64,000 nucleotides of DNA from a virus. Position numbers and translations under genes: made by a program. The first letter of the stretch is position 1. The number at the start of each line of letters is the position of its first letter. Under the pieces are notes generated by a model, which did no database searches, was not told the origin of the DNA, and was given only the letters and a program-made list of their open reading frames with translations. Below are positions 1-64,000 of the stretch, piece by piece. The stretch is from positions 124,001 through 188,000 of the IMG/VR virus record IMGVR_UViG_3300024239_000015; one strand, given 5' to 3'.

Positions 1-245
1 AATGGAGTGAGGCCAAACCGAGGAATAGCAGCTTGAACAAACTCTTTGACTAAACCATCGGCTGTGTCGGTCTCTTCGTACTCTAAAGCAACGGTTTCTT
101 TCAGCTGAATATCGTGGTCTCCTACTAAAGGGGTAACGAACACCCCTTGATACACGAAGGGTTGGTCTTCTTCAAGTAACCGACGACGAAGCATATCCGC
201 TTCGCTAAAGTCTTTGTTCTTAGTGATGGATACGACGTTGTCCAT
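1..245 (-). CDS. Hypothetical protein, C-terminus outside window
   Basis: Partial gene cut by the left edge of the window. Reading leftward from an ATG at 245 gives 81 residues without a stop, beginning MDNVVSITKNKDFSEADML. An SD-like GGAGG lies about ten bases upstream, inside the end of the preceding gene, which stops one base before this start. The visible part is acidic and contains the segment PFVYQGVFVTPLVGDHD. I do not recognise the family. It is the last visible member of the leftward accessory operon that starts near 3423. Confidence 0.7.
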   Translation of the reverse strand, partial: MDNVVSITKNKDFSEADMLRRRLLEEDQPFVYQGVFVTPLVGDHDIQLKETVALEYEETDTADGLVKEFVQAAIPRFGLTP

Positions 246-246
246 T

Positions 247-600
247 CTACTCGCCTCCGCGATAAGTGTACTCAACAGCAAGTTTGAACTTGACCTCTAC
301 GGGCACAAATTCCAACCCATCGGGCGTAGCGATTGTAAATCCAAGTGGGTCGCCTACCCATTCTAAAAATAAACTACCTGTCCATTTATTGGCTTTGATC
401 ATCAACGTGGGATCACAAAAACACAACTGGACGTTGTAAAGTCCAGTGACTCGTAAACTTACGGCTTGGTGATCCGACCACCCTTGAGTGAATAACTCTA
501 GAGAAAGATCTAGAGGAGTCCCATCGAGCATACAGACAGCGAGGTCAGTGATTTGTGCATGTGCTGCGGTTACTTTCAGATCGGTAATTTTGATGTTCAT
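247..600 (-). CDS. Hypothetical protein (117 aa)
   Basis: Unrecognised 117-aa protein rich in beta-type sequence (alternating hydrophobic residues such as VSLRVTGLYNVQLCF), with no membrane segment. Its start is preceded by a run of nine G on the coding strand (positions 606-614), which can only act as a purine-rich ribosome-binding site. Homopolymers of that length are prone to length change. Its stop sits directly against the start of the next gene, so translation is probably coupled. Function unknown. Confidence 0.75.
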   Translation of the reverse strand: MNIKITDLKVTAAHAQITDLAVCMLDGTPLDLSLELFTQGWSDHQAVSLRVTGLYNVQLCFCDPTLMIKANKWTGSLFLEWVGDPLGFTIATPDGLEFVPVEVKFKLAVEYTYRGGE

Positions 601-620
601 TTAAACCCCCCCCCTTTGGA

Positions 621-1148
621 TCACCAACGATCGGCTATGCTTTTGACCATGACTAACCACTGTTTACGGTACGTTTGTGAAACGATTTGATACGCCAAAC
701 GTTCATAATACTTCGGTTTATCTGTAGAAAGAAACACGGTATCAAAGTGGTGTCTACAGTGGTCTTCTAAAGTCCTCACTAGCAATTTCCCTACTCCAGA
801 ACGCTGCCACTGCCACGCTACGCAAAGTTGGTTCAACGAAACGCACTCTGCATCAAACGCACAAGGACTGGCGTTAAGAAAGCCGATCAATACCCCATTG
901 TCAACGTACACCCCAAGCGTTACACTTTTAGGACGAGTTAGGTCTTCTAGAAAGCGATCAAAGTACTCATTAGCTACAGCACGATTAGTGAGTGTCGTTT
1001 GGTGTGCGCCTAGAAAGATTTCTACAACGCGTTGATGGTCTGTTCCTTCTATGACAGCCACGTAACAGGACGTTGTGTCCGTATCCCGTAAGACGTGCTG
1101 AGTTTGGTGCGCGTCGCTCATTAGGTCCTTCAGTTCAGGTGTGCTCAT
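621..1148 (-). CDS. GNAT-family N-acetyltransferase
   Basis: A 175-aa protein with the layout of a single GNAT domain. The segment CVAWQWQRSGVGKLLV (about residues 109-124) fits motif A with the Q/R-x-x-G-x-G acetyl-CoA pyrophosphate loop (QRSGVG). It follows strand LNQLCVAW and is followed by a C-terminal part, FLSTDKPKYYERLAYQIV, typical of the end of GNAT folds. The substrate cannot be told from sequence; phage GNATs may modify host proteins, nucleotides or DNA. The start overlaps the stop of the upstream HTH gene (ATGA), and AAAAGGA provides the ribosome site. Confidence 0.8.
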   Translation of the reverse strand: MSTPELKDLMSDAHQTQHVLRDTDTTSCYVAVIEGTDHQRVVEIFLGAHQTTLTNRAVANEYFDRFLEDLTRPKSVTLGVYVDNGVLIGFLNASPCAFDAECVSLNQLCVAWQWQRSGVGKLLVRTLEDHCRHHFDTVFLSTDKPKYYERLAYQIVSQTYRKQWLVMVKSIADRW

Positions 1149-1417
1149 GTTGGTTCCTTTTCTGGTTCAGAAAGTGACTTTAGCCAGTTGATGAATTTCT
1201 CACGCTCCCATCTCGGACTTCCTCCCAATTTAAAATCTGGGAGAGGCACTGCCGTAATATTCCCGCGAGAGTCCCTAAGTGGCACGTAGTCAGGGTGTTC
1301 CGGAGAGTACCGCATCCTCTCCAGAGTACGACGACTAACGCTTAGAAGACGGTATATGTCAGACAGTGTTAAGTACCTCGGTATTTCCCAAGATACACCA
1401 CCGGAAATAATCATCAT
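1145..1417 (-). CDS. AlpA/excisionase-like HTH DNA-binding protein
   Basis: A 90-aa protein with a winged-helix pattern of the AlpA/excisionase (MerR-like) type: YLTLSDIYRLLSVSRRTLERM forms the recognition helix-turn-helix (about residues 15-35). It is followed by a positively charged wing and the hallmark FKLGGSPRWEREKFINWL (residues 62-79), where such proteins usually read P-x-x-LGG-R-W-x-x-x-x-I-x-x-W. Likely a small transcription regulator acting on phage or host promoters. No integrase is visible, so an excision role is unlikely. Start ATG overlaps the stop of the upstream gene. Confidence 0.7.
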   Translation of the reverse strand: MMIISGGVSWEIPRYLTLSDIYRLLSVSRRTLERMRYSPEHPDYVPLRDSRGNITAVPLPDFKLGGSPRWEREKFINWLKSLSEPEKEPT

Positions 1418-1719
1418 TCTACCACCGCCTCGTATAGGTTAAAGGTAATGACCGGCTCTACGCTCCGGTCGGTTAAACGCTCGCTGATGTAACAGAACGG
1501 TCCGTTGTCTGGGTGGTCTAACCACACCACGAGGTTGTTGTTCTCAAAGAAACTCAGCGCTTCGTAATAGTTTCCACGGCTAGGCCAGACGTGGGAGATG
1601 GGTAGTTGTGTGGACAACTGCTTCACTAACGGGTTCAGCGTTTTAAAGTGCGCTCGAAGTACCGCGTCTGTCGTAGGAGAGACGGTGGTACCGATTTTGA
1701 TGTCGACGTATTCGTACAT
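1414..1719 (-). CDS. Small protein with VVW-PxxGxFCxY motif (paralogue of 2156-2389)
   Basis: Unrecognised 101-aa cytosolic protein. The segment NNLVVWLDHPDNGPFCYISERL (split here as NNLVVWLDHPDNG and PFCYISERL) resembles ECVVVWVSTPNKPGHFCKYLERD in the gene at 2156-2389. The two genes therefore probably share a short domain with a conserved VVW, a Pro-Asn/Asp pair and F-C-x-Y. Ribosome site GAGG lies eight bases before the ATG. Function unknown. Confidence 0.7.
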   Translation of the reverse strand: MYEYVDIKIGTTVSPTTDAVLRAHFKTLNPLVKQLSTQLPISHVWPSRGNYYEALSFFENNNLVVWLDHPDNGPFCYISERLTDRSVEPVITFNLYEAVVE

Positions 1720-1722
1720 GGT

Positions 1723-2145
1723 TCAATCCTCTTCTTCCCAATCGATGCAAGCGGTCGCTACACGAACCGATTCATCGCCACTGTATGGGGTGACCAATGA
1801 ACACTGCAACCACACCCGGTCTTTAGGGGCGCAATAAGGACTATCAAAACAGACGTACGTTTGTCTCCAGGTCAACAAAGGAGCATGGCAGTTGTTCTTC
1901 ACATCCATTGCTTGGGTTATTTTCCACTCAACGCGATGCTGGTGTTTGTGTTGTGGGTTGCGTGTTTCCCAAACGTTACAGACCGCAAAGAAAGTTTCTG
2001 TACCGGAATTCATTCCAATTTCAGACAATTCAACTGAGATGTGTGACGGTACCAAATACACCAGGTTCTGCGCAGCACAGGTGACTCCACAAACGGTAGT
2101 GTGCATGAGTTCCGATGGCGGTAAATCAATTTCGATTCGTTTCAT
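1723..2145 (-). CDS. Hypothetical protein (140 aa)
   Basis: Unrecognised protein of 140 residues, beginning MKRIEIDLPPSELMHTTV. It is cysteine-containing (several Cys spread along the chain, including CGVTCAAQN near residue 19) but has no recognisable zinc-ribbon spacing. It ends in an acidic tail. A good GAGTAGACT-type ribosome site precedes the ATG. It lies in the same leftward operon as its neighbours, with gaps of only a few bases. Confidence 0.7.
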   Translation of the reverse strand: MKRIEIDLPPSELMHTTVCGVTCAAQNLVYLVPSHISVELSEIGMNSGTETFFAVCNVWETRNPQHKHQHRVEWKITQAMDVKNNCHAPLLTWRQTYVCFDSPYCAPKDRVWLQCSLVTPYSGDESVRVATACIDWEEED

Positions 2146-2155
2146 AGTCTACTCC

Positions 2156-2389
2156 TCAGTCCCGTTCCAGGTACTTACAGAAATGTCCCGGTTTGTTCGG
2201 CGTGGATACCCATACGACCACACATTCCTCTTTAGGTTGTACGACGATGGGATTGTTTTTAGCGTACTCAGAATCACTCAGATCGACGTGAATACAAGCA
2301 GGTTGATCGAGCATGCTCTTTTCACCAAAAGCGCTTAGAATCAATTCTACGGCTCTTTGTGGGCAATCTTGATTTAGTACTTGGTACAT
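2156..2389 (-). CDS. Small protein with VVW-PxxGxFCxY motif (77 aa)
   Basis: The start is taken at the ATG at 2389 (MYQVLNQD), because AAGGAA lies eight bases upstream; the longer open frame would overlap the preceding gene without a ribosome site. The C-terminus ECVVVWVSTPNKPGHFCKY matches the end of the gene at 1414-1719, suggesting duplication within the operon. Function unknown; no membrane segment. Confidence 0.65.
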   Translation of the reverse strand: MYQVLNQDCPQRAVELILSAFGEKSMLDQPACIHVDLSDSEYAKNNPIVVQPKEECVVVWVSTPNKPGHFCKYLERD

Positions 2390-2394
2390 ACCGT

Positions 2395-3423
2395 TTATTC
2401 CTTCTCTTTTAATCCGAATGAGTTTATAACAGGAGTGGTTTTTAACAGCTCTTGTAAACGTTCCCACTCGCCCTCTACTGTCAACGCGATGAAGTCTATC
2501 CCACCAACAGTTCTTGGTGGGGTACCCAGGAACCCAAGGAAGACAGGTTCTCTTTTAACTGGTGGTTCATCAGGAACTTTAACCTCACACGCCAATCCAC
2601 CGCGATACACATAAGCGTACGTTAAGCGATCGTCAAAGTCGTCGTCTTCGTGCGCCCATACCGCTAACAGTTGTCCTTCTTCAGCTACAAGAAACGGAGA
2701 GACTAATGTAAAGAACGCTTGTAAGCAATCCGGATACACCTTCCCTTCTCTGTGTAACTCCAGTTTCTTCCGATCGACTTCCGTGGTCAGTAACTCGTAG
2801 AACCATTCTTCGTCCTTAAAGTCTTCTGAGAAAAAGAAATGTGGACGTTGGATTTGTTCTAAGTGAGTATAAGGCCAACCTAGAGACAAATCAAAAGGAA
2901 CGTCCTTCTCGTAGTGGTGTTCGATTGCTTCCAGGAACTCAGGTATCCGAGGGAAGAATTTTCCCTCAGGGTCTTTGAGTTTTATCTGAACGTGTACTTT
3001 ATGGCGATCGCTCATGCTGTTATTCTCTTCGTCCTCAGACCACTCGACCTCGGCTATAATCACACGTCCCATACCCCTTGGGTAATCGACGGTAAAGTCC
3101 GATACCTGCGCGTGCACTCTATCGCTAGGTGGCGTGTATTTATCCGACATATTCGCGTACGTCTGTTTGGACTCCACGGTCACCTCTTCCAGATTGGAAG
3201 AACGTTCACACGTAAAACGAACCCAAAACTCATGAGGCTCGTTTACGCGGTAGGTGTTAAAGGCACCTTCGAGACAATACGTGCATGAGTCCACAGCGGT
3301 AAGTTTTGTGGGGGTGTACGTACCTCCTTCTGGCAATAACACCGACAGTGTGCTTATGGAGAATTCTCCATGCTGTATAGTGAAATTCTTAGGTAAACGT
3401 ACGTCGTATTCTTTTAGTTCCAT
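2395..3423 (-). CDS. Hypothetical protein (342 aa)
   Basis: First gene of the leftward accessory operon, 342 aa, strongly acidic, with no signal peptide or membrane segment. The N-terminal half looks beta-rich (MELKEYDVRLPKNFTIQHG and later strands); the C-terminal half has Trp/Phe-rich acidic stretches such as HFFFSEDFKDEEWFYELL. Not recognised. A degenerate copy of the leftward promoter motif lies at 3460-3479, about 40 bases upstream, and a terminator hairpin at 3531-3555 separates it from the preceding unit. Confidence 0.75.
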   Translation of the reverse strand: MELKEYDVRLPKNFTIQHGEFSISTLSVLLPEGGTYTPTKLTAVDSCTYCLEGAFNTYRVNEPHEFWVRFTCERSSNLEEVTVESKQTYANMSDKYTPPSDRVHAQVSDFTVDYPRGMGRVIIAEVEWSEDEENNSMSDRHKVHVQIKLKDPEGKFFPRIPEFLEAIEHHYEKDVPFDLSLGWPYTHLEQIQRPHFFFSEDFKDEEWFYELLTTEVDRKKLELHREGKVYPDCLQAFFTLVSPFLVAEEGQLLAVWAHEDDDFDDRLTYAYVYRGGLACEVKVPDEPPVKREPVFLGFLGTPPRTVGGIDFIALTVEGEWERLQELLKTTPVINSFGLKEKE

Positions 3424-3459
3424 GGTACTCTCCGATGGTTCTTTAGTTTAGTTCCTAAA

Positions 3460-3479
3460 GATAATGTAGGTCTATAAAC
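3460..3479 (-). promoter_or_regulatory. Leftward promoter-like motif (degenerate)
   Basis: On the minus strand this reads TTTATAGACCTACATTATC preceded by TCGAA. It aligns base for base in spacing with the conserved motif TATAGGTATTTAATAT seen at 28519, 32954, 52395 and 60317. It sits just upstream of the gene starting at 3423. Promoter function is inferred from position and repetition. Confidence 0.45.
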
Positions 3480-3512
3480 ACTTCGATTAGTCTATGCTGT
3501 GAATTATGACAC

Positions 3513-3555
3513 AAAAAAAGAAACGGCATACGGGGAGGGTGTGAAACCCTCCCCG
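3513..3555 (-). terminator. Rho-independent terminator
   Basis: Perfect 10-bp stem CGGGGAGGGT / ACCCTCCCCG with a 5-base loop. On the minus strand it is followed by TATGCCGTTTC and then a run of seven T. It ends the leftward unit closing with the gene at 3563. Confidence 0.85.
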
Positions 3556-3562
3556 CTTTGCG

Positions 3563-4021
3563 TTAATGGAGCACTCTGACTTTTACTTTTTCTATCTTAA
3601 ACAGAATACACGCAGTTTCGGTATCTTCGTCCACGGTTTCGATCGCCATGTAGAGTACGTCGTCTGTAGGCACGAATAACGTACAACGGACTGCTATATC
3701 TGCTTTGGCTTCACTGCAAATATAAAACAACGTCAGGACGCACTCTAGAACTCGATCAGGAAACGCGTTCAGCTCAAGCTCGACAAGCGCTGAGTCAATA
3801 AACTCACTTGCGATGTCTCCAAACGCATCTCCTGCGCCTCTCACGCACTCTAGACACAGCACTTCTTCCAGTGACCCTTCTGCTTCTTCTGGTGTTGTGA
3901 ACACATACCCTTCTACGATGTACTGTGTAAGCTCCCCGTTAATTAACCGCACTAAGTGTTCTTGCGTATCCCGTTGCTGTTGTGTGAGGTGTTCGGTCTC
4001 TACAGTCTCTACTATCGGCAT
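3563..4021 (-). CDS. Hypothetical protein (152 aa)
   Basis: Unrecognised acidic protein of 152 aa, predicted soluble and mixed helical. It starts MPIVETVETEHLTQQQRD behind AAAAAGGAG. It is the last gene of a four-gene leftward unit starting at 5586 and is followed by the terminator at 3513-3555. The two genes before it encode membrane-anchored proteins, so it may work with them, but no motif gives a role. Confidence 0.7.
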   Translation of the reverse strand: MPIVETVETEHLTQQQRDTQEHLVRLINGELTQYIVEGYVFTTPEEAEGSLEEVLCLECVRGAGDAFGDIASEFIDSALVELELNAFPDRVLECVLTLFYICSEAKADIAVRCTLFVPTDDVLYMAIETVDEDTETACILFKIEKVKVRVLH

Positions 4022-4045
4022 AGCGTACTCCTTTTTTCTTCAGAT

Positions 4046-4459
4046 TCACTGGATTACTTTGAATCCACGATCGAATATTGCTAATCTCACTAACTCTTCA
4101 ATGAGCTCTGGGTCTTTCGCACACGTGTATTTAACGACTTCTCCATCCTTTACCATGATACTTAATACCTCACGGTCTCCCATTAAGACCCTCGCGTAAT
4201 GCGGAAACATCACGACTTCTAGATCCTCACGCGTACGTACACACATGGTGGATTTCCCCATACCAGGAACATCGACGATTTCATCGGAGACTTCCTTAAA
4301 ACCCGCCAAATGGTTTTGTAAGTCATAGAAAAGCGGGAGCAAACGCTGTCGTTGCTCCCGCTTCATCGCTTTGTGTTTTAACCACAGATACCTTACCAAG
4401 TGTAACAGTAACACCGAACACGCCCCTACGACAATTCCTAACAGCAAAGTTTCTGACAT
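4046..4459 (-). CDS. Membrane-anchored hypothetical protein (137 aa)
   Basis: 137 aa with one N-terminal membrane segment (about residues 4-24, LLLGIVVGACSVLLLHLV) followed by a basic stretch (KHKAMKREQRQR), so the C-terminal domain should face the cytoplasm. The GMGKST sequence near residue 66 is not a proper P-loop because the first Gly is missing. Same architecture as the next gene upstream (4470-4871); both end in a short helical region. Function unknown. Confidence 0.7.
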   Translation of the reverse strand: MSETLLLGIVVGACSVLLLHLVRYLWLKHKAMKREQRQRLLPLFYDLQNHLAGFKEVSDEIVDVPGMGKSTMCVRTREDLEVVMFPHYARVLMGDREVLSIMVKDGEVVKYTCAKDPELIEELVRLAIFDRGFKVIQ

Positions 4460-4469
4460 GTCTCACTCC

Positions 4470-4871
4470 TTACGCAAATGCTTTGTTGATTAATTGTTTT
4501 GCTTCTTCTACGTCACCAGTAAACACAAAGTGTGTTACTTCCGTGGTTCCGTCCTTTCCCGTGTGGTGATGGATTCTTACTAACTGTCCTCCCTGGTACG
4601 ACAGTTGCACGTAGTTCTCACACACGTACACGGTGTAGCTTCCTTTCCCGTAGCTTGAGACTTCAAACGTACGTCCTGTCTCTCCACTGGTGACGTCTCG
4701 GGCGTACTCGTAATGAAACCCCCAATCCGCTGGAGTGCTCAATTTGTATAAAACCTCTTCTACGTAAGGCTTGTGGCGATTTTGTTCTCTTTGTTCTAGA
4801 TCTGCCAACCAGCCTATTAACAGCAGGCCAGCGAACACCGTCAACACAACGTAGATCGTATTCTCATTCAT
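4470..4871 (-). CDS. Membrane-anchored hypothetical protein (133 aa)
   Basis: 133 aa with an N-terminal membrane segment (about residues 5-23, TIYVVLTVFAGLLLIGWLA), a charged linker (EQREQNRHK), then a soluble domain with a probable beta-sheet (YTVYVCENYVQLSYQGGQLV) and a final helix. Size and layout match the downstream gene at 4046-4459, suggesting a pair of inner-membrane-anchored proteins. Not recognised. Confidence 0.7.
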   Translation of the reverse strand: MNENTIYVVLTVFAGLLLIGWLADLEQREQNRHKPYVEEVLYKLSTPADWGFHYEYARDVTSGETGRTFEVSSYGKGSYTVYVCENYVQLSYQGGQLVRIHHHTGKDGTTEVTHFVFTGDVEEAKQLINKAFA

Positions 4872-4881
4872 TTCTCTCTCC

Positions 4882-5586
4882 TCAGTTTTTTGTTTGTACG
4901 TAACGGTCTAACAGTTCCCAATTCAATGGCGTATACAAAGGTTCTATTTGTAACCCTTCTTTACTGAACGTGAGTACCTGCCCTTTGTGTTTCTCTATCA
5001 GCCCTAATTCGGCTTTCCCTAGTATCCGGTGTTCCTTTTTATACACCGAGTATTTCTTCCATCGAGCTTGCATTTTCTTTTTATCTCTGGTGTCCTTAAA
5101 GTCTCCAGCAAAGAAGCTCTGGAATAAACCCAACTTTGCTGTAGGTAAACCACACACCCGCACCACGGCTTCTGACTGTTGGACAAAGACTTGATCTACA
5201 GCCTGTTCTTTTAACGCCTCGAGGTGTTCTACTAATTGTCCTTCTGCGTCTTTAAAAACCTTCAGTACTTTCCCTACCGTAACACGCTCCCCTACGGTTT
5301 CTGTTAAACGTTTCGCTAGACTCCCCATGCGTTTATACAACAATGAAACGTCCTCCACCAACAAGTGTTCAAAGAACGCAACCTGCGAGCAGCTAGACGT
5401 ATTCCCAAACGACTGCGTGTACGTAAGGTCTGGGTGATACAACACTTGTAGACAGGCAGATATTTCTTTTGGGGAGATTCCTAATTCTACTTTCATGTAT
5501 TTACGGATCTGTTTGTTCAGTAACTTATCGAATACCACGACTGGTTCTTTATGACTGTAGTCTCCGTATTTCATCACTCTACGCAT
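4882..5586 (-). CDS. Hypothetical protein (234 aa)
   Basis: Lysine-rich soluble protein of 234 aa that opens the leftward unit 5586-3563. The first ATG is used (MRRVMKYGDYS); a second ATG four codons later is also possible. The protein is helical in the middle (HLEALKEQAVDQVFVQQ) and very basic near residues 165-190 (DTRDKKKMQARWKKYSVYKK), which could bind nucleic acid. A clear promoter-like motif lies 35-52 bases upstream. Function unknown. Confidence 0.7.
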   Translation of the reverse strand: MRRVMKYGDYSHKEPVVVFDKLLNKQIRKYMKVELGISPKEISACLQVLYHPDLTYTQSFGNTSSCSQVAFFEHLLVEDVSLLYKRMGSLAKRLTETVGERVTVGKVLKVFKDAEGQLVEHLEALKEQAVDQVFVQQSEAVVRVCGLPTAKLGLFQSFFAGDFKDTRDKKKMQARWKKYSVYKKEHRILGKAELGLIEKHKGQVLTFSKEGLQIEPLYTPLNWELLDRYVQTKN

Positions 5587-5620
5587 GGTACGTATACCTT
5601 TGATTGATTGTCTCTACCTG

Positions 5621-5638
5621 TATATTAAATACCTGTAA
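5621..5638 (-). promoter_or_regulatory. Leftward promoter-like motif
   Basis: Minus strand reads TTACAGGTATTTAATATA, matching the recurrent motif TATAGGTATTTAATAT. It stands between a terminator-like hairpin (5660-5680) and the gene starting at 5586, the standard arrangement for unit boundaries in this window. Confidence 0.6.
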
Positions 5639-5659
5639 TTCTTTCCAGACCGCATAGAC

Positions 5660-5968
5660 GGGAGGGGTGTGTCCCCTCCCTCTTAGCTACTGGACTCTCG
5701 TCTTAGGAGAAGGGTAGTGGGTGTAAGCACCCACGCTACTCCTGTCTGTCTAGAGAGAGTACTACCTCTCTCTAGGGATAGGGATGGTGAGTGTCTGGAC
5801 ACTCACACTACTGAAGGATACTGTCTGTATTATGACAGACAGTTCTCTCTCCTGTATCTGTAGATACAGGGAATAAGGATATCGTTCATAGAGAGGATAA
5901 GGAAGTCATTCACTACGTTCATTCCTCTATACCTTATCTCTCTATTCTCTCTACTATATTAACTAATA
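5660..5968 (-). ncRNA. Candidate leftward structured RNA: tandem hairpin array
   Basis: Gene-free stretch between the leftward operon (start 5586) and the rightward endolysin pair. It holds a row of strong hairpins: GGGAGGGG/CCCCTCCC (5660-5680), GTGGGTG/CACCCAC, CTAGAGAGAG/CTCTCTCTAG with loop TACTAC, GTGAGTGTC/GACACTCAC, CTGTCTGT/ACAGACAG with loop ATTATG, CCTGTATC/GATACAGG, and a longer imperfect GATAAGG/CCTTATC arm near 5900-5945. The leftmost hairpin resembles the unit-ending hairpins elsewhere (followed by TATGCGG), and a partial promoter-like motif with TTAATATA lies at 5953-5968. A leftward transcript is therefore the simplest reading. A replication origin, packaging signal or terminator array remains possible. 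No convincing protein is encoded. Confidence 0.4.
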
Positions 5969-6105
5969 GTTACACACACAAAAAGCCCCACCCCAACCCC
6001 TCCCATTGCTGGAAAGAGGCAGTAGTCAGTGACTACATAGTATACGTAGACTCAGTGTAAAAAATAACTATTCTTTGATACAAAGAGTAGTGAGCGAGGT
6101 GTGTG

Positions 6106-6366
6106 ATGCAACAATCTGTAACCATTCCTGCGAATGGGTATATAAAGGTTTTAGTGAACGTACGTCCTGGTGCTGTGTTCTCTGTAGTGCCTGGTGTAGG
6201 AGGACACATGCACGTCGAGTTCACGGTAGTCGACGGAGGACATCGATATCTGTGGGATAAAGCGAGTGTAAACAGTCCTACGTGGCATGTGGTAGACTGT
6301 CCTATGGCTGAAGTGTATGTAAAGGCAGACGTAGCTGCTGGTGTATTTGAATGGAGAAACCCATGA
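6106..6366 (+). CDS. Small beta-rich protein upstream of endolysin
   Basis: 86-aa protein read from ATG at 6106 (a GTG one codon earlier is too close to the GAGG ribosome site). Sequence such as IPANGYIKVLVNVRPGAV and HMHVEFTVVDGGHRYLW suggests a compact beta-sandwich. It has no membrane segment, so it is not a holin. Its stop overlaps the endolysin start (ATGA), so the two are co-translated. It could be a small virion decoration or lysis-associated protein; function unknown. Confidence 0.7.
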   Translation: MQQSVTIPANGYIKVLVNVRPGAVFSVVPGVGGHMHVEFTVVDGGHRYLWDKASVNSPTWHVVDCPMAEVYVKADVAAGVFEWRNP

Positions 6367-6974
6367 AACAACCGTTAACGAAGAATGAATGTATCCACGA
6401 AGTCGTGGTGGTAGAAGGTGGGTACGTGGATGACCCGAATGACTTAGGGGGAGAGACCAACTATGGGATCACCAAAGAGACAGCAATGAAGTACAAACAC
6501 TGGTGGGCTCACTACAAGTGGGACGGAAACATGCGGACAATGCCAGTGGATTTTGTGTATGCGGTGTATGACGTGGAGTATTGGCAACGTTTGAACTTAG
6601 ACACCATCGCAAAACGCTCTGTAACGCTCGCTAGTCGATTATTTGACTTTGGTGTGAATGCTGGTATAGCTAACGCAGCACAAGCGCTACAACGCAGTTT
6701 AAACGTGTTAAATAAGCAGGGTACTTTGTATCCTGATATTGAGTTAGGGACGATCATTGGTCCTGTGACTCTAAAAGCGTTTGAAGGGTATGCGAATACC
6801 GTGACGAAAGACTCAGCTGGGTTTGAGAAACTGACGTTGATGATCTACGGTTTACAGATCGCACACTACGTGAAGATCTCGGAAGAGCGTCAGAAGAACG
6901 AAGACTTTACACGGGGGTGGGTGAACCGTGTATGGAAAGCATTCTGGAATTACGCGGAGTGGTTGACACCTTAG
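6363..6974 (+). CDS. Endolysin, GH108-type muramidase
   Basis: 203-aa lysozyme-like protein that should cleave the glycan backbone of peptidoglycan at the end of infection. The N-terminal motif VVVVEGGYVDDPNDLGGETNYGIT (given as VVVVEGGYVDDPN and DLGGETNYGIT, residues 14-37) is the signature of glycoside hydrolase family 108, with Glu18 as the expected catalytic acid. The C-terminal part, with ALQRSLNVLNKQG and TIIGPVTLKAF, fits the peptidoglycan-binding domain usually paired with it. No signal peptide, so it needs a holin or pinholin for release. Start chosen at 6363: GGAG lies six bases upstream and the ATG overlaps the previous stop. Confidence 0.9.
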   Translation: MKQPLTKNECIHEVVVVEGGYVDDPNDLGGETNYGITKETAMKYKHWWAHYKWDGNMRTMPVDFVYAVYDVEYWQRLNLDTIAKRSVTLASRLFDFGVNAGIANAAQALQRSLNVLNKQGTLYPDIELGTIIGPVTLKAFEGYANTVTKDSAGFEKLTLMIYGLQIAHYVKISEERQKNEDFTRGWVNRVWKAFWNYAEWLTP

Positions 6975-6979
6975 GTGTA

Positions 6980-7012
6980 GCATAGAGGGAGGCGTAAAGC
7001 CTCCCTCTATGC
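6980..7012. terminator. Bidirectional terminator hairpin
   Basis: Perfect 14-bp inverted repeat GCATAGAGGGAGGC / GCCTCCCTCTATGC with loop GTAAA between the convergent endolysin and beta-propeller genes. Confidence 0.8.
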
Positions 7013-7039
7013 TGGGTTTGTAACCAAGATACGAACTCG

Positions 7040-8257
7040 TTATTTTGCTCTTACGTAATCAACGAAGCTACCGGAAGATGTCGCGCTTGGTGTTCCCGCC
7101 AGAAAACCTCCAATTGTATTTCCCACAAACACTCTCTGTGACGTCAATACCGTCGGCATCGAATGATCGACTTCCACGTAGTTCACAAAATCCGTTGTCG
7201 TGTAAAAACGCCCCTCCTCGCCGTTGGTCCAGTGTTTGTTGTCGAAGAAACCTGCGTAAGACAAGAAATACGTTTTGTTGGCCCCGAGCGGAAAATCGGT
7301 CATAGTAGCACCAGAGTTATTACTATAATAAAATCCTCTATTGCCAGCCGCATCGGAGTAAGGCACTATATTTCTAAAAGACCCACCACCAGGAAGTAGA
7401 TGAAACGAGAAAGTCCTAGGTAAACTCAACCCACTCGTGTCCACAACCGCACCTAACGTAAAACTAAACGTAGAGTCGTTGGCATAAAGCAAACGGAACG
7501 CGGTACCTCCACTAAAACGCGCCATAACGACGTAGTTGGTACCGTCCCAAACAATTCCGTAGGGCCACCAGTTAGACGAGGTGTTCACGTCTACGGTGAC
7601 TCTAGTCGGACTTGTGTTGGTCAGGTTGTTGGCTTTCTCGATGGCGAATCTGGAATGTGTGCCCGTGTCCGATCTACTTTTGCGGAGCACCGCAAAGTTA
7701 TTAGGGCTGGCAGCATACCAATCAGGCCAACCGTGCGTCCCATCCGCCACAGACGACGACGCGATGGTCCACGCGACACCGTCCGTGCTATGCCCAAAAA
7801 TCCAGGTATGGTCGTTTTGGGAAGCTAAATAAATCACTCTGTTGAATCCGGGATGCCAAAACCCTACGTTTAAAGAGCCGTTGGTGATTATAGTTCCAAT
7901 GTTATTCAAAAAGAAAGACCACCCCACCCCACCATCGTCACTGACCACGGTACCTTTAGGACCACCACTCGCGCTCTGAACTGGAATTACAATCCTGCCA
8001 GTGGATGGTATCTGACACGGAGTTGCGATTCCCAAAACGTTACCATAAAGAGTAGGTAATACAGAACTCGTACTTAAGTTTAGTCTTCCAAAACGCCAGA
8101 ACGTCGTATCGATCAGATTTTGGTCCGATAGTACAGTACCCGTACGCACATACACTTTTGTACCGTCGATGTGCACGTGAGGCGTTCGTTCATAGAAGGT
8201 CGTCTTGGCCCCAACAGCTACATCACCACCACCGAAAAATCTCGCTAAATTACCCAT
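7040..8257 (-). CDS. Beta-propeller (BNR/Asp-box) tail fibre protein
   Basis: 405-aa virion-type protein paralogous to the gene at 19208-20482. Several Asp-box-like repeats are visible (SDDGGVGWSFF, STDGVAWT, YYSNNSGAT), as in sialidase-type six-bladed propellers, but no complete sialidase active site is evident, so sugar binding rather than cleavage is the safer guess. The N-terminal motif IDTTFWRFGRL and C-terminal SGSFVDYVRAK also occur in the paralogue (YDTTYWTPGKL, SGQYDYVRIK). Probably a receptor-binding tip placed at the end of the fibre operon. Confidence 0.7.
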   Translation of the reverse strand: MGNLARFFGGGDVAVGAKTTFYERTPHVHIDGTKVYVRTGTVLSDQNLIDTTFWRFGRLNLSTSSVLPTLYGNVLGIATPCQIPSTGRIVIPVQSASGGPKGTVVSDDGGVGWSFFLNNIGTIITNGSLNVGFWHPGFNRVIYLASQNDHTWIFGHSTDGVAWTIASSSVADGTHGWPDWYAASPNNFAVLRKSRSDTGTHSRFAIEKANNLTNTSPTRVTVDVNTSSNWWPYGIVWDGTNYVVMARFSGGTAFRLLYANDSTFSFTLGAVVDTSGLSLPRTFSFHLLPGGGSFRNIVPYSDAAGNRGFYYSNNSGATMTDFPLGANKTYFLSYAGFFDNKHWTNGEEGRFYTTTDFVNYVEVDHSMPTVLTSQRVFVGNTIGGFLAGTPSATSSGSFVDYVRAK

Positions 8258-8272
8258 TGGGGTAGTCTCCTT

Positions 8273-8608
8273 TTATTTACGGAATGTAAAGGTTGTGGTA
8301 TCGAGCGAGTATTTACTCAACTCTACTTTTAATGCGTCTTCCCAGCCAGTCCCTGGCGTAGGCTCTTTGACCCCAAAATACGCCTGAAGAAACTCCGTAG
8401 CTTCTGGAATAACCTTTTCAGCCACATACCTTGCTGCACTCCCACCGTAGTTATTCGTAATGGCAGCTTGCGCGTCGTTACTAACCGCGATTGCTTCCTC
8501 GTTCTGTCCCGACTGCGGGTTGTATAACGCGACCCAAAAGTCATTATCCATTCCTAATTGAAACTGGATAATGAAGCGATCATACGTCGCTACGTCTATT
8601 TTAAACAT
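8273..8608 (-). CDS. Small fibre-operon protein (paralogue of 8619-9005)
   Basis: 111 aa. Its C-terminal half aligns by eye with the neighbouring 128-aa protein: Y-x-G near the middle, a helix, then a G-x-x-x-P-x-P/YPTG-x-x-E segment and a final L-x-x-Y-x-S motif. The pair lies between the long fibre and the beta-propeller, where fibre-assembly chaperones or small tip proteins are usual. Function not established. Confidence 0.65.
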   Translation of the reverse strand: MFKIDVATYDRFIIQFQLGMDNDFWVALYNPQSGQNEEAIAVSNDAQAAITNNYGGSAARYVAEKVIPEATEFLQAYFGVKEPTPGTGWEDALKVELSKYSLDTTTFTFRK

Positions 8609-8618
8609 ACCCTACCCC

Positions 8619-9005
8619 TTACGGAAGTAATTTAAAACCTTGTGCAGCATCGTCTGAAAAGCCGTAACGAAAAAGCCACAGTAACTGTTCCAATACCCCC
8701 GTTGGGTACTCTGGAAGCGTTCCACCTGTTGCTTTTAAAAGCTTCTCATTCCCTACACGGATGAAGTCGTCTAAGAACGCTTTGGTATTCCCGTCATAAC
8801 GCTGAGTGATTTCAGCTTCCACGTAGTCTATCGCGTGTACTAGCTCAAAGTCACTTGACGCACTGCTAGGACCACCAGCAGTGATTTGTTTTACCATCAC
8901 CACCCCCGCAGGGATGTCAGGCGAGCCTGCATTCACACCCACAGCACACACGTACCCATTGACGACACGTATCGTGTCTTCTGGGGTAGGTAAATACCCT
9001 TTCAT
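8619..9005 (-). CDS. Small fibre-operon protein (paralogue of 8273-8608)
   Basis: 128 aa from ATG at 9005 (MKGYLPTPEDTIRV), chosen because AAGGAG lies six bases upstream; the frame opens two codons earlier. It follows the giant fibre gene immediately. The C-terminal segment YDGNTKAFLDDFIRVGNEKLL...PEYPTGVLEQLL resembles the downstream 111-aa protein. Possible fibre chaperone or tip component; inference from position only. Confidence 0.65.
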   Translation of the reverse strand: MKGYLPTPEDTIRVVNGYVCAVGVNAGSPDIPAGVVMVKQITAGGPSSASSDFELVHAIDYVEAEITQRYDGNTKAFLDDFIRVGNEKLLKATGGTLPEYPTGVLEQLLWLFRYGFSDDAAQGFKLLP

Positions 9006-9031
9006 ACACACTCCTTAAGAATCAGTAAGTC

Positions 9032-9053
9032 GAGTGGGAGTCTCCCCCCACTC
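9032..9053 (-). terminator. Weak terminator hairpin after giant fibre
   Basis: GAGTGGG / CCCACTC stem with an imperfect G/C-rich interior, between the fibre stop and the next gene. No T-run follows, so read-through into the small downstream genes is likely. Confidence 0.4.
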
Positions 9054-9057
9054 TAGG

Positions 9058-12000
9058 TTATAACTGCACCACCCAATCCGTACCATCACGAATCACACGC
9101 AGCTCCCCGTTCACACTTTCGAACCATGGGTTGCTATCGGTGGTTCCATCTGGTAAGTAGAAGGTTCCACTGGTGGTTGTAAAAGTCACACGATTGGCGG
9201 TAAACGGTTTATACACCACGACATGGTCTTGGTCGATGAACGTGTTGTCCAACACGATCGACACGTTCCCTAACCGCGTATCTGCGTAGAGTTTTCCTTC
9301 TCCAGCGACCCGAGTGAGGTTGCGTGTACCGGCTGTTGCTTTCGTGTACGTAGCGACTGTCGGCGTAGACGCTTCTGACGGTTGTAATACCCCGCCTACA
9401 AACATCCATCCCGTGGTCCCTCCCACAAACACCAACCGACTGGTAGTCCCACTTTGGTTGACGTCGACGTCTTCCACTAACCCCATGATCGACTGTCCGT
9501 TTCTCTTCAGTACGAGTTTGTTTAAACCAAACTTACTCGCAGCGTCGTAGAAACTGACGGTGTCATTTACAGCTGGTGTGGCGGGTAACGTTAACTCCAC
9601 GATGCCCGCAGTGGTGTCTACGCCGTACACCGTCTTACTGACAGCTGTCGTATTCGCAGAGATCAACTGGAACGTTTCCCCCCCAGCGGCGTCTCCTCCC
9701 AACGCAGCAAGAGAAATCTCTTGTTCTACGGTGAGATACCCGGAGCCCAAGGCAGCGGCAGTTGCGATACCTACCGACGCTACGTTGTTGTAATCGACAA
9801 TCTCAACAAAAAGCGACATGTTTGTCATCGCTTCGGTGGCGTGTACGTCGATGTACGCGAAGTTACCTGTGTAGCTTGGATGGTAGACGATTCGGATTTT
9901 ATCAAACACAGCCCCGGAATAGTTACCGTAGTCCAACAACTTCACTTGTGGGTTTTGTCCGAAATAACACGAGTATTGTACACGTACAACGCCATGATCT
10001 CCCGATACACTCCAACGTAAGTTTAGTATGCCGTCAAATCGGTTAATCCCAGAACTGGAAGAAACAAGCCGGTACCACCCATTGACTACCGTATTAACCG
10101 TAGCGCTGCTGGTTCTAAGTGCCCTTGAACTTAAGTCATACGCTTGTTTGACGGCTGTAGCAGATGCCGACAACGTAGAGCTGGTTGTAGAAACACTGTC
10201 CGATAACTGGGAGATACCCGCGACACTGGTGGTGGCGACGGGTAGTCTCGCTACCGGTACCGTACCAGTATTTAAGTTACTGGCGTTGGTGTAATACGAG
10301 CCTTCTTGGTCGTCCAGTAGGTCGACGTTTAAGTTGGCTACTTTGGTCGTAGACGCAACGATCAACGGCGCGGTGCCTGTAGCGATTTCGGAGATCAACA
10401 CATTCGCACTGATACGCTCAAAGAACTCACGTGCAGACCCACGCACTGCAGTGTAGATCGTGCCTGTAGACGTGCCTACAGCAAGCCCCGTCCCGTAGGT
10501 GATGGTGTGACTTCCATTAGAAGCAATCATCTCCGATTCAACATGGTAAACACGATGCCAAGCGTCATTCCAGACCTGGATTTCGTGTTGACCTTGTCCG
10601 GTTTGTACTACTCGTATTTGACTTCCGGGACCAAACACATTTGCGTTGTCTGGTACGTTCAGCGTTGTTCCGCTCGCGCGTACTAAACTTACAGTGTAAT
10701 AGCTGGTCTTCAGAAATTCCGATGCTGTCTGTGAACCAAAATTGTTTTGCGGGTCGACTAACTTAAATCGCCACGCGACAGCACTATAAGCACTATTGGC
10801 TAGAGTAACTGTAACCAGAGTTCTCCATGTTTGTTCCGCACCCCACGCTGGCGACCATGCATATTTGGCAAAAGATAAATTCCCGTAACGCAACCCAGCC
10901 GCCAGCACTTTCATCCCAGTTAAGGTTTGAGTACTAGTGATGTCTACCGCATCCGTCAGTCCGTAGCCCACCACCGTAGTGGGATTCGTACCTGCTGTAA
11001 CCCGCCCTTTCGCGTCCACTGTGACACTGCGATACGTACCCGCAGTCACTCCACTGTTTGCAAGCGTAAGCGCACCTGTGGCGTTCGCAGACCCGTTAAA
11101 CGACGCCGACCACGTACCATCTCCTGTAATAGCGATGGTTCGTGTGTTTGTCAACGTTAACGCACTGTTTACATTCAAAGCGATGGCGTCATTGTCTAAT
11201 AACCGAACTCGTTTATCAACAATAACCAGTCCGGTTAAATCACCGGCGGCGAAGTTAGGTTGGTCGCTGTATAACGTGTAACTAGCAACGCCTGCAGAGT
11301 CGGTGTGTATGACAACAGCAGTCAGTTGGGCGTACGTGGTATCCCAACGCATGTAGAAATCCACAACAGTAGGGCCTGCATTAGAAACAACCACATACCC
11401 TAACGTAAAGTGAGGGCTTTCATCCCCCACGATTTGTGCGGTAACAAATGGGTTAGAACCAAAAGCGGCCTGTTGTTTCACCCGTAACGTAATTTCACAC
11501 GCCCGTAAAATACCATCCCCAGATCCGACAGAGGTCCCTTCCAACAAAACAATCATTTCGCTGTATAGGTTCGTTATCGTCATCGTGGAGATTTTCGTCC
11601 AACGTCCGCTGAGCGTACCACCGGAATTCGTTGTACTGATACGGCGTTGTAACTGACTCGCTGTGGCTGCGTTCCCTGTGGTATTTTGGTTGAGTGTAGG
11701 AATGTCTGCCGCTACTAACGTCGTACCACCTGTCACACGTCCTTTCGCGTCTACAGTCACTTTCGTGTACGTACCCGCGGTGACTCCTGAGTTCGCCAAG
11801 GTTGCAGTGCCAGACACGTTTGCAGAACCATCGAAGTTCACCGTCCAGCTGACGTCACCCGTGGAGGTGATGCTTCTGACGGTTTGTAGCTTCACTGCAG
11901 TATCTGCGGTACCCGCTGCGGGGTTGACCCACACGTACGCACTACCCGACCATCTGTACAGCCGGCCTGTGTCTATCGCGAGATACAGTTTACTGGTTTC

Positions 12001-15000
12001 TCCAGTGACTGGGAAGGACGCGAGTGTAGCGTACTCCAACACGTCGTCCACGTAACTCGGTAATTGCGCTGCAGGTACTTTACCATCCGCACCTAACGTC
12101 GCTACGCCGTTCACGGCTCCTTTTTCACTCAATGGTATTTTTGTCAGTGAGGAATCGTAGGCCGCTTTGACAGCCGAAGCTGTTGCAGCCTCAGTGGTAC
12201 TGGTGGAGGTCACGGTGTTGTTTAATTGCACCACACCCGTCTGTGCTGTCGACGCGCTACGAATGGTTTGGGTGCTTGCTGAGGTAATCCGACCTTTTGC
12301 GTCTACTACAATGACCGGTACGCCAATCGTACTACCATACGTCGCTGCTGTTACACCGGAGTTACTGAGCGTAAGTGCGCTAGTCACGTTACCGCTACCA
12401 TCAAACAACACACTCCACGTACCGTCACCAGTAATAGAGATCGTCCGTGCTGTGGCCAGTTTAGTCGCTGTGCCGGTATTGATGGAGTCGAGCGTGGTAT
12501 TCACCCAGCCGGTTCCGCTGCGTGTCAGCACTTGCCCGTCTATCGGAGACGTCACCGTCACGTTCGACAGTGAGTCCAACGTGTGGTTGTGCGTAGACGA
12601 CGCAGCATCGGTAATCCCGTATCCCGCTAAGGTGGTGGGCTTGCCTGTGGTGATCTTCGACCAGTCTAATGCAGGAATGTCTGCCGCTACTAACGTCGTA
12701 CCACCTGTCACACGACCGTAGTTATCTACAGTGACTTTCGGGTACGTACCGGAGGTTATCTTTAAGTAGAAGTTGGCTTGGTAGGTGCTGTAACCAGCTG
12801 GGATAGACCCTAACGTTCCGACTGGAGTCAACGACCATCCTAACATACTACTGGACTGGACGTCCATTTGAATTGCAGTATGCGTACCCGACGCTCGTAG
12901 TTCTACAAACGCATAGTTTCCAGCATAGGTCGTGTGGTACACAACACGTACTGCATCAAATCCACCTGAACCAAAACGACTGAAATCCTTCTGGATCGCT
13001 GTGGGTTCTAGCCCATAGTAGATCGATGAGTCAAAACGCACAGAACCGTGATGGGAACTGATAGACCACCGCACCCAGAACTCTCCCGTGCAGCGATCCA
13101 CACCCACCGGCGATGAAGCGACACGATACCACGTACCCGACGTTGTGTTTAACGTCCCACTAGTTCTTGCTGCGTGAGGAGTGGTGTCACGCAACACTTT
13201 CCCTTGGTTTGCAGTTAATGCTAAGGTGGTGCTGGTGCTGGTTAAGTTGTCATTGAGTTGTACTAAACCCGTTTGCGATGTAGTTCCAAGACGGACTGAG
13301 TTGTGAGCGATGGATGTCACCCGCCCTTTGGCATCTACGGTGACAGTAGGTATAGTTACGTTGTTACCAAACGTACCCGCCGTCACGCCACTGTTCGCTA
13401 ACGTAAACGCCGCACTGACGTTTGCAGAGCCGTTAAAGTCCACAGTCCACGTACCGTCACCGGTCGTGGAGATCGTTCTTGAAGTCTGTAACGTCGTTGC
13501 AGTCCCAGCATTCCCTGTAACAGAGATACCCCAGGTTCCTACAGCGTTGCTCCCATCCAGTAACGCACCATCAGAAATTCCGTATCCAGCAAGTGTCGAT
13601 GGTTTACCTGTGGTAATCTTCGACCAATCTAAACTAGGAATATCCGCTGCTACTAAAGACGACCCGTTGGTGACTCGTCCTTTCGCATCTACGGTGACCT
13701 TCGGATAGGTGCCTGCAACCACACCAGAGTTACTGAGTGTAAGTGCTCCTGTGGAGTTCGCAGAACCGTCGTACGTCGTGGACCACGTCGCATCGCCTGT
13801 AATACTCAACGTACGCGCAGTCGCGAGTTTAGTCGCTGTGGATGCATTACCAGTCAGCGCACCTATAAAGGTAGGTGCTGTAATATTCCCCACAAACAGC
13901 ACATCTGGTCCAGTAACGAAGTACGAAAACACAACGTGTGCGACTCCATCGGCTCTACGGAAGAAACTCACCCGATCGGCAGCTTCCCCCGTCGCGAACG
14001 CTGGAGAAGCGTCACCGTTGTAGAACATACCACCACCGAACGTGGTCGATTGCCCGACGTAGACATATCCAGTTCCCTGGACGTCCCCGTGGGCCTCAAA
14101 GCCAGCTCGATGTGCATCGCCCGCTAAAGCGCGTACGACCGTATTTGCTGCACGGTTCGTTGCACCCACGTCGACATTTCCGTCGATTGTCCCGCCGGCT
14201 TTAGGAAAAGCTCCGATATCTGCTAAAGTAAACTCCACATCCGCAGAACCGTTGACTGATCTGGTTAGTAAACCAATGGTGATGTTTCTTGCGGTACCCC
14301 ACGTCAGTGTGGTGATATTCGCTGTACCATCAAACGACGTCCCGTTGATCGTCCGTGCGGTTTGTAACTTGACAGCGGCATCGGCTGTACCTGAGTTTTC
14401 ATTGATCCAGATATACACACTACCTGACCAACGATACTGCCGGTTGTCATCCAAAGCGACGTAGATCTTTCCAGTCTCACCTGTAGCTGGAAATGCGGCT
14501 AAGTTCGGATACTCAAGAATGTCATCCACGTAACTCGGCAATTGAGACGACGGCACCAACCCCTGGGCATCCAACGTGGCTACGCCGTTTGCTACCCCAC
14601 GTTGTGCGAGAGGAATCATCGTCGCAGCGTAGTCGTAAGTCACTTTCACTGCGTTGGTAGTTGCTGCCTCAGTGGTACTGGTAGAGGTCACGGTGTTGTT
14701 TAATTGCACCACACCCGTTTGACTCGTCGTCGCGCTACGGATTGTCGTGTTAGAAACAGCGGTGATTCTACCTTTCGCATCAACAGTCACTGTAGGAACA
14801 GCAATGCTGGTGCCGTAACTCCCTGCGGTAGCGCCAGAATTAGCCAAAGTGAACGCTAACCCTAAGTTGGCAGAACCGTTGAAACTTCCAGAGGCTGTGC
14901 CATCACCAGTAATAGAGATGGTCCGGGCTGTAGTCAGTGTTGCTGCACTACCAGAGATACTAATCGCCCACGTACCGGTAGCACTCGTACCGTCGTTCTT

Positions 15001-15993
15001 AGGCACGTCGGTAATTCCGTACCCGTCACGCGTCGTAGGTTTACCTGTAGTAATTTTACTCCAGTCTAGGTTAGGGATGTCCGTCGCACTTAACGTCGTG
15101 GCAGTAGTCACACGACCTTTCGCGTCTACTGTGACTTTCGTGTACGTCCCAGTGACTACGCCAGTGTTCACTAACGTGACAGGAATCGTGACGTTTGTCG
15201 TACCATTGAAAGAGATTCCACCGGTGGCGTCACCACCCACGGATAACGTCCGTGCGGTTTCTAAGCGGGTGGCTGTAAGTGCGTTACCCGACACAGACAT
15301 AGGCCATACGGAACCGTACTCTGTAGAGTTGGTTGCAAGTTCTAAACGCGCACTGGTCGGATTCCACCCAATCTTCACTGCAATCGCCGGACTCTGTCCT
15401 GCACCAGTACCTTGCTGTACTGGAATGAACCCTAAATTAGGTTCTTTAGAATCCAGAGCTGCTTGCAAACCCGTCACTGTAGAGATAGGTTGTTCACCGG
15501 TGTGGTTGGTACGGGACAATAAAAACGCATCCGTTTGGTTTTTCGTCGCTTCGGCGGCTATGCCGTCTAATTTCACGTAGTGTGACGTCGACATAAAACC
15601 CGCTTGAGCACCGGAAGCTAACGCGTGGGCGCTACCTCCTGCACCAAAGTGGCTATTCAGCTGAGCTTGTAGTTTACGAAACGCCTCAAAAACACTATCG
15701 GTGGCTGCAATAGCGGCTACGGTACCTGGGGTAAAACCAACCAGTACCGTGTCACGCACTCTCGCTTGCGTGAAGTAGAGGTTAGTCGCCCCTTCTGGTA
15801 CAGCGTCACTACTGACGACATCCGCAGAGTCTTCATACCCTACTCCTGGGACGTAGTTATACAACCGTCCGGTATCTATGGTTTTGTAGGTGTATTGCGT
15901 ACTGCCCGTGACGGGTAAGTCGGCAAACGTAGCGACCTCGACGATGTCGTTTAAGTACCCTGGTAAATTCGCGGTTATATTAATCGACGTCAT
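9058..15993 (-). CDS. Giant repetitive tail fibre (about 2311 aa)
   Basis: Very long fibre shaft built from tandem beta-repeats. The motif TVDAKGRVT (or a close variant) occurs eight times, each preceded by ...SGVTAGTY and often followed by ADIPxLDWSKITTGKPTTLAGYGITD. A second unit, DDVLEYATLASFPVTGET...YRWSGSAYVW, occurs twice internally and in a divergent form at the N-terminus. The C-terminus ends with a small domain LPDGTTDSNPWFE...DWVVQL, also found alone in the gene at 16944. Such repeats form trimeric triple-beta-helix shafts. Start is at 15993: the ATG overlaps the stop of the upstream adaptor gene and GGAG lies nine bases before it. No S74 chaperone domain seen. Confidence 0.85.
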   Translation of the reverse strand: MTSINITANLPGYLNDIVEVATFADLPVTGSTQYTYKTIDTGRLYNYVPGVGYEDSADVVSSDAVPEGATNLYFTQARVRDTVLVGFTPGTVAAIAATDSVFEAFRKLQAQLNSHFGAGGSAHALASGAQAGFMSTSHYVKLDGIAAEATKNQTDAFLLSRTNHTGEQPISTVTGLQAALDSKEPNLGFIPVQQGTGAGQSPAIAVKIGWNPTSARLELATNSTEYGSVWPMSVSGNALTATRLETARTLSVGGDATGGISFNGTTNVTIPVTLVNTGVVTGTYTKVTVDAKGRVTTATTLSATDIPNLDWSKITTGKPTTRDGYGITDVPKNDGTSATGTWAISISGSAATLTTARTISITGDGTASGSFNGSANLGLAFTLANSGATAGSYGTSIAVPTVTVDAKGRITAVSNTTIRSATTSQTGVVQLNNTVTSTSTTEAATTNAVKVTYDYAATMIPLAQRGVANGVATLDAQGLVPSSQLPSYVDDILEYPNLAAFPATGETGKIYVALDDNRQYRWSGSVYIWINENSGTADAAVKLQTARTINGTSFDGTANITTLTWGTARNITIGLLTRSVNGSADVEFTLADIGAFPKAGGTIDGNVDVGATNRAANTVVRALAGDAHRAGFEAHGDVQGTGYVYVGQSTTFGGGMFYNGDASPAFATGEAADRVSFFRRADGVAHVVFSYFVTGPDVLFVGNITAPTFIGALTGNASTATKLATARTLSITGDATWSTTYDGSANSTGALTLSNSGVVAGTYPKVTVDAKGRVTNGSSLVAADIPSLDWSKITTGKPSTLAGYGISDGALLDGSNAVGTWGISVTGNAGTATTLQTSRTISTTGDGTWTVDFNGSANVSAAFTLANSGVTAGTFGNNVTIPTVTVDAKGRVTSIAHNSVRLGTTSQTGLVQLNDNLTSTSTTLALTANQGKVLRDTTPHAARTSGTLNTTSGTWYRVASSPVGVDRCTGEFWVRWSISSHHGSVRFDSSIYYGLEPTAIQKDFSRFGSGGFDAVRVVYHTTYAGNYAFVELRASGTHTAIQMDVQSSSMLGWSLTPVGTLGSIPAGYSTYQANFYLKITSGTYPKVTVDNYGRVTGGTTLVAADIPALDWSKITTGKPTTLAGYGITDAASSTHNHTLDSLSNVTVTSPIDGQVLTRSGTGWVNTTLDSINTGTATKLATARTISITGDGTWSVLFDGSGNVTSALTLSNSGVTAATYGSTIGVPVIVVDAKGRITSASTQTIRSASTAQTGVVQLNNTVTSTSTTEAATASAVKAAYDSSLTKIPLSEKGAVNGVATLGADGKVPAAQLPSYVDDVLEYATLASFPVTGETSKLYLAIDTGRLYRWSGSAYVWVNPAAGTADTAVKLQTVRSITSTGDVSWTVNFDGSANVSGTATLANSGVTAGTYTKVTVDAKGRVTGGTTLVAADIPTLNQNTTGNAATASQLQRRISTTNSGGTLSGRWTKISTMTITNLYSEMIVLLEGTSVGSGDGILRACEITLRVKQQAAFGSNPFVTAQIVGDESPHFTLGYVVVSNAGPTVVDFYMRWDTTYAQLTAVVIHTDSAGVASYTLYSDQPNFAAGDLTGLVIVDKRVRLLDNDAIALNVNSALTLTNTRTIAITGDGTWSASFNGSANATGALTLANSGVTAGTYRSVTVDAKGRVTAGTNPTTVVGYGLTDAVDITSTQTLTGMKVLAAGLRYGNLSFAKYAWSPAWGAEQTWRTLVTVTLANSAYSAVAWRFKLVDPQNNFGSQTASEFLKTSYYTVSLVRASGTTLNVPDNANVFGPGSQIRVVQTGQGQHEIQVWNDAWHRVYHVESEMIASNGSHTITYGTGLAVGTSTGTIYTAVRGSAREFFERISANVLISEIATGTAPLIVASTTKVANLNVDLLDDQEGSYYTNASNLNTGTVPVARLPVATTSVAGISQLSDSVSTTSSTLSASATAVKQAYDLSSRALRTSSATVNTVVNGWYRLVSSSSGINRFDGILNLRWSVSGDHGVVRVQYSCYFGQNPQVKLLDYGNYSGAVFDKIRIVYHPSYTGNFAYIDVHATEAMTNMSLFVEIVDYNNVASVGIATAAALGSGYLTVEQEISLAALGGDAAGGETFQLISANTTAVSKTVYGVDTTAGIVELTLPATPAVNDTVSFYDAASKFGLNKLVLKRNGQSIMGLVEDVDVNQSGTTSRLVFVGGTTGWMFVGGVLQPSEASTPTVATYTKATAGTRNLTRVAGEGKLYADTRLGNVSIVLDNTFIDQDHVVVYKPFTANRVTFTTTSGTFYLPDGTTDSNPWFESVNGELRVIRDGTDWVVQL

Positions 15994-16865
15994 AACCGAG
16001 CTCTCCATGTAGTGTCATTTATTTTTATAAACCGAATGGTCATTACGTTGCTGTAGTTGACAGACGGTGCAGTTTGGTTGTTAAACAAGATCAGTTCGTT
16101 CGCTACGTCGTTTACTGTGATCACCGCAGTAAAGGTATCATCCGCTGTGTCTACTGTAACGATACTGCCGATAGGGACGGTATTTAGCAAAGGCAAGAAC
16201 ACGTTGACGTTGTTTGCTGTCACCATGTAGTTCCGTCCAGGGAGTGCAGAAAACACATCGGTGGAGACGAGAACCACTTTTGCGTTCTCAGTGAGTCGAT
16301 TGACTTCTTCTGTCAGGTACGCCACTTGCGCTTGCAATGCAGCAGAGATCTCTATTTTCTCTGCGATATCCAGTAGTGCGTCTCTGACGTCTTCCATGCC
16401 ATACAGCTCACTCGCGTGGTGTAGGTGTGGTGCTGGAGGAAACTGCACTGGCGCACCGACTAAGTCCACCCACGCCACAGGACGGTCGTCTAAGTTTAAT
16501 AACTGTAGGTACGCTGCAACGGTGTCGGGGTAGGTGACATACGACCCACCAGGCACTTGGTAGTCAAGTTCAACGTCGCCGTAGACGTCAGGATTTAAAA
16601 GCTGGATGATAAAGAAAGCAGCATGCCCTGAGCGTACTGTGATCTCAGAGTTCAGCTCCAAGAATCGATAGTCTTTGTTTCTTTCTAAAGGAGTGGGGTT
16701 TCCCACTTGCCGTAATTCAAAACCGTGTCCGTAGAACACGCCTTCACGTGGGACGATCGTCCTTTGCACGTACTGGGGGATGGTCCATTGTTCACCTGTA
16801 ATGCGATTGCTTAACGCCTCAGCAGTCAGGTCTAATGGGTACTTGTTTAACGCCGGTGTACTCAT
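15990..16865 (-). CDS. Tail fibre adaptor protein, paralogue C
   Basis: 291 aa, one of three paralogous proteins in this region (with 17294-18193 and 20495-21919). Shared features are an N-terminal YPLDLTAEALSNRITGE, a central LDYQVPGGSY, and the histidine motif PAPHLHHASELYGM (around residue 150), then a helical segment. The HxHH segment could bind a metal ion at a trimer axis, as histidine motifs do in T4-type fibres. The C-terminus is a small beta domain. It is translationally coupled to the giant fibre downstream, so it probably links that fibre to the tail. Confidence 0.7.
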   Translation of the reverse strand: MSTPALNKYPLDLTAEALSNRITGEQWTIPQYVQRTIVPREGVFYGHGFELRQVGNPTPLERNKDYRFLELNSEITVRSGHAAFFIIQLLNPDVYGDVELDYQVPGGSYVTYPDTVAAYLQLLNLDDRPVAWVDLVGAPVQFPPAPHLHHASELYGMEDVRDALLDIAEKIEISAALQAQVAYLTEEVNRLTENAKVVLVSTDVFSALPGRNYMVTANNVNVFLPLLNTVPIGSIVTVDTADDTFTAVITVNDVANELILFNNQTAPSVNYSNVMTIRFIKINDTTWRARL

Positions 16866-16882
16866 TGCTCACTCCGGTCCTC

Positions 16883-16928
16883 AAAAAAAGACGTGAATAA
16901 AAGGCGGAGTGGTATGACCCACTCCGCC
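16883..16928 (-). terminator. Rho-independent terminator
   Basis: 10-bp stem GGCGGAGTGG / CCACTCCGCC with loop TATGAC. On the minus strand it is followed by TTTTATT and, a little later, seven T. It closes the unit ending with the gene at 16944. Confidence 0.75.
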
Positions 16929-16943
16929 CACTGCTTTGGTGTT

Positions 16944-17297
16944 TTACAGTTGAATCACCCACTGTGTGGCACTCAACTTAACCAGTGTGATTTCAGCCGG
17001 CGTGTTTTCTACGTAAGGGGCGTTGTCTACGGTTCCATCAGGCATCAGCAGGTCTGCTCCTGGAATACGGTAGTCGACTCGTCCTACGGAGAATGCTTTT
17101 TGTAAAGTGACTTGATCTTTGATTGCATACGTTGCGTGATCTAACGTCACGGTGACCGAGGTGTCTCTGGTATCCACCACGTACCGTGCCACTCCTGACA
17201 CACGAGAGAGCGTCAGTGTAGGAACGTCAATGGTATCGCCTAACAAGATCGTGTTCGTTCCGGAGACCGATGCTTTTCGTTGAGCTAGATTAATCAT
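16944..17297 (-). CDS. Stand-alone fibre C-terminal domain protein
   Basis: 117 aa from the ATG at 17297, which overlaps the stop of the upstream adaptor and has GGAG nine bases before it. The final part LLMPDGTVDNAPYVE...ATQWVIQL matches the C-terminal domain of the giant fibre (LPDGTTDSNPWFE...DWVVQL) and, more weakly, adaptor A. It looks like that beta domain encoded as a separate small gene, perhaps a tip or capping subunit. Confidence 0.7.
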   Translation of the reverse strand: MINLAQRKASVSGTNTILLGDTIDVPTLTLSRVSGVARYVVDTRDTSVTVTLDHATYAIKDQVTLQKAFSVGRVDYRIPGADLLMPDGTVDNAPYVENTPAEITLVKLSATQWVIQL

Positions 17298-18193
17298 TCT
17301 AAAATACTCCATCGATCTGCAGCAGTTTTCATCACAAAGAACGAGCGATCTAGGTTACAAAGGGCAGAGGTATCGGTTACACCCCACCATTCGAGCAGCT
17401 CTGCTCCTCCTGGGGTTTGTAACGTCCACGTGTGTCCTGGGGTTTGACTGAAAACGATTTTGTCTCCAAGCGCTACTGAGCCAATCGCTGGAAGTGTTGC
17501 AACCAGACCATCTCCGACGTGGTAGTGCTTTGAGACTTGTACCGTAGAGTCTACAGAGAGAAACGTACCAAAAGCAAACCCTACACTTTTATTGACGTTA
17601 GGAAGAATACTGTTGTACGCATTCTCTACGTTACCTAGCCGTGTGAGGATTTCTGTGATCTGAGCTTCGTTTCCTTGCCCCATAGCGTTGAGGATTTCTG
17701 TCAGCGCATTAACAACGTGCTCCATTCCGTAGAGTTCACTCGCGTGGTGTAGGTGAGGAGACGGTGGAAACTGGACAGGTAAACCGACGATGTTCTGCCA
17801 CTGGACAGGACGGTCGTCTAAGTTCAGCGCATCAAGGATCAACTGGATTGCTGCAAAGTTACTGGAGTACGTCCCACCGATGACTTGGTAGTCACAGGAG
17901 AGTGCTCCTTCAATCGCTGGGTTGATAATGTTCACGATCGCGTACACAGGTTTACTGGAACGGATCGTTGCATCGGAGTACAGATACAGTAACTGGTAGT
18001 CGGTGCCTTGAGTCAGTGTTTCTCCGCCAGGCAAACGAGTGAGGACTAAACTCTCTCCGTAAAACGGTCCTTCGTATAACGCAAACGCACGATTCCGGTT
18101 GAGTGGAATCGTTTTCAGCTCCCCTGTAATACGGTTAGTAAGTGCAGTACCCGTCAAATCCAACGGGTACTTAGCAATTGACGGATATGACAT
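17294..18193 (-). CDS. Tail fibre adaptor protein, paralogue B
   Basis: 299 aa. It shares with the gene at 15990-16865 the start YPLDLTGTALTNRITGE, the segment LNLDDRPVQWQNIVGLPVQF and the histidine motif PSPHLHHASELYGM, followed by a short helix and a beta-rich C-terminus. The strong conservation of the His motif against a divergent C-terminus suggests a common attachment/trimerisation part with exchangeable ends. Ribosome site GGAG. Confidence 0.7.
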   Translation of the reverse strand: MSYPSIAKYPLDLTGTALTNRITGELKTIPLNRNRAFALYEGPFYGESLVLTRLPGGETLTQGTDYQLLYLYSDATIRSSKPVYAIVNIINPAIEGALSCDYQVIGGTYSSNFAAIQLILDALNLDDRPVQWQNIVGLPVQFPPSPHLHHASELYGMEHVVNALTEILNAMGQGNEAQITEILTRLGNVENAYNSILPNVNKSVGFAFGTFLSVDSTVQVSKHYHVGDGLVATLPAIGSVALGDKIVFSQTPGHTWTLQTPGGAELLEWWGVTDTSALCNLDRSFFVMKTAADRWSILE

Positions 18194-18208
18194 CTCTGAC
18201 TCCAGGGT

Positions 18209-18691
18209 TTACTTAAGATGGACGGTCGGTAAGTTTAACAACCATAAGTCCTGTGGAACGATTCGGTTTAAGGACTCATCGGTACGGATCAGTGGGATAC
18301 CTGCTTCCTCGAATACAAAAGGTACGTACTCACTACAGATCCACCGATTGGGGTTATGCCAATCCCGTTGGAAGACGATCCCAAAGATGGCTAAGTAGTC
18401 GTAGTGTTTTCCAAGCTCTGCCTCGGCGATTGCTTTGGCGTTGAGGTAAGTGGCAGCATCTACAGTAACCGATACCACAGCAACAGATTTGTAACGGTCT
18501 ATAAAGTCGTTTAAAGAAGTCGTGATCACTCCTTTAAACGCAACAGCTTCATAGACTTTCGGTTGACTGAGGTAATGCGGGTGGTCAAACAACAACCCGC
18601 AGTGACTCCACTTTGACCACGTCCATCCACGAATGGCTTTACCGCCTATCTTTGTACTTGAACCAAAAATGATCTTCAGTTCACATTCCAT
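18209..18691 (-). CDS. Permuted papain-like (NlpC/P60 superfamily) enzyme
   Basis: 160 aa from ATG at 18691, selected for AAAGGAG six to seven bases upstream. The order His30 (KWSHCGLLF), Glu48 (KVYEAV), Cys119 (RWICSEYV) is that of permuted papain-fold hydrolases such as YiiX/YaeF-type proteins, which cleave amide or ester bonds in cell-wall or lipid substrates. GKHYDYLAIFG before the Cys is also typical. It lies inside the fibre cluster, so it may be virion-associated and act on the cell surface, or be a moron. The catalytic set appears intact. Confidence 0.65.
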   Translation of the reverse strand: MECELKIIFGSSTKIGGKAIRGWTWSKWSHCGLLFDHPHYLSQPKVYEAVAFKGVITTSLNDFIDRYKSVAVVSVTVDAATYLNAKAIAEAELGKHYDYLAIFGIVFQRDWHNPNRWICSEYVPFVFEEAGIPLIRTDESLNRIVPQDLWLLNLPTVHLK

Positions 18692-18726
18692 GACTTTTCT
18701 CCTTTTACGGGGTGGACGTAGCGTAC

Positions 18727-19197
18727 TCATGCTAAAAACGTGATGTCGGCAGACACTACTTTAAACGGAGCTCCGATGGCCTTCAACGCCACGTTACAAC
18801 GGTCAATCAGAATTTTCCAGTCTCCGCCAACGTCAGGTATTTTACCCCAAATAGTTAACTCGCCGTCTACAATAGTGGCGTTGAGGTATACTTCGTCTGT
18901 CGTCGCACGGCCAGCAGCGTGTCTCACGAACGGTAATTTTAAAACCATGGGTTGTCCTTCCAACGGATGTCCTTCCGGCCACACGTAGCTGATCTCCAGT
19001 AACGGCGTGCCGTCTTGAGCTTTTAAGCCGGCAGATACAGATAACGTATCTGCCGGAGAGCAGTAGTAAAAGCCGTTGGGATACGGCAGTGCCTCAACTC
19101 CCGCCACAGTTACGTTTTTATTGGGTAAGATCACGTCGAGTCTGAGATCGACCGCGATTGTAGGTTGTTCGCGCGCGTCTATGATGCTATTCGTCAT
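18727..19197 (-). CDS. Hypothetical fibre-operon protein (156 aa)
   Basis: 156 aa, beta-rich, not recognised. It lies between the beta-propeller (19208) and the permuted papain-like gene, with tight spacing and a GAGGAA ribosome site. The segment DGELTIWGKIPDVGGDWKIL suggests a small beta-barrel or carbohydrate-binding-like domain. Probably part of a fibre or its assembly. Confidence 0.65.
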   Translation of the reverse strand: MTNSIIDAREQPTIAVDLRLDVILPNKNVTVAGVEALPYPNGFYYCSPADTLSVSAGLKAQDGTPLLEISYVWPEGHPLEGQPMVLKLPFVRHAAGRATTDEVYLNATIVDGELTIWGKIPDVGGDWKILIDRCNVALKAIGAPFKVVSADITFLA

Positions 19198-19207
19198 CGA
19201 TCGTTCC

Positions 19208-20482
19208 TCATTTTATTCTAACGTAATCGTACTGACCCGATACACTATCGTACACTGAACCAGCAGCCGGAATACTTATCACACCACCCCCGCTAGTCAC
19301 GGATGTGAGTGTTTGATTGGGTAGCGACATGGCTCCTCTCTTTCCCTGTATGAAAACATTGGCAGCACTTTTCACTCCGTACGGACGAATGGTTGTCATC
19401 TCCCACGTAATCAGATCCGCTGTTCTCCACACCTGAGCGAGTGGGTTAGTACTCGGATGCTCGTAAGCGTACCAGTACCCGTCCGCATAAAAGGAGGTAT
19501 ACAACGCAAAACCATTGGGTGATACCACATCAACACGCGACCAAGAAACACCGCTGTCGTTGCTGTAATAAAAACCAGAACGTAAACGTACTGGGTCGTA
19601 AAAAGGAACACAGAGTTTATGAGATGCTGGGCCCAAGAAAAAGAACCCGATGGTCGCGTTAGTTCCAAAAACAGCTGGAGCCGGACCATCCGTCGACACG
19701 TCCATCGATATCCCAGCAGACCAAGTCCCAGTCGCGCCGGTAGCGGAGCGATAGGCTCGAAAAATATAAGAGCCGTTCGACCACAACGCAACTACGTTTG
19801 TGCCGTCGTGTATCAAATCGATTAAATTTGGTTCTGTGGCTGTGTAGCTCGCGATTGTTGGGGCTCCGGTGGTTGAAATCAGTGCGATGTAAGCTGTGTC
19901 GCTAGATTTTGTGTTCGAGTGAGCGTACATTCGGGAAGAATCGCTCGTCGTGCGCACTGCCGTGCCGGCGGCAAAAGCGATCGCCGATCCTCCATTAGCG
20001 GTACTCCACGTTATCGCGTCGGTCGACGTGTGTATTCTCGACTCAGAATCAACAGCGAAATACCGAGAAATTCCTGGGACGTACGCATTCCCGATCACTC
20101 TCTGGTTTTGGGTGATCGTAGGACTAACAGTACAACGCACCCACGTCAACCCTCCGTCATCGGAATACCATGCCGCACAATCCGCGGCATTACTGCCGGT
20201 GTGGATTAAACTCAACCTGTTAGAAGGCCCCAGAGCATGAAATGCCGCAACGGTGTTCTTGGCGTCGCGTAATAAAACATTGAGTGGTATCCAAAGTTTA
20301 CCGGGCGTCCAGTAAGTTGTATCGTAGTAGTTCTGGTCTCTCTCGAGGAACCCTACTTGTAGGTAGACTCTACCACCAGTTTCGTAACGCACATCGGTGG
20401 TACCTCGATACATCCTTATCAACTCACCGACTTCAGCGCCAGCGGCGCTGCTGTTGGGAAAAAATTGACTAAAATCAGCCAT
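19208..20482 (-). CDS. Beta-propeller (BNR/Asp-box) tail fibre protein
   Basis: 424-aa paralogue of the protein at 7040-8257, with Asp-box motifs YSDDGGLTWVRC, TSTDAITWST and YYSNDSGVSWSR spaced through the chain. The N-terminal YDTTYWTPGKLWIP and the C-terminal YDYVRIK are shared with the paralogue and probably mount the propeller. Likely receptor-binding. It follows adaptor A directly, suggesting that adaptor plus propeller form one fibre type. Confidence 0.7.
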   Translation of the reverse strand: MADFSQFFPNSSAAGAEVGELIRMYRGTTDVRYETGGRVYLQVGFLERDQNYYDTTYWTPGKLWIPLNVLLRDAKNTVAAFHALGPSNRLSLIHTGSNAADCAAWYSDDGGLTWVRCTVSPTITQNQRVIGNAYVPGISRYFAVDSESRIHTSTDAITWSTANGGSAIAFAAGTAVRTTSDSSRMYAHSNTKSSDTAYIALISTTGAPTIASYTATEPNLIDLIHDGTNVVALWSNGSYIFRAYRSATGATGTWSAGISMDVSTDGPAPAVFGTNATIGFFFLGPASHKLCVPFYDPVRLRSGFYYSNDSGVSWSRVDVVSPNGFALYTSFYADGYWYAYEHPSTNPLAQVWRTADLITWEMTTIRPYGVKSAANVFIQGKRGAMSLPNQTLTSVTSGGGVISIPAAGSVYDSVSGQYDYVRIK

Positions 20483-20494
20483 TTATAAAACTCC

Positions 20495-21919
20495 TCACAC
20501 ACCAGCTGTGGTGGTTGCAAACAGACGCCATTTATTCAGAGCCGTAGAGTAGATCAACCGACCCCCCACACGAGACTCATTCACGACTAACGTGCCATCT
20601 GTCATTATGTTTTTACCATTCCCATTGAACGTCATTGGGTTTGTTTCGAAATCAGTGTCGCTCGCGACCCATTCCACCGCTTCACCATCACTTGGATTAA
20701 ACGGCAAAAAGTAGGTACACGGACCTAACGCGTTGTCTGGATACAATTGAATTCCACTGGCAAGGTAAGAGTTATTCAGCGGCATGACCCATTTCCCACT
20801 CTCCTGCTCGAACGTGAATTCCATCAACGTGTTCACTACTACCCCAGCGTTTAATACCACCACGTTTCCGCTGGTTTGCGTGTAGTTAGCGACATTGACA
20901 GCTAAGCCGTCTTTCTTCACCGTCACAGTACCCGGTACGTACTTAAACCGATACTCTGTTTGACCAGCGGTAGCGACGATCCTCACGTACCGACTTTGAT
21001 GCCGTGTACTTGGGTTTAACAAGAACCACTGAGCACTACGATGTACCAACTGGTAACTACAACCCGCTTTGATATCACCTGGCGCTAAAGGACGTGTGTT
21101 GTCTTTATACACCGTCAGTGCAGATAACGCACCAATCTTTGCAGTGACTGGACCTGTGTTGGTGTATGTCGCTACGAAACTGATCAACAACCCTTCTGCG
21201 TAGTTAGTAAGGGTGTACGTCCCCGGTTGGTTGAGTTCCAACACGTTATCCGTCCCACCTGCAAACCCAGTACTCGCACCAGAGAGCTGGGCTTGGAACT
21301 GTCCTGTGAGCTCCGATTGTTTCACGTACTGTGCGTGGGCATCTGGGTCATTTCTGTGCACCAGTATAGCCTGCGTAATCGCTGCGCTGTTGCTCGTGAT
21401 GTTCTGCGCGATCTCACGTATCGCGTCTACGACTTCATTCATCCCCACTAAGTCACTGGAGTGGTGAGTGTGGAGCAATGGGTCATACACGTACGGTTTG
21501 GCCGCTACGCTTTCCCACGTGGTGGTACGGGGGTCTACTAACACATTCGCTAACGTGTTGAGTAACTCGATTTCGTTTAAGGTGTAAGGACCACCTAGCG
21601 TTTGGTACGTGAGTTCTAATCGACCTGTGAACGCCGTGTTCGTTAACAGTAAACTACCATACACCGGCTTAAACGGTTCGGTGTTACTCTGTGCTTCGAA
21701 CGCATGTGTGAGCACAAAGTCGATATTCTTCGTTAAGTACAGTCCGCTTGTGACGTCTTTGACTAAAACGCTCTCTCCAAAGTAAGGAGCGCAGCGTGGG
21801 ATAATAAAATTGTACACACGGCCAGGATCGGCAGTGATCTCATGCACTTCCCTCTCGATTTTATTCGAGACGGCCTCTCCTCCCGGATCAAGGGGAAAGG
21901 TATAGCTCAGTTGTAACAT
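20495..21919 (-). CDS. Tail fibre adaptor protein, paralogue A (longest)
   Basis: 474 aa. The N-terminal part resembles the two other adaptors (FPLDPGGEAVSNKIEREVHEI; LELTYQTLGGPYT; histidine motif LLHTHHSSDLVGM), followed by a longer C-terminal region with segments VRIVATAGQTEYRFKYVPG and a terminal domain MTDGTLVVNESRVGG. It opens the leftward fibre operon from 21919. Likely connects the beta-propeller encoded next to the tail or baseplate. Confidence 0.7.
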   Translation of the reverse strand: MLQLSYTFPLDPGGEAVSNKIEREVHEITADPGRVYNFIIPRCAPYFGESVLVKDVTSGLYLTKNIDFVLTHAFEAQSNTEPFKPVYGSLLLTNTAFTGRLELTYQTLGGPYTLNEIELLNTLANVLVDPRTTTWESVAAKPYVYDPLLHTHHSSDLVGMNEVVDAIREIAQNITSNSAAITQAILVHRNDPDAHAQYVKQSELTGQFQAQLSGASTGFAGGTDNVLELNQPGTYTLTNYAEGLLISFVATYTNTGPVTAKIGALSALTVYKDNTRPLAPGDIKAGCSYQLVHRSAQWFLLNPSTRHQSRYVRIVATAGQTEYRFKYVPGTVTVKKDGLAVNVANYTQTSGNVVVLNAGVVVNTLMEFTFEQESGKWVMPLNNSYLASGIQLYPDNALGPCTYFLPFNPSDGEAVEWVASDTDFETNPMTFNGNGKNIMTDGTLVVNESRVGGRLIYSTALNKWRLFATTTAGV

Positions 21920-21991
21920 ATGAATGATCTCTCTTCGATGTACCGTGGGTTAACATAGAATTACCTCGGTCTTTACCATGGAGTAGCCCCA

Positions 21992-23227
21992 GTGTATAGC
22001 TATATTACCGCCTTTGTACAGACGTCCGTTTACGACGGACAGTACCGTCAGACCGACATCCAACACCTGCAATTGAACCAAATCTTTTTCAGGTATCCAC
22101 GGGGGTACGTCCTCTTAAACAATGACGTCTTCAGTCGTGAGGAGACCTTAAACCTGTACGACTTACCAGAAATCTGGAGAACCTCAGAGTACACACTCAA
22201 CCAGTTCTTAGTCCAGAATGGAAACTTGGTGTTACCGACCACCACCAACCCTTTGACGTTTACGTGGCATAGAGCGCAGTACTACAACGTCCACTACGCT
22301 ACGTTTAAACAAACGCCAGTGAACCGAGCGTTTCATATCGACTACGAACTCTCGTATGACCAACAGATTGACGTGTTACTCACGAAACCTTCCGTGGATT
22401 ACTTTGCTATCCAGCAAAACTGTTTATTCACCGCAGGAGGTTTACTGCACTTTACAGAAGGAGCAGTGCATGGTCTTACAGTCTACGATGCAGCAAGAAC
22501 CTTACGCAAGAAGAATGATAACCAAATGGGGATCATTGACTTCCAACGGGTGTCTACGCTCTCGTGTGTGAACCTGACTCGACACGACGTCTACAAACAA
22601 AAAGACACACAGCCTTTGTCTGACGTGCTGTACGTGAGTTTACCGGAACCGATCAACGGACGAAAAGTCCTCCTTTCTATAGGAGGGTTTTTAGTCGTAC
22701 CCGATCAACACAACTTTCTGGTAGGGGACCAGACCTACAAGATTGACTTCAAACGGTTTAACTGGCTAGAGCGATTCTTTATCCTCCAACGGTTAACGGA
22801 CATGGACTGGGAAATAGAACACTTAGGGGAGTACGCATCGAAAGAGCAAGTCTTTGCCGATGAAACTATCCGTAAACTGTTTGACTTGTCTCAGACGTTT
22901 GTGATCTACTTAGACCTGGAAGAAGAACTCTTCATTACCAGACACCCCGTGGAGCAGTCGAAGTTACCTGGACTTTACTACAGCTACGAGAAAATCGGTT
23001 TACCATTACTTGGTAGTGAAGGCAGACTCATCGATTACAAACACAGTAAGTTCGCTGGCGTGTGGAGTTTGCAAACCAACGACTACATGGATCGTACCAA
23101 CATTTTCCATTCTACGGATTGGGTAGAAACTCCAGAAGTCGTAGGAGAGTTTCCAGATCCAAACAAACCTGCGAAATACGCTGGTGCGCATTTCTTGGTG
23201 TTCTCTAAGTCCTCAACGGAGACCTAA
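21992..23227 (+). CDS. Virion structural protein (411 aa)
   Basis: 411 aa, large, Tyr/Phe-rich, no signal peptide, read rightward from a GTG at 21992 with GGAG eight bases before it. It looks like a phiKZ-type tail or baseplate structural protein, but no specific family is recognised. It is divergent from the fibre operon and directly precedes the spanin pair. A role in attachment of fibres is possible from position only. Confidence 0.6.
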   Translation: MYSYITAFVQTSVYDGQYRQTDIQHLQLNQIFFRYPRGYVLLNNDVFSREETLNLYDLPEIWRTSEYTLNQFLVQNGNLVLPTTTNPLTFTWHRAQYYNVHYATFKQTPVNRAFHIDYELSYDQQIDVLLTKPSVDYFAIQQNCLFTAGGLLHFTEGAVHGLTVYDAARTLRKKNDNQMGIIDFQRVSTLSCVNLTRHDVYKQKDTQPLSDVLYVSLPEPINGRKVLLSIGGFLVVPDQHNFLVGDQTYKIDFKRFNWLERFFILQRLTDMDWEIEHLGEYASKEQVFADETIRKLFDLSQTFVIYLDLEEELFITRHPVEQSKLPGLYYSYEKIGLPLLGSEGRLIDYKHSKFAGVWSLQTNDYMDRTNIFHSTDWVETPEVVGEFPDPNKPAKYAGAHFLVFSKSSTET

Positions 23228-23231
23228 CTCT

Positions 23232-23822
23232 ATGTTTAATTTATTTAGTATACCGATCTCACCCGAAGGATGGAAAACCATCCGACAGGTGGTGTTGTTT
23301 GTTCTGTGTGTGGTGTTCCTTGTAGGGGGTGGGTATTACCTCGGGAAGAAAGCAGAACAAACCGCACAGGCGGAACGTAAAGTCGTAGCTCTGGAAAAGT
23401 ATCAAAAAGATACGGAAACCCTCCGTGAGCAGCGAGATGAGTTACAAAAAAAGTACGCGAACAAAACTGAAACCGTACGTATTGAATACAGAGAGGTAAT
23501 TAAGTATGTGGACAAAACTGAAACTGAGCTTGTGGATCAGCTTCGCAATGATAAACTTAGGTTGTCAGTCCGCCTCCGTGACGCAGAGGCCAGTGCCGCC
23601 ACCGCTAATCTTGCAGCCTCCGCCATCGGAACTCATGCAGAACGTCGAGCCGAACTTCACGAAGAGACTGCTACAGCTCTTATCCGTCTCACCAGCGACG
23701 CTGATAGAACCGCAGTCACCCTTGGTTCCTGCCAACGATACATCCAACTCCAGTACGACCAAGTAAACGAGTATAACTCAAAGAACGCTGAGTTTTACAA
23801 AGAAAACGGGTATACCTTTTAA
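23232..23822 (+). CDS. Rz: i-spanin (Rz-like)
   Basis: 196 aa from ATG at 23232, ten bases after GGAG. It has a single N-terminal membrane segment (about residues 17-36), then a long periplasmic coiled coil (AQAERKVVALEKYQKDTETLREQRDEL and beyond; here abbreviated). The end GSCQRYIQLQYDQV resembles the conserved C-terminus of lambda Rz-type inner-membrane spanins. Together with the embedded Rz1 it should bridge and fuse inner and outer membranes in the last step of lysis. Confidence 0.88.
   Translation: MFNLFSIPISPEGWKTIRQVVLFVLCVVFLVGGGYYLGKKAEQTAQAERKVVALEKYQKDTETLREQRDELQKKYANKTETVRIEYREVIKYVDKTETELVDQLRNDKLRLSVRLRDAEASAATANLAASAIGTHAERRAELHEETATALIRLTSDADRTAVTLGSCQRYIQLQYDQVNEYNSKNAEFYKENGYTF
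23506..23766 (+). CDS. Rz1: o-spanin (Rz1-like lipoprotein) embedded in Rz
   Basis: 86-aa protein entirely inside the i-spanin gene in another frame. It has a lipoprotein signal (MWTKLKLSLWISFAMINLGC, lipid-modified Cys20) and a proline-rich region (VPPPLILQPPPSEL), the hallmarks of Rz1 outer-membrane spanins. AGAGG precedes the ATG by about ten bases. This fully nested arrangement matches lambda and confirms a Gram-negative host. Confidence 0.85.
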   Translation: MWTKLKLSLWISFAMINLGCQSASVTQRPVPPPLILQPPPSELMQNVEPNFTKRLLQLLSVSPATLIEPQSPLVPANDTSNSSTTK

Positions 23823-23846
23823 AGCAAAAAAGAAATGAAGCAACAT

Positions 23847-23877
23847 ATAGAGGAGTCCCGTTGTGGGACTCCTCTAT
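23847..23877. terminator. Bidirectional terminator hairpin
   Basis: 13-bp stem ATAGAGGAGTCCC / GGGACTCCTCTAT between the convergent spanin and 243-aa genes. The A-rich stretch on its left gives a T-rich tail for leftward transcripts. Confidence 0.75.
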
Positions 23878-23887
23878 GCGGGTTAGT

Positions 23888-24619
23888 TTACGCGCCTACG
23901 CTTTGGTCTACCTTGGATAAGATAAAGTCAAATTCGTAGTCTGCTAACTTCAGGTTGATGCGGTTTCCTTCAGCGCCTAAAGTCGACAGGTCTGAGTTTT
24001 GTATCAGACTGACTAGACGGTACAACAACCAGAAACGTACAGCGCCAGTTTTTACGAAGTTTGGTACGTAGGTTAATACGTATTCAACGGCTGTCAGTAA
24101 ATCGTCTGGGTCTAAGTTACTGTTCGGTAACACGGACACAGTACGCTTCCTGTTCACAACCATCGACAATTCAAATCTGTCGCTGTTGGTAGGTTTGTCG
24201 GTGTACTTCGTTTTACCATCGGGAGCCAAACCAATCTCAATGGTGAAACCAGGGGCGATTTCATTTAAGTTCAGTCGGTTCCACTCGCTGTGGGCGTAGA
24301 AGTAACCGATGTCACTGAAATCCACAGCATCGGTAGCTAACGCTTTTAAGATTTCAAAGTGTTCAGCTATCCGCGTTTTGTAGAAGTCCAGTTGTGGTTC
24401 GTACCCGCCGATGTTTTTATACGGCACCAGTGCGTCAAACGCTTTTGGTAAGTCACGCATCAGTAAACCAAAGTCCGGATACTCCGTCTGGAAACTCAGT
24501 TGATGTGCCCAACCCGCTGGAGTGTGAATACCGACATCGCCCGTGTCCACATTAACGCTGGCTTGCCAGATGTAGTGAAATGTTGGTAAAAGTGCTTGTG
24601 TGGTTGTTGGTGTAGACAT
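23888..24619 (-). CDS. Hypothetical protein (243 aa)
   Basis: 243-aa soluble protein ending the leftward accessory block, behind AAAGGAG. It is not recognised. It has an aromatic-rich N-terminal half (TFHYIWQASVNVDTGDVG) and a C-terminal helical region (FVKTGAVRFWLLYRLVSLI) that is hydrophobic but probably not membrane-spanning. The neighbouring genes are enzyme-like accessory proteins. Confidence 0.7.
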   Translation of the reverse strand: MSTPTTTQALLPTFHYIWQASVNVDTGDVGIHTPAGWAHQLSFQTEYPDFGLLMRDLPKAFDALVPYKNIGGYEPQLDFYKTRIAEHFEILKALATDAVDFSDIGYFYAHSEWNRLNLNEIAPGFTIEIGLAPDGKTKYTDKPTNSDRFELSMVVNRKRTVSVLPNSNLDPDDLLTAVEYVLTYVPNFVKTGAVRFWLLYRLVSLIQNSDLSTLGAEGNRINLKLADYEFDFILSKVDQSVGA

Positions 24620-24652
24620 TAAAGTCTCCTTTTGGTTGATTGCGTTGTTGTT

Positions 24653-25135
24653 TTAAACAGAAAACCCAAAGACCATACGGATCTGTCCGTATTCTTCGGT
24701 GAGCCGTTTTACTTCATCGACCAATGATACAATCGGGGTTTTCAGAACCCCCAAGTTATTCAGAGCATCGATGTTCCGATGGTACCACTGAATCAGCAGT
24801 TCACCATAGAGCCAACTGTGGGTGTGGTCACCAATGAACAACAGACCACTTTGAGTTCTTGTCTTACCCATAAACACAGTTTCAATAGGGTTAGTTAACT
24901 GTATATGGTCGCCGTTTACAAGTTGTAGGTCGTCGGGTAGTCCATTTATCCTCACCACAGAAGTGTCCACGCCGTGACTTTGCAGATAGGTTAAGTGGAC
25001 GGTTGGCGCGCCTACCAAGGCCGCAAACAAAACGTAGTTGCGGCCAAAGGTCCAGTTGTGTGATACATCCACCCACCGCGTTTGTTCGCCGACCTGTATT
25101 TTCTTCTGAAACGTACCGTGTATATCAGTACCCAT
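24653..25135 (-). CDS. MGTDIH-family conserved phage protein
   Basis: 160 aa starting MGTDIHGTFQKK. The pattern MG-x-DIH at the very N-terminus, RNY-x-LFA in the middle (GRNYVLFAALVG), a LP-x-D segment (GLPDDLQ) and a GDHTHSWLY segment recur in a conserved but uncharacterised family found in phages and bacteria, as I remember it. The conserved Asp/His residues could bind a metal. No function is known to me. Confidence 0.65.
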   Translation of the reverse strand: MGTDIHGTFQKKIQVGEQTRWVDVSHNWTFGRNYVLFAALVGAPTVHLTYLQSHGVDTSVVRINGLPDDLQLVNGDHIQLTNPIETVFMGKTRTQSGLLFIGDHTHSWLYGELLIQWYHRNIDALNNLGVLKTPIVSLVDEVKRLTEEYGQIRMVFGFSV

Positions 25136-25143
25136 TTAAAACC

Positions 25144-25650
25144 TCACTTATGGACGTACACGTCGTAATAGTCAAACTGAATCGCTGCTCTGTGGTACGG
25201 GTAGTCCGTATCAAAGTCGCGGTTTGTCATCAACCCATAAAACACACGAATGTATTCCCATCCTAAACTATCTGAGGGCATGAAGGTTTCCTGCAACCAT
25301 TTAAAGTCACCAGAAGTCACATTCGATAAATCGTTCGGGTTACACCCACGAATTTCTTCGATGCAGTCTGTACCTGCTGGGTTGTACGCATCGAAGTACA
25401 AATACATACCAGAGACGTTCAGGAAGAAGTACGCATGCTCGCCGTTGTCGCAGAAAGTTGGAGTTAACCCGTGAAGTGTTTTCAACACCGCCCCGACAGC
25501 AAATGCGGTCACACCACAATCGCCAGAGTTCATCTTTTCTAACAACACCGCTTCGTGTGGGTGGTTAGAATTAAACGGAATGTTCTTCCGGTGGACTAAC
25601 CCGTAATACTCACACCACCTTTCGAAAATGTGTGCGACTAAATGTCTCAT
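25144..25650 (-). CDS. Putative papain/transglutaminase-like cysteine enzyme
   Basis: 168 aa from ATG at 25650, which overlaps the stop of the previous gene and has GGGAG eight bases upstream. Three motifs fit a Cys-His-Asp catalytic triad in the usual order: GDCGVTAFAVG (Cys45 at the start of a helix), GEHAYFF (His72 on a strand) and LYFDAYNPAG (Asp87 on the next strand). This spacing matches transglutaminase-like or papain-like folds (proteases, deamidases, amidases). No signal peptide, so it should act in the host cytoplasm. Family not identified. Confidence 0.6.
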   Translation of the reverse strand: MRHLVAHIFERWCEYYGLVHRKNIPFNSNHPHEAVLLEKMNSGDCGVTAFAVGAVLKTLHGLTPTFCDNGEHAYFFLNVSGMYLYFDAYNPAGTDCIEEIRGCNPNDLSNVTSGDFKWLQETFMPSDSLGWEYIRVFYGLMTNRDFDTDYPYHRAAIQFDYYDVYVHK

Positions 25651-26243
25651 TGTCCAGACTCCCATTTCACGGCTAATGAGTAATGTAACTCATGTAGCCC
25701 TTGTTTTAATAACAGTTGGTCGACGATAGGTTCAGAACCTATTTCAATTCTCTCCAAACGACTGAGTAACGCTTCCCAAATCATCCACTCTGGAAACCAA
25801 CCTAACACACCCGCGGTAATACTCTCATTCAGCGCACCTAAGTCTCGTGTGTAACGAACTTCAGACGTCGCTGACTTGAGTATCAACACAACCTGTAACT
25901 CAGAATCCCAATAATAAGGCTTTAAGTTACTTAGCTTGGTGTAGTACTCTTCGTTATTCCAAATGAGGCGATGCCCAGTCCGCTCTGTTTTAATCGGCTG
26001 TACCGCGTAGTCGATATCATCCAGCAGATTCTCAATCGCTGTCAACGTCTCACCGTCACTGTGGGTGATATCTTTTACTACACTACGTAGTTTCAGTAAC
26101 TCATTGCGACCAGCCACCGTTTTTGTGAACTGGAGCGAATCGAGTTCTTGACCAAAACCTACGTATGCTCGTACCGAATTGGGTATTTCCGGTAAACTGA
26201 CGTCAACTTTCCAACGTCTGGTGATTAAAGTGTTTTGTGACAT
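25647..26243 (-). CDS. Hypothetical protein (198 aa)
   Basis: 198 aa, soluble, not recognised. It starts MSQNTLITRRWKVDVSLPE behind AAAGGAGGGAG. It ends in ATGA overlap with the candidate cysteine enzyme downstream, so both are made together. Mixed alpha/beta composition; no motif seen. Confidence 0.7.
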   Translation of the reverse strand: MSQNTLITRRWKVDVSLPEIPNSVRAYVGFGQELDSLQFTKTVAGRNELLKLRSVVKDITHSDGETLTAIENLLDDIDYAVQPIKTERTGHRLIWNNEEYYTKLSNLKPYYWDSELQVVLILKSATSEVRYTRDLGALNESITAGVLGWFPEWMIWEALLSRLERIEIGSEPIVDQLLLKQGLHELHYSLAVKWESGQ

Positions 26244-26266
26244 ACTCCCTCCTTTGGGGCAAAAAG

Positions 26267-26288
26267 AAAAGGGACCGAAGTCCCTTTT
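26267..26288 (-). terminator. Terminator hairpin
   Basis: AAAAGGGAC / GTCCCTTTT with loop CGAA, followed on the minus strand by TTTTCTTTTT. Ends the unit closing with the gene at 26294. Confidence 0.8.
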
Positions 26289-26293
26289 CCGTA

Positions 26294-27505
26294 TTACGCT
26301 TCTAACGCGTAGGTTTCATCACCGGCGGACTCCATAGGTTCGGAAGTCTCCACTGGCTCTGCTGTACCGCACGCCACTTTCAGTGAGTCAACCAACGCCG
26401 CGTCTAAATCGGTAGGACCGGAGTCTGTACCCACTTCAGGTTCTGGTTGGGTTTCAACCTCAGGCTTACGGCGTTTCTCACGTTTAGGTTTGGCGATAGG
26501 CTCAGCGCTGACTGGAACTACAGTGGTTTCTGGTGCTGTACTCACTGGGTCTTTGTTAAGCTCCGGGATAGCTGCTTTTAATGCATCAGCCATCACAGAG
26601 TTCACTGGAGCTTTCGGTGGGGTAGGTTTACGCGCAGGTTTCAGTTCTTCCTGTTTTACTTCCACTGGAGCTTTCTGTTTCTGTTTAGGAGGACGAGGAG
26701 ATTTTAGCCCGGCACGCGCACGTGCCCATGGGTCATTCGGGTCCAGAGTGACTTCCACCGGAGTCTCCTCTTTTACCGTAGAAGCGACGACAGCTTCTTC
26801 TGACACACGACCAGCAAACCGCACCGGTTCAGCAAACTCCACGACGAACTCAATTTCTAACCCCAATACGTTAATGCGTCGGGTGTTTTTCATCCGACCG
26901 TCTTGCCAGTGACGGAAGACTTCTAACGCTTGGATGGTCAGATACACACACAGCAACTCTAAACCGTGCTCACCCAACTCACGCTCACCTGCAATGTAAA
27001 TCGCTGCACTACGCACTAACGCATTACTGACCGCATCACCTGTACCGTGTAACACCACCGCACGCTTGTTACGCTGTCCTGAAAACACACGCGTTGTAAA
27101 CGTATACGGAATCGACGTTTCCGTGACTTCGACCCTCGCTTGTGCGTTGAAACTCACACCCCACACACCGCGGGTGTCTTCCCAACGTAGACCGAACTCT
27201 GTCGCTTTTAGTTTGTGTTCGGAGGCTAAGGCTTCCGTGGAAGTCATCAAAGACATCTGTCTGATCAAACGGTCGCATTCACTTTTAACCTCAGGGTCTC
27301 CTTGGAACAACTCCATGAATGCTTTCAGGTTCATCACACCGTCCCACCACGTGATAGGGTAGTGCTCTTTCATCAATGTGGTAACGTTCCCTAACTGAGG
27401 AACTACACAATGACCAATCACACCACCGTTGAACGTGGTGTTGATTCTGAATCCGTCGAACTGTGCGATGTCTTTGGTGGCTTTCTTTGTATTGGTATTT
27501 TCCAT
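26294..27505 (-). CDS. Hypothetical protein with disordered Pro/Lys/Glu-rich tail (403 aa)
   Basis: 403 aa in two parts. Residues 1 to about 240 look folded (VWGVSFNAQARVEV, LELLCVYLTIQALEVFRHW). From about residue 250 the chain is low-complexity, rich in Pro, Lys, Glu and Val (SPRPPKQKQKAPVEVKQEE and similar), ending in an acidic stretch. The basic patches may bind nucleic acid or partner proteins. It is transcribed alone between two hairpins. Not recognised; position near the AAA+ unit gives no firm role. Confidence 0.65.
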   Translation of the reverse strand: MENTNTKKATKDIAQFDGFRINTTFNGGVIGHCVVPQLGNVTTLMKEHYPITWWDGVMNLKAFMELFQGDPEVKSECDRLIRQMSLMTSTEALASEHKLKATEFGLRWEDTRGVWGVSFNAQARVEVTETSIPYTFTTRVFSGQRNKRAVVLHGTGDAVSNALVRSAAIYIAGERELGEHGLELLCVYLTIQALEVFRHWQDGRMKNTRRINVLGLEIEFVVEFAEPVRFAGRVSEEAVVASTVKEETPVEVTLDPNDPWARARAGLKSPRPPKQKQKAPVEVKQEELKPARKPTPPKAPVNSVMADALKAAIPELNKDPVSTAPETTVVPVSAEPIAKPKREKRRKPEVETQPEPEVGTDSGPTDLDAALVDSLKVACGTAEPVETSEPMESAGDETYALEA

Positions 27506-27548
27506 GAGTGGGCTCTCTTTTGTTTAGAGTTTTTTAATAAACACCTTT

Positions 27549-27579
27549 AAGGGAGTGGGGTACCGAATCCTACTCCCTT
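27549..27579 (-). terminator. Terminator-like hairpin
   Basis: AAGGGAGT / ACTCCCTT stem with a G/C-rich interior, downstream of the membrane-protein gene at 27619. On the minus strand it is followed by TTAAAGG and an A/T-rich stretch. Confidence 0.55.
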
Positions 27580-27605
27580 GTCGTCAGGTGCTGTCGTTGT
27601 GTGCA

Positions 27606-27623
27606 GGTAGGTGTACACCTACC
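27606..27623. repeat. 18-bp perfect palindrome at gene end
   Basis: GGTAGGTGTACACCTACC, a perfect palindrome that includes the stop codon of the membrane protein at 27619-27969. It could be a protein-binding site or the base of a hairpin. No second copy seen. Confidence 0.5.
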
Positions 27624-27969
27624 AGCGGATTTCTTGTTGCGCACGTCTGCGCTCACGAGCGTAAAACGTCACTCCACGTACCAACACGCAGAGTAATAAA
27701 ACTAATGCTTGGAAACTCGAGTAAGGCAAAGCGACGATTACTGAAAATATCGCAACCCCTATCCCATTGGCTAACAAAGTTAAAATGAACACCCTTGCAA
27801 CCAAGTGGTTGGTTGCTCCCGGTTTATCAGGCAGTGCGATGTAGGCTATCCCTAAAACCACGAGTGGTGTTATCACACAAAACCACTCAATGGGATTAAA
27901 CCCTGAGTATTCGAGGTAGTACGACACCCACGCAGCAACCCACGTGAAGGCAGTTAGAAATAAACTCAT
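27619..27969 (-). CDS. Small multi-pass membrane protein (116 aa)
   Basis: 116 aa with three to four predicted membrane segments (FLTAFTWVAAWVSYYL, FCVITPLVVLGIAYIAL, VFILTLLANGIGVAIFSVIV, ALVLLLCVLVRGV) and a very basic C-terminus (ARERRRAQQEIRW). Part of a cluster with two further small genes that overlap by stop/start. Holin is one possibility, given size and topology, but the endolysin is far away and nothing is diagnostic. Confidence 0.65.
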   Translation of the reverse strand: MSLFLTAFTWVAAWVSYYLEYSGFNPIEWFCVITPLVVLGIAYIALPDKPGATNHLVARVFILTLLANGIGVAIFSVIVALPYSSFQALVLLLCVLVRGVTFYARERRRAQQEIRW

Positions 27970-28127
27970 TTGTGTTTCTCCCTGAGTTGTTTTAAGAGCG
28001 CTAAATCGCGTTGCAGCGCAGCTAACTCTTTCTTTTTGAGAGTGGAATCCATTTGACTGGACTCCACCACGAATTTTCGATACGCGAGGTCTTGGGAGAT
28101 CCTCGCTGCTAAACTAGCGCTGTTCAT
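27966..28127 (-). CDS. Small helical protein (53 aa)
   Basis: 53 aa from ATG at 28127 (MNSASLAARISQDLAY). This start overlaps the end of the upstream membrane-protein gene; the longer frame would read far into that gene. Almost wholly helical with Lys/Leu heptads (TLKKKELAALQRDLALLKQL), so probably a short coiled coil. It overlaps the next gene by ATGA. Function unknown. Confidence 0.55.
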   Translation of the reverse strand: MNSASLAARISQDLAYRKFVVESSQMDSTLKKKELAALQRDLALLKQLREKHK

Positions 28128-28473
28128 TCTCAAACCTTTTGGGTATGAAACTAACCGCGTGAGTAACATAGGTAAGAACTTCTGACACAACAATAAACCC
28201 CACGATGTTTGTGAACCACGCCCAGGGAGTTTCTGCATATAAGAGAAATACAGAAGCGCACACAGCCGTATGCGAGCACGCCAACATCACCACCGTATCC
28301 TTCGACGTGATATAACGACCTAAACACCATCCTATCACCGTGTGGTGTCCTGCAAGCACCAATGCAACTAACGCCCAGCCTTGGAGTTCTGGGAACACCC
28401 ATTGCGCCATAGCAAATATCGCACTAAATACCACCACCATCCTGACGTGATCAAAATTTTTGTAATTTAACAT
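28114..28473 (-). CDS. Small multi-pass membrane protein (119 aa)
   Basis: 119 aa. ATG at 28473 is used because AGGAGG stands just before it; the upstream ATG lies at the promoter motif and has no ribosome site. Four hydrophobic segments are visible (MVVVFSAIFAMAQWVF, GWALVALVLAGHHTVIGWCL, VVMLACSHTAVCASVFLL, WFTNIVGFIVVSEVLTYV). First gene of a three-gene leftward unit of small membrane and helical proteins. Could be a holin or a membrane effector. Confidence 0.65.
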   Translation of the reverse strand: MLNYKNFDHVRMVVVFSAIFAMAQWVFPELQGWALVALVLAGHHTVIGWCLGRYITSKDTVVMLACSHTAVCASVFLLYAETPWAWFTNIVGFIVVSEVLTYVTHAVSFIPKRFENEQR

Positions 28474-28518
28474 CTTTAAATCCTCCTGATTGACGCGATG
28501 TCTATCGCGCTTCACCGT

Positions 28519-28538
28519 GATATTAAATACCTATAAAA
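28519..28538 (-). promoter_or_regulatory. Leftward promoter-like motif
   Basis: Minus strand TTTTATAGGTATTTAATATC preceded by TTCGAA. It lies between a hairpin at 28556-28575 and the gene starting at 28473. Confidence 0.65.
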
Positions 28539-28555
28539 AATTCGAAACGGCATAA

Positions 28556-28575
28556 AGGGAGCTACGTAGCTCCCT
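28556..28575 (-). terminator. Terminator hairpin (20-bp palindrome)
   Basis: AGGGAGCTACGTAGCTCCCT, followed on the minus strand by TTATGCCGTTTCG. It ends the unit closing at 28588. Confidence 0.75.
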
Positions 28576-28587
28576 GTGCTATGTTTT

Positions 28588-29202
28588 CTAACCATCCGAC
28601 GGAGGTGGAGGTGGGCGTAGATTGTACTCGTCGTCAGTGGTAGGTTTGGCTCTTCCTTTGGAGTGTCGTAAGTCGGCTAGTTTGCTCACGAGTGAACCCG
28701 CAGGTGTGGACTCGACCACCGCTTGCATCAACGCTTTAGTTTCGTCGTTGATAATCCCAAAGTACTTCCACATCACAAACCCTGGAACGATATACGGTAA
28801 TACCATTTGTTCCCAATCCGGTAAGGTCTTTGTGTGATAACTCACCCAGAGAATCATCCCGGTGTACGCGAGTGTCAGCACGGTGACTAAGAAACACATC
28901 CCTATCGCGACTAACGGTTTTAAGATCTTTCCCGATCTAGACCGTTCGAGTTGTGTTCTTGCTTCTTTACGCTGACGTTCTGATTCCAAACCGTCGTTAA
29001 GTTCCCACGCAAGTATCTTTTTCTGGTGGTAACTTTCGAGCGTTTCGATTAAGTCTCTGGCTTGGTTTCCAGTGAGCTCTTTATACGAATGTTTGAGTGT
29101 GGTGTGTTTGTTAATCTCTTCGACTAACATCGCTCCTTCTGGGAGCGCGGAGCGAAGGTATTCGTCTCCCAACAGTGTTAAATAACGGTCTACCTTCATC
29201 AT
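28588..29202 (-). CDS. Membrane protein with N-terminal helical domain (204 aa)
   Basis: 204 aa. The start is set at 29202 (MMKVDRYLT), since AGGAG lies four to seven bases before this double ATG. A helical N-terminal region is followed by two membrane segments (about residues 98-125 and 130-150: LVAIGMCFLVTVLTLAYTG and MVLPYIVPGFVMWKYFG) and a cytoplasmic tail ending in a proline run (RPPPPPSDG). The two-segment hairpin topology resembles class II holins or membrane scaffolds. Function unknown. Confidence 0.65.
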   Translation of the reverse strand: MMKVDRYLTLLGDEYLRSALPEGAMLVEEINKHTTLKHSYKELTGNQARDLIETLESYHQKKILAWELNDGLESERQRKEARTQLERSRSGKILKPLVAIGMCFLVTVLTLAYTGMILWVSYHTKTLPDWEQMVLPYIVPGFVMWKYFGIINDETKALMQAVVESTPAGSLVSKLADLRHSKGRAKPTTDDEYNLRPPPPPSDG

Positions 29203-29240
29203 AGCTCTCCTGATCCTAAACACAGGATTGGACAAAAAAG

Positions 29241-29260
29241 AAAGGACCCGAAGGTCCTTT
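29241..29260 (-). terminator. Terminator hairpin
   Basis: AAAGGACC / GGTCCTTT with loop CGAA, followed on the minus strand by CTTTTTTG. Closes the AAA+ ATPase unit. Confidence 0.8.
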
Positions 29261-29268
29261 GCTTTTGT

Positions 29269-29703
29269 TTACCGACCATTAACGCCACGCTGCGGCCACA
29301 CAAGCGTTCCGAAAGAGACCGGATCGATGCTCTGTGGAGCCCTAAATTCTATCGGCGGTTTACCCTGAGCTGGAACTTTAATCCGAGCAGCGGTAGCTGA
29401 CACATACACCGACGAGTGAGTGTCTGTAAAGTCATCCATGTCCAGAATATCCGCCGCGGTGGTACAACGAGTCGTGTCAAGTTTTGCACTATTACCCATC
29501 AATACTTTTGCTGTGAGTGGGTGGTCCGTAGCGATTTGTAGTAGACCGCTTTTGGTAATACCTGACACCAGACGGTCACCTTTCTCGGTAGCGAATGACC
29601 CACCGCCGATATCACACTCCTTCACACCACTCTTGTCTTCCCGTGTTGAGCTGATTTGCACCGCCCAACGTTTGAGAAGCCGGTTGAAGTCCACTTCACT
29701 CAT
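29269..29703 (-). CDS. Hypothetical partner of AAA+ ATPase (144 aa)
   Basis: 144 aa from ATG at 29703 (MSEVDFNRLLKRW), overlapping the end of the AAA+ ATPase gene, so the two are coupled. It has Gly/Ser-rich mixed sequence and no membrane segment or known motif. Tight coupling suggests a cofactor or substrate adaptor for the ATPase, by inference only. Confidence 0.65.
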   Translation of the reverse strand: MSEVDFNRLLKRWAVQISSTREDKSGVKECDIGGGSFATEKGDRLVSGITKSGLLQIATDHPLTAKVLMGNSAKLDTTRCTTAADILDMDDFTDTHSSVYVSATAARIKVPAQGKPPIEFRAPQSIDPVSFGTLVWPQRGVNGR

Positions 29704-30823
29704 CCGCCGACTCCGTTTCCTTCTCTGGGTAAAGTACCTGGACTTCAACCGGTGGTCTGTAGTCACTGAGCACACCCACACCTAACGTCTTGACGTGAAT
29801 GTAGTACTTCACCTTCGACGGAAGATTCGCAGCGTTAGACGTACGGATCGTGCTGTACTCACCGCCACGCCCTACTTCAGGTAACCCGTACTCAACGTCC
29901 AGCTCCCGAATGCGACTGCCTGTTTCCGTAACAAAGTACAGGATCGCATTTTTGGCGTCACGACGATCCATCGCATAACCCCAACCTTTCGGTAAAGGAT
30001 TTTCTGGATCAAACGCAATGCCCCATTCTACGTTCACCCACACTGGACGAGGCACGTTCATGACGTTCAGCAGATAGCCTAAGTCATAACGACCACCGAA
30101 CGATTGAATCTGGCGAATAAGATCAATCAGCATATTCGGACTTAACGCCTGTTGGTCTACGTAATCCAGCAAGAACTCGCCAGTTTCAGGATCTACGATC
30201 AAGTCATCGATGATTTCTTTTGCTTCTGAGCGTTTAAGCACGCTGTACTCAAAGCGGAACAAGAAACGTCCTGTGCGATTTAAAAACGCATCAGGAAGTT
30301 TATCCACCTCGTTCTGTGTGATCAAGAACAACGCTTTTTGGATCTTCGCGTCACTGAAGAACGTCAGCAAGTCGTCCTGCTCGGCTTTCTCCGCGTAGCG
30401 TTTGTTGAACTCATCAAACAGAAACACGCACTCGCCGTTGACCAACTCATACAGGAAGGTCAGCATAGACGCAGGTACGGTGTGGTCAATCACAAACACA
30501 GGGTGTCCGTTCTTCACCGCTTCATTACACAAGTCATACGCTAATACGGATTTCCCCGTACCTTTCATCCCCAGTAACAACACACCCACCGACTCCACAC
30601 GACGACTGAGTGTGTCTAAGATCAGCTCTTTACGGCGGTGGTGATCGCCGTAGATCTTAGTGGGCATTGGGTAGGGGTCAACGTGAATCAACGCTACAGT
30701 TTTGTCGGTGGTTTGCAAACGATACATCGCGGCTGGTAAGCGCTCTGTGGTAGGAGCTGGGTGGAAGTGTTCGACTAACACACCGTTGTTCATCTGTACT
30801 AAACGAATATTTTTATTAGACAT
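29696..30823 (-). CDS. AAA+ ATPase
   Basis: 375 aa from ATG at 30823. It contains Walker A GMKGTGKS (residues 85-92), Walker B ECVFLFDEFNK (about 131-141), a sensor-1-like strand LFLITQNEV and a candidate arginine-finger segment LNRTGRFLFRFE. This is the layout of a single-module AAA+ ATPase, probably hexameric, of MoxR or dynein-like remodelling type. The C-terminal half (after about residue 240) is not recognised. Its partner downstream overlaps by eight bases. Likely remodels protein or DNA complexes; target unknown. Confidence 0.8.
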   Translation of the reverse strand: MSNKNIRLVQMNNGVLVEHFHPAPTTERLPAAMYRLQTTDKTVALIHVDPYPMPTKIYGDHHRRKELILDTLSRRVESVGVLLLGMKGTGKSVLAYDLCNEAVKNGHPVFVIDHTVPASMLTFLYELVNGECVFLFDEFNKRYAEKAEQDDLLTFFSDAKIQKALFLITQNEVDKLPDAFLNRTGRFLFRFEYSVLKRSEAKEIIDDLIVDPETGEFLLDYVDQQALSPNMLIDLIRQIQSFGGRYDLGYLLNVMNVPRPVWVNVEWGIAFDPENPLPKGWGYAMDRRDAKNAILYFVTETGSRIRELDVEYGLPEVGRGGEYSTIRTSNAANLPSKVKYYIHVKTLGVGVLSDYRPPVEVQVLYPEKETESADE

Positions 30824-30857
30824 GACCTGCACCTTTTATTTGAGAATGGGAGCATAA

Positions 30858-30879
30858 AGGGAGAGTCTGTACTCTCCCT
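30858..30879 (-). terminator. Terminator hairpin
   Basis: AGGGAGAGT / ACTCTCCCT with loop CTGT, followed on the minus strand by TTATGCTCCC. Ends the unit closing at 30885. Confidence 0.7.
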
Positions 30880-30884
30880 CTGGA

Positions 30885-31796
30885 TTAACGTGTTAACACG
30901 TCGATTAAGTTTTCGAATGTTTTATGTGGGACTTCAATCAAGCGATCCAGTAAAGGACCTCCGTTTTCCAACACTTCACGGTGGTTCTGATCGGAGTACA
31001 CCACTTTCGCAACCGCTAGGTCGATGAGACGTCTGGTGTCACGAGTACCCCAGTTGTCTGCGTGGTCGCTACTTTGGACTTCGGCATACGGTCTGCAGGT
31101 TTCTGCAACCGTTTTATGTTGTCCTCTGATATCGTACCATGCGTCACCGATTTTAGAGTACACGTGACCTTCTACAGGGTCGTACCAAGCAGCGACCACG
31201 TCACCAAAGATCGACTTCAGGATTTTGTAGAAGTTCCAGCACTGCCCTTCTGTGTACAGTAACGTAAGATCTGGATGGGATTCGCGAATAGACGTGATGA
31301 TTCCCAGTATCCAACTTTCATTCGGTAGATACTGCTGGTTCTTACTGAAATCCACCGTAGTGACCATTGTCGCATAATTGGCCGATAACGAAACCGCTTC
31401 TCCCAACACCCAATTCGTCGCTTCTTCCGTGGGTACTAAGGTGGTGGTTTCAGTATCGTAGTTCCAGACCGGTTCACTCGCCTGTTTTGTCGGCGTTACA
31501 TTTTTCGCAGGAGACTTTAACAAGTCGTCAAGAGGGTGTTTGCCGTCGTAACAAAGCATGGCGAGAGTATCCAATTCATCGGTTAACGTCTTCCACGTTT
31601 GCTGTAACCAGAACCTCCCACCGACGTAGGTAGATACACGGTTGGGGACTAAACCCGACGTTAAGTACTCGTTGGCGCGAGCAACAACTTTCACCGACTC
31701 ACAGTACTCCAAAGCTTGCTCCAGAAACCGTTTGAGTCTCGGATCTTCTACTGGTGTCACGGCCGACACTACGATGTATAAAGGTAATTTAGTCAT
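30885..31796 (-). CDS. Putative papain-like protein with C-terminal Cys-His-Asp set
   Basis: 303 aa. The N-terminal half is not recognised. In the C-terminal half, GQCWNFYKILKSIFGD (Cys186 at a helix start), then PVEGHVYSKIGDAWYDIRG (His211 and Asp222 on adjacent strands), form the order expected of a papain- or transglutaminase-like fold. The His...YYDI-G type segment is common in small phage and bacterial cysteine-peptidase-like domains. The start overlaps the stop of the upstream gene. Whether it is active is unknown. Confidence 0.55.
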   Translation of the reverse strand: MTKLPLYIVVSAVTPVEDPRLKRFLEQALEYCESVKVVARANEYLTSGLVPNRVSTYVGGRFWLQQTWKTLTDELDTLAMLCYDGKHPLDDLLKSPAKNVTPTKQASEPVWNYDTETTTLVPTEEATNWVLGEAVSLSANYATMVTTVDFSKNQQYLPNESWILGIITSIRESHPDLTLLYTEGQCWNFYKILKSIFGDVVAAWYDPVEGHVYSKIGDAWYDIRGQHKTVAETCRPYAEVQSSDHADNWGTRDTRRLIDLAVAKVVYSDQNHREVLENGGPLLDRLIEVPHKTFENLIDVLTR

Positions 31797-32244
31797 CGAT
31801 TTCAGTTCCTGAGTTATTCGCTAAGTCATCCACCGTACCTACGTGACGTACGGTTTGATTCACCACCCCTTGCGTGGGCACTAAACCAAAGACGTGAGTG
31901 TAGAACACACCTTGCTCATCTGACATCTGCACCACACAGGACAGAAAGTCAGAACCCGCTACAGCGTGAGTAGATACGACGGTCCCCGTTTTGATGTGCT
32001 GTTTAGGCACGTCTAAAAACTTCTTCAACACTTCAGCTGCACGATCCGCCGAAACATCCGCACTTACAAAGAACACTTGCTCAGCAGCGCCTTGCGCAGA
32101 GTGCGCGATTAACGCTAACGCTCCTTGCTGTGCTTCTGAGTTAAACACCACAAACTTCCCACCGATTCGAAAGGTGGCAGCAATGGGTGTCGCTTCATCG
32201 ATTTCACGACGTAACTGAGCGGTGTTGAATGATGTTGCTAACAT
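31789..32244 (-). CDS. Hypothetical protein (151 aa)
   Basis: 151 aa, Ala/Val-rich, soluble, with an acidic C-terminus (SGTEIDD). Begins MLATSFNTAQLRREIDEA behind AAGGAG. It overlaps the following gene by eight bases. No recognised motif. Sits between small helical proteins and the candidate cysteine enzyme. Confidence 0.65.
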   Translation of the reverse strand: MLATSFNTAQLRREIDEATPIAATFRIGGKFVVFNSEAQQGALALIAHSAQGAAEQVFFVSADVSADRAAEVLKKFLDVPKQHIKTGTVVSTHAVAGSDFLSCVVQMSDEQGVFYTHVFGLVPTQGVVNQTVRHVGTVDDLANNSGTEIDD

Positions 32245-32257
32245 AGGTCGAACTCCT

Positions 32258-32638
32258 TTAGCGCAAAGAAAGCAGAGCGCGAAGCTCTGCTATGTTTTTT
32301 AGTGTGTGTTTCAGATCAGCCATTTGTTGTTCGTACATCAGGCCAAGTTGGGTAGACGTGTAACGTCCGGTGGATACAAAGTGAAGCTGTGCGATTTGTT
32401 TCTCGATTTCCAGTAGTCGATCCAGTGCGGGAACCACACAAGGAAAATCGTCTTCACTCACCGCACAGAACAGACGCCAGTACATCACCGCCATCTGTAA
32501 GTAAATCCAGCTGTTAGGAAAGATCCATGGGAGGTCCGTTCCTACTTTCTGTGTATACTTTAGATTGTACCACATACTCTTGAAACTGACTAGAAGGAAC
32601 AATTTCACGAGGTGATACACAATCCCTAAACCGTACAT
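32258..32638 (-). CDS. Hypothetical protein with hydrophobic N-terminus (126 aa)
   Basis: 126 aa from ATG at 32638 (MYGLGIVYHLVKLFLLVSF), preceded by GGGAGG. The N-terminal 20 residues could form a membrane anchor, followed by an aromatic stretch and a C-terminal coiled coil (DLKHTLKNIAELRALL). Its last codons contain a hairpin AGCAGAGC/GCTCTGCT (32271-32291) with a pyrimidine tail, which may double as a terminator. Function unknown. Confidence 0.6.
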   Translation of the reverse strand: MYGLGIVYHLVKLFLLVSFKSMWYNLKYTQKVGTDLPWIFPNSWIYLQMAVMYWRLFCAVSEDDFPCVVPALDRLLEIEKQIAQLHFVSTGRYTSTQLGLMYEQQMADLKHTLKNIAELRALLSLR

Positions 32639-32649
32639 ACCCACCTCCC

Positions 32650-32892
32650 TTAATGCACACGTTGAGGTGTGTATTGTTTAATGTACGTCAACGCCATCTG
32701 GATAGTCGCGATCCAATCTTCGGAATCCGACAAGCCACGACGGTATGCATGAACGTGGTCAAATGCAAGAAGCGAGCAAAGCGTTGCTACGTCGTCCAGC
32801 ACACGTAAGAGTTCTGGGTGCTTGTGCACACCGACGATTAGACGCTGGTGCTCTGCGCTACACTGTAAAACTAAAGCGGTTGAATGTTTCAT
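32650..32892 (-). CDS. Hypothetical protein (80 aa)
   Basis: 80-aa helical protein, first gene of the leftward unit that follows a strong promoter-like motif (32954-32973). Begins MKHSTALVLQCSAEHQR; contains several His. Not recognised. Confidence 0.65.
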   Translation of the reverse strand: MKHSTALVLQCSAEHQRLIVGVHKHPELLRVLDDVATLCSLLAFDHVHAYRRGLSDSEDWIATIQMALTYIKQYTPQRVH

Positions 32893-32953
32893 GGGTAAAA
32901 TCCTTCAATAAAGAAAAGTCCTGTGAGCGGAGTTTACAACTCCTACTCACTGG

Positions 32954-32973
32954 GATATTAAATACCTATAAAA
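32954..32973 (-). promoter_or_regulatory. Leftward promoter-like motif
   Basis: Minus strand TTTTATAGGTATTTAATATC preceded by TCGAA, 62 bases before the ATG at 32892. Confidence 0.65.
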
Positions 32974-32985
32974 CATTCGATTCGG

Positions 32986-33390
32986 TTACTTAGGTAGAGT
33001 CAGCCCACTTAAGACGTCGACTACGAACTTACGATCACTGGGGTCGATTTGCCGTACTAAGTCAATCGCTTTGAGTAACGTCAAGTCGTCTACTCCTACG
33101 AACTCTGCTTTGTGATCACGTAAGGTCTGTTTGAACGACTCTAAACTTTGGTACAGGTTTAAGAACTTCGGGAGTCCGTAGATTGCACAGAGTATCCCAG
33201 CCACGTAAGTAGGGTGGTAATGGCTAGGCACCACGTAACGTATCCCTAATACTCCGGTCTTTACTTTCTTTAAGGTAAAACGGAATCCATTCCGAAGTCC
33301 AGCACTGTACTGTGGGTCTTTGGGCAAAACGATTTCATTGACCTTTTCAGTAGGGACTTCTAGACTACGATCTAGGTGTAATTCATCCAC
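32986..33390 (-). CDS. Hypothetical protein coupled to thymidylate kinase (134 aa)
   Basis: 134 aa. The most likely start is GTG at 33390, because GGAGG lies six bases upstream and this start overlaps the stop of the kinase gene by a few bases. Begins (M)DELHLDRSLEVPTEKV. Basic, soluble, with a C-terminal helical part. Not recognised; coupling to tmk gives only a hint of nucleotide or DNA metabolism. Confidence 0.65.
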   Translation of the reverse strand: MDELHLDRSLEVPTEKVNEIVLPKDPQYSAGLRNGFRFTLKKVKTGVLGIRYVVPSHYHPTYVAGILCAIYGLPKFLNLYQSLESFKQTLRDHKAEFVGVDDLTLLKAIDLVRQIDPSDRKFVVDVLSGLTLPK

Positions 33391-34039
33391 AGCGCACCTC
33401 CAACTCAGCAAGCTTAGACAGTAGCTCTTTCTGTACGTCCTCTATAGGGGCCTCAGCGTTCACTACAACGCATGCAGCTGCAGTTTGATCCAATCCCATA
33501 GCCTCACTGGTAAACATCGCTCTAAACTCGTTACAGACGCGTTTAAAGAACTCCGAACCCCTACGTTCGATCATGTCCATCCCTGTGGCGTTTCTACGTC
33601 GTTCTAAAGCCGTTTCTACCGAACAGTCTAAGTAGATCACCACGTCAGGTCGGTAGTCGTCCAAACCAGACCACACGAGTTCTTCCACTTGTGCTACTTC
33701 ATCCGGAATGCCTAACCCAGCGCCTTGATACGCTCGTGTGCTCCAGACAAATCGATCGTAGATCACGTCCCACCCAGCGTCCAGTGCAGGAATCGCTACT
33801 TCAGTCAACGCTTCTCTACGAGAGGCTGCAAAGAGTAGTAGCTCAGTAATCGGTGTCCGTGGGTACTCCGTACTTTTCAAGATTCGACGAATCTCTGTAC
33901 CGATGACGGTTTGACCGGGCTCTGCGACGACAAGCACCGCTCTGCCGTTTTGTTCTAAGTGCTGTTTGAGTAGCTCGATCTGTGTACCTTTCCCACAACC
34001 ATCTAACCCTTCTACTACGTAAAACGTACCTTTCTCCAT
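33383..34039 (-). CDS. tmk: Thymidylate kinase (dTMP kinase)
   Basis: 218 aa, full length for the family. Phosphorylates dTMP to dTDP to feed dTTP synthesis during phage replication. Visible motifs are the P-loop EGLDGCGKGTQ (residues 10-20), the base/sugar-binding AEPG near residue 39, DRFVWSTRAYQG (the DR-x-x-x-S-x-x-AYQG signature) and a LID-like RRNATGMDMIERR. All key residues appear present. Followed by a coupled small gene; upstream is the RuvC-like gene with a hairpin between them. Confidence 0.93.
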   Translation of the reverse strand: MEKGTFYVVEGLDGCGKGTQIELLKQHLEQNGRAVLVVAEPGQTVIGTEIRRILKSTEYPRTPITELLLFAASRREALTEVAIPALDAGWDVIYDRFVWSTRAYQGAGLGIPDEVAQVEELVWSGLDDYRPDVVIYLDCSVETALERRRNATGMDMIERRGSEFFKRVCNEFRAMFTSEAMGLDQTAAACVVVNAEAPIEDVQKELLSKLAELEVRCG

Positions 34040-34103
34040 TTTCTAAAACCTCTTGTGTCAGATTACAAGTTTACTCGCTGGGGTAAAATAAAACGGCATA
34101 GAA

Positions 34104-34119
34104 GGAGGGTTTCCCCTCC
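34104..34119 (-). terminator. Terminator-like hairpin
   Basis: GGAGGG / CCCTCC with loop TTTC, just after the RuvC-like gene and followed on the minus strand by TTCTATGCCGTTTTATTTTA. Confidence 0.65.
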
Positions 34120-34122
34120 ACT

Positions 34123-34713
34123 CTAGCGACGTAACTGCAGAGCAAAGGTTGTGGCTGACCAGTACCCTACTGCAATGGCATCGTACGTGTGTTCATCTAA
34201 CTCCAGAAAAGGAACTGAAGGATGGATAAACAACCGTCCTGCGTCTACCAACGCACGGATGGACTCTTGTACGTTTTCTTTCGACCCTTTACGCGTCAGT
34301 GCCCCTACGGACAGTTTCGCTGTAGGAGGATCTACAAACTGTACTTGGAGTGAAGGATCATACCCAAGCACAGTGTGGGTAATTACATTACAGCATTCCA
34401 CCAACGCAGCGTACGCTTGAGGGAAACGCCCCATAAAAGGGGCTTCACTCGCCACGACGTGTGGTTGGTATTGAAACAACAACTGTTGTAGGTTCTGTCG
34501 ATGGTAGTCTAGTTTGATGGCACGTTGTCCTATACTCCACTGTAAGGAAGAGTCAAAGTCTGCGTACCGATCCGCGCTAAAGGTTCCACCGTACACCAGG
34601 GTGATTCTCCCACTGACTAAACAGAGTTCTATCCACGCTACGCCCAGGGTGTTCGTCCCTGGGTCGAGGGCGAGGATACGTAACGGTTCTGTAGTAAAGT
34701 GTGCGTTCAACAT
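34123..34713 (-). CDS. RuvC-like Holliday-junction resolvase
   Basis: 196-aa RNase H-fold nuclease. Acidic residues typical of RuvC are visible: ILALDPGTNTLG (Asp17, first strand), VVASEAPF (Glu on a later strand) and the C-terminal DEHTYDAIAVGYW (Asp pair). It should cut branched DNA during recombination or before packaging. The start TAATG overlaps the stop of the structural gene upstream, placing it in the late module. Confidence 0.85.
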   Translation of the reverse strand: MLNAHFTTEPLRILALDPGTNTLGVAWIELCLVSGRITLVYGGTFSADRYADFDSSLQWSIGQRAIKLDYHRQNLQQLLFQYQPHVVASEAPFMGRFPQAYAALVECCNVITHTVLGYDPSLQVQFVDPPTAKLSVGALTRKGSKENVQESIRALVDAGRLFIHPSVPFLELDEHTYDAIAVGYWSATTFALQLRR

Positions 34714-35570
34714 TACTCTTCAATTAACATTGGTTCGGTAGCACCAATGTCAAACGTCATGTCAAAACCCGTACTTACAAACGCTAAACTGTAGTACGTC
34801 GAGATAAAGTGAGTGATCTGCACACCGACTGCCTCGTTGAACGGAATGGTAGCACCCCCCGTGGTTTGTACGTTCACCACACGGTCTAACCCACTACACA
34901 CAGCAATCTCAGACACCACAGAGAACAGTGGATCTCCGTAGAGTACGCTACAGACGTTGTAGTACTCTTGAACGTCTTGTGCACTGAACACCACAGGCAC
35001 TGGAGAGCTGACTTCTAGAAAGTCACCGTCTTCTAATGCTGGGGTAGACGTACTCGGTGGGAGCACTGGTTGTGTAGGAGACAGATCCCCACTGTTCGGC
35101 ACAAACGGCACTGAGTTCTCCACACCCCCTACTACGGTCGTTAACGAGTAGTCAATCGTGGTGTTCGACAGATCCAACCGTTTTAAGTAGTACGCGTAGT
35201 ACTGTAAACCACCGTGTTCTTCTTGACGACGTAACGCGTATTTGTTTCGCTCTACTTCCGGTAAGTCATCGGTGATTAACCGTAAAACAAAAGGCACGAT
35301 TTCAAACGGTGCGGCATCACGTGGACGGTGTTTCACTGGTGCATCATATCCTACCCCACTTTCAGTGTGGTTTAAACGCCGTGTGCCTTTACGACCAATC
35401 GCGTAGTAGCCTACCTGTGGGTAGACGCCTGCTGCAATCGTAGAAGGGTGTTGGATGGCTAACGCTTGGTTTAATGTAGAGTTAGGCAGTATCGTGTACG
35501 GTCGACGTAACAACAAAGCATTCTGGAGTCCTGCCCCATAGACGGTCCGCGTAATAATTTCGCTGGCCAT
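34713..35570 (-). CDS. Virion structural protein (285 aa)
   Basis: 285 aa with no signal or membrane segment. Begins MASEIITRTVYGAGLQNAL; contains a Pro/Thr-rich linker (TQPVLPPSTSTPALEDGD) between two beta-rich parts. Lies between a 701-aa virion protein and the resolvase, in the same leftward late unit. I recall similar short proteins near the portal in phiKZ-like phages annotated as virion structural, but no domain is recognised. Confidence 0.6.
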   Translation of the reverse strand: MASEIITRTVYGAGLQNALLLRRPYTILPNSTLNQALAIQHPSTIAAGVYPQVGYYAIGRKGTRRLNHTESGVGYDAPVKHRPRDAAPFEIVPFVLRLITDDLPEVERNKYALRRQEEHGGLQYYAYYLKRLDLSNTTIDYSLTTVVGGVENSVPFVPNSGDLSPTQPVLPPSTSTPALEDGDFLEVSSPVPVVFSAQDVQEYYNVCSVLYGDPLFSVVSEIAVCSGLDRVVNVQTTGGATIPFNEAVGVQITHFISTYYSLAFVSTGFDMTFDIGATEPMLIEE

Positions 35571-35625
35571 TGATCACCTCAATTCTGTTTTATAAGTAAA
35601 AATGGACTAAATGACATACGATGGT

Positions 35626-37731
35626 TTAGGTGTTGTCTCGCACACGCAAGATGCGACTCTCAGAGAGTGCTAACCGATACCGTGTCCCGACTCGTGTTTG
35701 GGGTTGGAGTTGCAGCTGAGTTTCTGCGCGTAGACGATGAGGCGTATACGTCATTCCTAACCGTAAGGTAGAGGCACGACCTACGTCTGTTTTCACAACA
35801 CTGTACGTACGACACCGCACAGACAGTGGAGTGATGTCCGCTTGGTGGAGCATGCTCTCTCCAGACACTACACTCTGGATGTTGTCGATCCGAGCACGTA
35901 ATACTTCCAGTGCAATAGCTGAGCTGGAATTGATCGTGGGGATAAACTGATTTGAGTATGCGCTCAGTGCTGCTGTGACTGCCAGTAACGACTTCTGCAA
36001 TTCGGCTAGAGTCAGTTCAGAGTTGACGTCCGCTCCAGTAGCGAGACGAATGGTTTCCTCTAACGTCAGTTGGATGTCAGAGTCATTAAGTAAATGTAAG
36101 TTCCATCCACGGCTAGTGAAAAACTCTTCAAACGTCGTTGGCGTGTCTACAAACACACACGTCGCTTTTCGATAACACCGATTCGTGGTTTCTTCAAGCT
36201 GTCCTCGTTTGACGTGACGTTCTTCTCGAGTGAACTGACGATGGTGCAGTAACATCCGTTGGTGGATTTCCCCACAGAGGAAATAGAACGCTTCAGTAGA
36301 CACCACAAACTCAATAGGGATCAAGTCTGAAAGTGTTTCTTGAATGTCAGCGTCTGTTAAACGAGACGACATGCTCTGGAGTTCACTGGTGGTTGGTGGT
36401 ACACGACGTCGTACGAAGTTGACCTCGTACGGTTGGATCTCTTGCTCCAAGATCTCAAACCCATTCACTCGGTTCATTGCATACACGTACCAGACCGCTG
36501 CTTCTTTGACCGACATCCGGATCAAGTCCCCGTTGTTGGGGTTACGTACAGTGATCACTGCACCGTAGCGTTGGTAAGTACTTAAGAAAATCCAGTGGTC
36601 TAGTAACACGTCAGACAACGCGTACGGTTTACGATTGGTGTTATCCACCATCACAGACTCTAACACTTTCGTTGGTAAAGACGCAAGTCGTGTACGCTCT
36701 AAGTCGTGTCGTACGTTGACCTTCTCTTCAGCGACGTCTTTGTCGTTGTCTCGCGCGTAGGGAATCTGTAACTCAACGATTTCTTCTAAGCTACGGATAC
36801 GGTCGGTGTATGGATTCTCATCGATTCGATTGAGCGCTAACCGATCGAGTTGTAACTCTGGGTATAGGTTGTCCTCTAACCCTTCGGTGAGCTGTTTCAC
36901 GTAGTGCTGACCTAAAGGGATATTCCGTTTAGTCAGTAAGTGTTCTACTAACGTCTGGAAGGTGTGTTCTTTCCCACCGTTGGTACGCAACCACTGCATG
37001 TTCCGATACAACCACAACGCCTGCTCAGTCGTGAGGGCTCTGCGATGCACAGAGAAATTCCCAAAGCCATCCAAGTAATTCCAGATGTGGTAACTGTGCG
37101 CACGATTCGTACGGACATTTTCTTGCCGTACGGTTTCTATCCACGCTGGAACGTGACTGAAGAGTTCTCCATACACGGCAGCTGGATAGCAGTTGTGCGC
37201 AAAGACTTGATCGGAGTCATACCAGCGAGCCAAGTAGCGTTGCATGTACCCTTGCACACGGAGGATCAAGTCGTCTTCTTGGGGTTCTACAAGCGTTCTG
37301 TCCCACGCCAGAATCGTATGGTCTTGTGCAGCAATAGAGACAGACAAAGGGACTGGGTTCAGTATCCCTTTGATCAATAGCACTTGTTCTGGGTACTTAG
37401 CCAATAGCTCGTTGTAAAAACTACCGCCACGACGATACGTCCGTAACGTCAATCGGTGGTCGACTAACGCTGCTTTTGTAAATGGAATCTCCAACGTCGT
37501 GTCTAATGAGATCACAGTCATCGGAGTGTCTAATGGATGGTACTCACCTGCAAGATGTAAATAGTAGCGCCACGTCTGGGGTTGCTCTAAAAGCACGGTC
37601 TGTCCAGTGACGACCGATTCTCGTAAGATCTTGTTGTTCATGGCCATAGCCGTGGCTACCGATTTCACCACGAACGAACGTGCGAGTTGAAATATACCCT
37701 GACGGTATATCTTCTGGTACGAATCGGTCAT
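35626..37731 (-). CDS. Large virion structural protein (701 aa)
   Basis: 701 aa, rich in Arg, Tyr and Leu, predicted helical, divergently transcribed from the portal gene. Typical of phiKZ-type head or neck/tail structural proteins in size and composition; segments such as YHIWNYLDGFGNFSVHRR and WVYAMN-like stretches have no clear small-phage counterpart. Function inferred from position beside the portal. Confidence 0.6.
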   Translation of the reverse strand: MTDSYQKIYRQGIFQLARSFVVKSVATAMAMNNKILRESVVTGQTVLLEQPQTWRYYLHLAGEYHPLDTPMTVISLDTTLEIPFTKAALVDHRLTLRTYRRGGSFYNELLAKYPEQVLLIKGILNPVPLSVSIAAQDHTILAWDRTLVEPQEDDLILRVQGYMQRYLARWYDSDQVFAHNCYPAAVYGELFSHVPAWIETVRQENVRTNRAHSYHIWNYLDGFGNFSVHRRALTTEQALWLYRNMQWLRTNGGKEHTFQTLVEHLLTKRNIPLGQHYVKQLTEGLEDNLYPELQLDRLALNRIDENPYTDRIRSLEEIVELQIPYARDNDKDVAEEKVNVRHDLERTRLASLPTKVLESVMVDNTNRKPYALSDVLLDHWIFLSTYQRYGAVITVRNPNNGDLIRMSVKEAAVWYVYAMNRVNGFEILEQEIQPYEVNFVRRRVPPTTSELQSMSSRLTDADIQETLSDLIPIEFVVSTEAFYFLCGEIHQRMLLHHRQFTREERHVKRGQLEETTNRCYRKATCVFVDTPTTFEEFFTSRGWNLHLLNDSDIQLTLEETIRLATGADVNSELTLAELQKSLLAVTAALSAYSNQFIPTINSSSAIALEVLRARIDNIQSVVSGESMLHQADITPLSVRCRTYSVVKTDVGRASTLRLGMTYTPHRLRAETQLQLQPQTRVGTRYRLALSESRILRVRDNT

Positions 37732-37776
37732 TTATTGGTTCTCTCTTTTTTAAAAAAACACAGAAAGGTTCCACTC

Positions 37777-40497
37777 ATGAAACCAGTGATTACTCAAGGA
37801 AAAAGACTACAGGCGTTTCGAGAAAACCCAGTCGGAGCAGCCGTTGCTCTGAAGTTAGTCAAAGATCAACGCCATGCAGCACCTATTCGAAATGGAGCCA
37901 TAGCACCAGAGACGTCTACGCTTTCTAAACTCTCACAAACGACCGCCACGCGGATTGAAGATGCAAGGAATATCTTCGCGATTCTTCCAGAGACAGAACT
38001 CGTCAGACAGATCCTCGTGTCGTGCATCGTAAGTCCAAATGACTTACGCTCCCCTGAGCTTACATGGAAAGTGGAGAACTCCGTGCTGGCTCCAGCGCTT
38101 AGTAACGACTTACTGAAAGTGCTACGCGAGCACTTCGAGAAAGTCTATAAGATTAAAAATGACCTTCCGGAGTGGCTGTCGGATGCGTTGTTTGAGAAAG
38201 GCTCTCACCCTTTAGTGGTGCTACCAGAGTCGTCCATAGACGATCTGATTAACGTCAAGCCACGGTTAGCAAATGAAGCCTTTAAAAGCTACTTTGACGA
38301 GTCAGGTACGACACTGCGCCCGTTGGGCTTTCTTGGAAACCCGACCAGAGAACCAGCGTCACCTACCCCACGGGCTGCATTAGAGTCAGCGATGGGGTCA
38401 GCCAAACCCACCGCAGCGTACGATCCAAAGTTGGCGATTGGCGATGGCTTGATTACCGTGATCGATAGTTTCGACGCACTGAAACTTCCGAAGCTCTCAC
38501 ACGAGTTACGTAAGAACGTCACTAAACAGAAGATCCGTGATCACTTACCTAACGCAACGCGTAGTTCACTTGAAGCGATTAAAGTCACAGTGAAGCACAA
38601 AGAGCAGAAAGGGAATCCGAATGACCTGAACAGTCTGTATCGGAATAAACAAATGTTGGTGCGGGAAGTACAAACCGTTGCAACAACCGCACAGGCCAGT
38701 CGTGCTCCGATTGGCCATCCGTTGGTCTTACATTGCCCTGCTGAGGCGGTAATTCCTGTCACCCTACCGGGTTCTCCTAAAACAGCAGTGGGCTACTTTA
38801 TTCTGATTGATGAATTAGGTAATCCATTGTCACGTGCTCAGGCGAGTAGTTACTACAACCAGTTAAACTCTCGACTGAACCGGATGGGACAGAACTCAGG
38901 TGAACGTGGAGCGACTGACTTACTGAGTCGTTTGAACCAATACAGTACGGGGTTAATCCACGACGACCAAACGGTAGATATGTCAAAGATGTATCAGGCG
39001 TACGGGATGGTGGTGGACCAAGAGCTGAAGTCTCGGATCAAGAACGGAATCAACGGACAGGACGTAGAGATCGCTAAACCTGAAGAGGCCTACCGCATTA
39101 TGTTAGCGCGTCAGCTTGCGAACCAGCGTACGCAACTACTCTGGATTCCAGAAGAGCTGATGACGTACGTGGCGTATGACTACGACGACTTTGGGATTGG
39201 GGTCTCGCTGATCGAACGCTCAAAGATTCTCTCCAGTATCCGTGCGGTGTTAACTGTAACCAACACATTGACTGCGATTAAGAACTCTACCGCACGTCGA
39301 AGTATCGAGATCCAGTTAGACCCACGAGAAGAAGACCCACGTAAAGCGGTGGATATGCTGGTGACGGAAATCGCTCGTGTGCAAGGCGGTGCGTACCCGA
39401 TTGGTAGTTTTTCTCCTGTACAAATCCAAGACAACGTGAGGATGGCAGGGATTGAAGTCAACGTCACAGGACACCCTGCATATCCTGAAACGAAAGTCTC
39501 TCAGAATGACATCCAGTCTAACCGGGTGGAGATTGACTCTAACTTTGACGACACGATGCGTAAGCGTTGGTTGATGTCGTTTGGTTTAACTCCTGAAACT
39601 ATCGATACGGCATCAGGTGCTGATTTTGCAGCCTCTGTGATTCAGTCTAATGCGTTACTGAACAAACGCGTTGCAGTGTACCAAGAAACAACCAGTGAGT
39701 TCTTGGTAGATCACGTACGTAAGTACACGCAAGCATCTGGGGGTTTGTTAAAAGAATTGTACACGAAAATCGTAGAGTACATCAACGATGAATCCAAACC
39801 TGTATTGAAAGACGACCAAACGGGTGAGGACATTCAAGACGTTGCGCCAGATGACGTACTGGAATCGTTCTTGGATTCACTGAAGATCACACTACCTGCT
39901 CCAGACTCTACCAAACTGGAAACGACACGTGACTTACTGACAAACTACCAAGACTTGCTGAAACAAGCAGTGGAAGAATTCTTACCGCGTGACGTATTGG
40001 CTGCGATGGGTGGGAGTGAAGGCTCTGATCGCTACGATCAAACCAAAGCGGCTGTGATCAGTTACTTCACTCGGAAGTTCATGGCAGAAAACAACATCCT
40101 ACCAGAACTGCAAGAGTTACTGAACAACGACGAGTTAGAGCAAACGGGATTCAACTTAAAAGAAGACCACTTGGCTTTATACGAGGCGTTACAGGTCACG
40201 ATTGGGGACTTTGTGAAAGGGGTGGCGTACTACAACGACAAACGAAACGAGCAAGTGAATGCGGAGTTAGAGCAAGAGCCTGCGGCGTCGGATGACACGA
40301 CGACCACCGATACCACAGAAGACACAGGAGGGGATGACGACTTTGGTGGAGACGACTCGTTTGGAGACGACTTCAACTTAGACGAAGAGCCTGAAACGGA
40401 AGAAACGGAAACTGAACCAGAGGAAACAGAAGAGCCTGAGGCTACCGCCGAAGAAACTCCGAAAGAAGAACCTGGATTAGACGAAGAACCTACGTAA
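37777..40497 (+). CDS. Portal protein (phiKZ-like)
   Basis: 906 aa from ATG at 37777 (MKPVITQGKRLQAF); AGAAAGG lies nine bases upstream, and the longer frame starting at 37687 has no ribosome site and overlaps the divergent gene. Size, position two genes from head proteins, and segments such as FAILPETELVRQILVSCIVSP and VAVYQETTSEFLVDHVRKY fit the large portal of phiKZ-type phages, which forms the ring for DNA entry and exit. The last about 60 residues are an acidic Glu/Thr/Pro-rich tail. It is the only rightward gene of the head module. Confidence 0.65.
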   Translation: MKPVITQGKRLQAFRENPVGAAVALKLVKDQRHAAPIRNGAIAPETSTLSKLSQTTATRIEDARNIFAILPETELVRQILVSCIVSPNDLRSPELTWKVENSVLAPALSNDLLKVLREHFEKVYKIKNDLPEWLSDALFEKGSHPLVVLPESSIDDLINVKPRLANEAFKSYFDESGTTLRPLGFLGNPTREPASPTPRAALESAMGSAKPTAAYDPKLAIGDGLITVIDSFDALKLPKLSHELRKNVTKQKIRDHLPNATRSSLEAIKVTVKHKEQKGNPNDLNSLYRNKQMLVREVQTVATTAQASRAPIGHPLVLHCPAEAVIPVTLPGSPKTAVGYFILIDELGNPLSRAQASSYYNQLNSRLNRMGQNSGERGATDLLSRLNQYSTGLIHDDQTVDMSKMYQAYGMVVDQELKSRIKNGINGQDVEIAKPEEAYRIMLARQLANQRTQLLWIPEELMTYVAYDYDDFGIGVSLIERSKILSSIRAVLTVTNTLTAIKNSTARRSIEIQLDPREEDPRKAVDMLVTEIARVQGGAYPIGSFSPVQIQDNVRMAGIEVNVTGHPAYPETKVSQNDIQSNRVEIDSNFDDTMRKRWLMSFGLTPETIDTASGADFAASVIQSNALLNKRVAVYQETTSEFLVDHVRKYTQASGGLLKELYTKIVEYINDESKPVLKDDQTGEDIQDVAPDDVLESFLDSLKITLPAPDSTKLETTRDLLTNYQDLLKQAVEEFLPRDVLAAMGGSEGSDRYDQTKAAVISYFTRKFMAENNILPELQELLNNDELEQTGFNLKEDHLALYEALQVTIGDFVKGVAYYNDKRNEQVNAELEQEPAASDDTTTTDTTEDTGGDDDFGGDDSFGDDFNLDEEPETEETETEPEETEEPEATAEETPKEEPGLDEEPT

Positions 40498-40505
40498 GTA
40501 GACCA

Positions 40506-40539
40506 GCATAGGGAGGAGCTTGAGCTCCTCCCTTTATGC
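40506..40539. terminator. Bidirectional terminator hairpin
   Basis: GCATA, then GGGAGGAGCT / AGCTCCTCCC, then TATGC between the convergent portal and CYTH-like genes. Confidence 0.8.
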
Positions 40540-41244
40540 TTTCATTTCTAAGCGAGGACGACCTTGTGGGATCACAGAGAAATGGTCACGGTATAGACTC
40601 TTGATCTGTGTTTCTATCTCAGGAGTTTTCTCTCCGTGTTGTGCGGTGATTAAGTCACTGCCTTGTAACCACTCTGGTAAGACTTTGTAGTCATTCCGTG
40701 TAGACTCTAAGTACTCTGGTAACTCTAAGTCGATTTTCACCCACGGACAGATAGCGTCACTGTCTGTAAAGAAGACGTCCACTTCGTACACCAGTTGAGT
40801 CTTTTCGTCGGGTTGGTCTGGATGACTGACGGTAGGACCACTCACACGAAACCTTTGCTTGTACATTCCTTCTGTAAACAGAGTTTTGAAATGCATAAAC
40901 ATCGCACGACTGGATTCTACTTCGACTTCACTTTTACCAAACGAGTCATCACTGGACCAGACTTTCGTCGTCAGGATGTACTCGTCTTCTATAGCGTCTT
41001 CGGATACCCGACTGTAACGGTCTGTGCAGGCCCGCATGCGTATCGTCCCGTTTTCGGCACGGTGACTAAACTGCTCTTGGATTTCTGTGCTGATCGCTTT
41101 AGCTTGTAACTCTACAAACTGCTCTGGAGTAAACTGCGTGTAGAACACCAACTCAATCTCTTTGCGTGCTTGTCCGTCTACCATAGACTCTAAGGCAAGT
41201 AAAGACTCTACAGACAGTAAAGCACTCTTTAAGGAAGTAACCAT
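40534..41244 (-). CDS. CYTH-like protein, possible processed virion protein
   Basis: 236 aa from ATG at 41244 (GAGGGG five bases upstream). The order of charged strands resembles a CYTH/triphosphate-tunnel domain: RKEIELVF, GTIRMRAC, EYILTTKVW, SEVEVESS, YKQRFRV, LVYEVDVFF, WVKIDLELPE. The usual E-x-E-x-K is here E-I-E-L-V, so the catalytic Lys is absent and activity is doubtful. The N-terminus contains LSVE-S (residues 10-14), matching the prohead protease site seen in the capsid protein, and a LALES motif shared with the inner-head proteins. Binding of a polyphosphate or RNA end is possible. Confidence 0.5.
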   Translation of the reverse strand: MVTSLKSALLSVESLLALESMVDGQARKEIELVFYTQFTPEQFVELQAKAISTEIQEQFSHRAENGTIRMRACTDRYSRVSEDAIEDEYILTTKVWSSDDSFGKSEVEVESSRAMFMHFKTLFTEGMYKQRFRVSGPTVSHPDQPDEKTQLVYEVDVFFTDSDAICPWVKIDLELPEYLESTRNDYKVLPEWLQGSDLITAQHGEKTPEIETQIKSLYRDHFSVIPQGRPRLEMKA

Positions 41245-41287
41245 TTGAACCCCTCTCAAGGGAAAAAAAGAACACATAGAATTTAAA

Positions 41288-41319
41288 CCAAAAAAAAGAG
41301 GAACCCGAAGGCTCCTCTT
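41288..41319 (-). terminator. Rho-independent terminator
   Basis: AAGAGGAGCC / GGTTCCTCTT (minus strand) with loop TTCG and eight T after it. Ends the unit closing at 41355. Confidence 0.85.
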
Positions 41320-41354
41320 CAAAATTCCCCTGTGAAGGAGAGGTACAAGTGTTG

Positions 41355-43181
41355 TTATAACTCGGTGGCGCTGTAACGAATCACGTAGGTTGTACTACCA
41401 TCTGCGTCTTTGTTCAGAGCAATCAGTTCGAAGATCTGATTGTCTTGCGTAGTAAAGAACCGACGAGTATGACCGTACTTCGACGTTACGCCTTTCTCTA
41501 CCAGCGTTCCTAAGAAGCTGTGTAAAGCAGGGAACGACTCACGAGTGACTGCACCAATGGCTTCTTCCATCAGAATCCCAAGCTGTGCTGAGAGCATTGG
41601 AATCTGTGCGACTAAAGAAACCTCACGACGCCAGATGCTGCGCGTCACGAACTCAGAGTTGTGGTCTACCGTCAGCTGACGTAAATAAGGAGCTTTCTCA
41701 AGTTCCTCTGCGCTCACGTGACAGTAGTTACACGCTCGTTTGATCAACTGTTTCATGTGGGCTGGTATACCCACTAAAGAATTCCAGTTTGGACCGAAAC
41801 GTTCTTTTGCAAAACTACGTAAGCGTTCGTTCGCTGGTTCGTAGTCTGCTGAGAAACTCGTCATCTCAAACGACTGATCTCCTACAGAGTATTGACGATA
41901 CGTGTTGTACATCCGTGTCAGTCGGGTGTTTAAGTCCCCGGCTAACAAACGAACGATTTCGCTCTTTGCGCAACTCAGTGCTGGAGTCAGTAACTCCAGT
42001 AACGCATCTACCGAAAGTTCATTCAGATGTGTACCGTAATCGAAGAACCCTTTGAGGCCTTGCTCGTAGTCACTGAATAACTTGTACTCCAGCTTCTGGT
42101 CATCCGACATATTCGCGTCAGAGTCAAATGCGCACACCAGTTGGTGAGAGATCACTGTAAAGTAGCCTACGCCATTTTGGTACGCTTCTCCACCCTTCGC
42201 TATACGCTCCTGACGCATCAGAGTCGCAGGAGTCAGTGCAGCCAGTACACCAGGGGCGTAAATCGGCTCTAAGCGCTCAAAGAGCTCTACGCTGTCTGTG
42301 GCTTGATACAGTGGAGAGTCTGTAGCTTTTGCACTACTACGTGGAACGTCTACAATAAAGTCCCAGAAGTTCTGACCGCCTAAGACGTCACCTACGTCAA
42401 TGGTCGTAGGAGTGACTAAGCCAGTGAATAAATGATCTTCTAACCGCACGGTTGGGTCCTCTTCTATCCGTTCTATACACACACCGTCTACGACAGTGCT
42501 AGTTTTTACAACGCCGTCTAGCGCTTGGAAGACTAAACTAGCAGGACAACCTGCTGGATACACTTTGCGACTCACAAGTACCTCCACGGGGGTTGCTGTA
42601 GAGGCCATAGGAGCACTCACAGTCGTATGGGTTTGTACAGGGGTATGGATAGCAGAGGTTGCTAAACTTACCTGCTGAGGTTGGTAACTCCCAGAGACCG
42701 GAATGTGGTTTGGTACAACCACCTGCGGTTGGTACTGCTGCTGTGGGAAGTACGTCGACATCGGCTCTGATGGACGAGCGTGTACTGGAGGGACGTATGT
42801 ATTTGGAGCCTGCTGTAAACGCTGCTCAAAATTCATTAAGTCACGATCCAGCTGTGCTCGTGTGTTGAGCATAGCGTTGTAGTCCGCTTGCTCTTGTGGA
42901 GACATTTGGTACAACAGATTCGGGTTCTGAGACACCAGTGTCGCTGCCTGCACACCCGCAGAGATTTTCACCGCTTCACGGATGTACGATCCGCTTTGCG
43001 CCATTTGCAGTTGTGTGGCTTGGAACATCACCGCTACTGCATTGGTGTTTTGTGTTAGCTTCTGCATGTTCTGTGGAACACGGCAGTAGTCCGCTAACGT
43101 CCTGTACATTACGCCATTGTTAGCGTACTGGTTTACGAACTGCACCAACTCAGTGTGGACTAATTGAATTAAATTACTCAT
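41355..43181 (-). CDS. Head-module protein with Gln/Pro-rich linker (608 aa)
   Basis: 608 aa. N-terminal helical region (residues 1 to about 130), a Gln/Pro/Thr-rich flexible linker (about 130-200, with FPQQQYQPQVVVPNHIPVSG), then a large mixed domain. Lies between the CYTH-like protein and the RNAP-like gene in the leftward head module. Not recognised; a structural or RNA-polymerase-associated role would both fit the neighbourhood. Confidence 0.6.
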   Translation of the reverse strand: MSNLIQLVHTELVQFVNQYANNGVMYRTLADYCRVPQNMQKLTQNTNAVAVMFQATQLQMAQSGSYIREAVKISAGVQAATLVSQNPNLLYQMSPQEQADYNAMLNTRAQLDRDLMNFEQRLQQAPNTYVPPVHARPSEPMSTYFPQQQYQPQVVVPNHIPVSGSYQPQQVSLATSAIHTPVQTHTTVSAPMASTATPVEVLVSRKVYPAGCPASLVFQALDGVVKTSTVVDGVCIERIEEDPTVRLEDHLFTGLVTPTTIDVGDVLGGQNFWDFIVDVPRSSAKATDSPLYQATDSVELFERLEPIYAPGVLAALTPATLMRQERIAKGGEAYQNGVGYFTVISHQLVCAFDSDANMSDDQKLEYKLFSDYEQGLKGFFDYGTHLNELSVDALLELLTPALSCAKSEIVRLLAGDLNTRLTRMYNTYRQYSVGDQSFEMTSFSADYEPANERLRSFAKERFGPNWNSLVGIPAHMKQLIKRACNYCHVSAEELEKAPYLRQLTVDHNSEFVTRSIWRREVSLVAQIPMLSAQLGILMEEAIGAVTRESFPALHSFLGTLVEKGVTSKYGHTRRFFTTQDNQIFELIALNKDADGSTTYVIRYSATEL

Positions 43182-43211
43182 GTACCTTTTCCTTCTTTAC
43201 CTTTTATTCTT

Positions 43212-44813
43212 TTAACGTTCAAAGATCTCTTGTGCACGATCCAGCAAAGGTTGGAACTCGGGGTTCGGTAACACCGTTCCATCTGCTTGGACGTTTGCAG
43301 CTAAGTTTAACTTACCACGGCCTGTGGGGTCTGACTTCGGTTGGTTGGGGTAACTACCAACACTGGCGATACTGGAATGCAGCGCACGTGCGGGATCGGT
43401 CAAACTGACTTTACTCCGGCTACGTCCCCCTGTAGCATCACTTTGTAACACCAACGCACCAGTGAACTTATACGCCATATTGTCTCCAGGAGACGACACC
43501 ACGCTTACTTCCCCATGCCCTCTGGAGAGGTTAAAGATCAGTTCGGGTTTGATGTACTTAGAGATTGCCATTGTCAGACGCCGCTCGTTCAGCTGCCGTC
43601 GGTTGTCATTCTTAATACGGAATGAGAACTTAAAGATCGCTTGCACGATGTCTGATAACACATACCGCAGTACGCGTAAGCGTTTTCCATGCATGGTCCC
43701 AGGGTTGGTGGTCATGATCCACATCGAGATGTTTTGGATGACGTACGCAAAGAACTCGTAGGTATCATTGCAATAAATACCTGCTTCAGCAAGCTCTTCC
43801 CGCACCACTGCATCCACGTAGGAATCAGTGGAGTCCAAATGCACCAAGGTGTTTTCATACACCTTCCCTTCCCGTGAGTCATTCTTGAAGATAATCAACC
43901 CCAGAATGGTTGTCCACACCCGTACGTGATCACAGTACTGAGGGAGTAACCGTTCTGGATAGTTATCCACCACGTAGAAAAACCCAGCAATTAAGTTACA
44001 GCTAAACTCATTCCAAAACTCCCGTGGGATCGCTAACCGTACTTTAGAAGGACGGTACATTTTCCTCGCTACACCGCGAATCGTTTTTGGAGCTACCCCT
44101 AACGACGTACAGATCACCCAATCGGATTCTGGGAAGTCTGAGAGTTTACGTTCTGGACCAAACAGCTGTACGTTACACGTCTCCCCAAAGATGCGTTTAA
44201 ACGTACCGATCACTCCAAACTTACAGAACAAGTAATGTGTCAGTGTGGTGTACATGACGTTCTTACCTGATTCTTTTTCAGCGTAGGAGTGCACGCCGCT
44301 CCACACCGCATAGCCTGTCGCTGGTTTCCCGTTTTGTTGGAAGGAGTGACTCAAGCGCTCGTATGTGAGCTTGCTACGACTGAACGGCATATAGATCCCG
44401 TTTTTTGTCACGGAGATCGTAATGTCAGCCAGTACTGGATGGATGGTGTGTTCTGGACCACGTAAGCGTATTCTGCCTGCTTGATCCGTAAAAGGTAAAT
44501 ACAAATACCGAGGCTCGAGTTGACGCCCTTGGTAGGAAAGATACACTTTGGTTAAAAAGACATCGGTAGGTGCCATTTCTAATTGGTGCTTTCCATGCCG
44601 TTTTCCAGAGACGAAGTTAAAGTGTTCTTCTGGAGTACAGCGTTCCATTCGTAAGTACTTGACAGACTCTGGCCAGTCTTCTGCAGCACAGCGCCAGATC
44701 ATGTCAATGTGAGACATGGCGTGTTTGAGGTGGGTGTACACCACGCCTTCTTTCACGTGTGGGTTAAAGGGCGGTACGACTGCTTTCGCCGCCCGCTGGA
44801 GTAGTTGACTCAA
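43212..44813 (-). CDS. Probable RNA polymerase beta subunit, N-terminal part (phiKZ-like)
   Basis: 533 aa with TTG start and a strong AGGAGG seven bases before it. YLPFTDQAGRIRLRGPEHT followed by ISPVL-like IHPVLADITISV resembles the beta-subunit region where bacterial enzymes read IPLMT...GTFIINGTERV. The C-terminal part SLTDPARALHSSIASVG, before an end at about residue 533, fits the region of the beta fork loop. In phiKZ-like phages beta and beta-prime are each split into two genes, and a beta-N gene (gp123 as I recall) lies near the capsid gene, as here. Would transcribe phage genes without host polymerase. Other subunits are not in the window. Confidence 0.5.
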   Translation of the reverse strand: MSQLLQRAAKAVVPPFNPHVKEGVVYTHLKHAMSHIDMIWRCAAEDWPESVKYLRMERCTPEEHFNFVSGKRHGKHQLEMAPTDVFLTKVYLSYQGRQLEPRYLYLPFTDQAGRIRLRGPEHTIHPVLADITISVTKNGIYMPFSRSKLTYERLSHSFQQNGKPATGYAVWSGVHSYAEKESGKNVMYTTLTHYLFCKFGVIGTFKRIFGETCNVQLFGPERKLSDFPESDWVICTSLGVAPKTIRGVARKMYRPSKVRLAIPREFWNEFSCNLIAGFFYVVDNYPERLLPQYCDHVRVWTTILGLIIFKNDSREGKVYENTLVHLDSTDSYVDAVVREELAEAGIYCNDTYEFFAYVIQNISMWIMTTNPGTMHGKRLRVLRYVLSDIVQAIFKFSFRIKNDNRRQLNERRLTMAISKYIKPELIFNLSRGHGEVSVVSSPGDNMAYKFTGALVLQSDATGGRSRSKVSLTDPARALHSSIASVGSYPNQPKSDPTGRGKLNLAANVQADGTVLPNPEFQPLLDRAQEIFER

Positions 44814-44845
44814 TAGCTTTCCTCCTAGTCAAAGGGTTGGTGGGT

Positions 44846-45988
44846 TTACTTCCGTGCAATAGCCACTAAACTAATCACTAACGTAACGACACTGATACCC
44901 AGCTTGATGATATCGCTGAGGTCTTTACGCTGTGCTTGTTTGTCAGCTAAACGGTCTTCTTCGTACTTCTTCTTCAGATCACGTTCGAAGTCTTTTCTCT
45001 CCTGTTTGGCTTTACGCTTGCGTGCTTTGCGTTCTTCCTCCAGGATGTCTTTATCTGCGTCGTACTTGTCGTTGGCGATGTCTTTCTTTAGACGCAACAA
45101 CTCAGCATCGAGTTCTTGTTGTTTTGCTTTGAGCTCACGTTCTTTACGTGTGATCTCATCGCCGAACTCTAATGCAGCACGCGCTGATTTAAAGAACTTA
45201 TACGGACTTTTATCGGTGTCGTAATCGGTCACAGAGATATAAGTCAGTATGTTATTTTTAGCCGCATTCCCCAGTTTCTGCCACCCCCACGTGTAGACGT
45301 AAAAACCACAGGGTCGGTCTTTGTCTTTTTGTGGTGTGATAGTGACTACGTGACCCCCTACGTTAACGTAGTGCTCACCAATCAGGTTTTCGTTGTCGAT
45401 CAGTTCAAACAGTAACCCACATGGATTTTGTTTGACGGGTGCGTCGTCTAGACTTTCTCGACACTCTTGTAGTACAGAGTGAGGGTGGATAGGCCAGTCG
45501 TCGTCCCTTGTTTTTCCAGTACGGTCTACGAACACGACATCTAAGTCCGTTGAGTAGATAAACCCGCCGGCGTCTTTGATATCCTCGTAGTGATGGTAAC
45601 TGGTTTTTACGTATCCACGGCCTTTGGTGTTTAAGCGCCATTTCGGGATACGGTCGATTTCTTCTTTGCTGAGTAGATGTAGCTGTGGGTTGTCTTCTAA
45701 CTCGATCAGGTCAGGACGCATGGTGTGGTCGATAATTTGTTCGACCATCAACCGTCCTTCTAACGTGGGATCTCTAGAGGTCCCTGAGGATGGAATCTTT
45801 ACTGCGCTTCCGTCGCGCAGGACCATCCATAAGTCTTTTCCTGTAAAGTTGTAATAACGCACGTCACTCATGATCGCGTTACGCGTACCTAAGTCCGTAC
45901 AGTCTCGCTCTACGACGCGAGCTTTTACAGGACGCGCGTTTGGAACACGCGCTAGATATTGTCCTAATAAATTCGCTGGGTTATTCAC
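44846..45988 (-). CDS. Tail-anchored coiled-coil protein (380 aa)
   Basis: 380 aa from GTG at 45988. About residues 1-270 are globular; residues about 275-355 form a long charged coiled coil (RKERELKAKQQELDAELL, KARKRKAKQERKDFERDLKK), and the last about 20 residues are a membrane segment (IIKLGISVVTLVISLVAIA). This tail-anchor layout is unusual in a head module and suggests contact with the inner membrane or a phage-made vesicle. The start codon sits in a small hairpin, and a 190-base structured leader precedes the gene. Confidence 0.6.
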   Translation of the reverse strand: MNNPANLLGQYLARVPNARPVKARVVERDCTDLGTRNAIMSDVRYYNFTGKDLWMVLRDGSAVKIPSSGTSRDPTLEGRLMVEQIIDHTMRPDLIELEDNPQLHLLSKEEIDRIPKWRLNTKGRGYVKTSYHHYEDIKDAGGFIYSTDLDVVFVDRTGKTRDDDWPIHPHSVLQECRESLDDAPVKQNPCGLLFELIDNENLIGEHYVNVGGHVVTITPQKDKDRPCGFYVYTWGWQKLGNAAKNNILTYISVTDYDTDKSPYKFFKSARAALEFGDEITRKERELKAKQQELDAELLRLKKDIANDKYDADKDILEEERKARKRKAKQERKDFERDLKKKYEEDRLADKQAQRKDLSDIIKLGISVVTLVISLVAIARK

Positions 45989-46180
45989 GATACCACTGAA
46001 TCCTTTTACAGTCTCTTTTGAAAAGAACGAAGCTAATGGGAAAACGCTGTACTAAGCGACCTTAGTTGGACGCTACCTAAAAGCTCGGGTCACCCCGCGT
46101 GACCAATTCAACCAAGCGACTTCTAAACGTTCCACGGTTTAGGGAGTTGCGAGGCTGAATGATCGTAGATTACTCAAAAA
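45989..46180 (-). promoter_or_regulatory. Structured leader upstream of tail-anchored protein gene
   Basis: On the minus strand three perfect 6-bp hairpins follow one another: CTAAAC/GTTTAG (loop CGTGGAAC), GGTCAC/GTGACC (loop GCGGG), ACTAAG/CTTAGT (loop GTCG). A fourth, ATTCA/TGAAT, overlaps the GTG start. It begins directly after a degenerate promoter motif. Could be a regulatory 5' leader or an independent small RNA. Confidence 0.45.
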
Positions 46181-46181
46181 A

Positions 46182-46201
46182 ATAATATATATCTGTAATG
46201 G
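46182..46201 (-). promoter_or_regulatory. Leftward promoter-like motif (degenerate)
   Basis: Minus strand CATTACAGATATATATTATT preceded by GTCGAATC; same spacing as the stronger copies of the motif. Confidence 0.45.
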
Positions 46202-46215
46202 ATTCGACACGGCAT

Positions 46216-46242
46216 AGAAGGAGAGCACGAAGCTCTCCTTCT
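46216..46242 (-). terminator. Terminator-like hairpin after capsid gene
   Basis: AGAAGGAGAGC / GCTCTCCTTCT, loop ACGAA, followed on the minus strand by ATGCCGTGTCG. Lies about 20 bases after the capsid stop. Confidence 0.7.
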
Positions 46243-46264
46243 AAAGGGTATTCCACAATGGCGC

Positions 46265-48409
46265 TTATGGCGTTACTGGGTTGTTGATGAACTCGACTGC
46301 ACCAGAGGTGATCAGTTCCAGTTCTTCTACGTCGATCTCGATCTGCACTGGGCAGTTCAGGATGTGACGGTTACGACGTTGTACGCCTACTTCCATCGCT
46401 AATGAACCATCGCGGATCATCTGGATTTCACCGACTAACTCAGGAATCCAAATGTGGTTACCGTAGTTCAGTGGGTGGTACTCAGCACCATCAGTTAAAC
46501 GCAGGGCGATCATGATCTTACCGCGCATTAAACGGTTGTTGGTAGAAACCACTTCTGGTTTCAGCAGAGGACCTACAGTACGGTCATCACCTTGTACCAT
46601 CAGGTATTGTGGTAATGTAGTATCTGTACCCATTACGACGGTTGGTTTCTGTTCTACACCGCCAGTCATTGCTGACACGGCTGCCCAGTAACCAGACACA
46701 GTCATTGCTTCAGCAACAGCCTGACCGATCAACGTGGTGAAATAACCTTGGATGTCAGCCAGCTTGTCCTGAGAACGAACGCTGTTTAACACTTCAGACA
46801 TTTTCACGTTGATGTAACGGTAGTAAGGCTTCACTAACTCACGACCTAAACCTTCCACTTTTGGAACGATACCAGTGTCCTGGTACGCTTCATACGCAGA
46901 ACGAATCAGAGACGCGTTGTCCAGCAGTTGCTGTACAGCAGCGTTGTTCGTTTGTACGCGAGTGGTGTTGATCAGTGACTCCGTGTTCACAGAAGCATCG
47001 TAAGACGCGTCGGCGTTTACTGGCTTGGTGTAGTGCACTGGAGCGTGTACTGGGATGGTGTAACCTTCACGACGGATGTTTTGTTCCACCAGGATACCAC
47101 GGCTGCGGTAGTTGCTGTTGGTACGACGAGCTGACAACTCAAAGCTATCTAATTCGAACGTTACACCAGTCACGTCAGCTGCGCCAGTACCGATGTTGTT
47201 ACCGTTAGCGTCGAATACGCGAACGATTTCCACCTGACCTGACATGTACAGGTTACCTGACTGAACGTTCAGATCACCTTTGAAGCGCAGACGCACTTGT
47301 ACTTTACCAGTGAATGCAGCAAACGCAGGAACCACAGCACCAGCGATGTCTTTGGTTGCAGAACTGAACGTTACTGTGTCGACGTTCATGTTCAGTAACA
47401 TCTCTCTCCAATCGCCTTCTGGCGTTTTGAAGAACTGAGTGCCTGGAGCATTACGTAGATCAACGAACACGTAGCTTTCGTCAGTGGCTTTGGTCACTTT
47501 CAACCAAGCACCTACTACTTTCGCAGCTGGGTCAATGGCATCTTGCTCAGTGAACACGTTGTTGCTCAGCAGCGTTGGGTGAGCAGACAGACCTAACAGA
47601 CCGATTGACTTATCAAACACCAGCGGAGCAGTAGGAACGTTGACAGAACCCACGGCACGAGTAGAGGCTAAACCAGCTACTGCAGAGAAATAAGCGTTCT
47701 GACTGTTGTCTGGGTTTTTGTACGGCACCAGGTCAGTGATGTTGTTTTTCAGGATGTCAGGGTTTACCACTGCATCTAACAGAGACTTACGGTTGAAGTC
47801 AGCTTCAGCACCACCGTTCACGTGTTTGTAGCCTGGGTACACTAACGTACGGTCTACTTGCACCATGAAGATCGATTGGTCAGGAGTAGCAACGATCGTT
47901 GGGAAAAACGCTTCAGCGAAATCGTCCTGACGGGCAGACAGTACGTTCCACGTGATGGTCTGCTCAATGTAGTTTTGAGCGTTGGTACGGTCGAAAGCTT
48001 CCTGAGAGAAATTCGGTTGGAATAACATCTCACCGTTCTGAGCGTTTGGAGTCCACTGTACAGAAGGAACACCCGCTTTCGAACCCCAGCTGTTTAAGTT
48101 GTTACGTGCTAACGCAACGACTGTAGCGGCTTCTAAACCTAAGCTTAAACGCTCTAACGCAGCTTTGTTGCCAGTCAGATCGATTTTACTGTTTTCGAAA
48201 GCAGTTTTCAACGCACCTTCCAGTTCGTTATTCACAGAACTGAACGTACCTTTTAATGCTTGGGTATCCTGGAAGCTCAGAGACTCTGCGGACAGAATCT
48301 TTTGGCCTACGGCAGAATCTGCAGCTTGGCGAGCCAGTGCTGCTTTTACTTGTGTTTGCAGATTACCTACAAACGTACCGGCCGATTGGCCTAATGCGAA
48401 CTTTGACAT
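46265..48409 (-). CDS. Major capsid protein (phiKZ-like)
   Basis: 714 aa, close in size to phiKZ-family capsid proteins. Segments such as NAQNYIEQTITWNVLSARQ, FFPTIVATPDQSIFMVQV and YKHVNGGAEADFNRKSL are typical of that family. Residues 39-43 read LSAE-S, matching the S/A-x-E cleavage rule of phiKZ-type prohead proteases, so about 42 residues are probably removed on maturation. Strong ribosome site AAAGGAAGG. Evenly used codons and well-conserved sequence fit a highly expressed gene; a hairpin follows the stop. Confidence 0.87.
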   Translation of the reverse strand: MSKFALGQSAGTFVGNLQTQVKAALARQAADSAVGQKILSAESLSFQDTQALKGTFSSVNNELEGALKTAFENSKIDLTGNKAALERLSLGLEAATVVALARNNLNSWGSKAGVPSVQWTPNAQNGEMLFQPNFSQEAFDRTNAQNYIEQTITWNVLSARQDDFAEAFFPTIVATPDQSIFMVQVDRTLVYPGYKHVNGGAEADFNRKSLLDAVVNPDILKNNITDLVPYKNPDNSQNAYFSAVAGLASTRAVGSVNVPTAPLVFDKSIGLLGLSAHPTLLSNNVFTEQDAIDPAAKVVGAWLKVTKATDESYVFVDLRNAPGTQFFKTPEGDWREMLLNMNVDTVTFSSATKDIAGAVVPAFAAFTGKVQVRLRFKGDLNVQSGNLYMSGQVEIVRVFDANGNNIGTGAADVTGVTFELDSFELSARRTNSNYRSRGILVEQNIRREGYTIPVHAPVHYTKPVNADASYDASVNTESLINTTRVQTNNAAVQQLLDNASLIRSAYEAYQDTGIVPKVEGLGRELVKPYYRYINVKMSEVLNSVRSQDKLADIQGYFTTLIGQAVAEAMTVSGYWAAVSAMTGGVEQKPTVVMGTDTTLPQYLMVQGDDRTVGPLLKPEVVSTNNRLMRGKIMIALRLTDGAEYHPLNYGNHIWIPELVGEIQMIRDGSLAMEVGVQRRNRHILNCPVQIEIDVEELELITSGAVEFINNPVTP

Positions 48410-48487
48410 AGTCGATGCCTTCCTTTACTCTTAACGTTAAGATTCATACTACCGACGACACCGGGGCCGCCAGAAGCACTCAAATGA

Positions 48488-49033
48488 TTAATGCGTTTGT
48501 TCCAGCGCACAGAAAAGTTTGAACATTTCTGACTGTTCCAGCTCCCGGTGCGTCATCATTTTATTCAGCTCAATCAAGGTTTGTTCTAAGAACGCACTTT
48601 GTTCAAACTGAATCCAACTCCCCACGCCCATAAAGGCGATGGTTTCGTCAGAGACGCAGCACGGTACATAGGATGTTCTACGTACTGTAACGGGGACTGA
48701 GATCTCACTCAGCTCCACCCCACTCCGTTCTGCTACAGCCACTGCTGTATCGAACTCTGCTTCTGCAGCTTGTAGCTTGCTGCGATGTTTGGTTAACCAC
48801 GCATCGTTTTGTGGGTGGTCGGTAAAACTTTTAAAAGCGCCCGTTAGCCCTTTCAAATACCGTTCACGGCGATTGTGGTATGCGACGTAAAAACATACGT
48901 CCTGTACAGATAATTTGTCCTCCAGTAACGAGAGGTTCGTAAAGTCACTGACTGGTATTTGTCTAGACGTCGCTAGTTCTTTAAACCACTCTGGGATTAA
49001 AGCGACGTAACGAGTCACGGGATTTTGCATCAT
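48488..49033 (-). CDS. Hypothetical protein upstream of capsid (181 aa)
   Basis: 181 aa, soluble, predominantly helical, starting MMQNPVTRYVALIPEWF. Transcribed ahead of the capsid gene in the same direction and divergent from the helicase. Not recognised; could be a head assembly factor by position. Confidence 0.6.
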   Translation of the reverse strand: MMQNPVTRYVALIPEWFKELATSRQIPVSDFTNLSLLEDKLSVQDVCFYVAYHNRRERYLKGLTGAFKSFTDHPQNDAWLTKHRSKLQAAEAEFDTAVAVAERSGVELSEISVPVTVRRTSYVPCCVSDETIAFMGVGSWIQFEQSAFLEQTLIELNKMMTHRELEQSEMFKLFCALEQTH

Positions 49034-49084
49034 AGTGAAATCCGCTTTTAAAAGGTTTATGGTTAATTAACAACAGGAGTTACG

Positions 49085-51012
49085 ATGGACGCTACCATGA
49101 TTCTGGTGCAGGCTTTATCTCTAGCCTACTGGGAAAGCCGTTTACAACACACGTCCGGCGGGTCCATACAATTGCTTAGCAACGTGTTAGAAGAAGTCCC
49201 TATCCCAGATCAGAACATCGATGGGGATCGTACACGAGAGATCGTCGTGGGGTTACGTGGTTTAGTGCTGCAGTATATCAACAAACCCGACCAAGGTGCG
49301 ATGAACCTTGGTACACTCCTGCAACGAGTAAGGATTATCTGTCGTGATCAAAATTCGATCTACGACGCATTTGCTAATGGTTTAGCAGATGGCTTAGAAG
49401 GCATTGAGATTCAAAAACGTTGCTTTTTATACGCACAGGAACTTTCTGACTTTGTGAACTTACGGAAGTTTCAAAAACAAGTCAAAGGGTTCTACGCCAA
49501 ACACGCGTACTCAGGCGAGCAGATCGACATCGCTTCAGCCGCAGCAGAAATGATCGAACAGTTAGAGCACTACGTGTATCACCGCGAGGGAGCTTTAATA
49601 GACGGAATTTCAGGGATTGTCGACTATGTCGATATTTCTGACGAAGAGAAAATGCAGGACTTGTTTAAGAAAGCTCAGGAGGAGTCGTCTTCTGAGGGTA
49701 TTCTGAAAGTAGGCTGGCAGGGGCTGACTCGGATGTTCGGTTGGCACGGCGGTCTGAGGCGAGGCGACTTTTACTTAATCGGTGCGCTGCAACACAACTA
49801 CAAATCAGGGATGGTTCTGAACCTCACTAAACAAGTTGCTTTGTATAACACACCGTACATGATCGACCCGAAGAAGAAGCCACTGATACTTGTTGTAGCC
49901 GCTGAAAACGCTACGACAGACAACATGACGTTTTTGTACTCTTCTTTAGTAGAGAATGAAACACAGCAACCAGCGGACTTGACTAGGGTCTCCTACGAGG
50001 AGATGACGTCCTATGTGAAGCGACGTTTAGGCGTGAACGGATACCACTTCCACCACGTACGTGTAAACCCCTCTGACTTTGGTTACCCAGAACTCTTTAC
50101 GTTGATTCTGAAACTAGAAGCAGAAGGATACGAGATACACCTACTGACGATTGACTACCTGAACATGTTCAGTAAAAAAGGTTGTACGGCTGGTGCCCAA
50201 GGGCAAGACGTGCGTGACCTATTTAGACGTGTAAGAAACTTTTGTGCTCCTTAATTACAGGGCGTTAAAGCCGTAAGGTTTTAATGAAACCTCTCTGAAC
50301 TGCTGGAAACCCCTAAAGCTGTTTCACCACTGCGAGGCGAAAGCCAAAGCCACGGTTTGAAAACGAAACGGATGTACAATGGGCAACCGTGAGACCTAAG
50401 GTCTCCTGTAGCAGCCAAGTCCCCTCCCGTCCTTGAGACGCGGGGAAAGGTTCAACGACTATCCCGTAGCTGGGAGTAGGACTCAAGTGAGTCCCAAGTG
50501 GAGAGCTCCTCCTATTCTACTAAGAGTAGAGGATGAAATGATATAGTCTGTTCTGTAGGGAAAGCCTACAGCTGCGTACCCACGCTGTGAAGCGTAAGAC
50601 GCGGGAGAGGTCTCACGAACCTCTCCGAACATAAAAGAGAAGAATAGCGGTCATGACACCGGCTCAGATCAGCACAGAGGCGAAGTACTTGTTGAGGAAT
50701 GGTGTAGATGACTTCGTGAAAGAAATCGCCAACAAAGGCTACTGGGACTCCTGTAAAACGATCGACCAAGAAGTCGATATGGAAATGTTGATCCATATCG
50801 TGAAACTCGATGGTCGGAGTTACTTAACGGTACAACGTGGGAAACACCGTGGCTTAGGCACCCGCATGACACCTGAGACAGATCTGTATACCGTACTTCC
50901 GTTTGAGCCTGTAGGTGGTATACGAGATGACATCCATGGTCGTGATACCAGTATGTCTCGTCCAGGGGGCGCTAACCTACACGGGGATGGCGGTGAGTGG
51001 TTTGCAGCATGA
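49085..51012 (+). CDS. DnaB-like replicative helicase, split by a group I intron
   Basis: Two exons: 49085 to about 50251 (389 aa) and about 50638 to 51012 (124 aa). Exon 1 has a modified Walker A GALQHNYKSG (Lys240, Ser241) and a Walker B strand IHLLTIDYLN (Asp357). Exon 2 opens with RRIAVMTPAQIS, the position of the DnaB-type conserved Gln motif, so the intron interrupts the catalytic core. Unspliced, translation would stop at 50254 and lose that motif. The joined protein of about 513 aa has normal length for a phage DnaB-family (SF4) hexameric helicase. Start behind AGGAG; exact splice sites are not certain. Confidence 0.8.
50252..50637 (+). ncRNA. Group I intron without homing endonuclease
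   Basis: The insert separates two halves of the helicase frame and has the group I core: a 5' strand AACGACTAT at 50454-50462 pairing through GACTAT with ATAGTC at 50543-50548 (P7), a hairpin GGACTC/GAGTCC (50479-50494), CTGTAGG/CCTACAG, and GAGAGGT/ACCTCTC near the 3' end. The start TAATTACAGGGC resembles T4 td-type introns, and a T precedes and a G ends the proposed intron. About 386 nt, no reading frame for an endonuclease. The 5' boundary could be 50249. Confidence 0.8.
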
Positions 51013-51401
51013 TCGACTACTATCTGTGGGGGATACTCCTTAAAAGTATCCTCGTGCTTATCTATTACTGGAATAAACACGAGCATCGAATTGCGTCAAG
51101 ACAACTCAACGTCACAGGACACCTTACAGCGATTTGGTCAGCGTGTATCTTAGCGTATACGCTCTGTCGTCAAACCCCTGTGCTTTTAGAGCAGTGGTTA
51201 TACGCCGTCGCTACTGTTGCGTTATTGGAGTTTATACTCTGGGTCCTTGAAGTACATTTCAAGCGAGTCTCTGTACTTAGAGGAAAACTTCTGTATAAAG
51301 AACACATGGACATCACCAAGGTCTTGCAAGGATTTGTACGCAGTAAAGCAATCTGGCTGTATTTACCCTACTGGAGTTTTTTACTCTGGTACAGCGCGTA
51401 A
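51009..51401 (+). CDS. Multi-pass membrane protein (130 aa)
   Basis: 130 aa from ATG at 51009, overlapping the helicase stop (ATGA). Three or four hydrophobic segments: YYLWGILLKSILVLIYYW, LTAIWSACILAYTL, WLYAVATVALLEFILWV and WLYLPYWSFLLW, with positively charged loops. Co-translation with the helicase suggests a possible link of replication to a membrane, but this is inference. A holin function cannot be excluded. Confidence 0.65.
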   Translation: MIDYYLWGILLKSILVLIYYWNKHEHRIASRQLNVTGHLTAIWSACILAYTLCRQTPVLLEQWLYAVATVALLEFILWVLEVHFKRVSVLRGKLLYKEHMDITKVLQGFVRSKAIWLYLPYWSFLLWYSA

Positions 51402-51420
51402 TACAAAAAAAGAAATGAAG

Positions 51421-51462
51421 CAAAAAAAGTGCATAGAGGAGGCCCGAAGGCCTCCTCTATGC
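51421..51462 (-). terminator. Rho-independent terminator of structured RNA
   Basis: GCATAGAGGAGGCC / GGCCTCCTCTATGC with a TTCG-type loop, then ACTTTTTTTG on the minus strand. The plus strand has no T-run after it, so it serves leftward transcription. Confidence 0.8.
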
Positions 51463-51855
51463 TAAGTAAGGTATGAAAGGTTAACACGGGTCTACGGACG
51501 AACATGGGTGAGTATTTCTACGATCATTCGTTAGCGTAGGTTTAGGTGTTGTGTGACTTTTAGTCATGCCGCCGTCGCGGTGTCTTGGAAGACGACTAGA
51601 AGTCAGTGACAAGGCAGGTTGGAAGGCTGCGCTCACCTTTATTACGCCGACTGTTCGTGTGGCACGCAAACGAGACGCGTGTGGAGGACTTTTCGGGACT
51701 CTTACATGACGCAGTAATCTTGGGGACTGCGTGGGCCGGAAACCACCGGTTGGCCGCTGCGCGGACAAGCAGTATTCCTTGTTTACCAAAGCCGGAGAGC
51801 TCTTGCTGTCTCCTGTAAAGGAGAGTAGCCAAATTGCCGCATCTTTCATACCTTA
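51431..51855 (-). ncRNA. Candidate large structured non-coding RNA
   Basis: Leftward RNA of about 425 nt. Its ends pair through a perfect 13-bp helix: 51843-51855 with 51467-51479 (TAAGGTATGAAAG on the plus strand, reverse complement CTTTCATACCTTA). Inside are many stems, e.g. ACGCAGT/ACTGCGT, GGCCAACC...GGTT..GGCC, GTCTT/AAGAC, TGACT/AGTCA, CTACG/CGTAG, CACGC/GCGTG. A terminator hairpin (51431-51462) with seven T on the minus strand directly follows the closing helix. An overlapping 122-codon frame exists but is Ser/Pro/Arg-rich and not protein-like. No known RNA family recognised (not RNase P, tmRNA or 6S by motif). Confidence 0.55.
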
Positions 51856-52077
51856 AACTCCCTTCGGATGTTCGAGCACGAACGCTCGTGTAGATACACT
51901 CGTCAGAGTGCAGCTACGCAAACGAGGTGGTTAGCGAGGTTTGGTATTAATCGCGTACACTGTGAAAACGTACGTTTTACCATTGATCGCTAACTGAACA
52001 GTTTGGGGTTCTTGCATGGTGGATGTGTCCTAAAAGTTGAGTGGGGGAATGGGGGAATGTTCTACAGCGGCATAAAA
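51856..52077. other. Gene-poor spacer between structured RNA and 80-aa gene
   Basis: Holds the possible 28-aa frame, a short inverted repeat CGAGCGTTCGTGCTCG near 51875-51890, and a purine-rich stretch GTGGGGGAATGGGGGAATG on the plus strand near 52040-52058. No copy of the conserved promoter motif is visible, so the start of the structured RNA is not located. Confidence 0.5.
51931..52017 (-). CDS. Possible small protein (28 aa)
   Basis: Short frame MQEPQTVQLAINGKTYVFTV... of 28 codons with a plausible beta-hairpin sequence and AGGA ten bases upstream. It lies between the 80-aa gene's terminator and the structured RNA. Protein-like composition, but too short to be sure. Confidence 0.4.
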   Translation of the reverse strand: MQEPQTVQLAINGKTYVFTVYAINTKPR

Positions 52078-52097
52078 GTGGGAGCTCACGCTCCCAC
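52078..52097 (-). terminator. Terminator hairpin overlapping stop codon
   Basis: GTGGGAGC / GCTCCCAC, loop TCAC; on the minus strand followed by TTTTATGCCGCTG. The stem includes the stop codon of the 80-aa gene. Confidence 0.75.
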
Positions 52098-52328
52098 GTA
52101 GACACGTTGTGCCTGTGGAAAGTTGCGGGCTAGTAATTCAACATTCAGAGCAGTTTGGATGTCACGGATAAATTGCGCATCTAACTCTTCTGGAACGTCA
52201 CCTACTAACTCGTATGCAACTTTTACGGTTTGTTCGCCGGATTTTACTACGACGAAACCGTCTGGGATACCGACTTCACCTAATTGTTTCAGGTGGACTT
52301 CTACGTTGGGTCTTACTAAGGTTGCCAT
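52086..52328 (-). CDS. Hypothetical protein (80 aa)
   Basis: 80 aa, soluble, beginning MATLVRPNVEVHLKQLGEV, transcribed as its own unit from a strong promoter-like motif (52395-52414) to a hairpin that covers its stop. Alternating hydrophobic strands then a helix (ELDAQFIRDIQTALNVELL). Single-gene unit with its own promoter suggests high or special expression. Not recognised. Confidence 0.7.
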   Translation of the reverse strand: MATLVRPNVEVHLKQLGEVGIPDGFVVVKSGEQTVKVAYELVGDVPEELDAQFIRDIQTALNVELLARNFPQAQRVYVGA

Positions 52329-52394
52329 GGTGTTTGCTCCTGTTGGCTGGGTGGAAAATTCCTAGGGATCTGACGTCAAGCGTCATATCAACTT

Positions 52395-52414
52395 TATATT
52401 AAATATCTATAAAA
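52395..52414 (-). promoter_or_regulatory. Leftward promoter-like motif
   Basis: Minus strand TTTTATAGATATTTAATATA preceded by TCGAATC; one base differs from the copies at 28519 and 32954. Confidence 0.65.
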
Positions 52415-52426
52415 GATTCGAGTCAG

Positions 52427-52457
52427 GCTACTCTAGGGCACTGCGCCCTAGAGTAGC
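52427..52457 (-). terminator. Terminator hairpin
   Basis: Perfect 13-bp stem GCTACTCTAGGGC / GCCCTAGAGTAGC with a 5-base loop, just after the gene ending at 52468. Confidence 0.75.
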
Positions 52458-52467
52458 TTTATGTCGG

Positions 52468-53808
52468 TTAAGTTTTTGGGATAAAATACACCATGACCGA
52501 AGCCGTGGTTTGGTACGTCTCTGTGGTAAACCCAGGACGTTCTAACGCGGTATATGCCTCTACCCCAAGGACTGTGCCGTAGCCTTCTACTAAGCCTTGT
52601 GGGCCTTGATAGAAAATACGCATGGGCATACCGGGGACTAACAACTCAGGGTCTGCATCATTCCATACGAAATGTGCCAGTTGACCTTTACGCGCTGAGA
52701 GTTTAGAAAGCTCTCGTGCGATGTTGTCCGTCACACGACGCTGAAGCATCGGAGCGTTGTTGAGTTTAGACTCACGCTCCTGGACTTGTACTGTCGCTGC
52801 GGTTTTATCGGGCTGTAAAACACCCACTCCGTTCTCGACTTTCACAAACTCATTAAACTGTTTGGTGGCAACGCTAAACATTGCACCATTGCCTTCTGAG
52901 GTTTGTTTTTGGTCACTAAAGTCAAAATGCTTTACTGCCCCAGTAATTACAACAGTCACTCGATCGTTCTTTACGTCGTAGGTTCGTTCGGTGATCACCT
53001 GGTTGCGTGGGATGATATAAAAGTCCACGGCATATTTACTTTTGTTGTATCGCGTCGTGTCATACAACGGATATACATACAATAACTGTCGGTGTGAAAA
53101 AATACCGATGTCGTTGTTGTAGATCCCTCCCCCATGTTTCTGTAGATACCCTGGTAGGTTATAAAGCTCTACACCGTGTTGGATGTTGATCTGTTTCCTG
53201 ACGGTTTTGTTATCAGGCGTCACAAACTCCAACCCCTTTAATCGCTCGTTCTCTAACCCTTTGGTTTGGCTGATCGCTTGGGTGAGTAAACACTTGAGTA
53301 AATCTCCTGGTGTGGAGTTGACGTAAGGTCCACCAAAACGAACGTATTGCAGTTTATCAAACTCTATTGGAATCAACTGAAACTTTACGTTGACAAAGGT
53401 CTGAGTCCCGCTGACTTGTGCAAGACCTGACATACTGTTCTGTCCTAAGAGTCCAGGGTCTGTGTTCTCTAAAAGGACAGCACGGTAAGTACGCAGCGTA
53501 GGTGGGAGGGACTTGATGATCCCTCCCTGTAGTTCACCGACGACAATCCGTTTCAAATCTACCTTTAAGTCGTTTCTGTGTGGGTACACGTATTGACGGT
53601 ATTGTTCTAACACCATTAAGACTTCCAGAAAGCTTGTTTCCATAAACCCTTTGACAAAGTCTTTCTCTTGGTCAAAGTTTACTACCTTCCATGGAGAGAA
53701 CTTTCCTTTGGGGACTCGAAACTCAGCCGTCAGTTGTACAAACACAGGCCGAGGGGCACGTTGGATTTGCCGTACTGCCTCGGTGTAAAACATCGGTTTT
53801 AACGCCAT
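52468..53808 (-). CDS. Virion structural protein (446 aa)
   Basis: 446 aa, last of four tightly coupled genes (57291-52468) with overlapping ends. Beta-rich, no membrane segment; segments such as VYPLYDTTRYNKSKYAVDFYI and FVWNDADPELLVPGMPMRI suggest a tail or baseplate part. The C-terminus GMPMRIFYQG...GYGTVLGVEAY has the look of the barrel domain found in several phage tail hub proteins, but this is only a hint. Confidence 0.6.
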   Translation of the reverse strand: MALKPMFYTEAVRQIQRAPRPVFVQLTAEFRVPKGKFSPWKVVNFDQEKDFVKGFMETSFLEVLMVLEQYRQYVYPHRNDLKVDLKRIVVGELQGGIIKSLPPTLRTYRAVLLENTDPGLLGQNSMSGLAQVSGTQTFVNVKFQLIPIEFDKLQYVRFGGPYVNSTPGDLLKCLLTQAISQTKGLENERLKGLEFVTPDNKTVRKQINIQHGVELYNLPGYLQKHGGGIYNNDIGIFSHRQLLYVYPLYDTTRYNKSKYAVDFYIIPRNQVITERTYDVKNDRVTVVITGAVKHFDFSDQKQTSEGNGAMFSVATKQFNEFVKVENGVGVLQPDKTAATVQVQERESKLNNAPMLQRRVTDNIARELSKLSARKGQLAHFVWNDADPELLVPGMPMRIFYQGPQGLVEGYGTVLGVEAYTALERPGFTTETYQTTASVMVYFIPKT

Positions 53809-54437
53809 GCGCGTACCCTCTCCCGACCTAAACCACTGAGTGCTGCGTTAAACACGTCAGGGGCTTCGTTGGTGTAGGTTTTCTGCTCACGTTCAAAGAG
53901 TGGGTTTGTGCCCACACCGTGTCTCCAATACTCCAACATCTGCAAGAAGTCAGAGGGAGGAGCCACAGGCTCAGGTCGCCATCGCTCTACCACAGGGTGG
54001 AGTGCGTTGATAAACTCTTGTAAGTCACTCGCGTCTTGTAAGACACGTTGTTTCTCAGGAGACGCTTGAATGGCACGTTGGCTGAAAAACATCGACTCAC
54101 TAAAGTACTCCGCGAGGACTTGGACGTGTTCGACCAGTAAGTCGTACAACTTTGCGATTTCTTGGGGTTTCTCGAACTGCACTGGAACGCCATCCAAGAT
54201 CAACTCTAGAATCGATTTGATCTGTGGAGTTTGTTCTGGGTCTCGTACCGCAGGGAGCTGACACAACACCATTTGCTTTAAAGCTGCTTCGTCGTGTTTT
54301 AAGTCCCCACTGGTGGGAGTTCCGTACAACTGGATGTGGTGATCAGTCAGTAAGTGGACTTGTGGAGCTTGTACCCACCAGAAGTAGTTAAACAACTTCC
54401 AGATAGGGGTAGCCTCCAAAGAAGGATACGTACGCAT
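53799..54437 (-). CDS. Virion structural protein (212 aa)
   Basis: 212 aa, mostly helical, overlapping both neighbours by a few bases (TAATG at the start). Starts MRTYPSLEATPIWKLFNYFWW. No recognised domain; grouped with structural genes by coupling. Confidence 0.6.
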   Translation of the reverse strand: MRTYPSLEATPIWKLFNYFWWVQAPQVHLLTDHHIQLYGTPTSGDLKHDEAALKQMVLCQLPAVRDPEQTPQIKSILELILDGVPVQFEKPQEIAKLYDLLVEHVQVLAEYFSESMFFSQRAIQASPEKQRVLQDASDLQEFINALHPVVERWRPEPVAPPSDFLQMLEYWRHGVGTNPLFEREQKTYTNEAPDVFNAALSGLGRERVRAWR

Positions 54438-55759
54438 TAGTTAATCGCTCCTAAAGCATACACGCTTAAAAACAACACTAAAGGAGTAAAGTAAAACCGC
54501 TGTACTTCACTGAGGTTGTCAAGATCGCGTGCTAAGGTTAATACCCTGGCGAGCTGAGGGGTTTGATTGTCTAACACCGCTTTGAGTTCTTGCTCTAGTA
54601 CACACGTAGCAACGTAGTCCCTGTAGAACGCCTCAGAAACGACGTAGGCGGGCTCTAGAGGCCATAGGGGTACAGACACACTACTTTGTGTGTGTAAGAG
54701 CCCTGAAAGCTCTGTGGTGCTGATTTGAGCACTGAACGATTGGATCGTAGGTGGGGTACCTATCCAGTTAATCGGACGTGTGGCGTTGGGGTGGTCTTGA
54801 GCAGACTTCACCACAAGGTCAATCCCACTGTAGCGAATGGTTCTGTACAAAGGAGGTTGGAATACCGTCTTTGTAGGCAGTAACGCAAAATCACGACGAC
54901 ACCGCACCAGCTGCTTCGTGTCTCCTTTGAGTAGAACGTCAAATAGTGTCGTGACTGTTGCTGAGTTCACGTCATCGCACACCAGCTGTTCCGCTTTCTG
55001 GTAGAACCGATAGCGGTCTTTCGGAACCAGGTGGGAGATAAAGTCTACGACGTAAGGATCGTACGTGGTAGTGTCTTGGTCAGGAACCAAGAACGCTTCA
55101 AACTCATGCACGTAGTTTTGTTCAAAGTACTGGTTGATCAACGTCTGCTGTAGAGTCAGTAACGTCTGGTACTGTGCGTACTCCGACTCGACTAACATTG
55201 GGTTTCTACCCACACGTAAGAAATCACGAACGTAGATCACGTCCTTAGTGACTTTCTTTTCAAGATCTCGTGACGTGACGTCGTCCAGTAAGGAACGTAA
55301 CTCGTAACGGATTTCATACGCAGGTTGCTGGAAGATCGACTTCGGCTCAGCTGACGTTAGCGTAAAGAACCCAAGCTGTCCCGGACGGACTGGGGCGATA
55401 AACATATCCCCTACGTTGGGTACCACGTGCGGAAATACAAACGCGGTCCCTTCGACTTTGAACTCAGCGTTTTCAGTTAAGGACTGAGGCTCAATAGGTG
55501 TCGTGACTTTAAACTCAAACTCACGGATTCGCACGTACTGCTGGAGTGCAGGAGGGATACTGGGTGAGTACGCTGTAGGCTCACTGTCTACCCCTAACAC
55601 CTGACTGTAGTACGTAACTACCCACTTGGAGCCTTTGACGTGTGTGAGTAAATCGGTCGTTGGGATTAACCGCGTGTCGTTGGTAATCCCTCGGTAGGGT
55701 TGAGTCACTAAGTCCACAGGGGTTTGTGGAGGTGTGGTGTCATCGGTAAAGAAACTCAT
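54437..55759 (-). CDS. Virion structural protein (440 aa)
   Basis: 440 aa with ATGA overlap to the previous gene. A beta-rich N-terminal half (SVSVPLWPLEP, FEFKVTTPIEPQ) and helical C-terminal region (LEQELKAVLDNQTPQLARVL), no membrane segments. Probably a baseplate or tail component of the coupled block. Confidence 0.6.
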   Translation of the reverse strand: MSFFTDDTTPPQTPVDLVTQPYRGITNDTRLIPTTDLLTHVKGSKWVVTYYSQVLGVDSEPTAYSPSIPPALQQYVRIREFEFKVTTPIEPQSLTENAEFKVEGTAFVFPHVVPNVGDMFIAPVRPGQLGFFTLTSAEPKSIFQQPAYEIRYELRSLLDDVTSRDLEKKVTKDVIYVRDFLRVGRNPMLVESEYAQYQTLLTLQQTLINQYFEQNYVHEFEAFLVPDQDTTTYDPYVVDFISHLVPKDRYRFYQKAEQLVCDDVNSATVTTLFDVLLKGDTKQLVRCRRDFALLPTKTVFQPPLYRTIRYSGIDLVVKSAQDHPNATRPINWIGTPPTIQSFSAQISTTELSGLLHTQSSVSVPLWPLEPAYVVSEAFYRDYVATCVLEQELKAVLDNQTPQLARVLTLARDLDNLSEVQRFYFTPLVLFLSVYALGAIN

Positions 55760-57291
55760 GCTAAACGTCCTCTGCGGGTTTTAATTAGTAACTCATTGAA
55801 CATCCACCACCGGACTTCAAAACTGGTTGCACGTTGTTGACCTATTTTGCGTAGTCGTCCTACGACCTTGTCGTACCCTTCTTTCTCTACTAAGCGATTA
55901 GCGATCACCCGAGGAGTAAGTCCTTGGGGTTGCATAGGCGGATACACCCAGCGTAAGACCTTTAAACACACCTGAGGGTTTTGACGAAACCGTAGTTCGG
56001 TCTGTGTGTCTAGCAGGTCTAAGCCCCACAGGACGTTAAACCGAAACCGGTACTCTAACCGTGGGTCTAAGTCACGACTGCAAGTGATCACGAAGTTCTC
56101 GTCCATACTTAAGTAGGTGTAGTCAATGGGCACACCCCCTTCGTAGATCTCAATCTGTACTGGACAGTTATTCGCACCAAACAAAAATGCACGTTCTTGT
56201 TTTAGATACTCTAAAAGCTCAGGAACGATTTCGTACTCACCCAACTGAGTTAACGTCAGTACCGTACGAGGGGTGTCTGGGTTAATCAACAGCAACGAGG
56301 TGACGATGTTCAAGTAGTTGGCGTTTGGATACTTCGGTAACCAATCGTCGTAATGAGGGATAGTAATCCCTACCGTGTAGTCTTTCGTCAACCACGAGAA
56401 ACTCCGTGGTGTGTCAAGGATTTCGTCAATAAATCCTTTATCCGCTAAAGCTTCTGGTTTATAACTCGGTAGACGGTCATACAGTTTCGCTGGTACGGGC
56501 TGTTGATGCACCAATACAGGAATCTTCCCAATAATCGAAATCGGACGTTGGTACTGGAACACAAAGTCAAACGTCGCTTCGTACGTTGCACCGGTGGTTT
56601 TACTGGGTTCACTAGGTAGGGTATCACGGAACCACCCTTGTACGTTGATCTGGTCTTCCTGCACGTACGGTTCCATTTCCGAACCATCCAGTTTGGTAAT
56701 AAACGTAAACTTTTCTAGTGCAGCGTGGTTCTTCCAGTACACACCGAAGTCTTCTGCGTAGCCTTGTTTGGTTTCCCGTAAACGATGTAACTCTAAAAGG
56801 GTAGCAAACGCTGCAGGTGGGAATGGATACTGGTAACTGACTTTGTGGAGCTGATGTGCTTTGTTATTCCGTAGCTGCCTTACGAAGTTGTCTCTCCAAC
56901 GTACCGCGTCTTGTTTGTCTTCAGAGCGGAACGTGAAGGACAACGTCACTTCCATCGTGGTCGTAACGGGACGGTAAGCGATCCCTAAGTCGGTGTCTAA
57001 GAACAAATACTTCTGATCTTTCGTGGTAGAGTTCTGCGCGATCAACGTCGGTTCGTACTCGAGCTCTTGGTGTTTCACAAACACCGCTTGACGTTGGTCA
57101 AACTGAGGCCCTACTCCTTCTTCTAACCATCCTGAATTTGTTAAACGCAGGACTTGTTGGTCTCCAAAGAACCCCACGAAGGTTTGGTCGTGTATACCAC
57201 TATTGGCTAACACCTGTTTTAAAATAGATACTGCCACAGGACGGGTGATGCTCTGGTACGTCTCTGGTAGCATGTAGTTGATCAAAGGCAT
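55756..57291 (-). CDS. Virion structural protein (511 aa)
   Basis: 511 aa from ATG at 57291 (MPLINYMLPETYQSI); GGGAG is eight bases upstream, whereas the TTG 21 bases earlier has none. Opens the four-gene coupled block. Rich in Tyr, Phe, Arg and Pro with strands such as VTTTMEVTLSFTFRS. Typical phiKZ-like tail or baseplate protein in size; no known domain seen. Confidence 0.62.
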   Translation of the reverse strand: MPLINYMLPETYQSITRPVAVSILKQVLANSGIHDQTFVGFFGDQQVLRLTNSGWLEEGVGPQFDQRQAVFVKHQELEYEPTLIAQNSTTKDQKYLFLDTDLGIAYRPVTTTMEVTLSFTFRSEDKQDAVRWRDNFVRQLRNNKAHQLHKVSYQYPFPPAAFATLLELHRLRETKQGYAEDFGVYWKNHAALEKFTFITKLDGSEMEPYVQEDQINVQGWFRDTLPSEPSKTTGATYEATFDFVFQYQRPISIIGKIPVLVHQQPVPAKLYDRLPSYKPEALADKGFIDEILDTPRSFSWLTKDYTVGITIPHYDDWLPKYPNANYLNIVTSLLLINPDTPRTVLTLTQLGEYEIVPELLEYLKQERAFLFGANNCPVQIEIYEGGVPIDYTYLSMDENFVITCSRDLDPRLEYRFRFNVLWGLDLLDTQTELRFRQNPQVCLKVLRWVYPPMQPQGLTPRVIANRLVEKEGYDKVVGRLRKIGQQRATSFEVRWWMFNELLIKTRRGRLA

Positions 57292-57342
57292 GGGGATGTC
57301 TCCCTGAGACAAAAAAAAAGAAATAGGTTCAAAACTATACGA

Positions 57343-57366
57343 TTACGGGGCTTTTCAGCCCCGTAA
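57343..57366 (-). terminator. Terminator hairpin
   Basis: TTACGGGGC / GCCCCGTAA with loop TTTTCA between the NADAR-like gene and the structural block; a T-run (TTTTTTTTTG on the minus strand) follows at distance. Confidence 0.6.
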
Positions 57367-57373
57367 CACGTTT

Positions 57374-57877
57374 TTAGCTTACATGCTTTAACCGTTTAGA
57401 AGTCCAGAGTTCGGCATAGAACTCAAGAATCCAAAACGACTTCTTCGCGTCCACGACAACAAATTGTTCACCGCCACCAAAGGTGTAATAGTGCGTCAAA
57501 GGGAGTGTGTTAGCTAGAAACAGTTTTGTAAGATCAGGGTGTTGTTGGAAACGTAACAGAATCGCACGCTTGAACTCCTCCTGAAAGTTCTCGAGTGGAA
57601 TTTGCCGGTAGTTCTTTCCTACCCGTTTTGCATCGTATCCCGAGAGTTCACGTAACGAGTCCCATTGTTTCCCCGTCCCTAACCAGTACCAGAACGCTTC
57701 TAATGACTTAAACTCTCCGTACTCTGGGTGCGTAAACCCCAGAGGAGAGAAATTCGTCAGTAACCGCCCTAGCTCAGTTCTTGCTTTGGAATAGATGTTG
57801 ACATGCGTCACACCGTCCTCGCTCAGTTGGGTGAGTTCTAACTCACCCTCTGTGCTCCCTACTTTGAAGGTTTTCAT
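57374..57877 (-). CDS. NADAR-like (YbiA-type) glycosidase-fold protein
   Basis: 167 aa with the pattern of the NADAR/YbiA family: NFSPLGFTHPEYGEFKSLEAFWYWL (shown as NFSPLGFT and FKSLEAFWYWL; Glu60 at the place of the catalytic Glu in SEHYFQ), DAKRVGKNY, then EFKRAILLRFQQHPDLTKLF matching ALRAKFEQHAELRALLL of E. coli YbiA, and a Gly-rich turn. NADAR proteins act on ADP-ribosyl or aminated pyrimidine-type N-glycosidic bonds, and some remove ADP-ribose from DNA. It may protect phage DNA or change nucleotide pools. Single gene between structural genes; ribosome site AAGGGG. Confidence 0.65.
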   Translation of the reverse strand: MKTFKVGSTEGELELTQLSEDGVTHVNIYSKARTELGRLLTNFSPLGFTHPEYGEFKSLEAFWYWLGTGKQWDSLRELSGYDAKRVGKNYRQIPLENFQEEFKRAILLRFQQHPDLTKLFLANTLPLTHYYTFGGGEQFVVVDAKKSFWILEFYAELWTSKRLKHVS

Positions 57878-57886
57878 CCATACCCC

Positions 57887-58849
57887 TTAGTGCAGGTGTT
57901 TGTGCTCTGCTGAAATGGAGTTCGTAGGTTCTCCAGTATCGTGACTGTGGTTCACTAAACCGAGCATCGCCATGAAATGTTCAATACGACGACTCACCTG
58001 AGCAGTGATCTTCACACCGTTTTCAAACTGAGGGATCACACTTACTACACGACGGTTCTGTACACGCACTTCCCAGCTATAGCCCGTAGCCACGACTTTG
58101 TTAGACACAGGACGGTTCAGTAACTCCACTGAGAACACACCCTCGTTGAGTTTCTGTGGGTACGACAAGAACGTAAACCCTACAAACTCAACGACCTCTA
58201 ACCCATGGGGGTTTAGGTGTGTGTTTAAGTAGTACTGTAGTTCTTGGTCTGTCAAACGAGTCGCTAACGCACTGGCTTGCATTTCGGCTAAGTACAGCTG
58301 CTCGTTGAGACGCACTACACAGGTTCGTGTACCTGTTTGTATTTTAGCGACGTCCTCCACTTTGAGGTCACACAGAGGAGTCGTTACTTCAAACTCATCC
58401 ATAGTCTCCCCATACTCAACGCGGGGTGCGTCACCGTAACTACCTAGGAGCAACGTGTCTATCCCAGAGACCTCAACGTCTCCTACGTGTTTGATTGGGG
58501 TGTATAAGTCTAAGTACTCACACCAGCCAAACTGAATACCTGCTAACTCCAGAACTTCAGGTAGCTGTCCGCCGTAGGTGGTGTTGGCTGCAGCGCCATA
58601 CCGTACGTTCTGTAATTGCATCACAGGACGTTCCGTCACACCGAAGCACTCAGTGTCTTTCTCCAATACGCTGAAGAACTTGGTGGCGTAATTACGACCA
58701 CCTAACTTCACTTCCTCTACAAGGTCGTATGGGGTCTCTAAGTTTAAAGCGATTTTCTGTACACAGGCTGGGAAAGGGCTCACCCCACCAGATTTTAAGT
58801 CGATAATCACAAATTGTTTACGTACGTCAAAAGTCTCTTTAATAAACAT
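57887..58849 (-). CDS. Hypothetical late protein (320 aa)
   Basis: 320 aa from ATG at 58849 (MFIKETFDVRKQFVII); AGAGGA lies eight bases upstream. Ends in a histidine-rich tail (HSHDTGEP...EHKHLH) that could bind metal. Mixed alpha/beta, no membrane segments. Followed by the NADAR-like gene at nine bases. Not recognised. Confidence 0.65.
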   Translation of the reverse strand: MFIKETFDVRKQFVIIDLKSGGVSPFPACVQKIALNLETPYDLVEEVKLGGRNYATKFFSVLEKDTECFGVTERPVMQLQNVRYGAAANTTYGGQLPEVLELAGIQFGWCEYLDLYTPIKHVGDVEVSGIDTLLLGSYGDAPRVEYGETMDEFEVTTPLCDLKVEDVAKIQTGTRTCVVRLNEQLYLAEMQASALATRLTDQELQYYLNTHLNPHGLEVVEFVGFTFLSYPQKLNEGVFSVELLNRPVSNKVVATGYSWEVRVQNRRVVSVIPQFENGVKITAQVSRRIEHFMAMLGLVNHSHDTGEPTNSISAEHKHLH

Positions 58850-58862
58850 AATGGTCGTCCTC

Positions 58863-59186
58863 TTAAGCTGCGATTGTGATACGGTTACGGTAGTCAGCAC
58901 GTACGTGGTCTGGAAGCTGTTTTAGTACTTCTGCCCGTAACGTGTTGGCAAGTACACCAGACGGTAAACGTAAGCTACGTGTACCTGTGAAGTAAAAGGC
59001 ATTCATTCCGTCTAAACAGATCGACGGGTTGGTTTGGGTTTCGTCCCAGTTTCCTGCATGTACAGGGACCAGTGACAAATGAAATTTTTCTGCTGCTCTT
59101 TCAGCAGCACGACGTAACGCAACGTCTTCCTGAGTACGGGCTGCTGTATTGAATGCGGCAAACAGTTTTTTGATGGTTGTGAACAT
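58863..59186 (-). CDS. Hypothetical protein (107 aa)
   Basis: 107 aa, basic N-terminus (MFTTIKKLFAAFNTAART) and helical first half (LRRAAERAAEKF), then LVPVHAGNWDETQTNPSICL. Not recognised. Lies in the leftward unit with small genes. Confidence 0.65.
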   Translation of the reverse strand: MFTTIKKLFAAFNTAARTQEDVALRRAAERAAEKFHLSLVPVHAGNWDETQTNPSICLDGMNAFYFTGTRSLRLPSGVLANTLRAEVLKQLPDHVRADYRNRITIAA

Positions 59187-59244
59187 AGTCTAGCTTCCTT
59201 TTTTTGAGAGTGGGGTGAGGCTGTGCGGTGGCACAGCCTTTGTA

Positions 59245-59565
59245 TCATAAACGAGCGATTTCTTCTTGGCTTAAAAACCAGAACCACTCGGTAGGTTTCA
59301 GTACCGTTTCCTTTCCAGAGTCGTCAAAGATGACGTAGTTAGACTCCACGAACTTCCCTTGGAGGTTTTCATGTCCGTAGGTTTGTCGTAAGTAACGAAT
59401 GGTCTCTGGAGTAGGGACAGCGCGAGTCAGTAAGTCTTTCGGCGTCTCACGCATGCGGCGCAGGATGGCTTTGGTTAAAGCTCTGCGAGAACGGATACTG
59501 CCGTAACCGATTAAGTCTTCACAGTGTGGTGGGATGCCTTGATAAGGGGCGATTCCTTCCAGCAC
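59245..59565 (-). CDS. Hypothetical protein with unclear start (106 aa or longer)
   Basis: The nearest usable start is GTG at 59565, but it lacks a ribosome site and the frame continues upstream with protein-like sequence (LIIRRTAFHSCFAIVKKDP, then TDGSY) to about 59637, just after the stop of the preceding gene. No ATG or GTG is found there; CTG at 59637 or ATT at 59634 would be the start. Interior has a basic helix (SRRALTKAILRRMRETP). Function unknown. Confidence 0.55.
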   Translation of the reverse strand: MLEGIAPYQGIPPHCEDLIGYGSIRSRRALTKAILRRMRETPKDLLTRAVPTPETIRYLRQTYGHENLQGKFVESNYVIFDDSGKETVLKPTEWFWFLSQEEIARL

Positions 59566-59644
59566 GTATGATCCATCGGTTGGGTCTTTCTTTACTATCG
59601 CAAAACAGCTGTGGAAGGCTGTCCTACGAATAATCAGCCGGTTA

Positions 59645-60283
59645 TCAGGCTTCTGCTTCAGTGGGGGCAGCAGCCAGCTGGGGTGCCTCCTTAGGCAGTT
59701 TTAATACCGCCAAGAACTGGTTGTAGTACTCGACCAGTAACGGTGAGTACAGATCCAGCTCTTTCTGAGTCGCTTTCGCGTCTTTAGCCACTAAAGGTTT
59801 TGGGAGTGTAAACTCACGACCCTTTAAGTCATCTTCGCTAAAGAGGGATAACCAGTTTTTCTCGTTGTACGTACCGCAGTGTGTGCGTAAGGTGTATAAC
59901 ACGTCACCGACTTTACGGATTAACTCACGTCGTGTGGTCTCACGCATGAAGTACCACTTTAAACTGTACTTCGTTGCAAACTGAGTGAAGAGCTCACTAG
60001 CGAGTTCCAGCTGTGCTAATGCGAAGCATGCTGCTAACACACGTGGGTTCTTACGCCATTCCAGGACCTGTTCTAAGGTTTGTTGAATGGCGTACTCGAC
60101 ATGCACGTTCATGTGTGGGTCGGGTAACGTATCCGCGATGGCGGTGGATAAACCCAACACGGATAGACGCACTTCGCGTACGACCTCTGGCGTAAGCTCA
60201 GTTTGCTTTAAGAGCTCTGCTTTGGTTTCCGCGAACAGTCGAATTTGACGTTCTTTATACTCATTTAAATCTAAAGCTGACAT
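59645..60283 (-). CDS. Hypothetical late protein (212 aa)
   Basis: 212 aa, largely helical (QQTLEQVLEWRKNPRVLAACF), Ala-rich C-terminus (PQLAAAPTEAEA). First gene of a unit that begins with a strong promoter-like motif. Ribosome site AAGGAG. Not recognised. Confidence 0.65.
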   Translation of the reverse strand: MSALDLNEYKERQIRLFAETKAELLKQTELTPEVVREVRLSVLGLSTAIADTLPDPHMNVHVEYAIQQTLEQVLEWRKNPRVLAACFALAQLELASELFTQFATKYSLKWYFMRETTRRELIRKVGDVLYTLRTHCGTYNEKNWLSLFSEDDLKGREFTLPKPLVAKDAKATQKELDLYSPLLVEYYNQFLAVLKLPKEAPQLAAAPTEAEA

Positions 60284-60316
60284 AGTTAAGTCTCCTTATA
60301 TGGCTATTGTCCCAAC

Positions 60317-60336
60317 CATATTAAATACCTATAAAA
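60317..60336 (-). promoter_or_regulatory. Leftward promoter-like motif
   Basis: Minus strand TTTTATAGGTATTTAATATG preceded by TTCGAAAC, 34 bases upstream of the ATG at 60283. Confidence 0.68.
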
Positions 60337-60353
60337 GTTTCGAAACGGCATAA

Positions 60354-60377
60354 AAGGAGTACCCGAAGGTACTCCTT
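60354..60377 (-). terminator. Terminator hairpin
   Basis: AAGGAGTACC / GGTACTCCTT, loop CGAA, followed on the minus strand by TTATGCCGTTTCG; ends the unit closing at 60388. Confidence 0.8.
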
Positions 60378-60387
60378 GTTTTATGGC

Positions 60388-61800
60388 TTACTCTTTGTCT
60401 ACCGGGTAGGCAGCAATATGAGTAGCGATCATCGCCTGTGCGGCTTTCACCACACGCAACGACAACTCACACGCACGGCCCATAGGCTGGGTAGCCCACG
60501 TAGCGAATGCCGTTTGGTAACGCAGTAAGTCCTGGTAGTTTTCTTTCTGACCAGGAGTAGCTTCCGCTTTACCGAAGGTTTCAGAACAACGTTTAGACGA
60601 CTGTTTCAGTTTGTCAGAAGCGTCTTTCAGTTTCTTCGATTTACCGTTACGATAGTCTGCCACTAAACGCAATACGGCAGCGCACTTACCGACCAATTTC
60701 TTCAGATCGGCTGGTGTCAGCACGTCAATATCGCCCGCTTTGTACGTTTCAAATTTTGGATTATCAACAATCGCAAAATTCGCTGATCGTACTTTAGCGG
60801 AGGTAGCGTCATCGGTCGGAAGGTGAGCCACTAAGAACTTACCGCCTGGCAGAGGCGCGGACATCTTCACTTCAATACCGTCTTCGGTTTTCTTGTAGCG
60901 ATCGTCAGAACTACCTGGCTTAGGCAGGATACCCATTACACTGCTGTTACGCAGTGCGGCGCGGGCTTTACCAGCCGCTTCAGCCAATGCTTTCTCAGAC
61001 TCTTCGGTTTTAAACCCAGTGAACACTTTGTCTAAATCGTCAGCTAAACCTAAGATTTCAGAAGAGTGTTTGTCCAATAAAGAAGACAGTAACCGCTCTA
61101 CTTCATTCAACGCGTCGTTCGCGTCAGCGAACTTGTTCGGTGCTTTACCGTTGCTGGTTAAGTACTTACCGGCAGTGCCCGTAGAGACTTTGTCTTTCGT
61201 GGGCTGTTTACCTTCGATTTTACCGATGCGGGCAATCAACTCTTTGTTCTTCGCGTTTTCACGACCTAACGTCGAGAACACCGCTTCCACAAAGCGCATG
61301 AATGCTTCCCAGGCTTGAGACACTAAACCAGAGACAAAGTTCCAGAAACGACGAGCCATCTCACGGAAACCTTCAGCTTCCTGTGACAACTTACGTTTCG
61401 TGTAACCCATGGATTCTAACGCAGCATTTAAGCTGGTAGCGTCTTCCGGGATCTCTTGGTCGTGACCTAATTCCACTGCAGCATCGATTGGGGTGTCAGC
61501 AGCAGCTAAGTCACCTAAAGCTTCGGTTAATAAAACCTCACCTGGGGTAGACTCTTCTACAGTTTGATCCAATATTTCAGCAGCAGACTCCATCGCTACA
61601 GCACGGTTAGCCATATCGTTGGCGCGCTCTAAGTCAATTTCTGACTCAGCTAATGCGCTAGAAGCATCTACGGCCGCTTGTTCAGCGTCCATATCTTCCA
61701 GTGGTTCTGGTAAGTCAGGAATATCCACTAACGCTTCTGCTTCTGCAACTTCGGCGTTTTGTTCCATTTCTTCCAGTGCTAAAAAACGTTTTAAAACCAT
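60388..61800 (-). CDS. Inner-head (ejection) protein with propeptide
   Basis: 470 aa, paralogue of the next two genes. N-terminal about 140 residues are acidic (SALAESEIDLERA etc.) and end at LSQE-A (residues 138-142), which fits the same S/A-x-E protease rule as the capsid protein. The remaining part begins with helical FREMARRFWNFVSG and contains a conserved C-terminal helix with ADYRNGKSKKLKDA. The start RFLALEEM is shared in type with the neighbouring gene. Likely packaged inside the head, matured by the prohead protease and ejected with DNA, as in SPN3US- and phiKZ-type phages. Confidence 0.75.
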   Translation of the reverse strand: MVLKRFLALEEMEQNAEVAEAEALVDIPDLPEPLEDMDAEQAAVDASSALAESEIDLERANDMANRAVAMESAAEILDQTVEESTPGEVLLTEALGDLAAADTPIDAAVELGHDQEIPEDATSLNAALESMGYTKRKLSQEAEGFREMARRFWNFVSGLVSQAWEAFMRFVEAVFSTLGRENAKNKELIARIGKIEGKQPTKDKVSTGTAGKYLTSNGKAPNKFADANDALNEVERLLSSLLDKHSSEILGLADDLDKVFTGFKTEESEKALAEAAGKARAALRNSSVMGILPKPGSSDDRYKKTEDGIEVKMSAPLPGGKFLVAHLPTDDATSAKVRSANFAIVDNPKFETYKAGDIDVLTPADLKKLVGKCAAVLRLVADYRNGKSKKLKDASDKLKQSSKRCSETFGKAEATPGQKENYQDLLRYQTAFATWATQPMGRACELSLRVVKAAQAMIATHIAAYPVDKE

Positions 61801-61834
61801 CTTTAAATTCCTTTACTCAAAAGGTTCTGTGAGA

Positions 61835-61854
61835 GGGGGAGTTTAGACTCCCCC
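61835..61854 (-). terminator. Terminator-like hairpin
   Basis: GGGGGAGT / ACTCCCCC with loop TTAG between two inner-head paralogues; no T-run, so read-through is possible. Confidence 0.5.
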
Positions 61855-61871
61855 TACGGAACGTAAACGAC

Positions 61872-63317
61872 TTACTCAGAAGCGTACTGAGCTAAGGACT
61901 TCTCAGCGTAGCTTAACGCCGCAACGCCAGTAGACGTAGCGTAAGAAATACCAGACTTAGCGAAGTTCAGGCTACCGCGAGCAACGTGCTGTACGATTTT
62001 CAGTACAGACTTAATTGCTGTCTTAGAACCTTCGTCTGCACCTTCGCCAGCTTCTGCGTTCTTAGCGAACTGATCGCCTGCTTCACGCAGTTGTTTGATC
62101 GCTTGTTGTACCTGATCGTTTTTGGTTTTGTAACCAACGATCATCTGGCCGATTTCTTCCACAGTCTTCGCGATAGCTTTGCAGTCTTCGATAGAAGCTA
62201 CTGGAACTTCTTCGTAGTCGGCTTCTATGTCTTTCTTAAACATACCGAATGCTGAGGTCTTTACACATTTCAGTACAACAGTACCTACCGTACCCTGAGC
62301 AGCAGCCCAACGTGTCAGCCACTGAACGACTTTGTTAGAGTCTTTGTACGCTTTGTCATCTTTGAAATCGTCGCGTACGGTCACTGTTGCAACAGCGTAA
62401 CCACCAGGTAATACAGGACCAGCAACAGCATGGTAGATCGATTCGTCTTGTTTGAAGGCACTACCAGCTTCTTTGATGTAGTCGTCGGTAGTAGAAACAG
62501 CTTCAACGACATCGTTAGCTAACGTTGTGTAGATGTCCATGTTGTTCGTGAATTTGAAACTACGTAAAACATCGGCCATCGCTTTAGCGCGTTCAGCACC
62601 TTTAGTAGCGGCTTCACCACACGCGTGGTTGATCATCGTTTTAACATCATCTAAACCACCAGTCACGTTTTCAAACTTGCCGTCTTTGTTACACAGTTTG
62701 GTCGCGGCACCGGCTTTCATCGTCTGGGCTTTCTTCTCGCCTTTGGCTTTACTTGCTTTTTCGAACACGCCCTGAGCGGATTTCACCATACGACCAGCTG
62801 AGCTGATGTGAGTTTGAATGAATTCGTTCACCTTCGCTAAGAACTCGGTGACCATCTTCACAATCATCGCCCACACTTCTTTGATCTTCGTACCGACAGA
62901 TTCCTGAGACAGCGTAGTGGCACGCAGTTTAGACTGTGACACACCAAACGCTTCGCAGCTTGGAGCTGTGTTCTTTAAACCCACGCGGTTTAATTCACGG
63001 TTCAGTGCGAATTGGAAATACGTGGCAGATTCCTGAGACAAACCACCGGCAGTAGCGTCACGACCTAACATCGCATGCAGTGACTCCAGGGCTTCCTGTA
63101 CATCTTCTGCTTCTTCGATGCCTTCTTCCATCTCATCCAGCTCAGCCGCGTCTTCTGCGATTTCAGCCAGCTCTTGTTGTAAAGGCAGAGTCGTAGACAC
63201 TTCTACGTCTACGTCAGTAGTGGTGGTCACGGACTGTTGGCCTTCAGTACCGTCTTCGTTCTGGGCTACGATAGCTTCGCTTTCCAGCGCCAGGAAACGA
63301 TTTAATTTCTTTGCCAT
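61872..63317 (-). CDS. Inner-head (ejection) protein with propeptide
   Basis: 481 aa. Acidic N-terminal propeptide of about 139 residues containing two LSQE-S sites (93-97 and 136-140). The mature part has amphipathic helices (VGTKIKEVWAMIVKMVTEF) and a C-terminal domain (NFAKSGISYATSTG and LSYAEKSLAQY) matched by the partial gene to the right. Begins MAKKLNRFLALESE, whose FLALE element also occurs in the gene at 60388. High Lys content of the mature part would let it bind DNA in the head. A palindrome AGAACACGTGTTCT lies 37 bases upstream of the start. Confidence 0.78.
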   Translation of the reverse strand: MAKKLNRFLALESEAIVAQNEDGTEGQQSVTTTTDVDVEVSTTLPLQQELAEIAEDAAELDEMEEGIEEAEDVQEALESLHAMLGRDATAGGLSQESATYFQFALNRELNRVGLKNTAPSCEAFGVSQSKLRATTLSQESVGTKIKEVWAMIVKMVTEFLAKVNEFIQTHISSAGRMVKSAQGVFEKASKAKGEKKAQTMKAGAATKLCNKDGKFENVTGGLDDVKTMINHACGEAATKGAERAKAMADVLRSFKFTNNMDIYTTLANDVVEAVSTTDDYIKEAGSAFKQDESIYHAVAGPVLPGGYAVATVTVRDDFKDDKAYKDSNKVVQWLTRWAAAQGTVGTVVLKCVKTSAFGMFKKDIEADYEEVPVASIEDCKAIAKTVEEIGQMIVGYKTKNDQVQQAIKQLREAGDQFAKNAEAGEGADEGSKTAIKSVLKIVQHVARGSLNFAKSGISYATSTGVAALSYAEKSLAQYASE

Positions 63318-63353
63318 GGTTAAAACTCCAATTGGATTAAAATTTGTTTTTTT

Positions 63354-63367
63354 AGAACACGTGTTCT
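63354..63367. promoter_or_regulatory. 14-bp palindrome upstream of inner-head gene
   Basis: AGAACACGTGTTCT, perfect and operator-like, next to a seven-base T/A run. It lies between the terminator of the upstream paralogue and the ATG at 63317. Confidence 0.4.
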
Positions 63368-63465
63368 ACGCACCTACAAGCACGTGCACTTGGAAGTGCT
63401 TAGGTCACCGGACATACTCTGTAGTCCTGAGCAGCGGTCGGTACATAGCATTAAAGGAAAGACAG

Positions 63466-63496
63466 CATACAGGGAGGGTTCTACCCTCCCTGTATG
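63466..63496 (-). terminator. Terminator hairpin
   Basis: Perfect 14-bp stem CATACAGGGAGGGT / ACCCTCCCTGTATG with a 3-base loop, followed on the minus strand by CTGTCTTTCCTTT, after the partial paralogue. Confidence 0.75.
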
Positions 63497-63502
63497 GACG
63501 TA

Positions 63503-64000
63503 CTATTTCTGGATACTACGTTCAGCGTAATCTAAACAATGACCGATGTTTGGAATCGCCCACTTCACCACAGAGGTCATAAACGCCTGACTACCACGGA
63601 TCACGTGTTGTGAAATACGAAGCATCGCAGCAGCGGCAGCTTTCTCTTTCTCTCCCAAACCAGCCGCTTTGTCGGAGTTATCCGAAAAGTGGTCTGCTGC
63701 AGATTTGAGTGTTTCGATTGCACGTTTTACTTTATCACCACGTGTGCGGTAGGACAGAATTTTCTCAGCGGCTTTTTGTACGTTATCAACCACGTCGATC
63801 GCTACTTCTTTTGTCAGAGCGGGGACTTCTTTGAACTTAGGCTCCACGGGTCTGAATCTGAAACGTTCTGTTACCAACGAGTACGACGCGAGCATGGTGG
63901 GTACTTGTTGGAAGAACTTAGCGTTCCAGTTGATGATGTCTTTTTGTTGAGAATCTTTGTTGGTGTAATCCGGGCTGTTCTGATAGTCCGGTTTGATCAT
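63503..64000 (-). CDS. Inner-head (ejection) protein paralogue, N-terminus outside window
   Basis: 165 visible residues; the gene continues beyond the right edge, and the ATG at 64000 is probably internal. The last about 90 residues align with the end of the 481-aa paralogue (compare ILSYRTRGDKVKRAIETLK and LSYRxxxxKxxxAI; LRISQHVIRGSQAFM with LKIVQHVARGSLNFA; LDYAERSIQK with LSYAEKSLAQY). Third member of the tandem family. Confidence 0.7.
   Translation of the reverse strand: MIKPDYQNSPDYTNKDSQQKDIINWNAKFFQQVPTMLASYSLVTERFRFRPVEPKFKEVPALTKEVAIDVVDNVQKAAEKILSYRTRGDKVKRAIETLKSAADHFSDNSDKAAGLGEKEKAAAAAMLRISQHVIRGSQAFMTSVVKWAIPNIGHCLDYAERSIQK

Follow-up and report, generated by a model that had tools for sequence, protein, structure and literature searches.

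A candidate terminator-ended non-coding RNA unit in a gene-poor interval of a phiKZ-related jumbo phage

We tentatively read a gene-poor interval of a phiKZ-related jumbo phage as a lineage-specific, non-coding transcription unit on the minus strand that ends at a terminator, a reading to which we give somewhat less than an even chance. The interval lies in a window of 64,000 nucleotides (bases 124001-188000 of a 233,377-base virus record), where an earlier note had proposed a new large structured RNA at 51431-51860.

A gap between convergent genes

PHROG searches matched the major head protein (phrog_3231), a DnaB-like helicase (phrog_3213) and structural proteins (phrog_3245, phrog_3013), and the tract sits between the helicase and the structural genes, in agreement with the placement given by the earlier note. 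The 446-aa neighbour and the helicase matched hundreds of phiKZ-related jumbo-phage records, with 25-40% identity among the matches listed. The virus is therefore a phiKZ-related jumbo phage without a close relative among the named phages.

On the plus strand, the helicase exons are followed by a 134-aa frame ending at 51401. The minus strand presents, in order, an AT-rich promoter motif (52411), an 80-aa gene (52328-52086), its terminator (52097-52078), the gap and a second terminator (51462-51431). Since the units of both strands end there, the gap is a convergent boundary. No convincing gene is seen over its roughly 680 nt (51402-52085), in line with the gene-poor tract of about 600 bases described earlier. 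A possible homologue of the 80-aa gene, an 84 aa ORF in phage L013, was spotted by eye; tblastn runs gave no confirmation of it. The features of the region are as follows (window coordinates).

51402-52085, no strand assigned: gene-poor interval between the convergent 134-aa (plus) and 80-aa (minus) genes, from ORF lists and codon scores
52396-52411, minus: TATAGATATTTAATAT, AT-rich promoter motif ahead of the 80-aa gene and one of eight places in the phage that match at up to three mismatches
52086-52328, minus: 80-aa gene, upstream of the gap on this strand, codon score 0.34
52078-52097, minus: 80-aa gene terminator, with a stem of 8 bp and the tail TTTTATGCCG
51931-52017, minus: 28-codon frame MQEPQTVQLAINGKTYVFTVYAINTKPR, overlapping candidate domain 1, with a gene-like codon score of 0.20
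51868-51996, minus: candidate RNA domain 1, predicted to form three hairpins (51994-51930, 51923-51884 and 51888-51870)
51467-51855, minus: candidate RNA domain 2, with a perfect 13-bp helix as its closing stem (51467-51479 against 51843-51855), from sequence and repeats
51481-51849, minus: 122-codon frame, judged not coding, with a codon score of -0.165, under every real 122-codon window
51554-51605, minus: predicted three-way junction, helix TGACTT-TAGTC / GACTA-AAGTCA plus two 4-bp hairpins, pair probabilities 0.94-1.0
51431-51462, minus: intrinsic terminator, 14-bp stem, UUCG loop, tail ACTTTTTTTG

Transcription signals and predicted folding

The hairpin at 51462-51431 (GCATAGAGGAGGCC-TTCG-GGCCTCCTCTATGC, followed by the T-rich tail) is found on the minus strand only, so that the T-tailed terminator confined to this strand, as claimed earlier, is present as a 14-bp hairpin. 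By sequence, it places the predicted 3' end at an intrinsic terminator, as in a terminator-ended UTR RNA. A genome scan, however, revealed dozens of hairpins of the same style, with GC-rich stems of AGGGAGG- or GAGGAG-type and T-rich or TTATGC tails; the nearest counterpart is a near copy at 23877-23847 with the tail GCTTCATTTC in common. A terminator of this kind is what any gene of the phage may have at its end and no mark of a dedicated RNA gene; what the earlier note called "its own terminator" is a generic gene-end hairpin. Several gene-end hairpins of this phage have the tail TTTATGCCG.

The promoter-like motif TATAGGTATTTAATAT occurs at eight places in the whole phage with up to three mismatches (seven with up to two). 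Window positions are 5637, 28535, 32970, 52411 and 60333 (-), often with TTTCGAA before the motif. Early promoters of phiKZ-related phages are AT-rich (PMC5312081), and by analogy the AT-rich motif may be an early promoter, of the virion RNA polymerase class. The late promoters of phiKZ are a bare TATG, with transcription starting at the G (PMC5312081). A TATG lies within the tail of the 80-aa gene terminator, with its G at 52071, and resembles such a late start site; a late-type start at about 52071 is therefore possible, the motif being too short to count as evidence. No dedicated promoter was recognised for the candidate RNA: the whole-phage scan gave no match to TATAGGTATTTAATAT at the start of the unit (up to three mismatches), and a sigma-70 scan of 49000-56000 returned no promoter.

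The perfect 13-bp long-range pairing is present exactly where the earlier note had placed it, with arms TAAGGTATGAAAG (51467-51479) and CTTTCATACCTTA (51843-51855). Its predicted pair probability is about 0.98 in a 651-nt fold and drops to about 0.75 once the fold takes in the upstream 80-aa gene. Such a repeat appeared in 6 of 3000 shuffles (about 0.2%) of the 608-nt stretch alone, while the genome holds three perfect inverted repeats of at least 13 bp with a span of 60-500, against zero to three in five dinucleotide shuffles. The helix is thus notable locally but not genome-wide, being rare in the 608-nt shuffles and within the shuffle range for the genome.

Folding energies were compared with shuffled sequences. 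The 430-nt interval noted earlier scored z = -6.4 on the minus strand and -5.5 on the plus strand, values that include the terminator hairpin; the 398-nt core without the terminator gave z = -2.9 on both strands. Inside the 13-bp helix, the 363 nt folded no better than shuffles (z = -1.3 minus, -0.8 plus). The 608-nt unit 51463-52070 reached -3.2 on the minus strand versus -2.0 on the plus strand, and the largest strand contrast was seen for 51863-52060 (-3.7 minus versus -1.4 plus). For minus-strand tiles of 398 nt drawn at random from this genome, the mean z is -1.3 (sd 1.6): 16.7% of them reach -2.94, and 10.3% reach -3.24, a threshold that comes from the 608-nt unit yet is set against 398-nt tiles. 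Because 10-17% of random minus-strand tiles score as well, the predicted folding is ordinary for this genome. A large ornate phage RNA would be expected to fold clearly better than the genome at large; the values for core and unit are equalled by this share of the random tiles, and the folding ascribed to the stretch was not confirmed as more than chance.

Taken together, the strand of the terminator and the better fold against shuffles on that same strand mildly support an RNA from the minus strand. A minus-strand non-coding unit is plausible; going on from it to a large structured RNA would depend on folding energies that 10-17% of the random tiles reach as well. An 11-bp direct repeat, ACGCAAACGAG, is found at 51664-51674 and 51916-51926, one copy per candidate domain.

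Relatives and competing explanations

The candidate matched no Rfam covariance model, including those for GOLLD, ROOL, OLE, RNase P, tmRNA, 6S and introns: at gathering level the whole window gave no match, and a search of 51410-52100 at E up to 10 returned only a chance scaRNA match. The earlier impression that no known RNA class is visible therefore stands. ARAGORN predicted neither tRNA nor tmRNA genes, in the window or elsewhere in the phage. A plus-strand motif suspected to resemble RNase P found no support in Rfam and was discarded for that reason.

Sequence searches were equally negative. Matches in blastn against phages, plasmids and E. coli were terminator-like or due to chance, where there were any, and whole-record blastn of 26 related jumbo phages gave hits at chance level only. 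When viral contigs were scanned five times for exact patterns (27-, 16- and 17-mers), only the same phage came back, together with chance hits without extended similarity; the bacterial genomes searched did not contain a 20-mer of the stretch. For two sub-domains, of 125 and 129 nt, single-sequence covariance models were run on 31 records and found only the phage itself and one chance match of 15.9 bits. Just one further record has the stretch, a contig with 99.99% identity over 17 kb; it is the same phage and gives no variation.

The candidate is also absent at the syntenic site in L013, AhC3_1, PhiEaH1, Eowyn, pEa_SNUABM_54 and AH06. At this place AhC3_1 has the 446-aa homologue and the helicase only 52 nt apart, PhiEaH1 has a single ORF, Eowyn, pEa_SNUABM_54 and AH06 have differing sets of small genes, and L013, the nearest relative, has other small ORFs. 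From the lack of relatives and the variable syntenic site it follows that the element is recent or very fast-evolving, at a junction prone to insertion.

These observations bear on the main rival, which ranks close behind the terminator-ended non-coding RNA and to which we give roughly one chance in three: the stretch would be spacer or insertion debris without RNA function, the helicase-structural junction being a variable site where the phage gained DNA and the hairpin a plain gene-end terminator between opposing units. The 52-nt junction of AhC3_1, the single ORF of PhiEaH1 and the varied small genes of the other four relatives agree with such a site, as do the dozens of same-style terminators and the unexceptional folding. 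Nevertheless, the stretch has no recognisable gene remnant, a 13-bp helix is rare in a sequence of this length, and phages seldom retain 600 nt of useless DNA. The inverted repeats might instead act as DNA, in a replication origin or recombination site; together with the one direct repeat they lie close to the helicase gene. We consider this improbable, as iterons are missing, the GC skew has no extreme at the stretch (its minimum is at about window coordinate 106000, outside the window), and a DNA element does not predict a better fold of the minus strand.

Two coding explanations were weighed by codon usage, with a log-odds score for which 76 long, non-overlapping frames of the phage genome served as training set. 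Real 122-codon gene windows score 0.22 on average (sd 0.11, minimum -0.139), against an off-frame mean of -0.23. An orphan protein encoded by the 122-codon frame, or by another frame in the stretch, is very improbable: 122 codons are open and GGGAG stands about 9 nt before the ATG, but the score of this frame falls below the lowest real window and near the off-frame mean, and neither tblastn nor Pfam gave a match. Its single-sequence AlphaFold model, a kind of model that is weak evidence, has a mean pLDDT of 49.8 and no secondary structure. With off-frame-like codons, no homologue and no predicted fold, coding by this frame was judged unlikely and rejected. The other frames tested in the gap have negative codon scores, except the 28-codon frame. 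Translation of this frame (52017-51931), with the remainder as its long structured 3' UTR, is a minor possibility with only a small share of our confidence: its score is close to the real-gene mean and AGGA lies upstream of the ATG, whereas it counts just 28 codons, overlaps an 8+5-bp hairpin and has no homologue among phages or in this genome.

The proposed RNA and its place among phage RNAs

On the preferred reading, a non-coding minus-strand unit, RNA polymerase would enter the gap in one of two ways: transcripts begun at the early-type promoter (52411) would read through the terminator of the 80-aa gene, or a TATG of the late type in the tail of that terminator would serve as start, at about 52071. 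Transcription would stop at the hairpin 51462-51431, giving an RNA of 380-640 nt whose 3' end the terminator hairpin would cap and which the 13-bp helix would close. Capped and closed in this way, the product would, we propose, resist exonucleases and persist as a stable phage non-coding RNA or a processed 3'-UTR RNA, like the small RNAs of phiKZ. The terminators, the non-coding nature of the 122-codon frame, the capacity for the 13-bp helix and the lack of the stretch in relatives come from the analysis itself; transcription, stability and function are what we infer here. In favour of this RNA we count the minus-strand terminators on both sides of the gap, the non-coding 122-codon frame, the locally rare helix (0.2%), the better minus-strand fold and the precedent of UTR-derived non-coding RNAs known experimentally in phiKZ (PMC8545117). 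Against it we count the genome-typical folding energy, the helix interior that folds no better than shuffles, and the lack of a homologue and of a promoter match. That the stretch represents a new class of large structured phage RNA (about 380-640 nt), so far in this lineage only, made from the minus strand with a terminator at either side and the 13-bp helix as closing stem, is unlikely; nothing beyond the locally rare helix supports it positively.

The closest parallels are the non-coding RNAs of phiKZ, the PHIKZ298 3'-UTR RNA of about 100 nt and the p40 5'-UTR RNA of about 180 nt (PMC8545117). Like them, the candidate would be a non-coding RNA from the intergenic space of a phiKZ-related jumbo phage, and the PHIKZ298 RNA probably ends at the terminator hairpin of its gene, as the candidate would end at a terminator. 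The phiKZ RNAs, however, are proven by Northern blot, shorter and made of two stem-loops, while the candidate is predicted only and 380-640 nt long. With GOLLD and ROOL (Rfam classes; PMC12286853) it shares a large predicted structure encoded in a phage, but it has no Rfam match even at E 10, only modest folding and no covariation support; those RNAs are often near tRNA islands, and this phage genome has no tRNAs. A group I catalytic intron (RF00028) lies about 860 nt from the candidate, in the helicase gene. Unlike such introns, the candidate has no RF00028 match, interrupts no gene and ends in a terminator.

Other RNA features of the phage were seen along the way. The helicase intron occupies window positions 50242-50640 (plus; 47.2 bits, just under the cut-off of 50), flanked by exons at 49085-about 50243 and about 50640-51012. 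Its bases 50287-50373 (87 bp) are 87.5% identical to an unannotated stretch beside RNA polymerase fragments in the unrelated podophage Pseudomonas phage PAP02. A second group I intron of the same phage lies at bases 5377-5767 of G000 (minus, locus L061; RF00028, 53.8 bits). At window 5640-6040 (minus), an array of near-perfect hairpins (z -6.2) lies in a gap between genes, at the end of which stand a terminator and a promoter of the early type. Its 25-35 nt element GGAATGAACGTAGTGAATGACNTCCTT is also found in intergenic regions of six Aeromonas jumbo phages, among them the apparently syntenic gap of AhC3_1, a shared sequence that hints at an Aeromonas-type host. The array is a stronger RNA or DNA-element candidate than the 51431-51860 stretch, and both it and the helicase intron are clearer RNA features in the same window. 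Downstream of the major head gene, the gap at 45989-46264 (minus) scores z -6.7 on the minus strand, partly from a 12-bp terminator hairpin.

As it stands, the interval illustrates how a strong terminator hairpin and a genome-typical inverted repeat can make an ordinary gap resemble an ornate RNA. Should the interval yield a stable RNA, this would be a long addition to the few non-coding RNAs known in phiKZ-related phages, which transcribe their DNA with their own polymerases.
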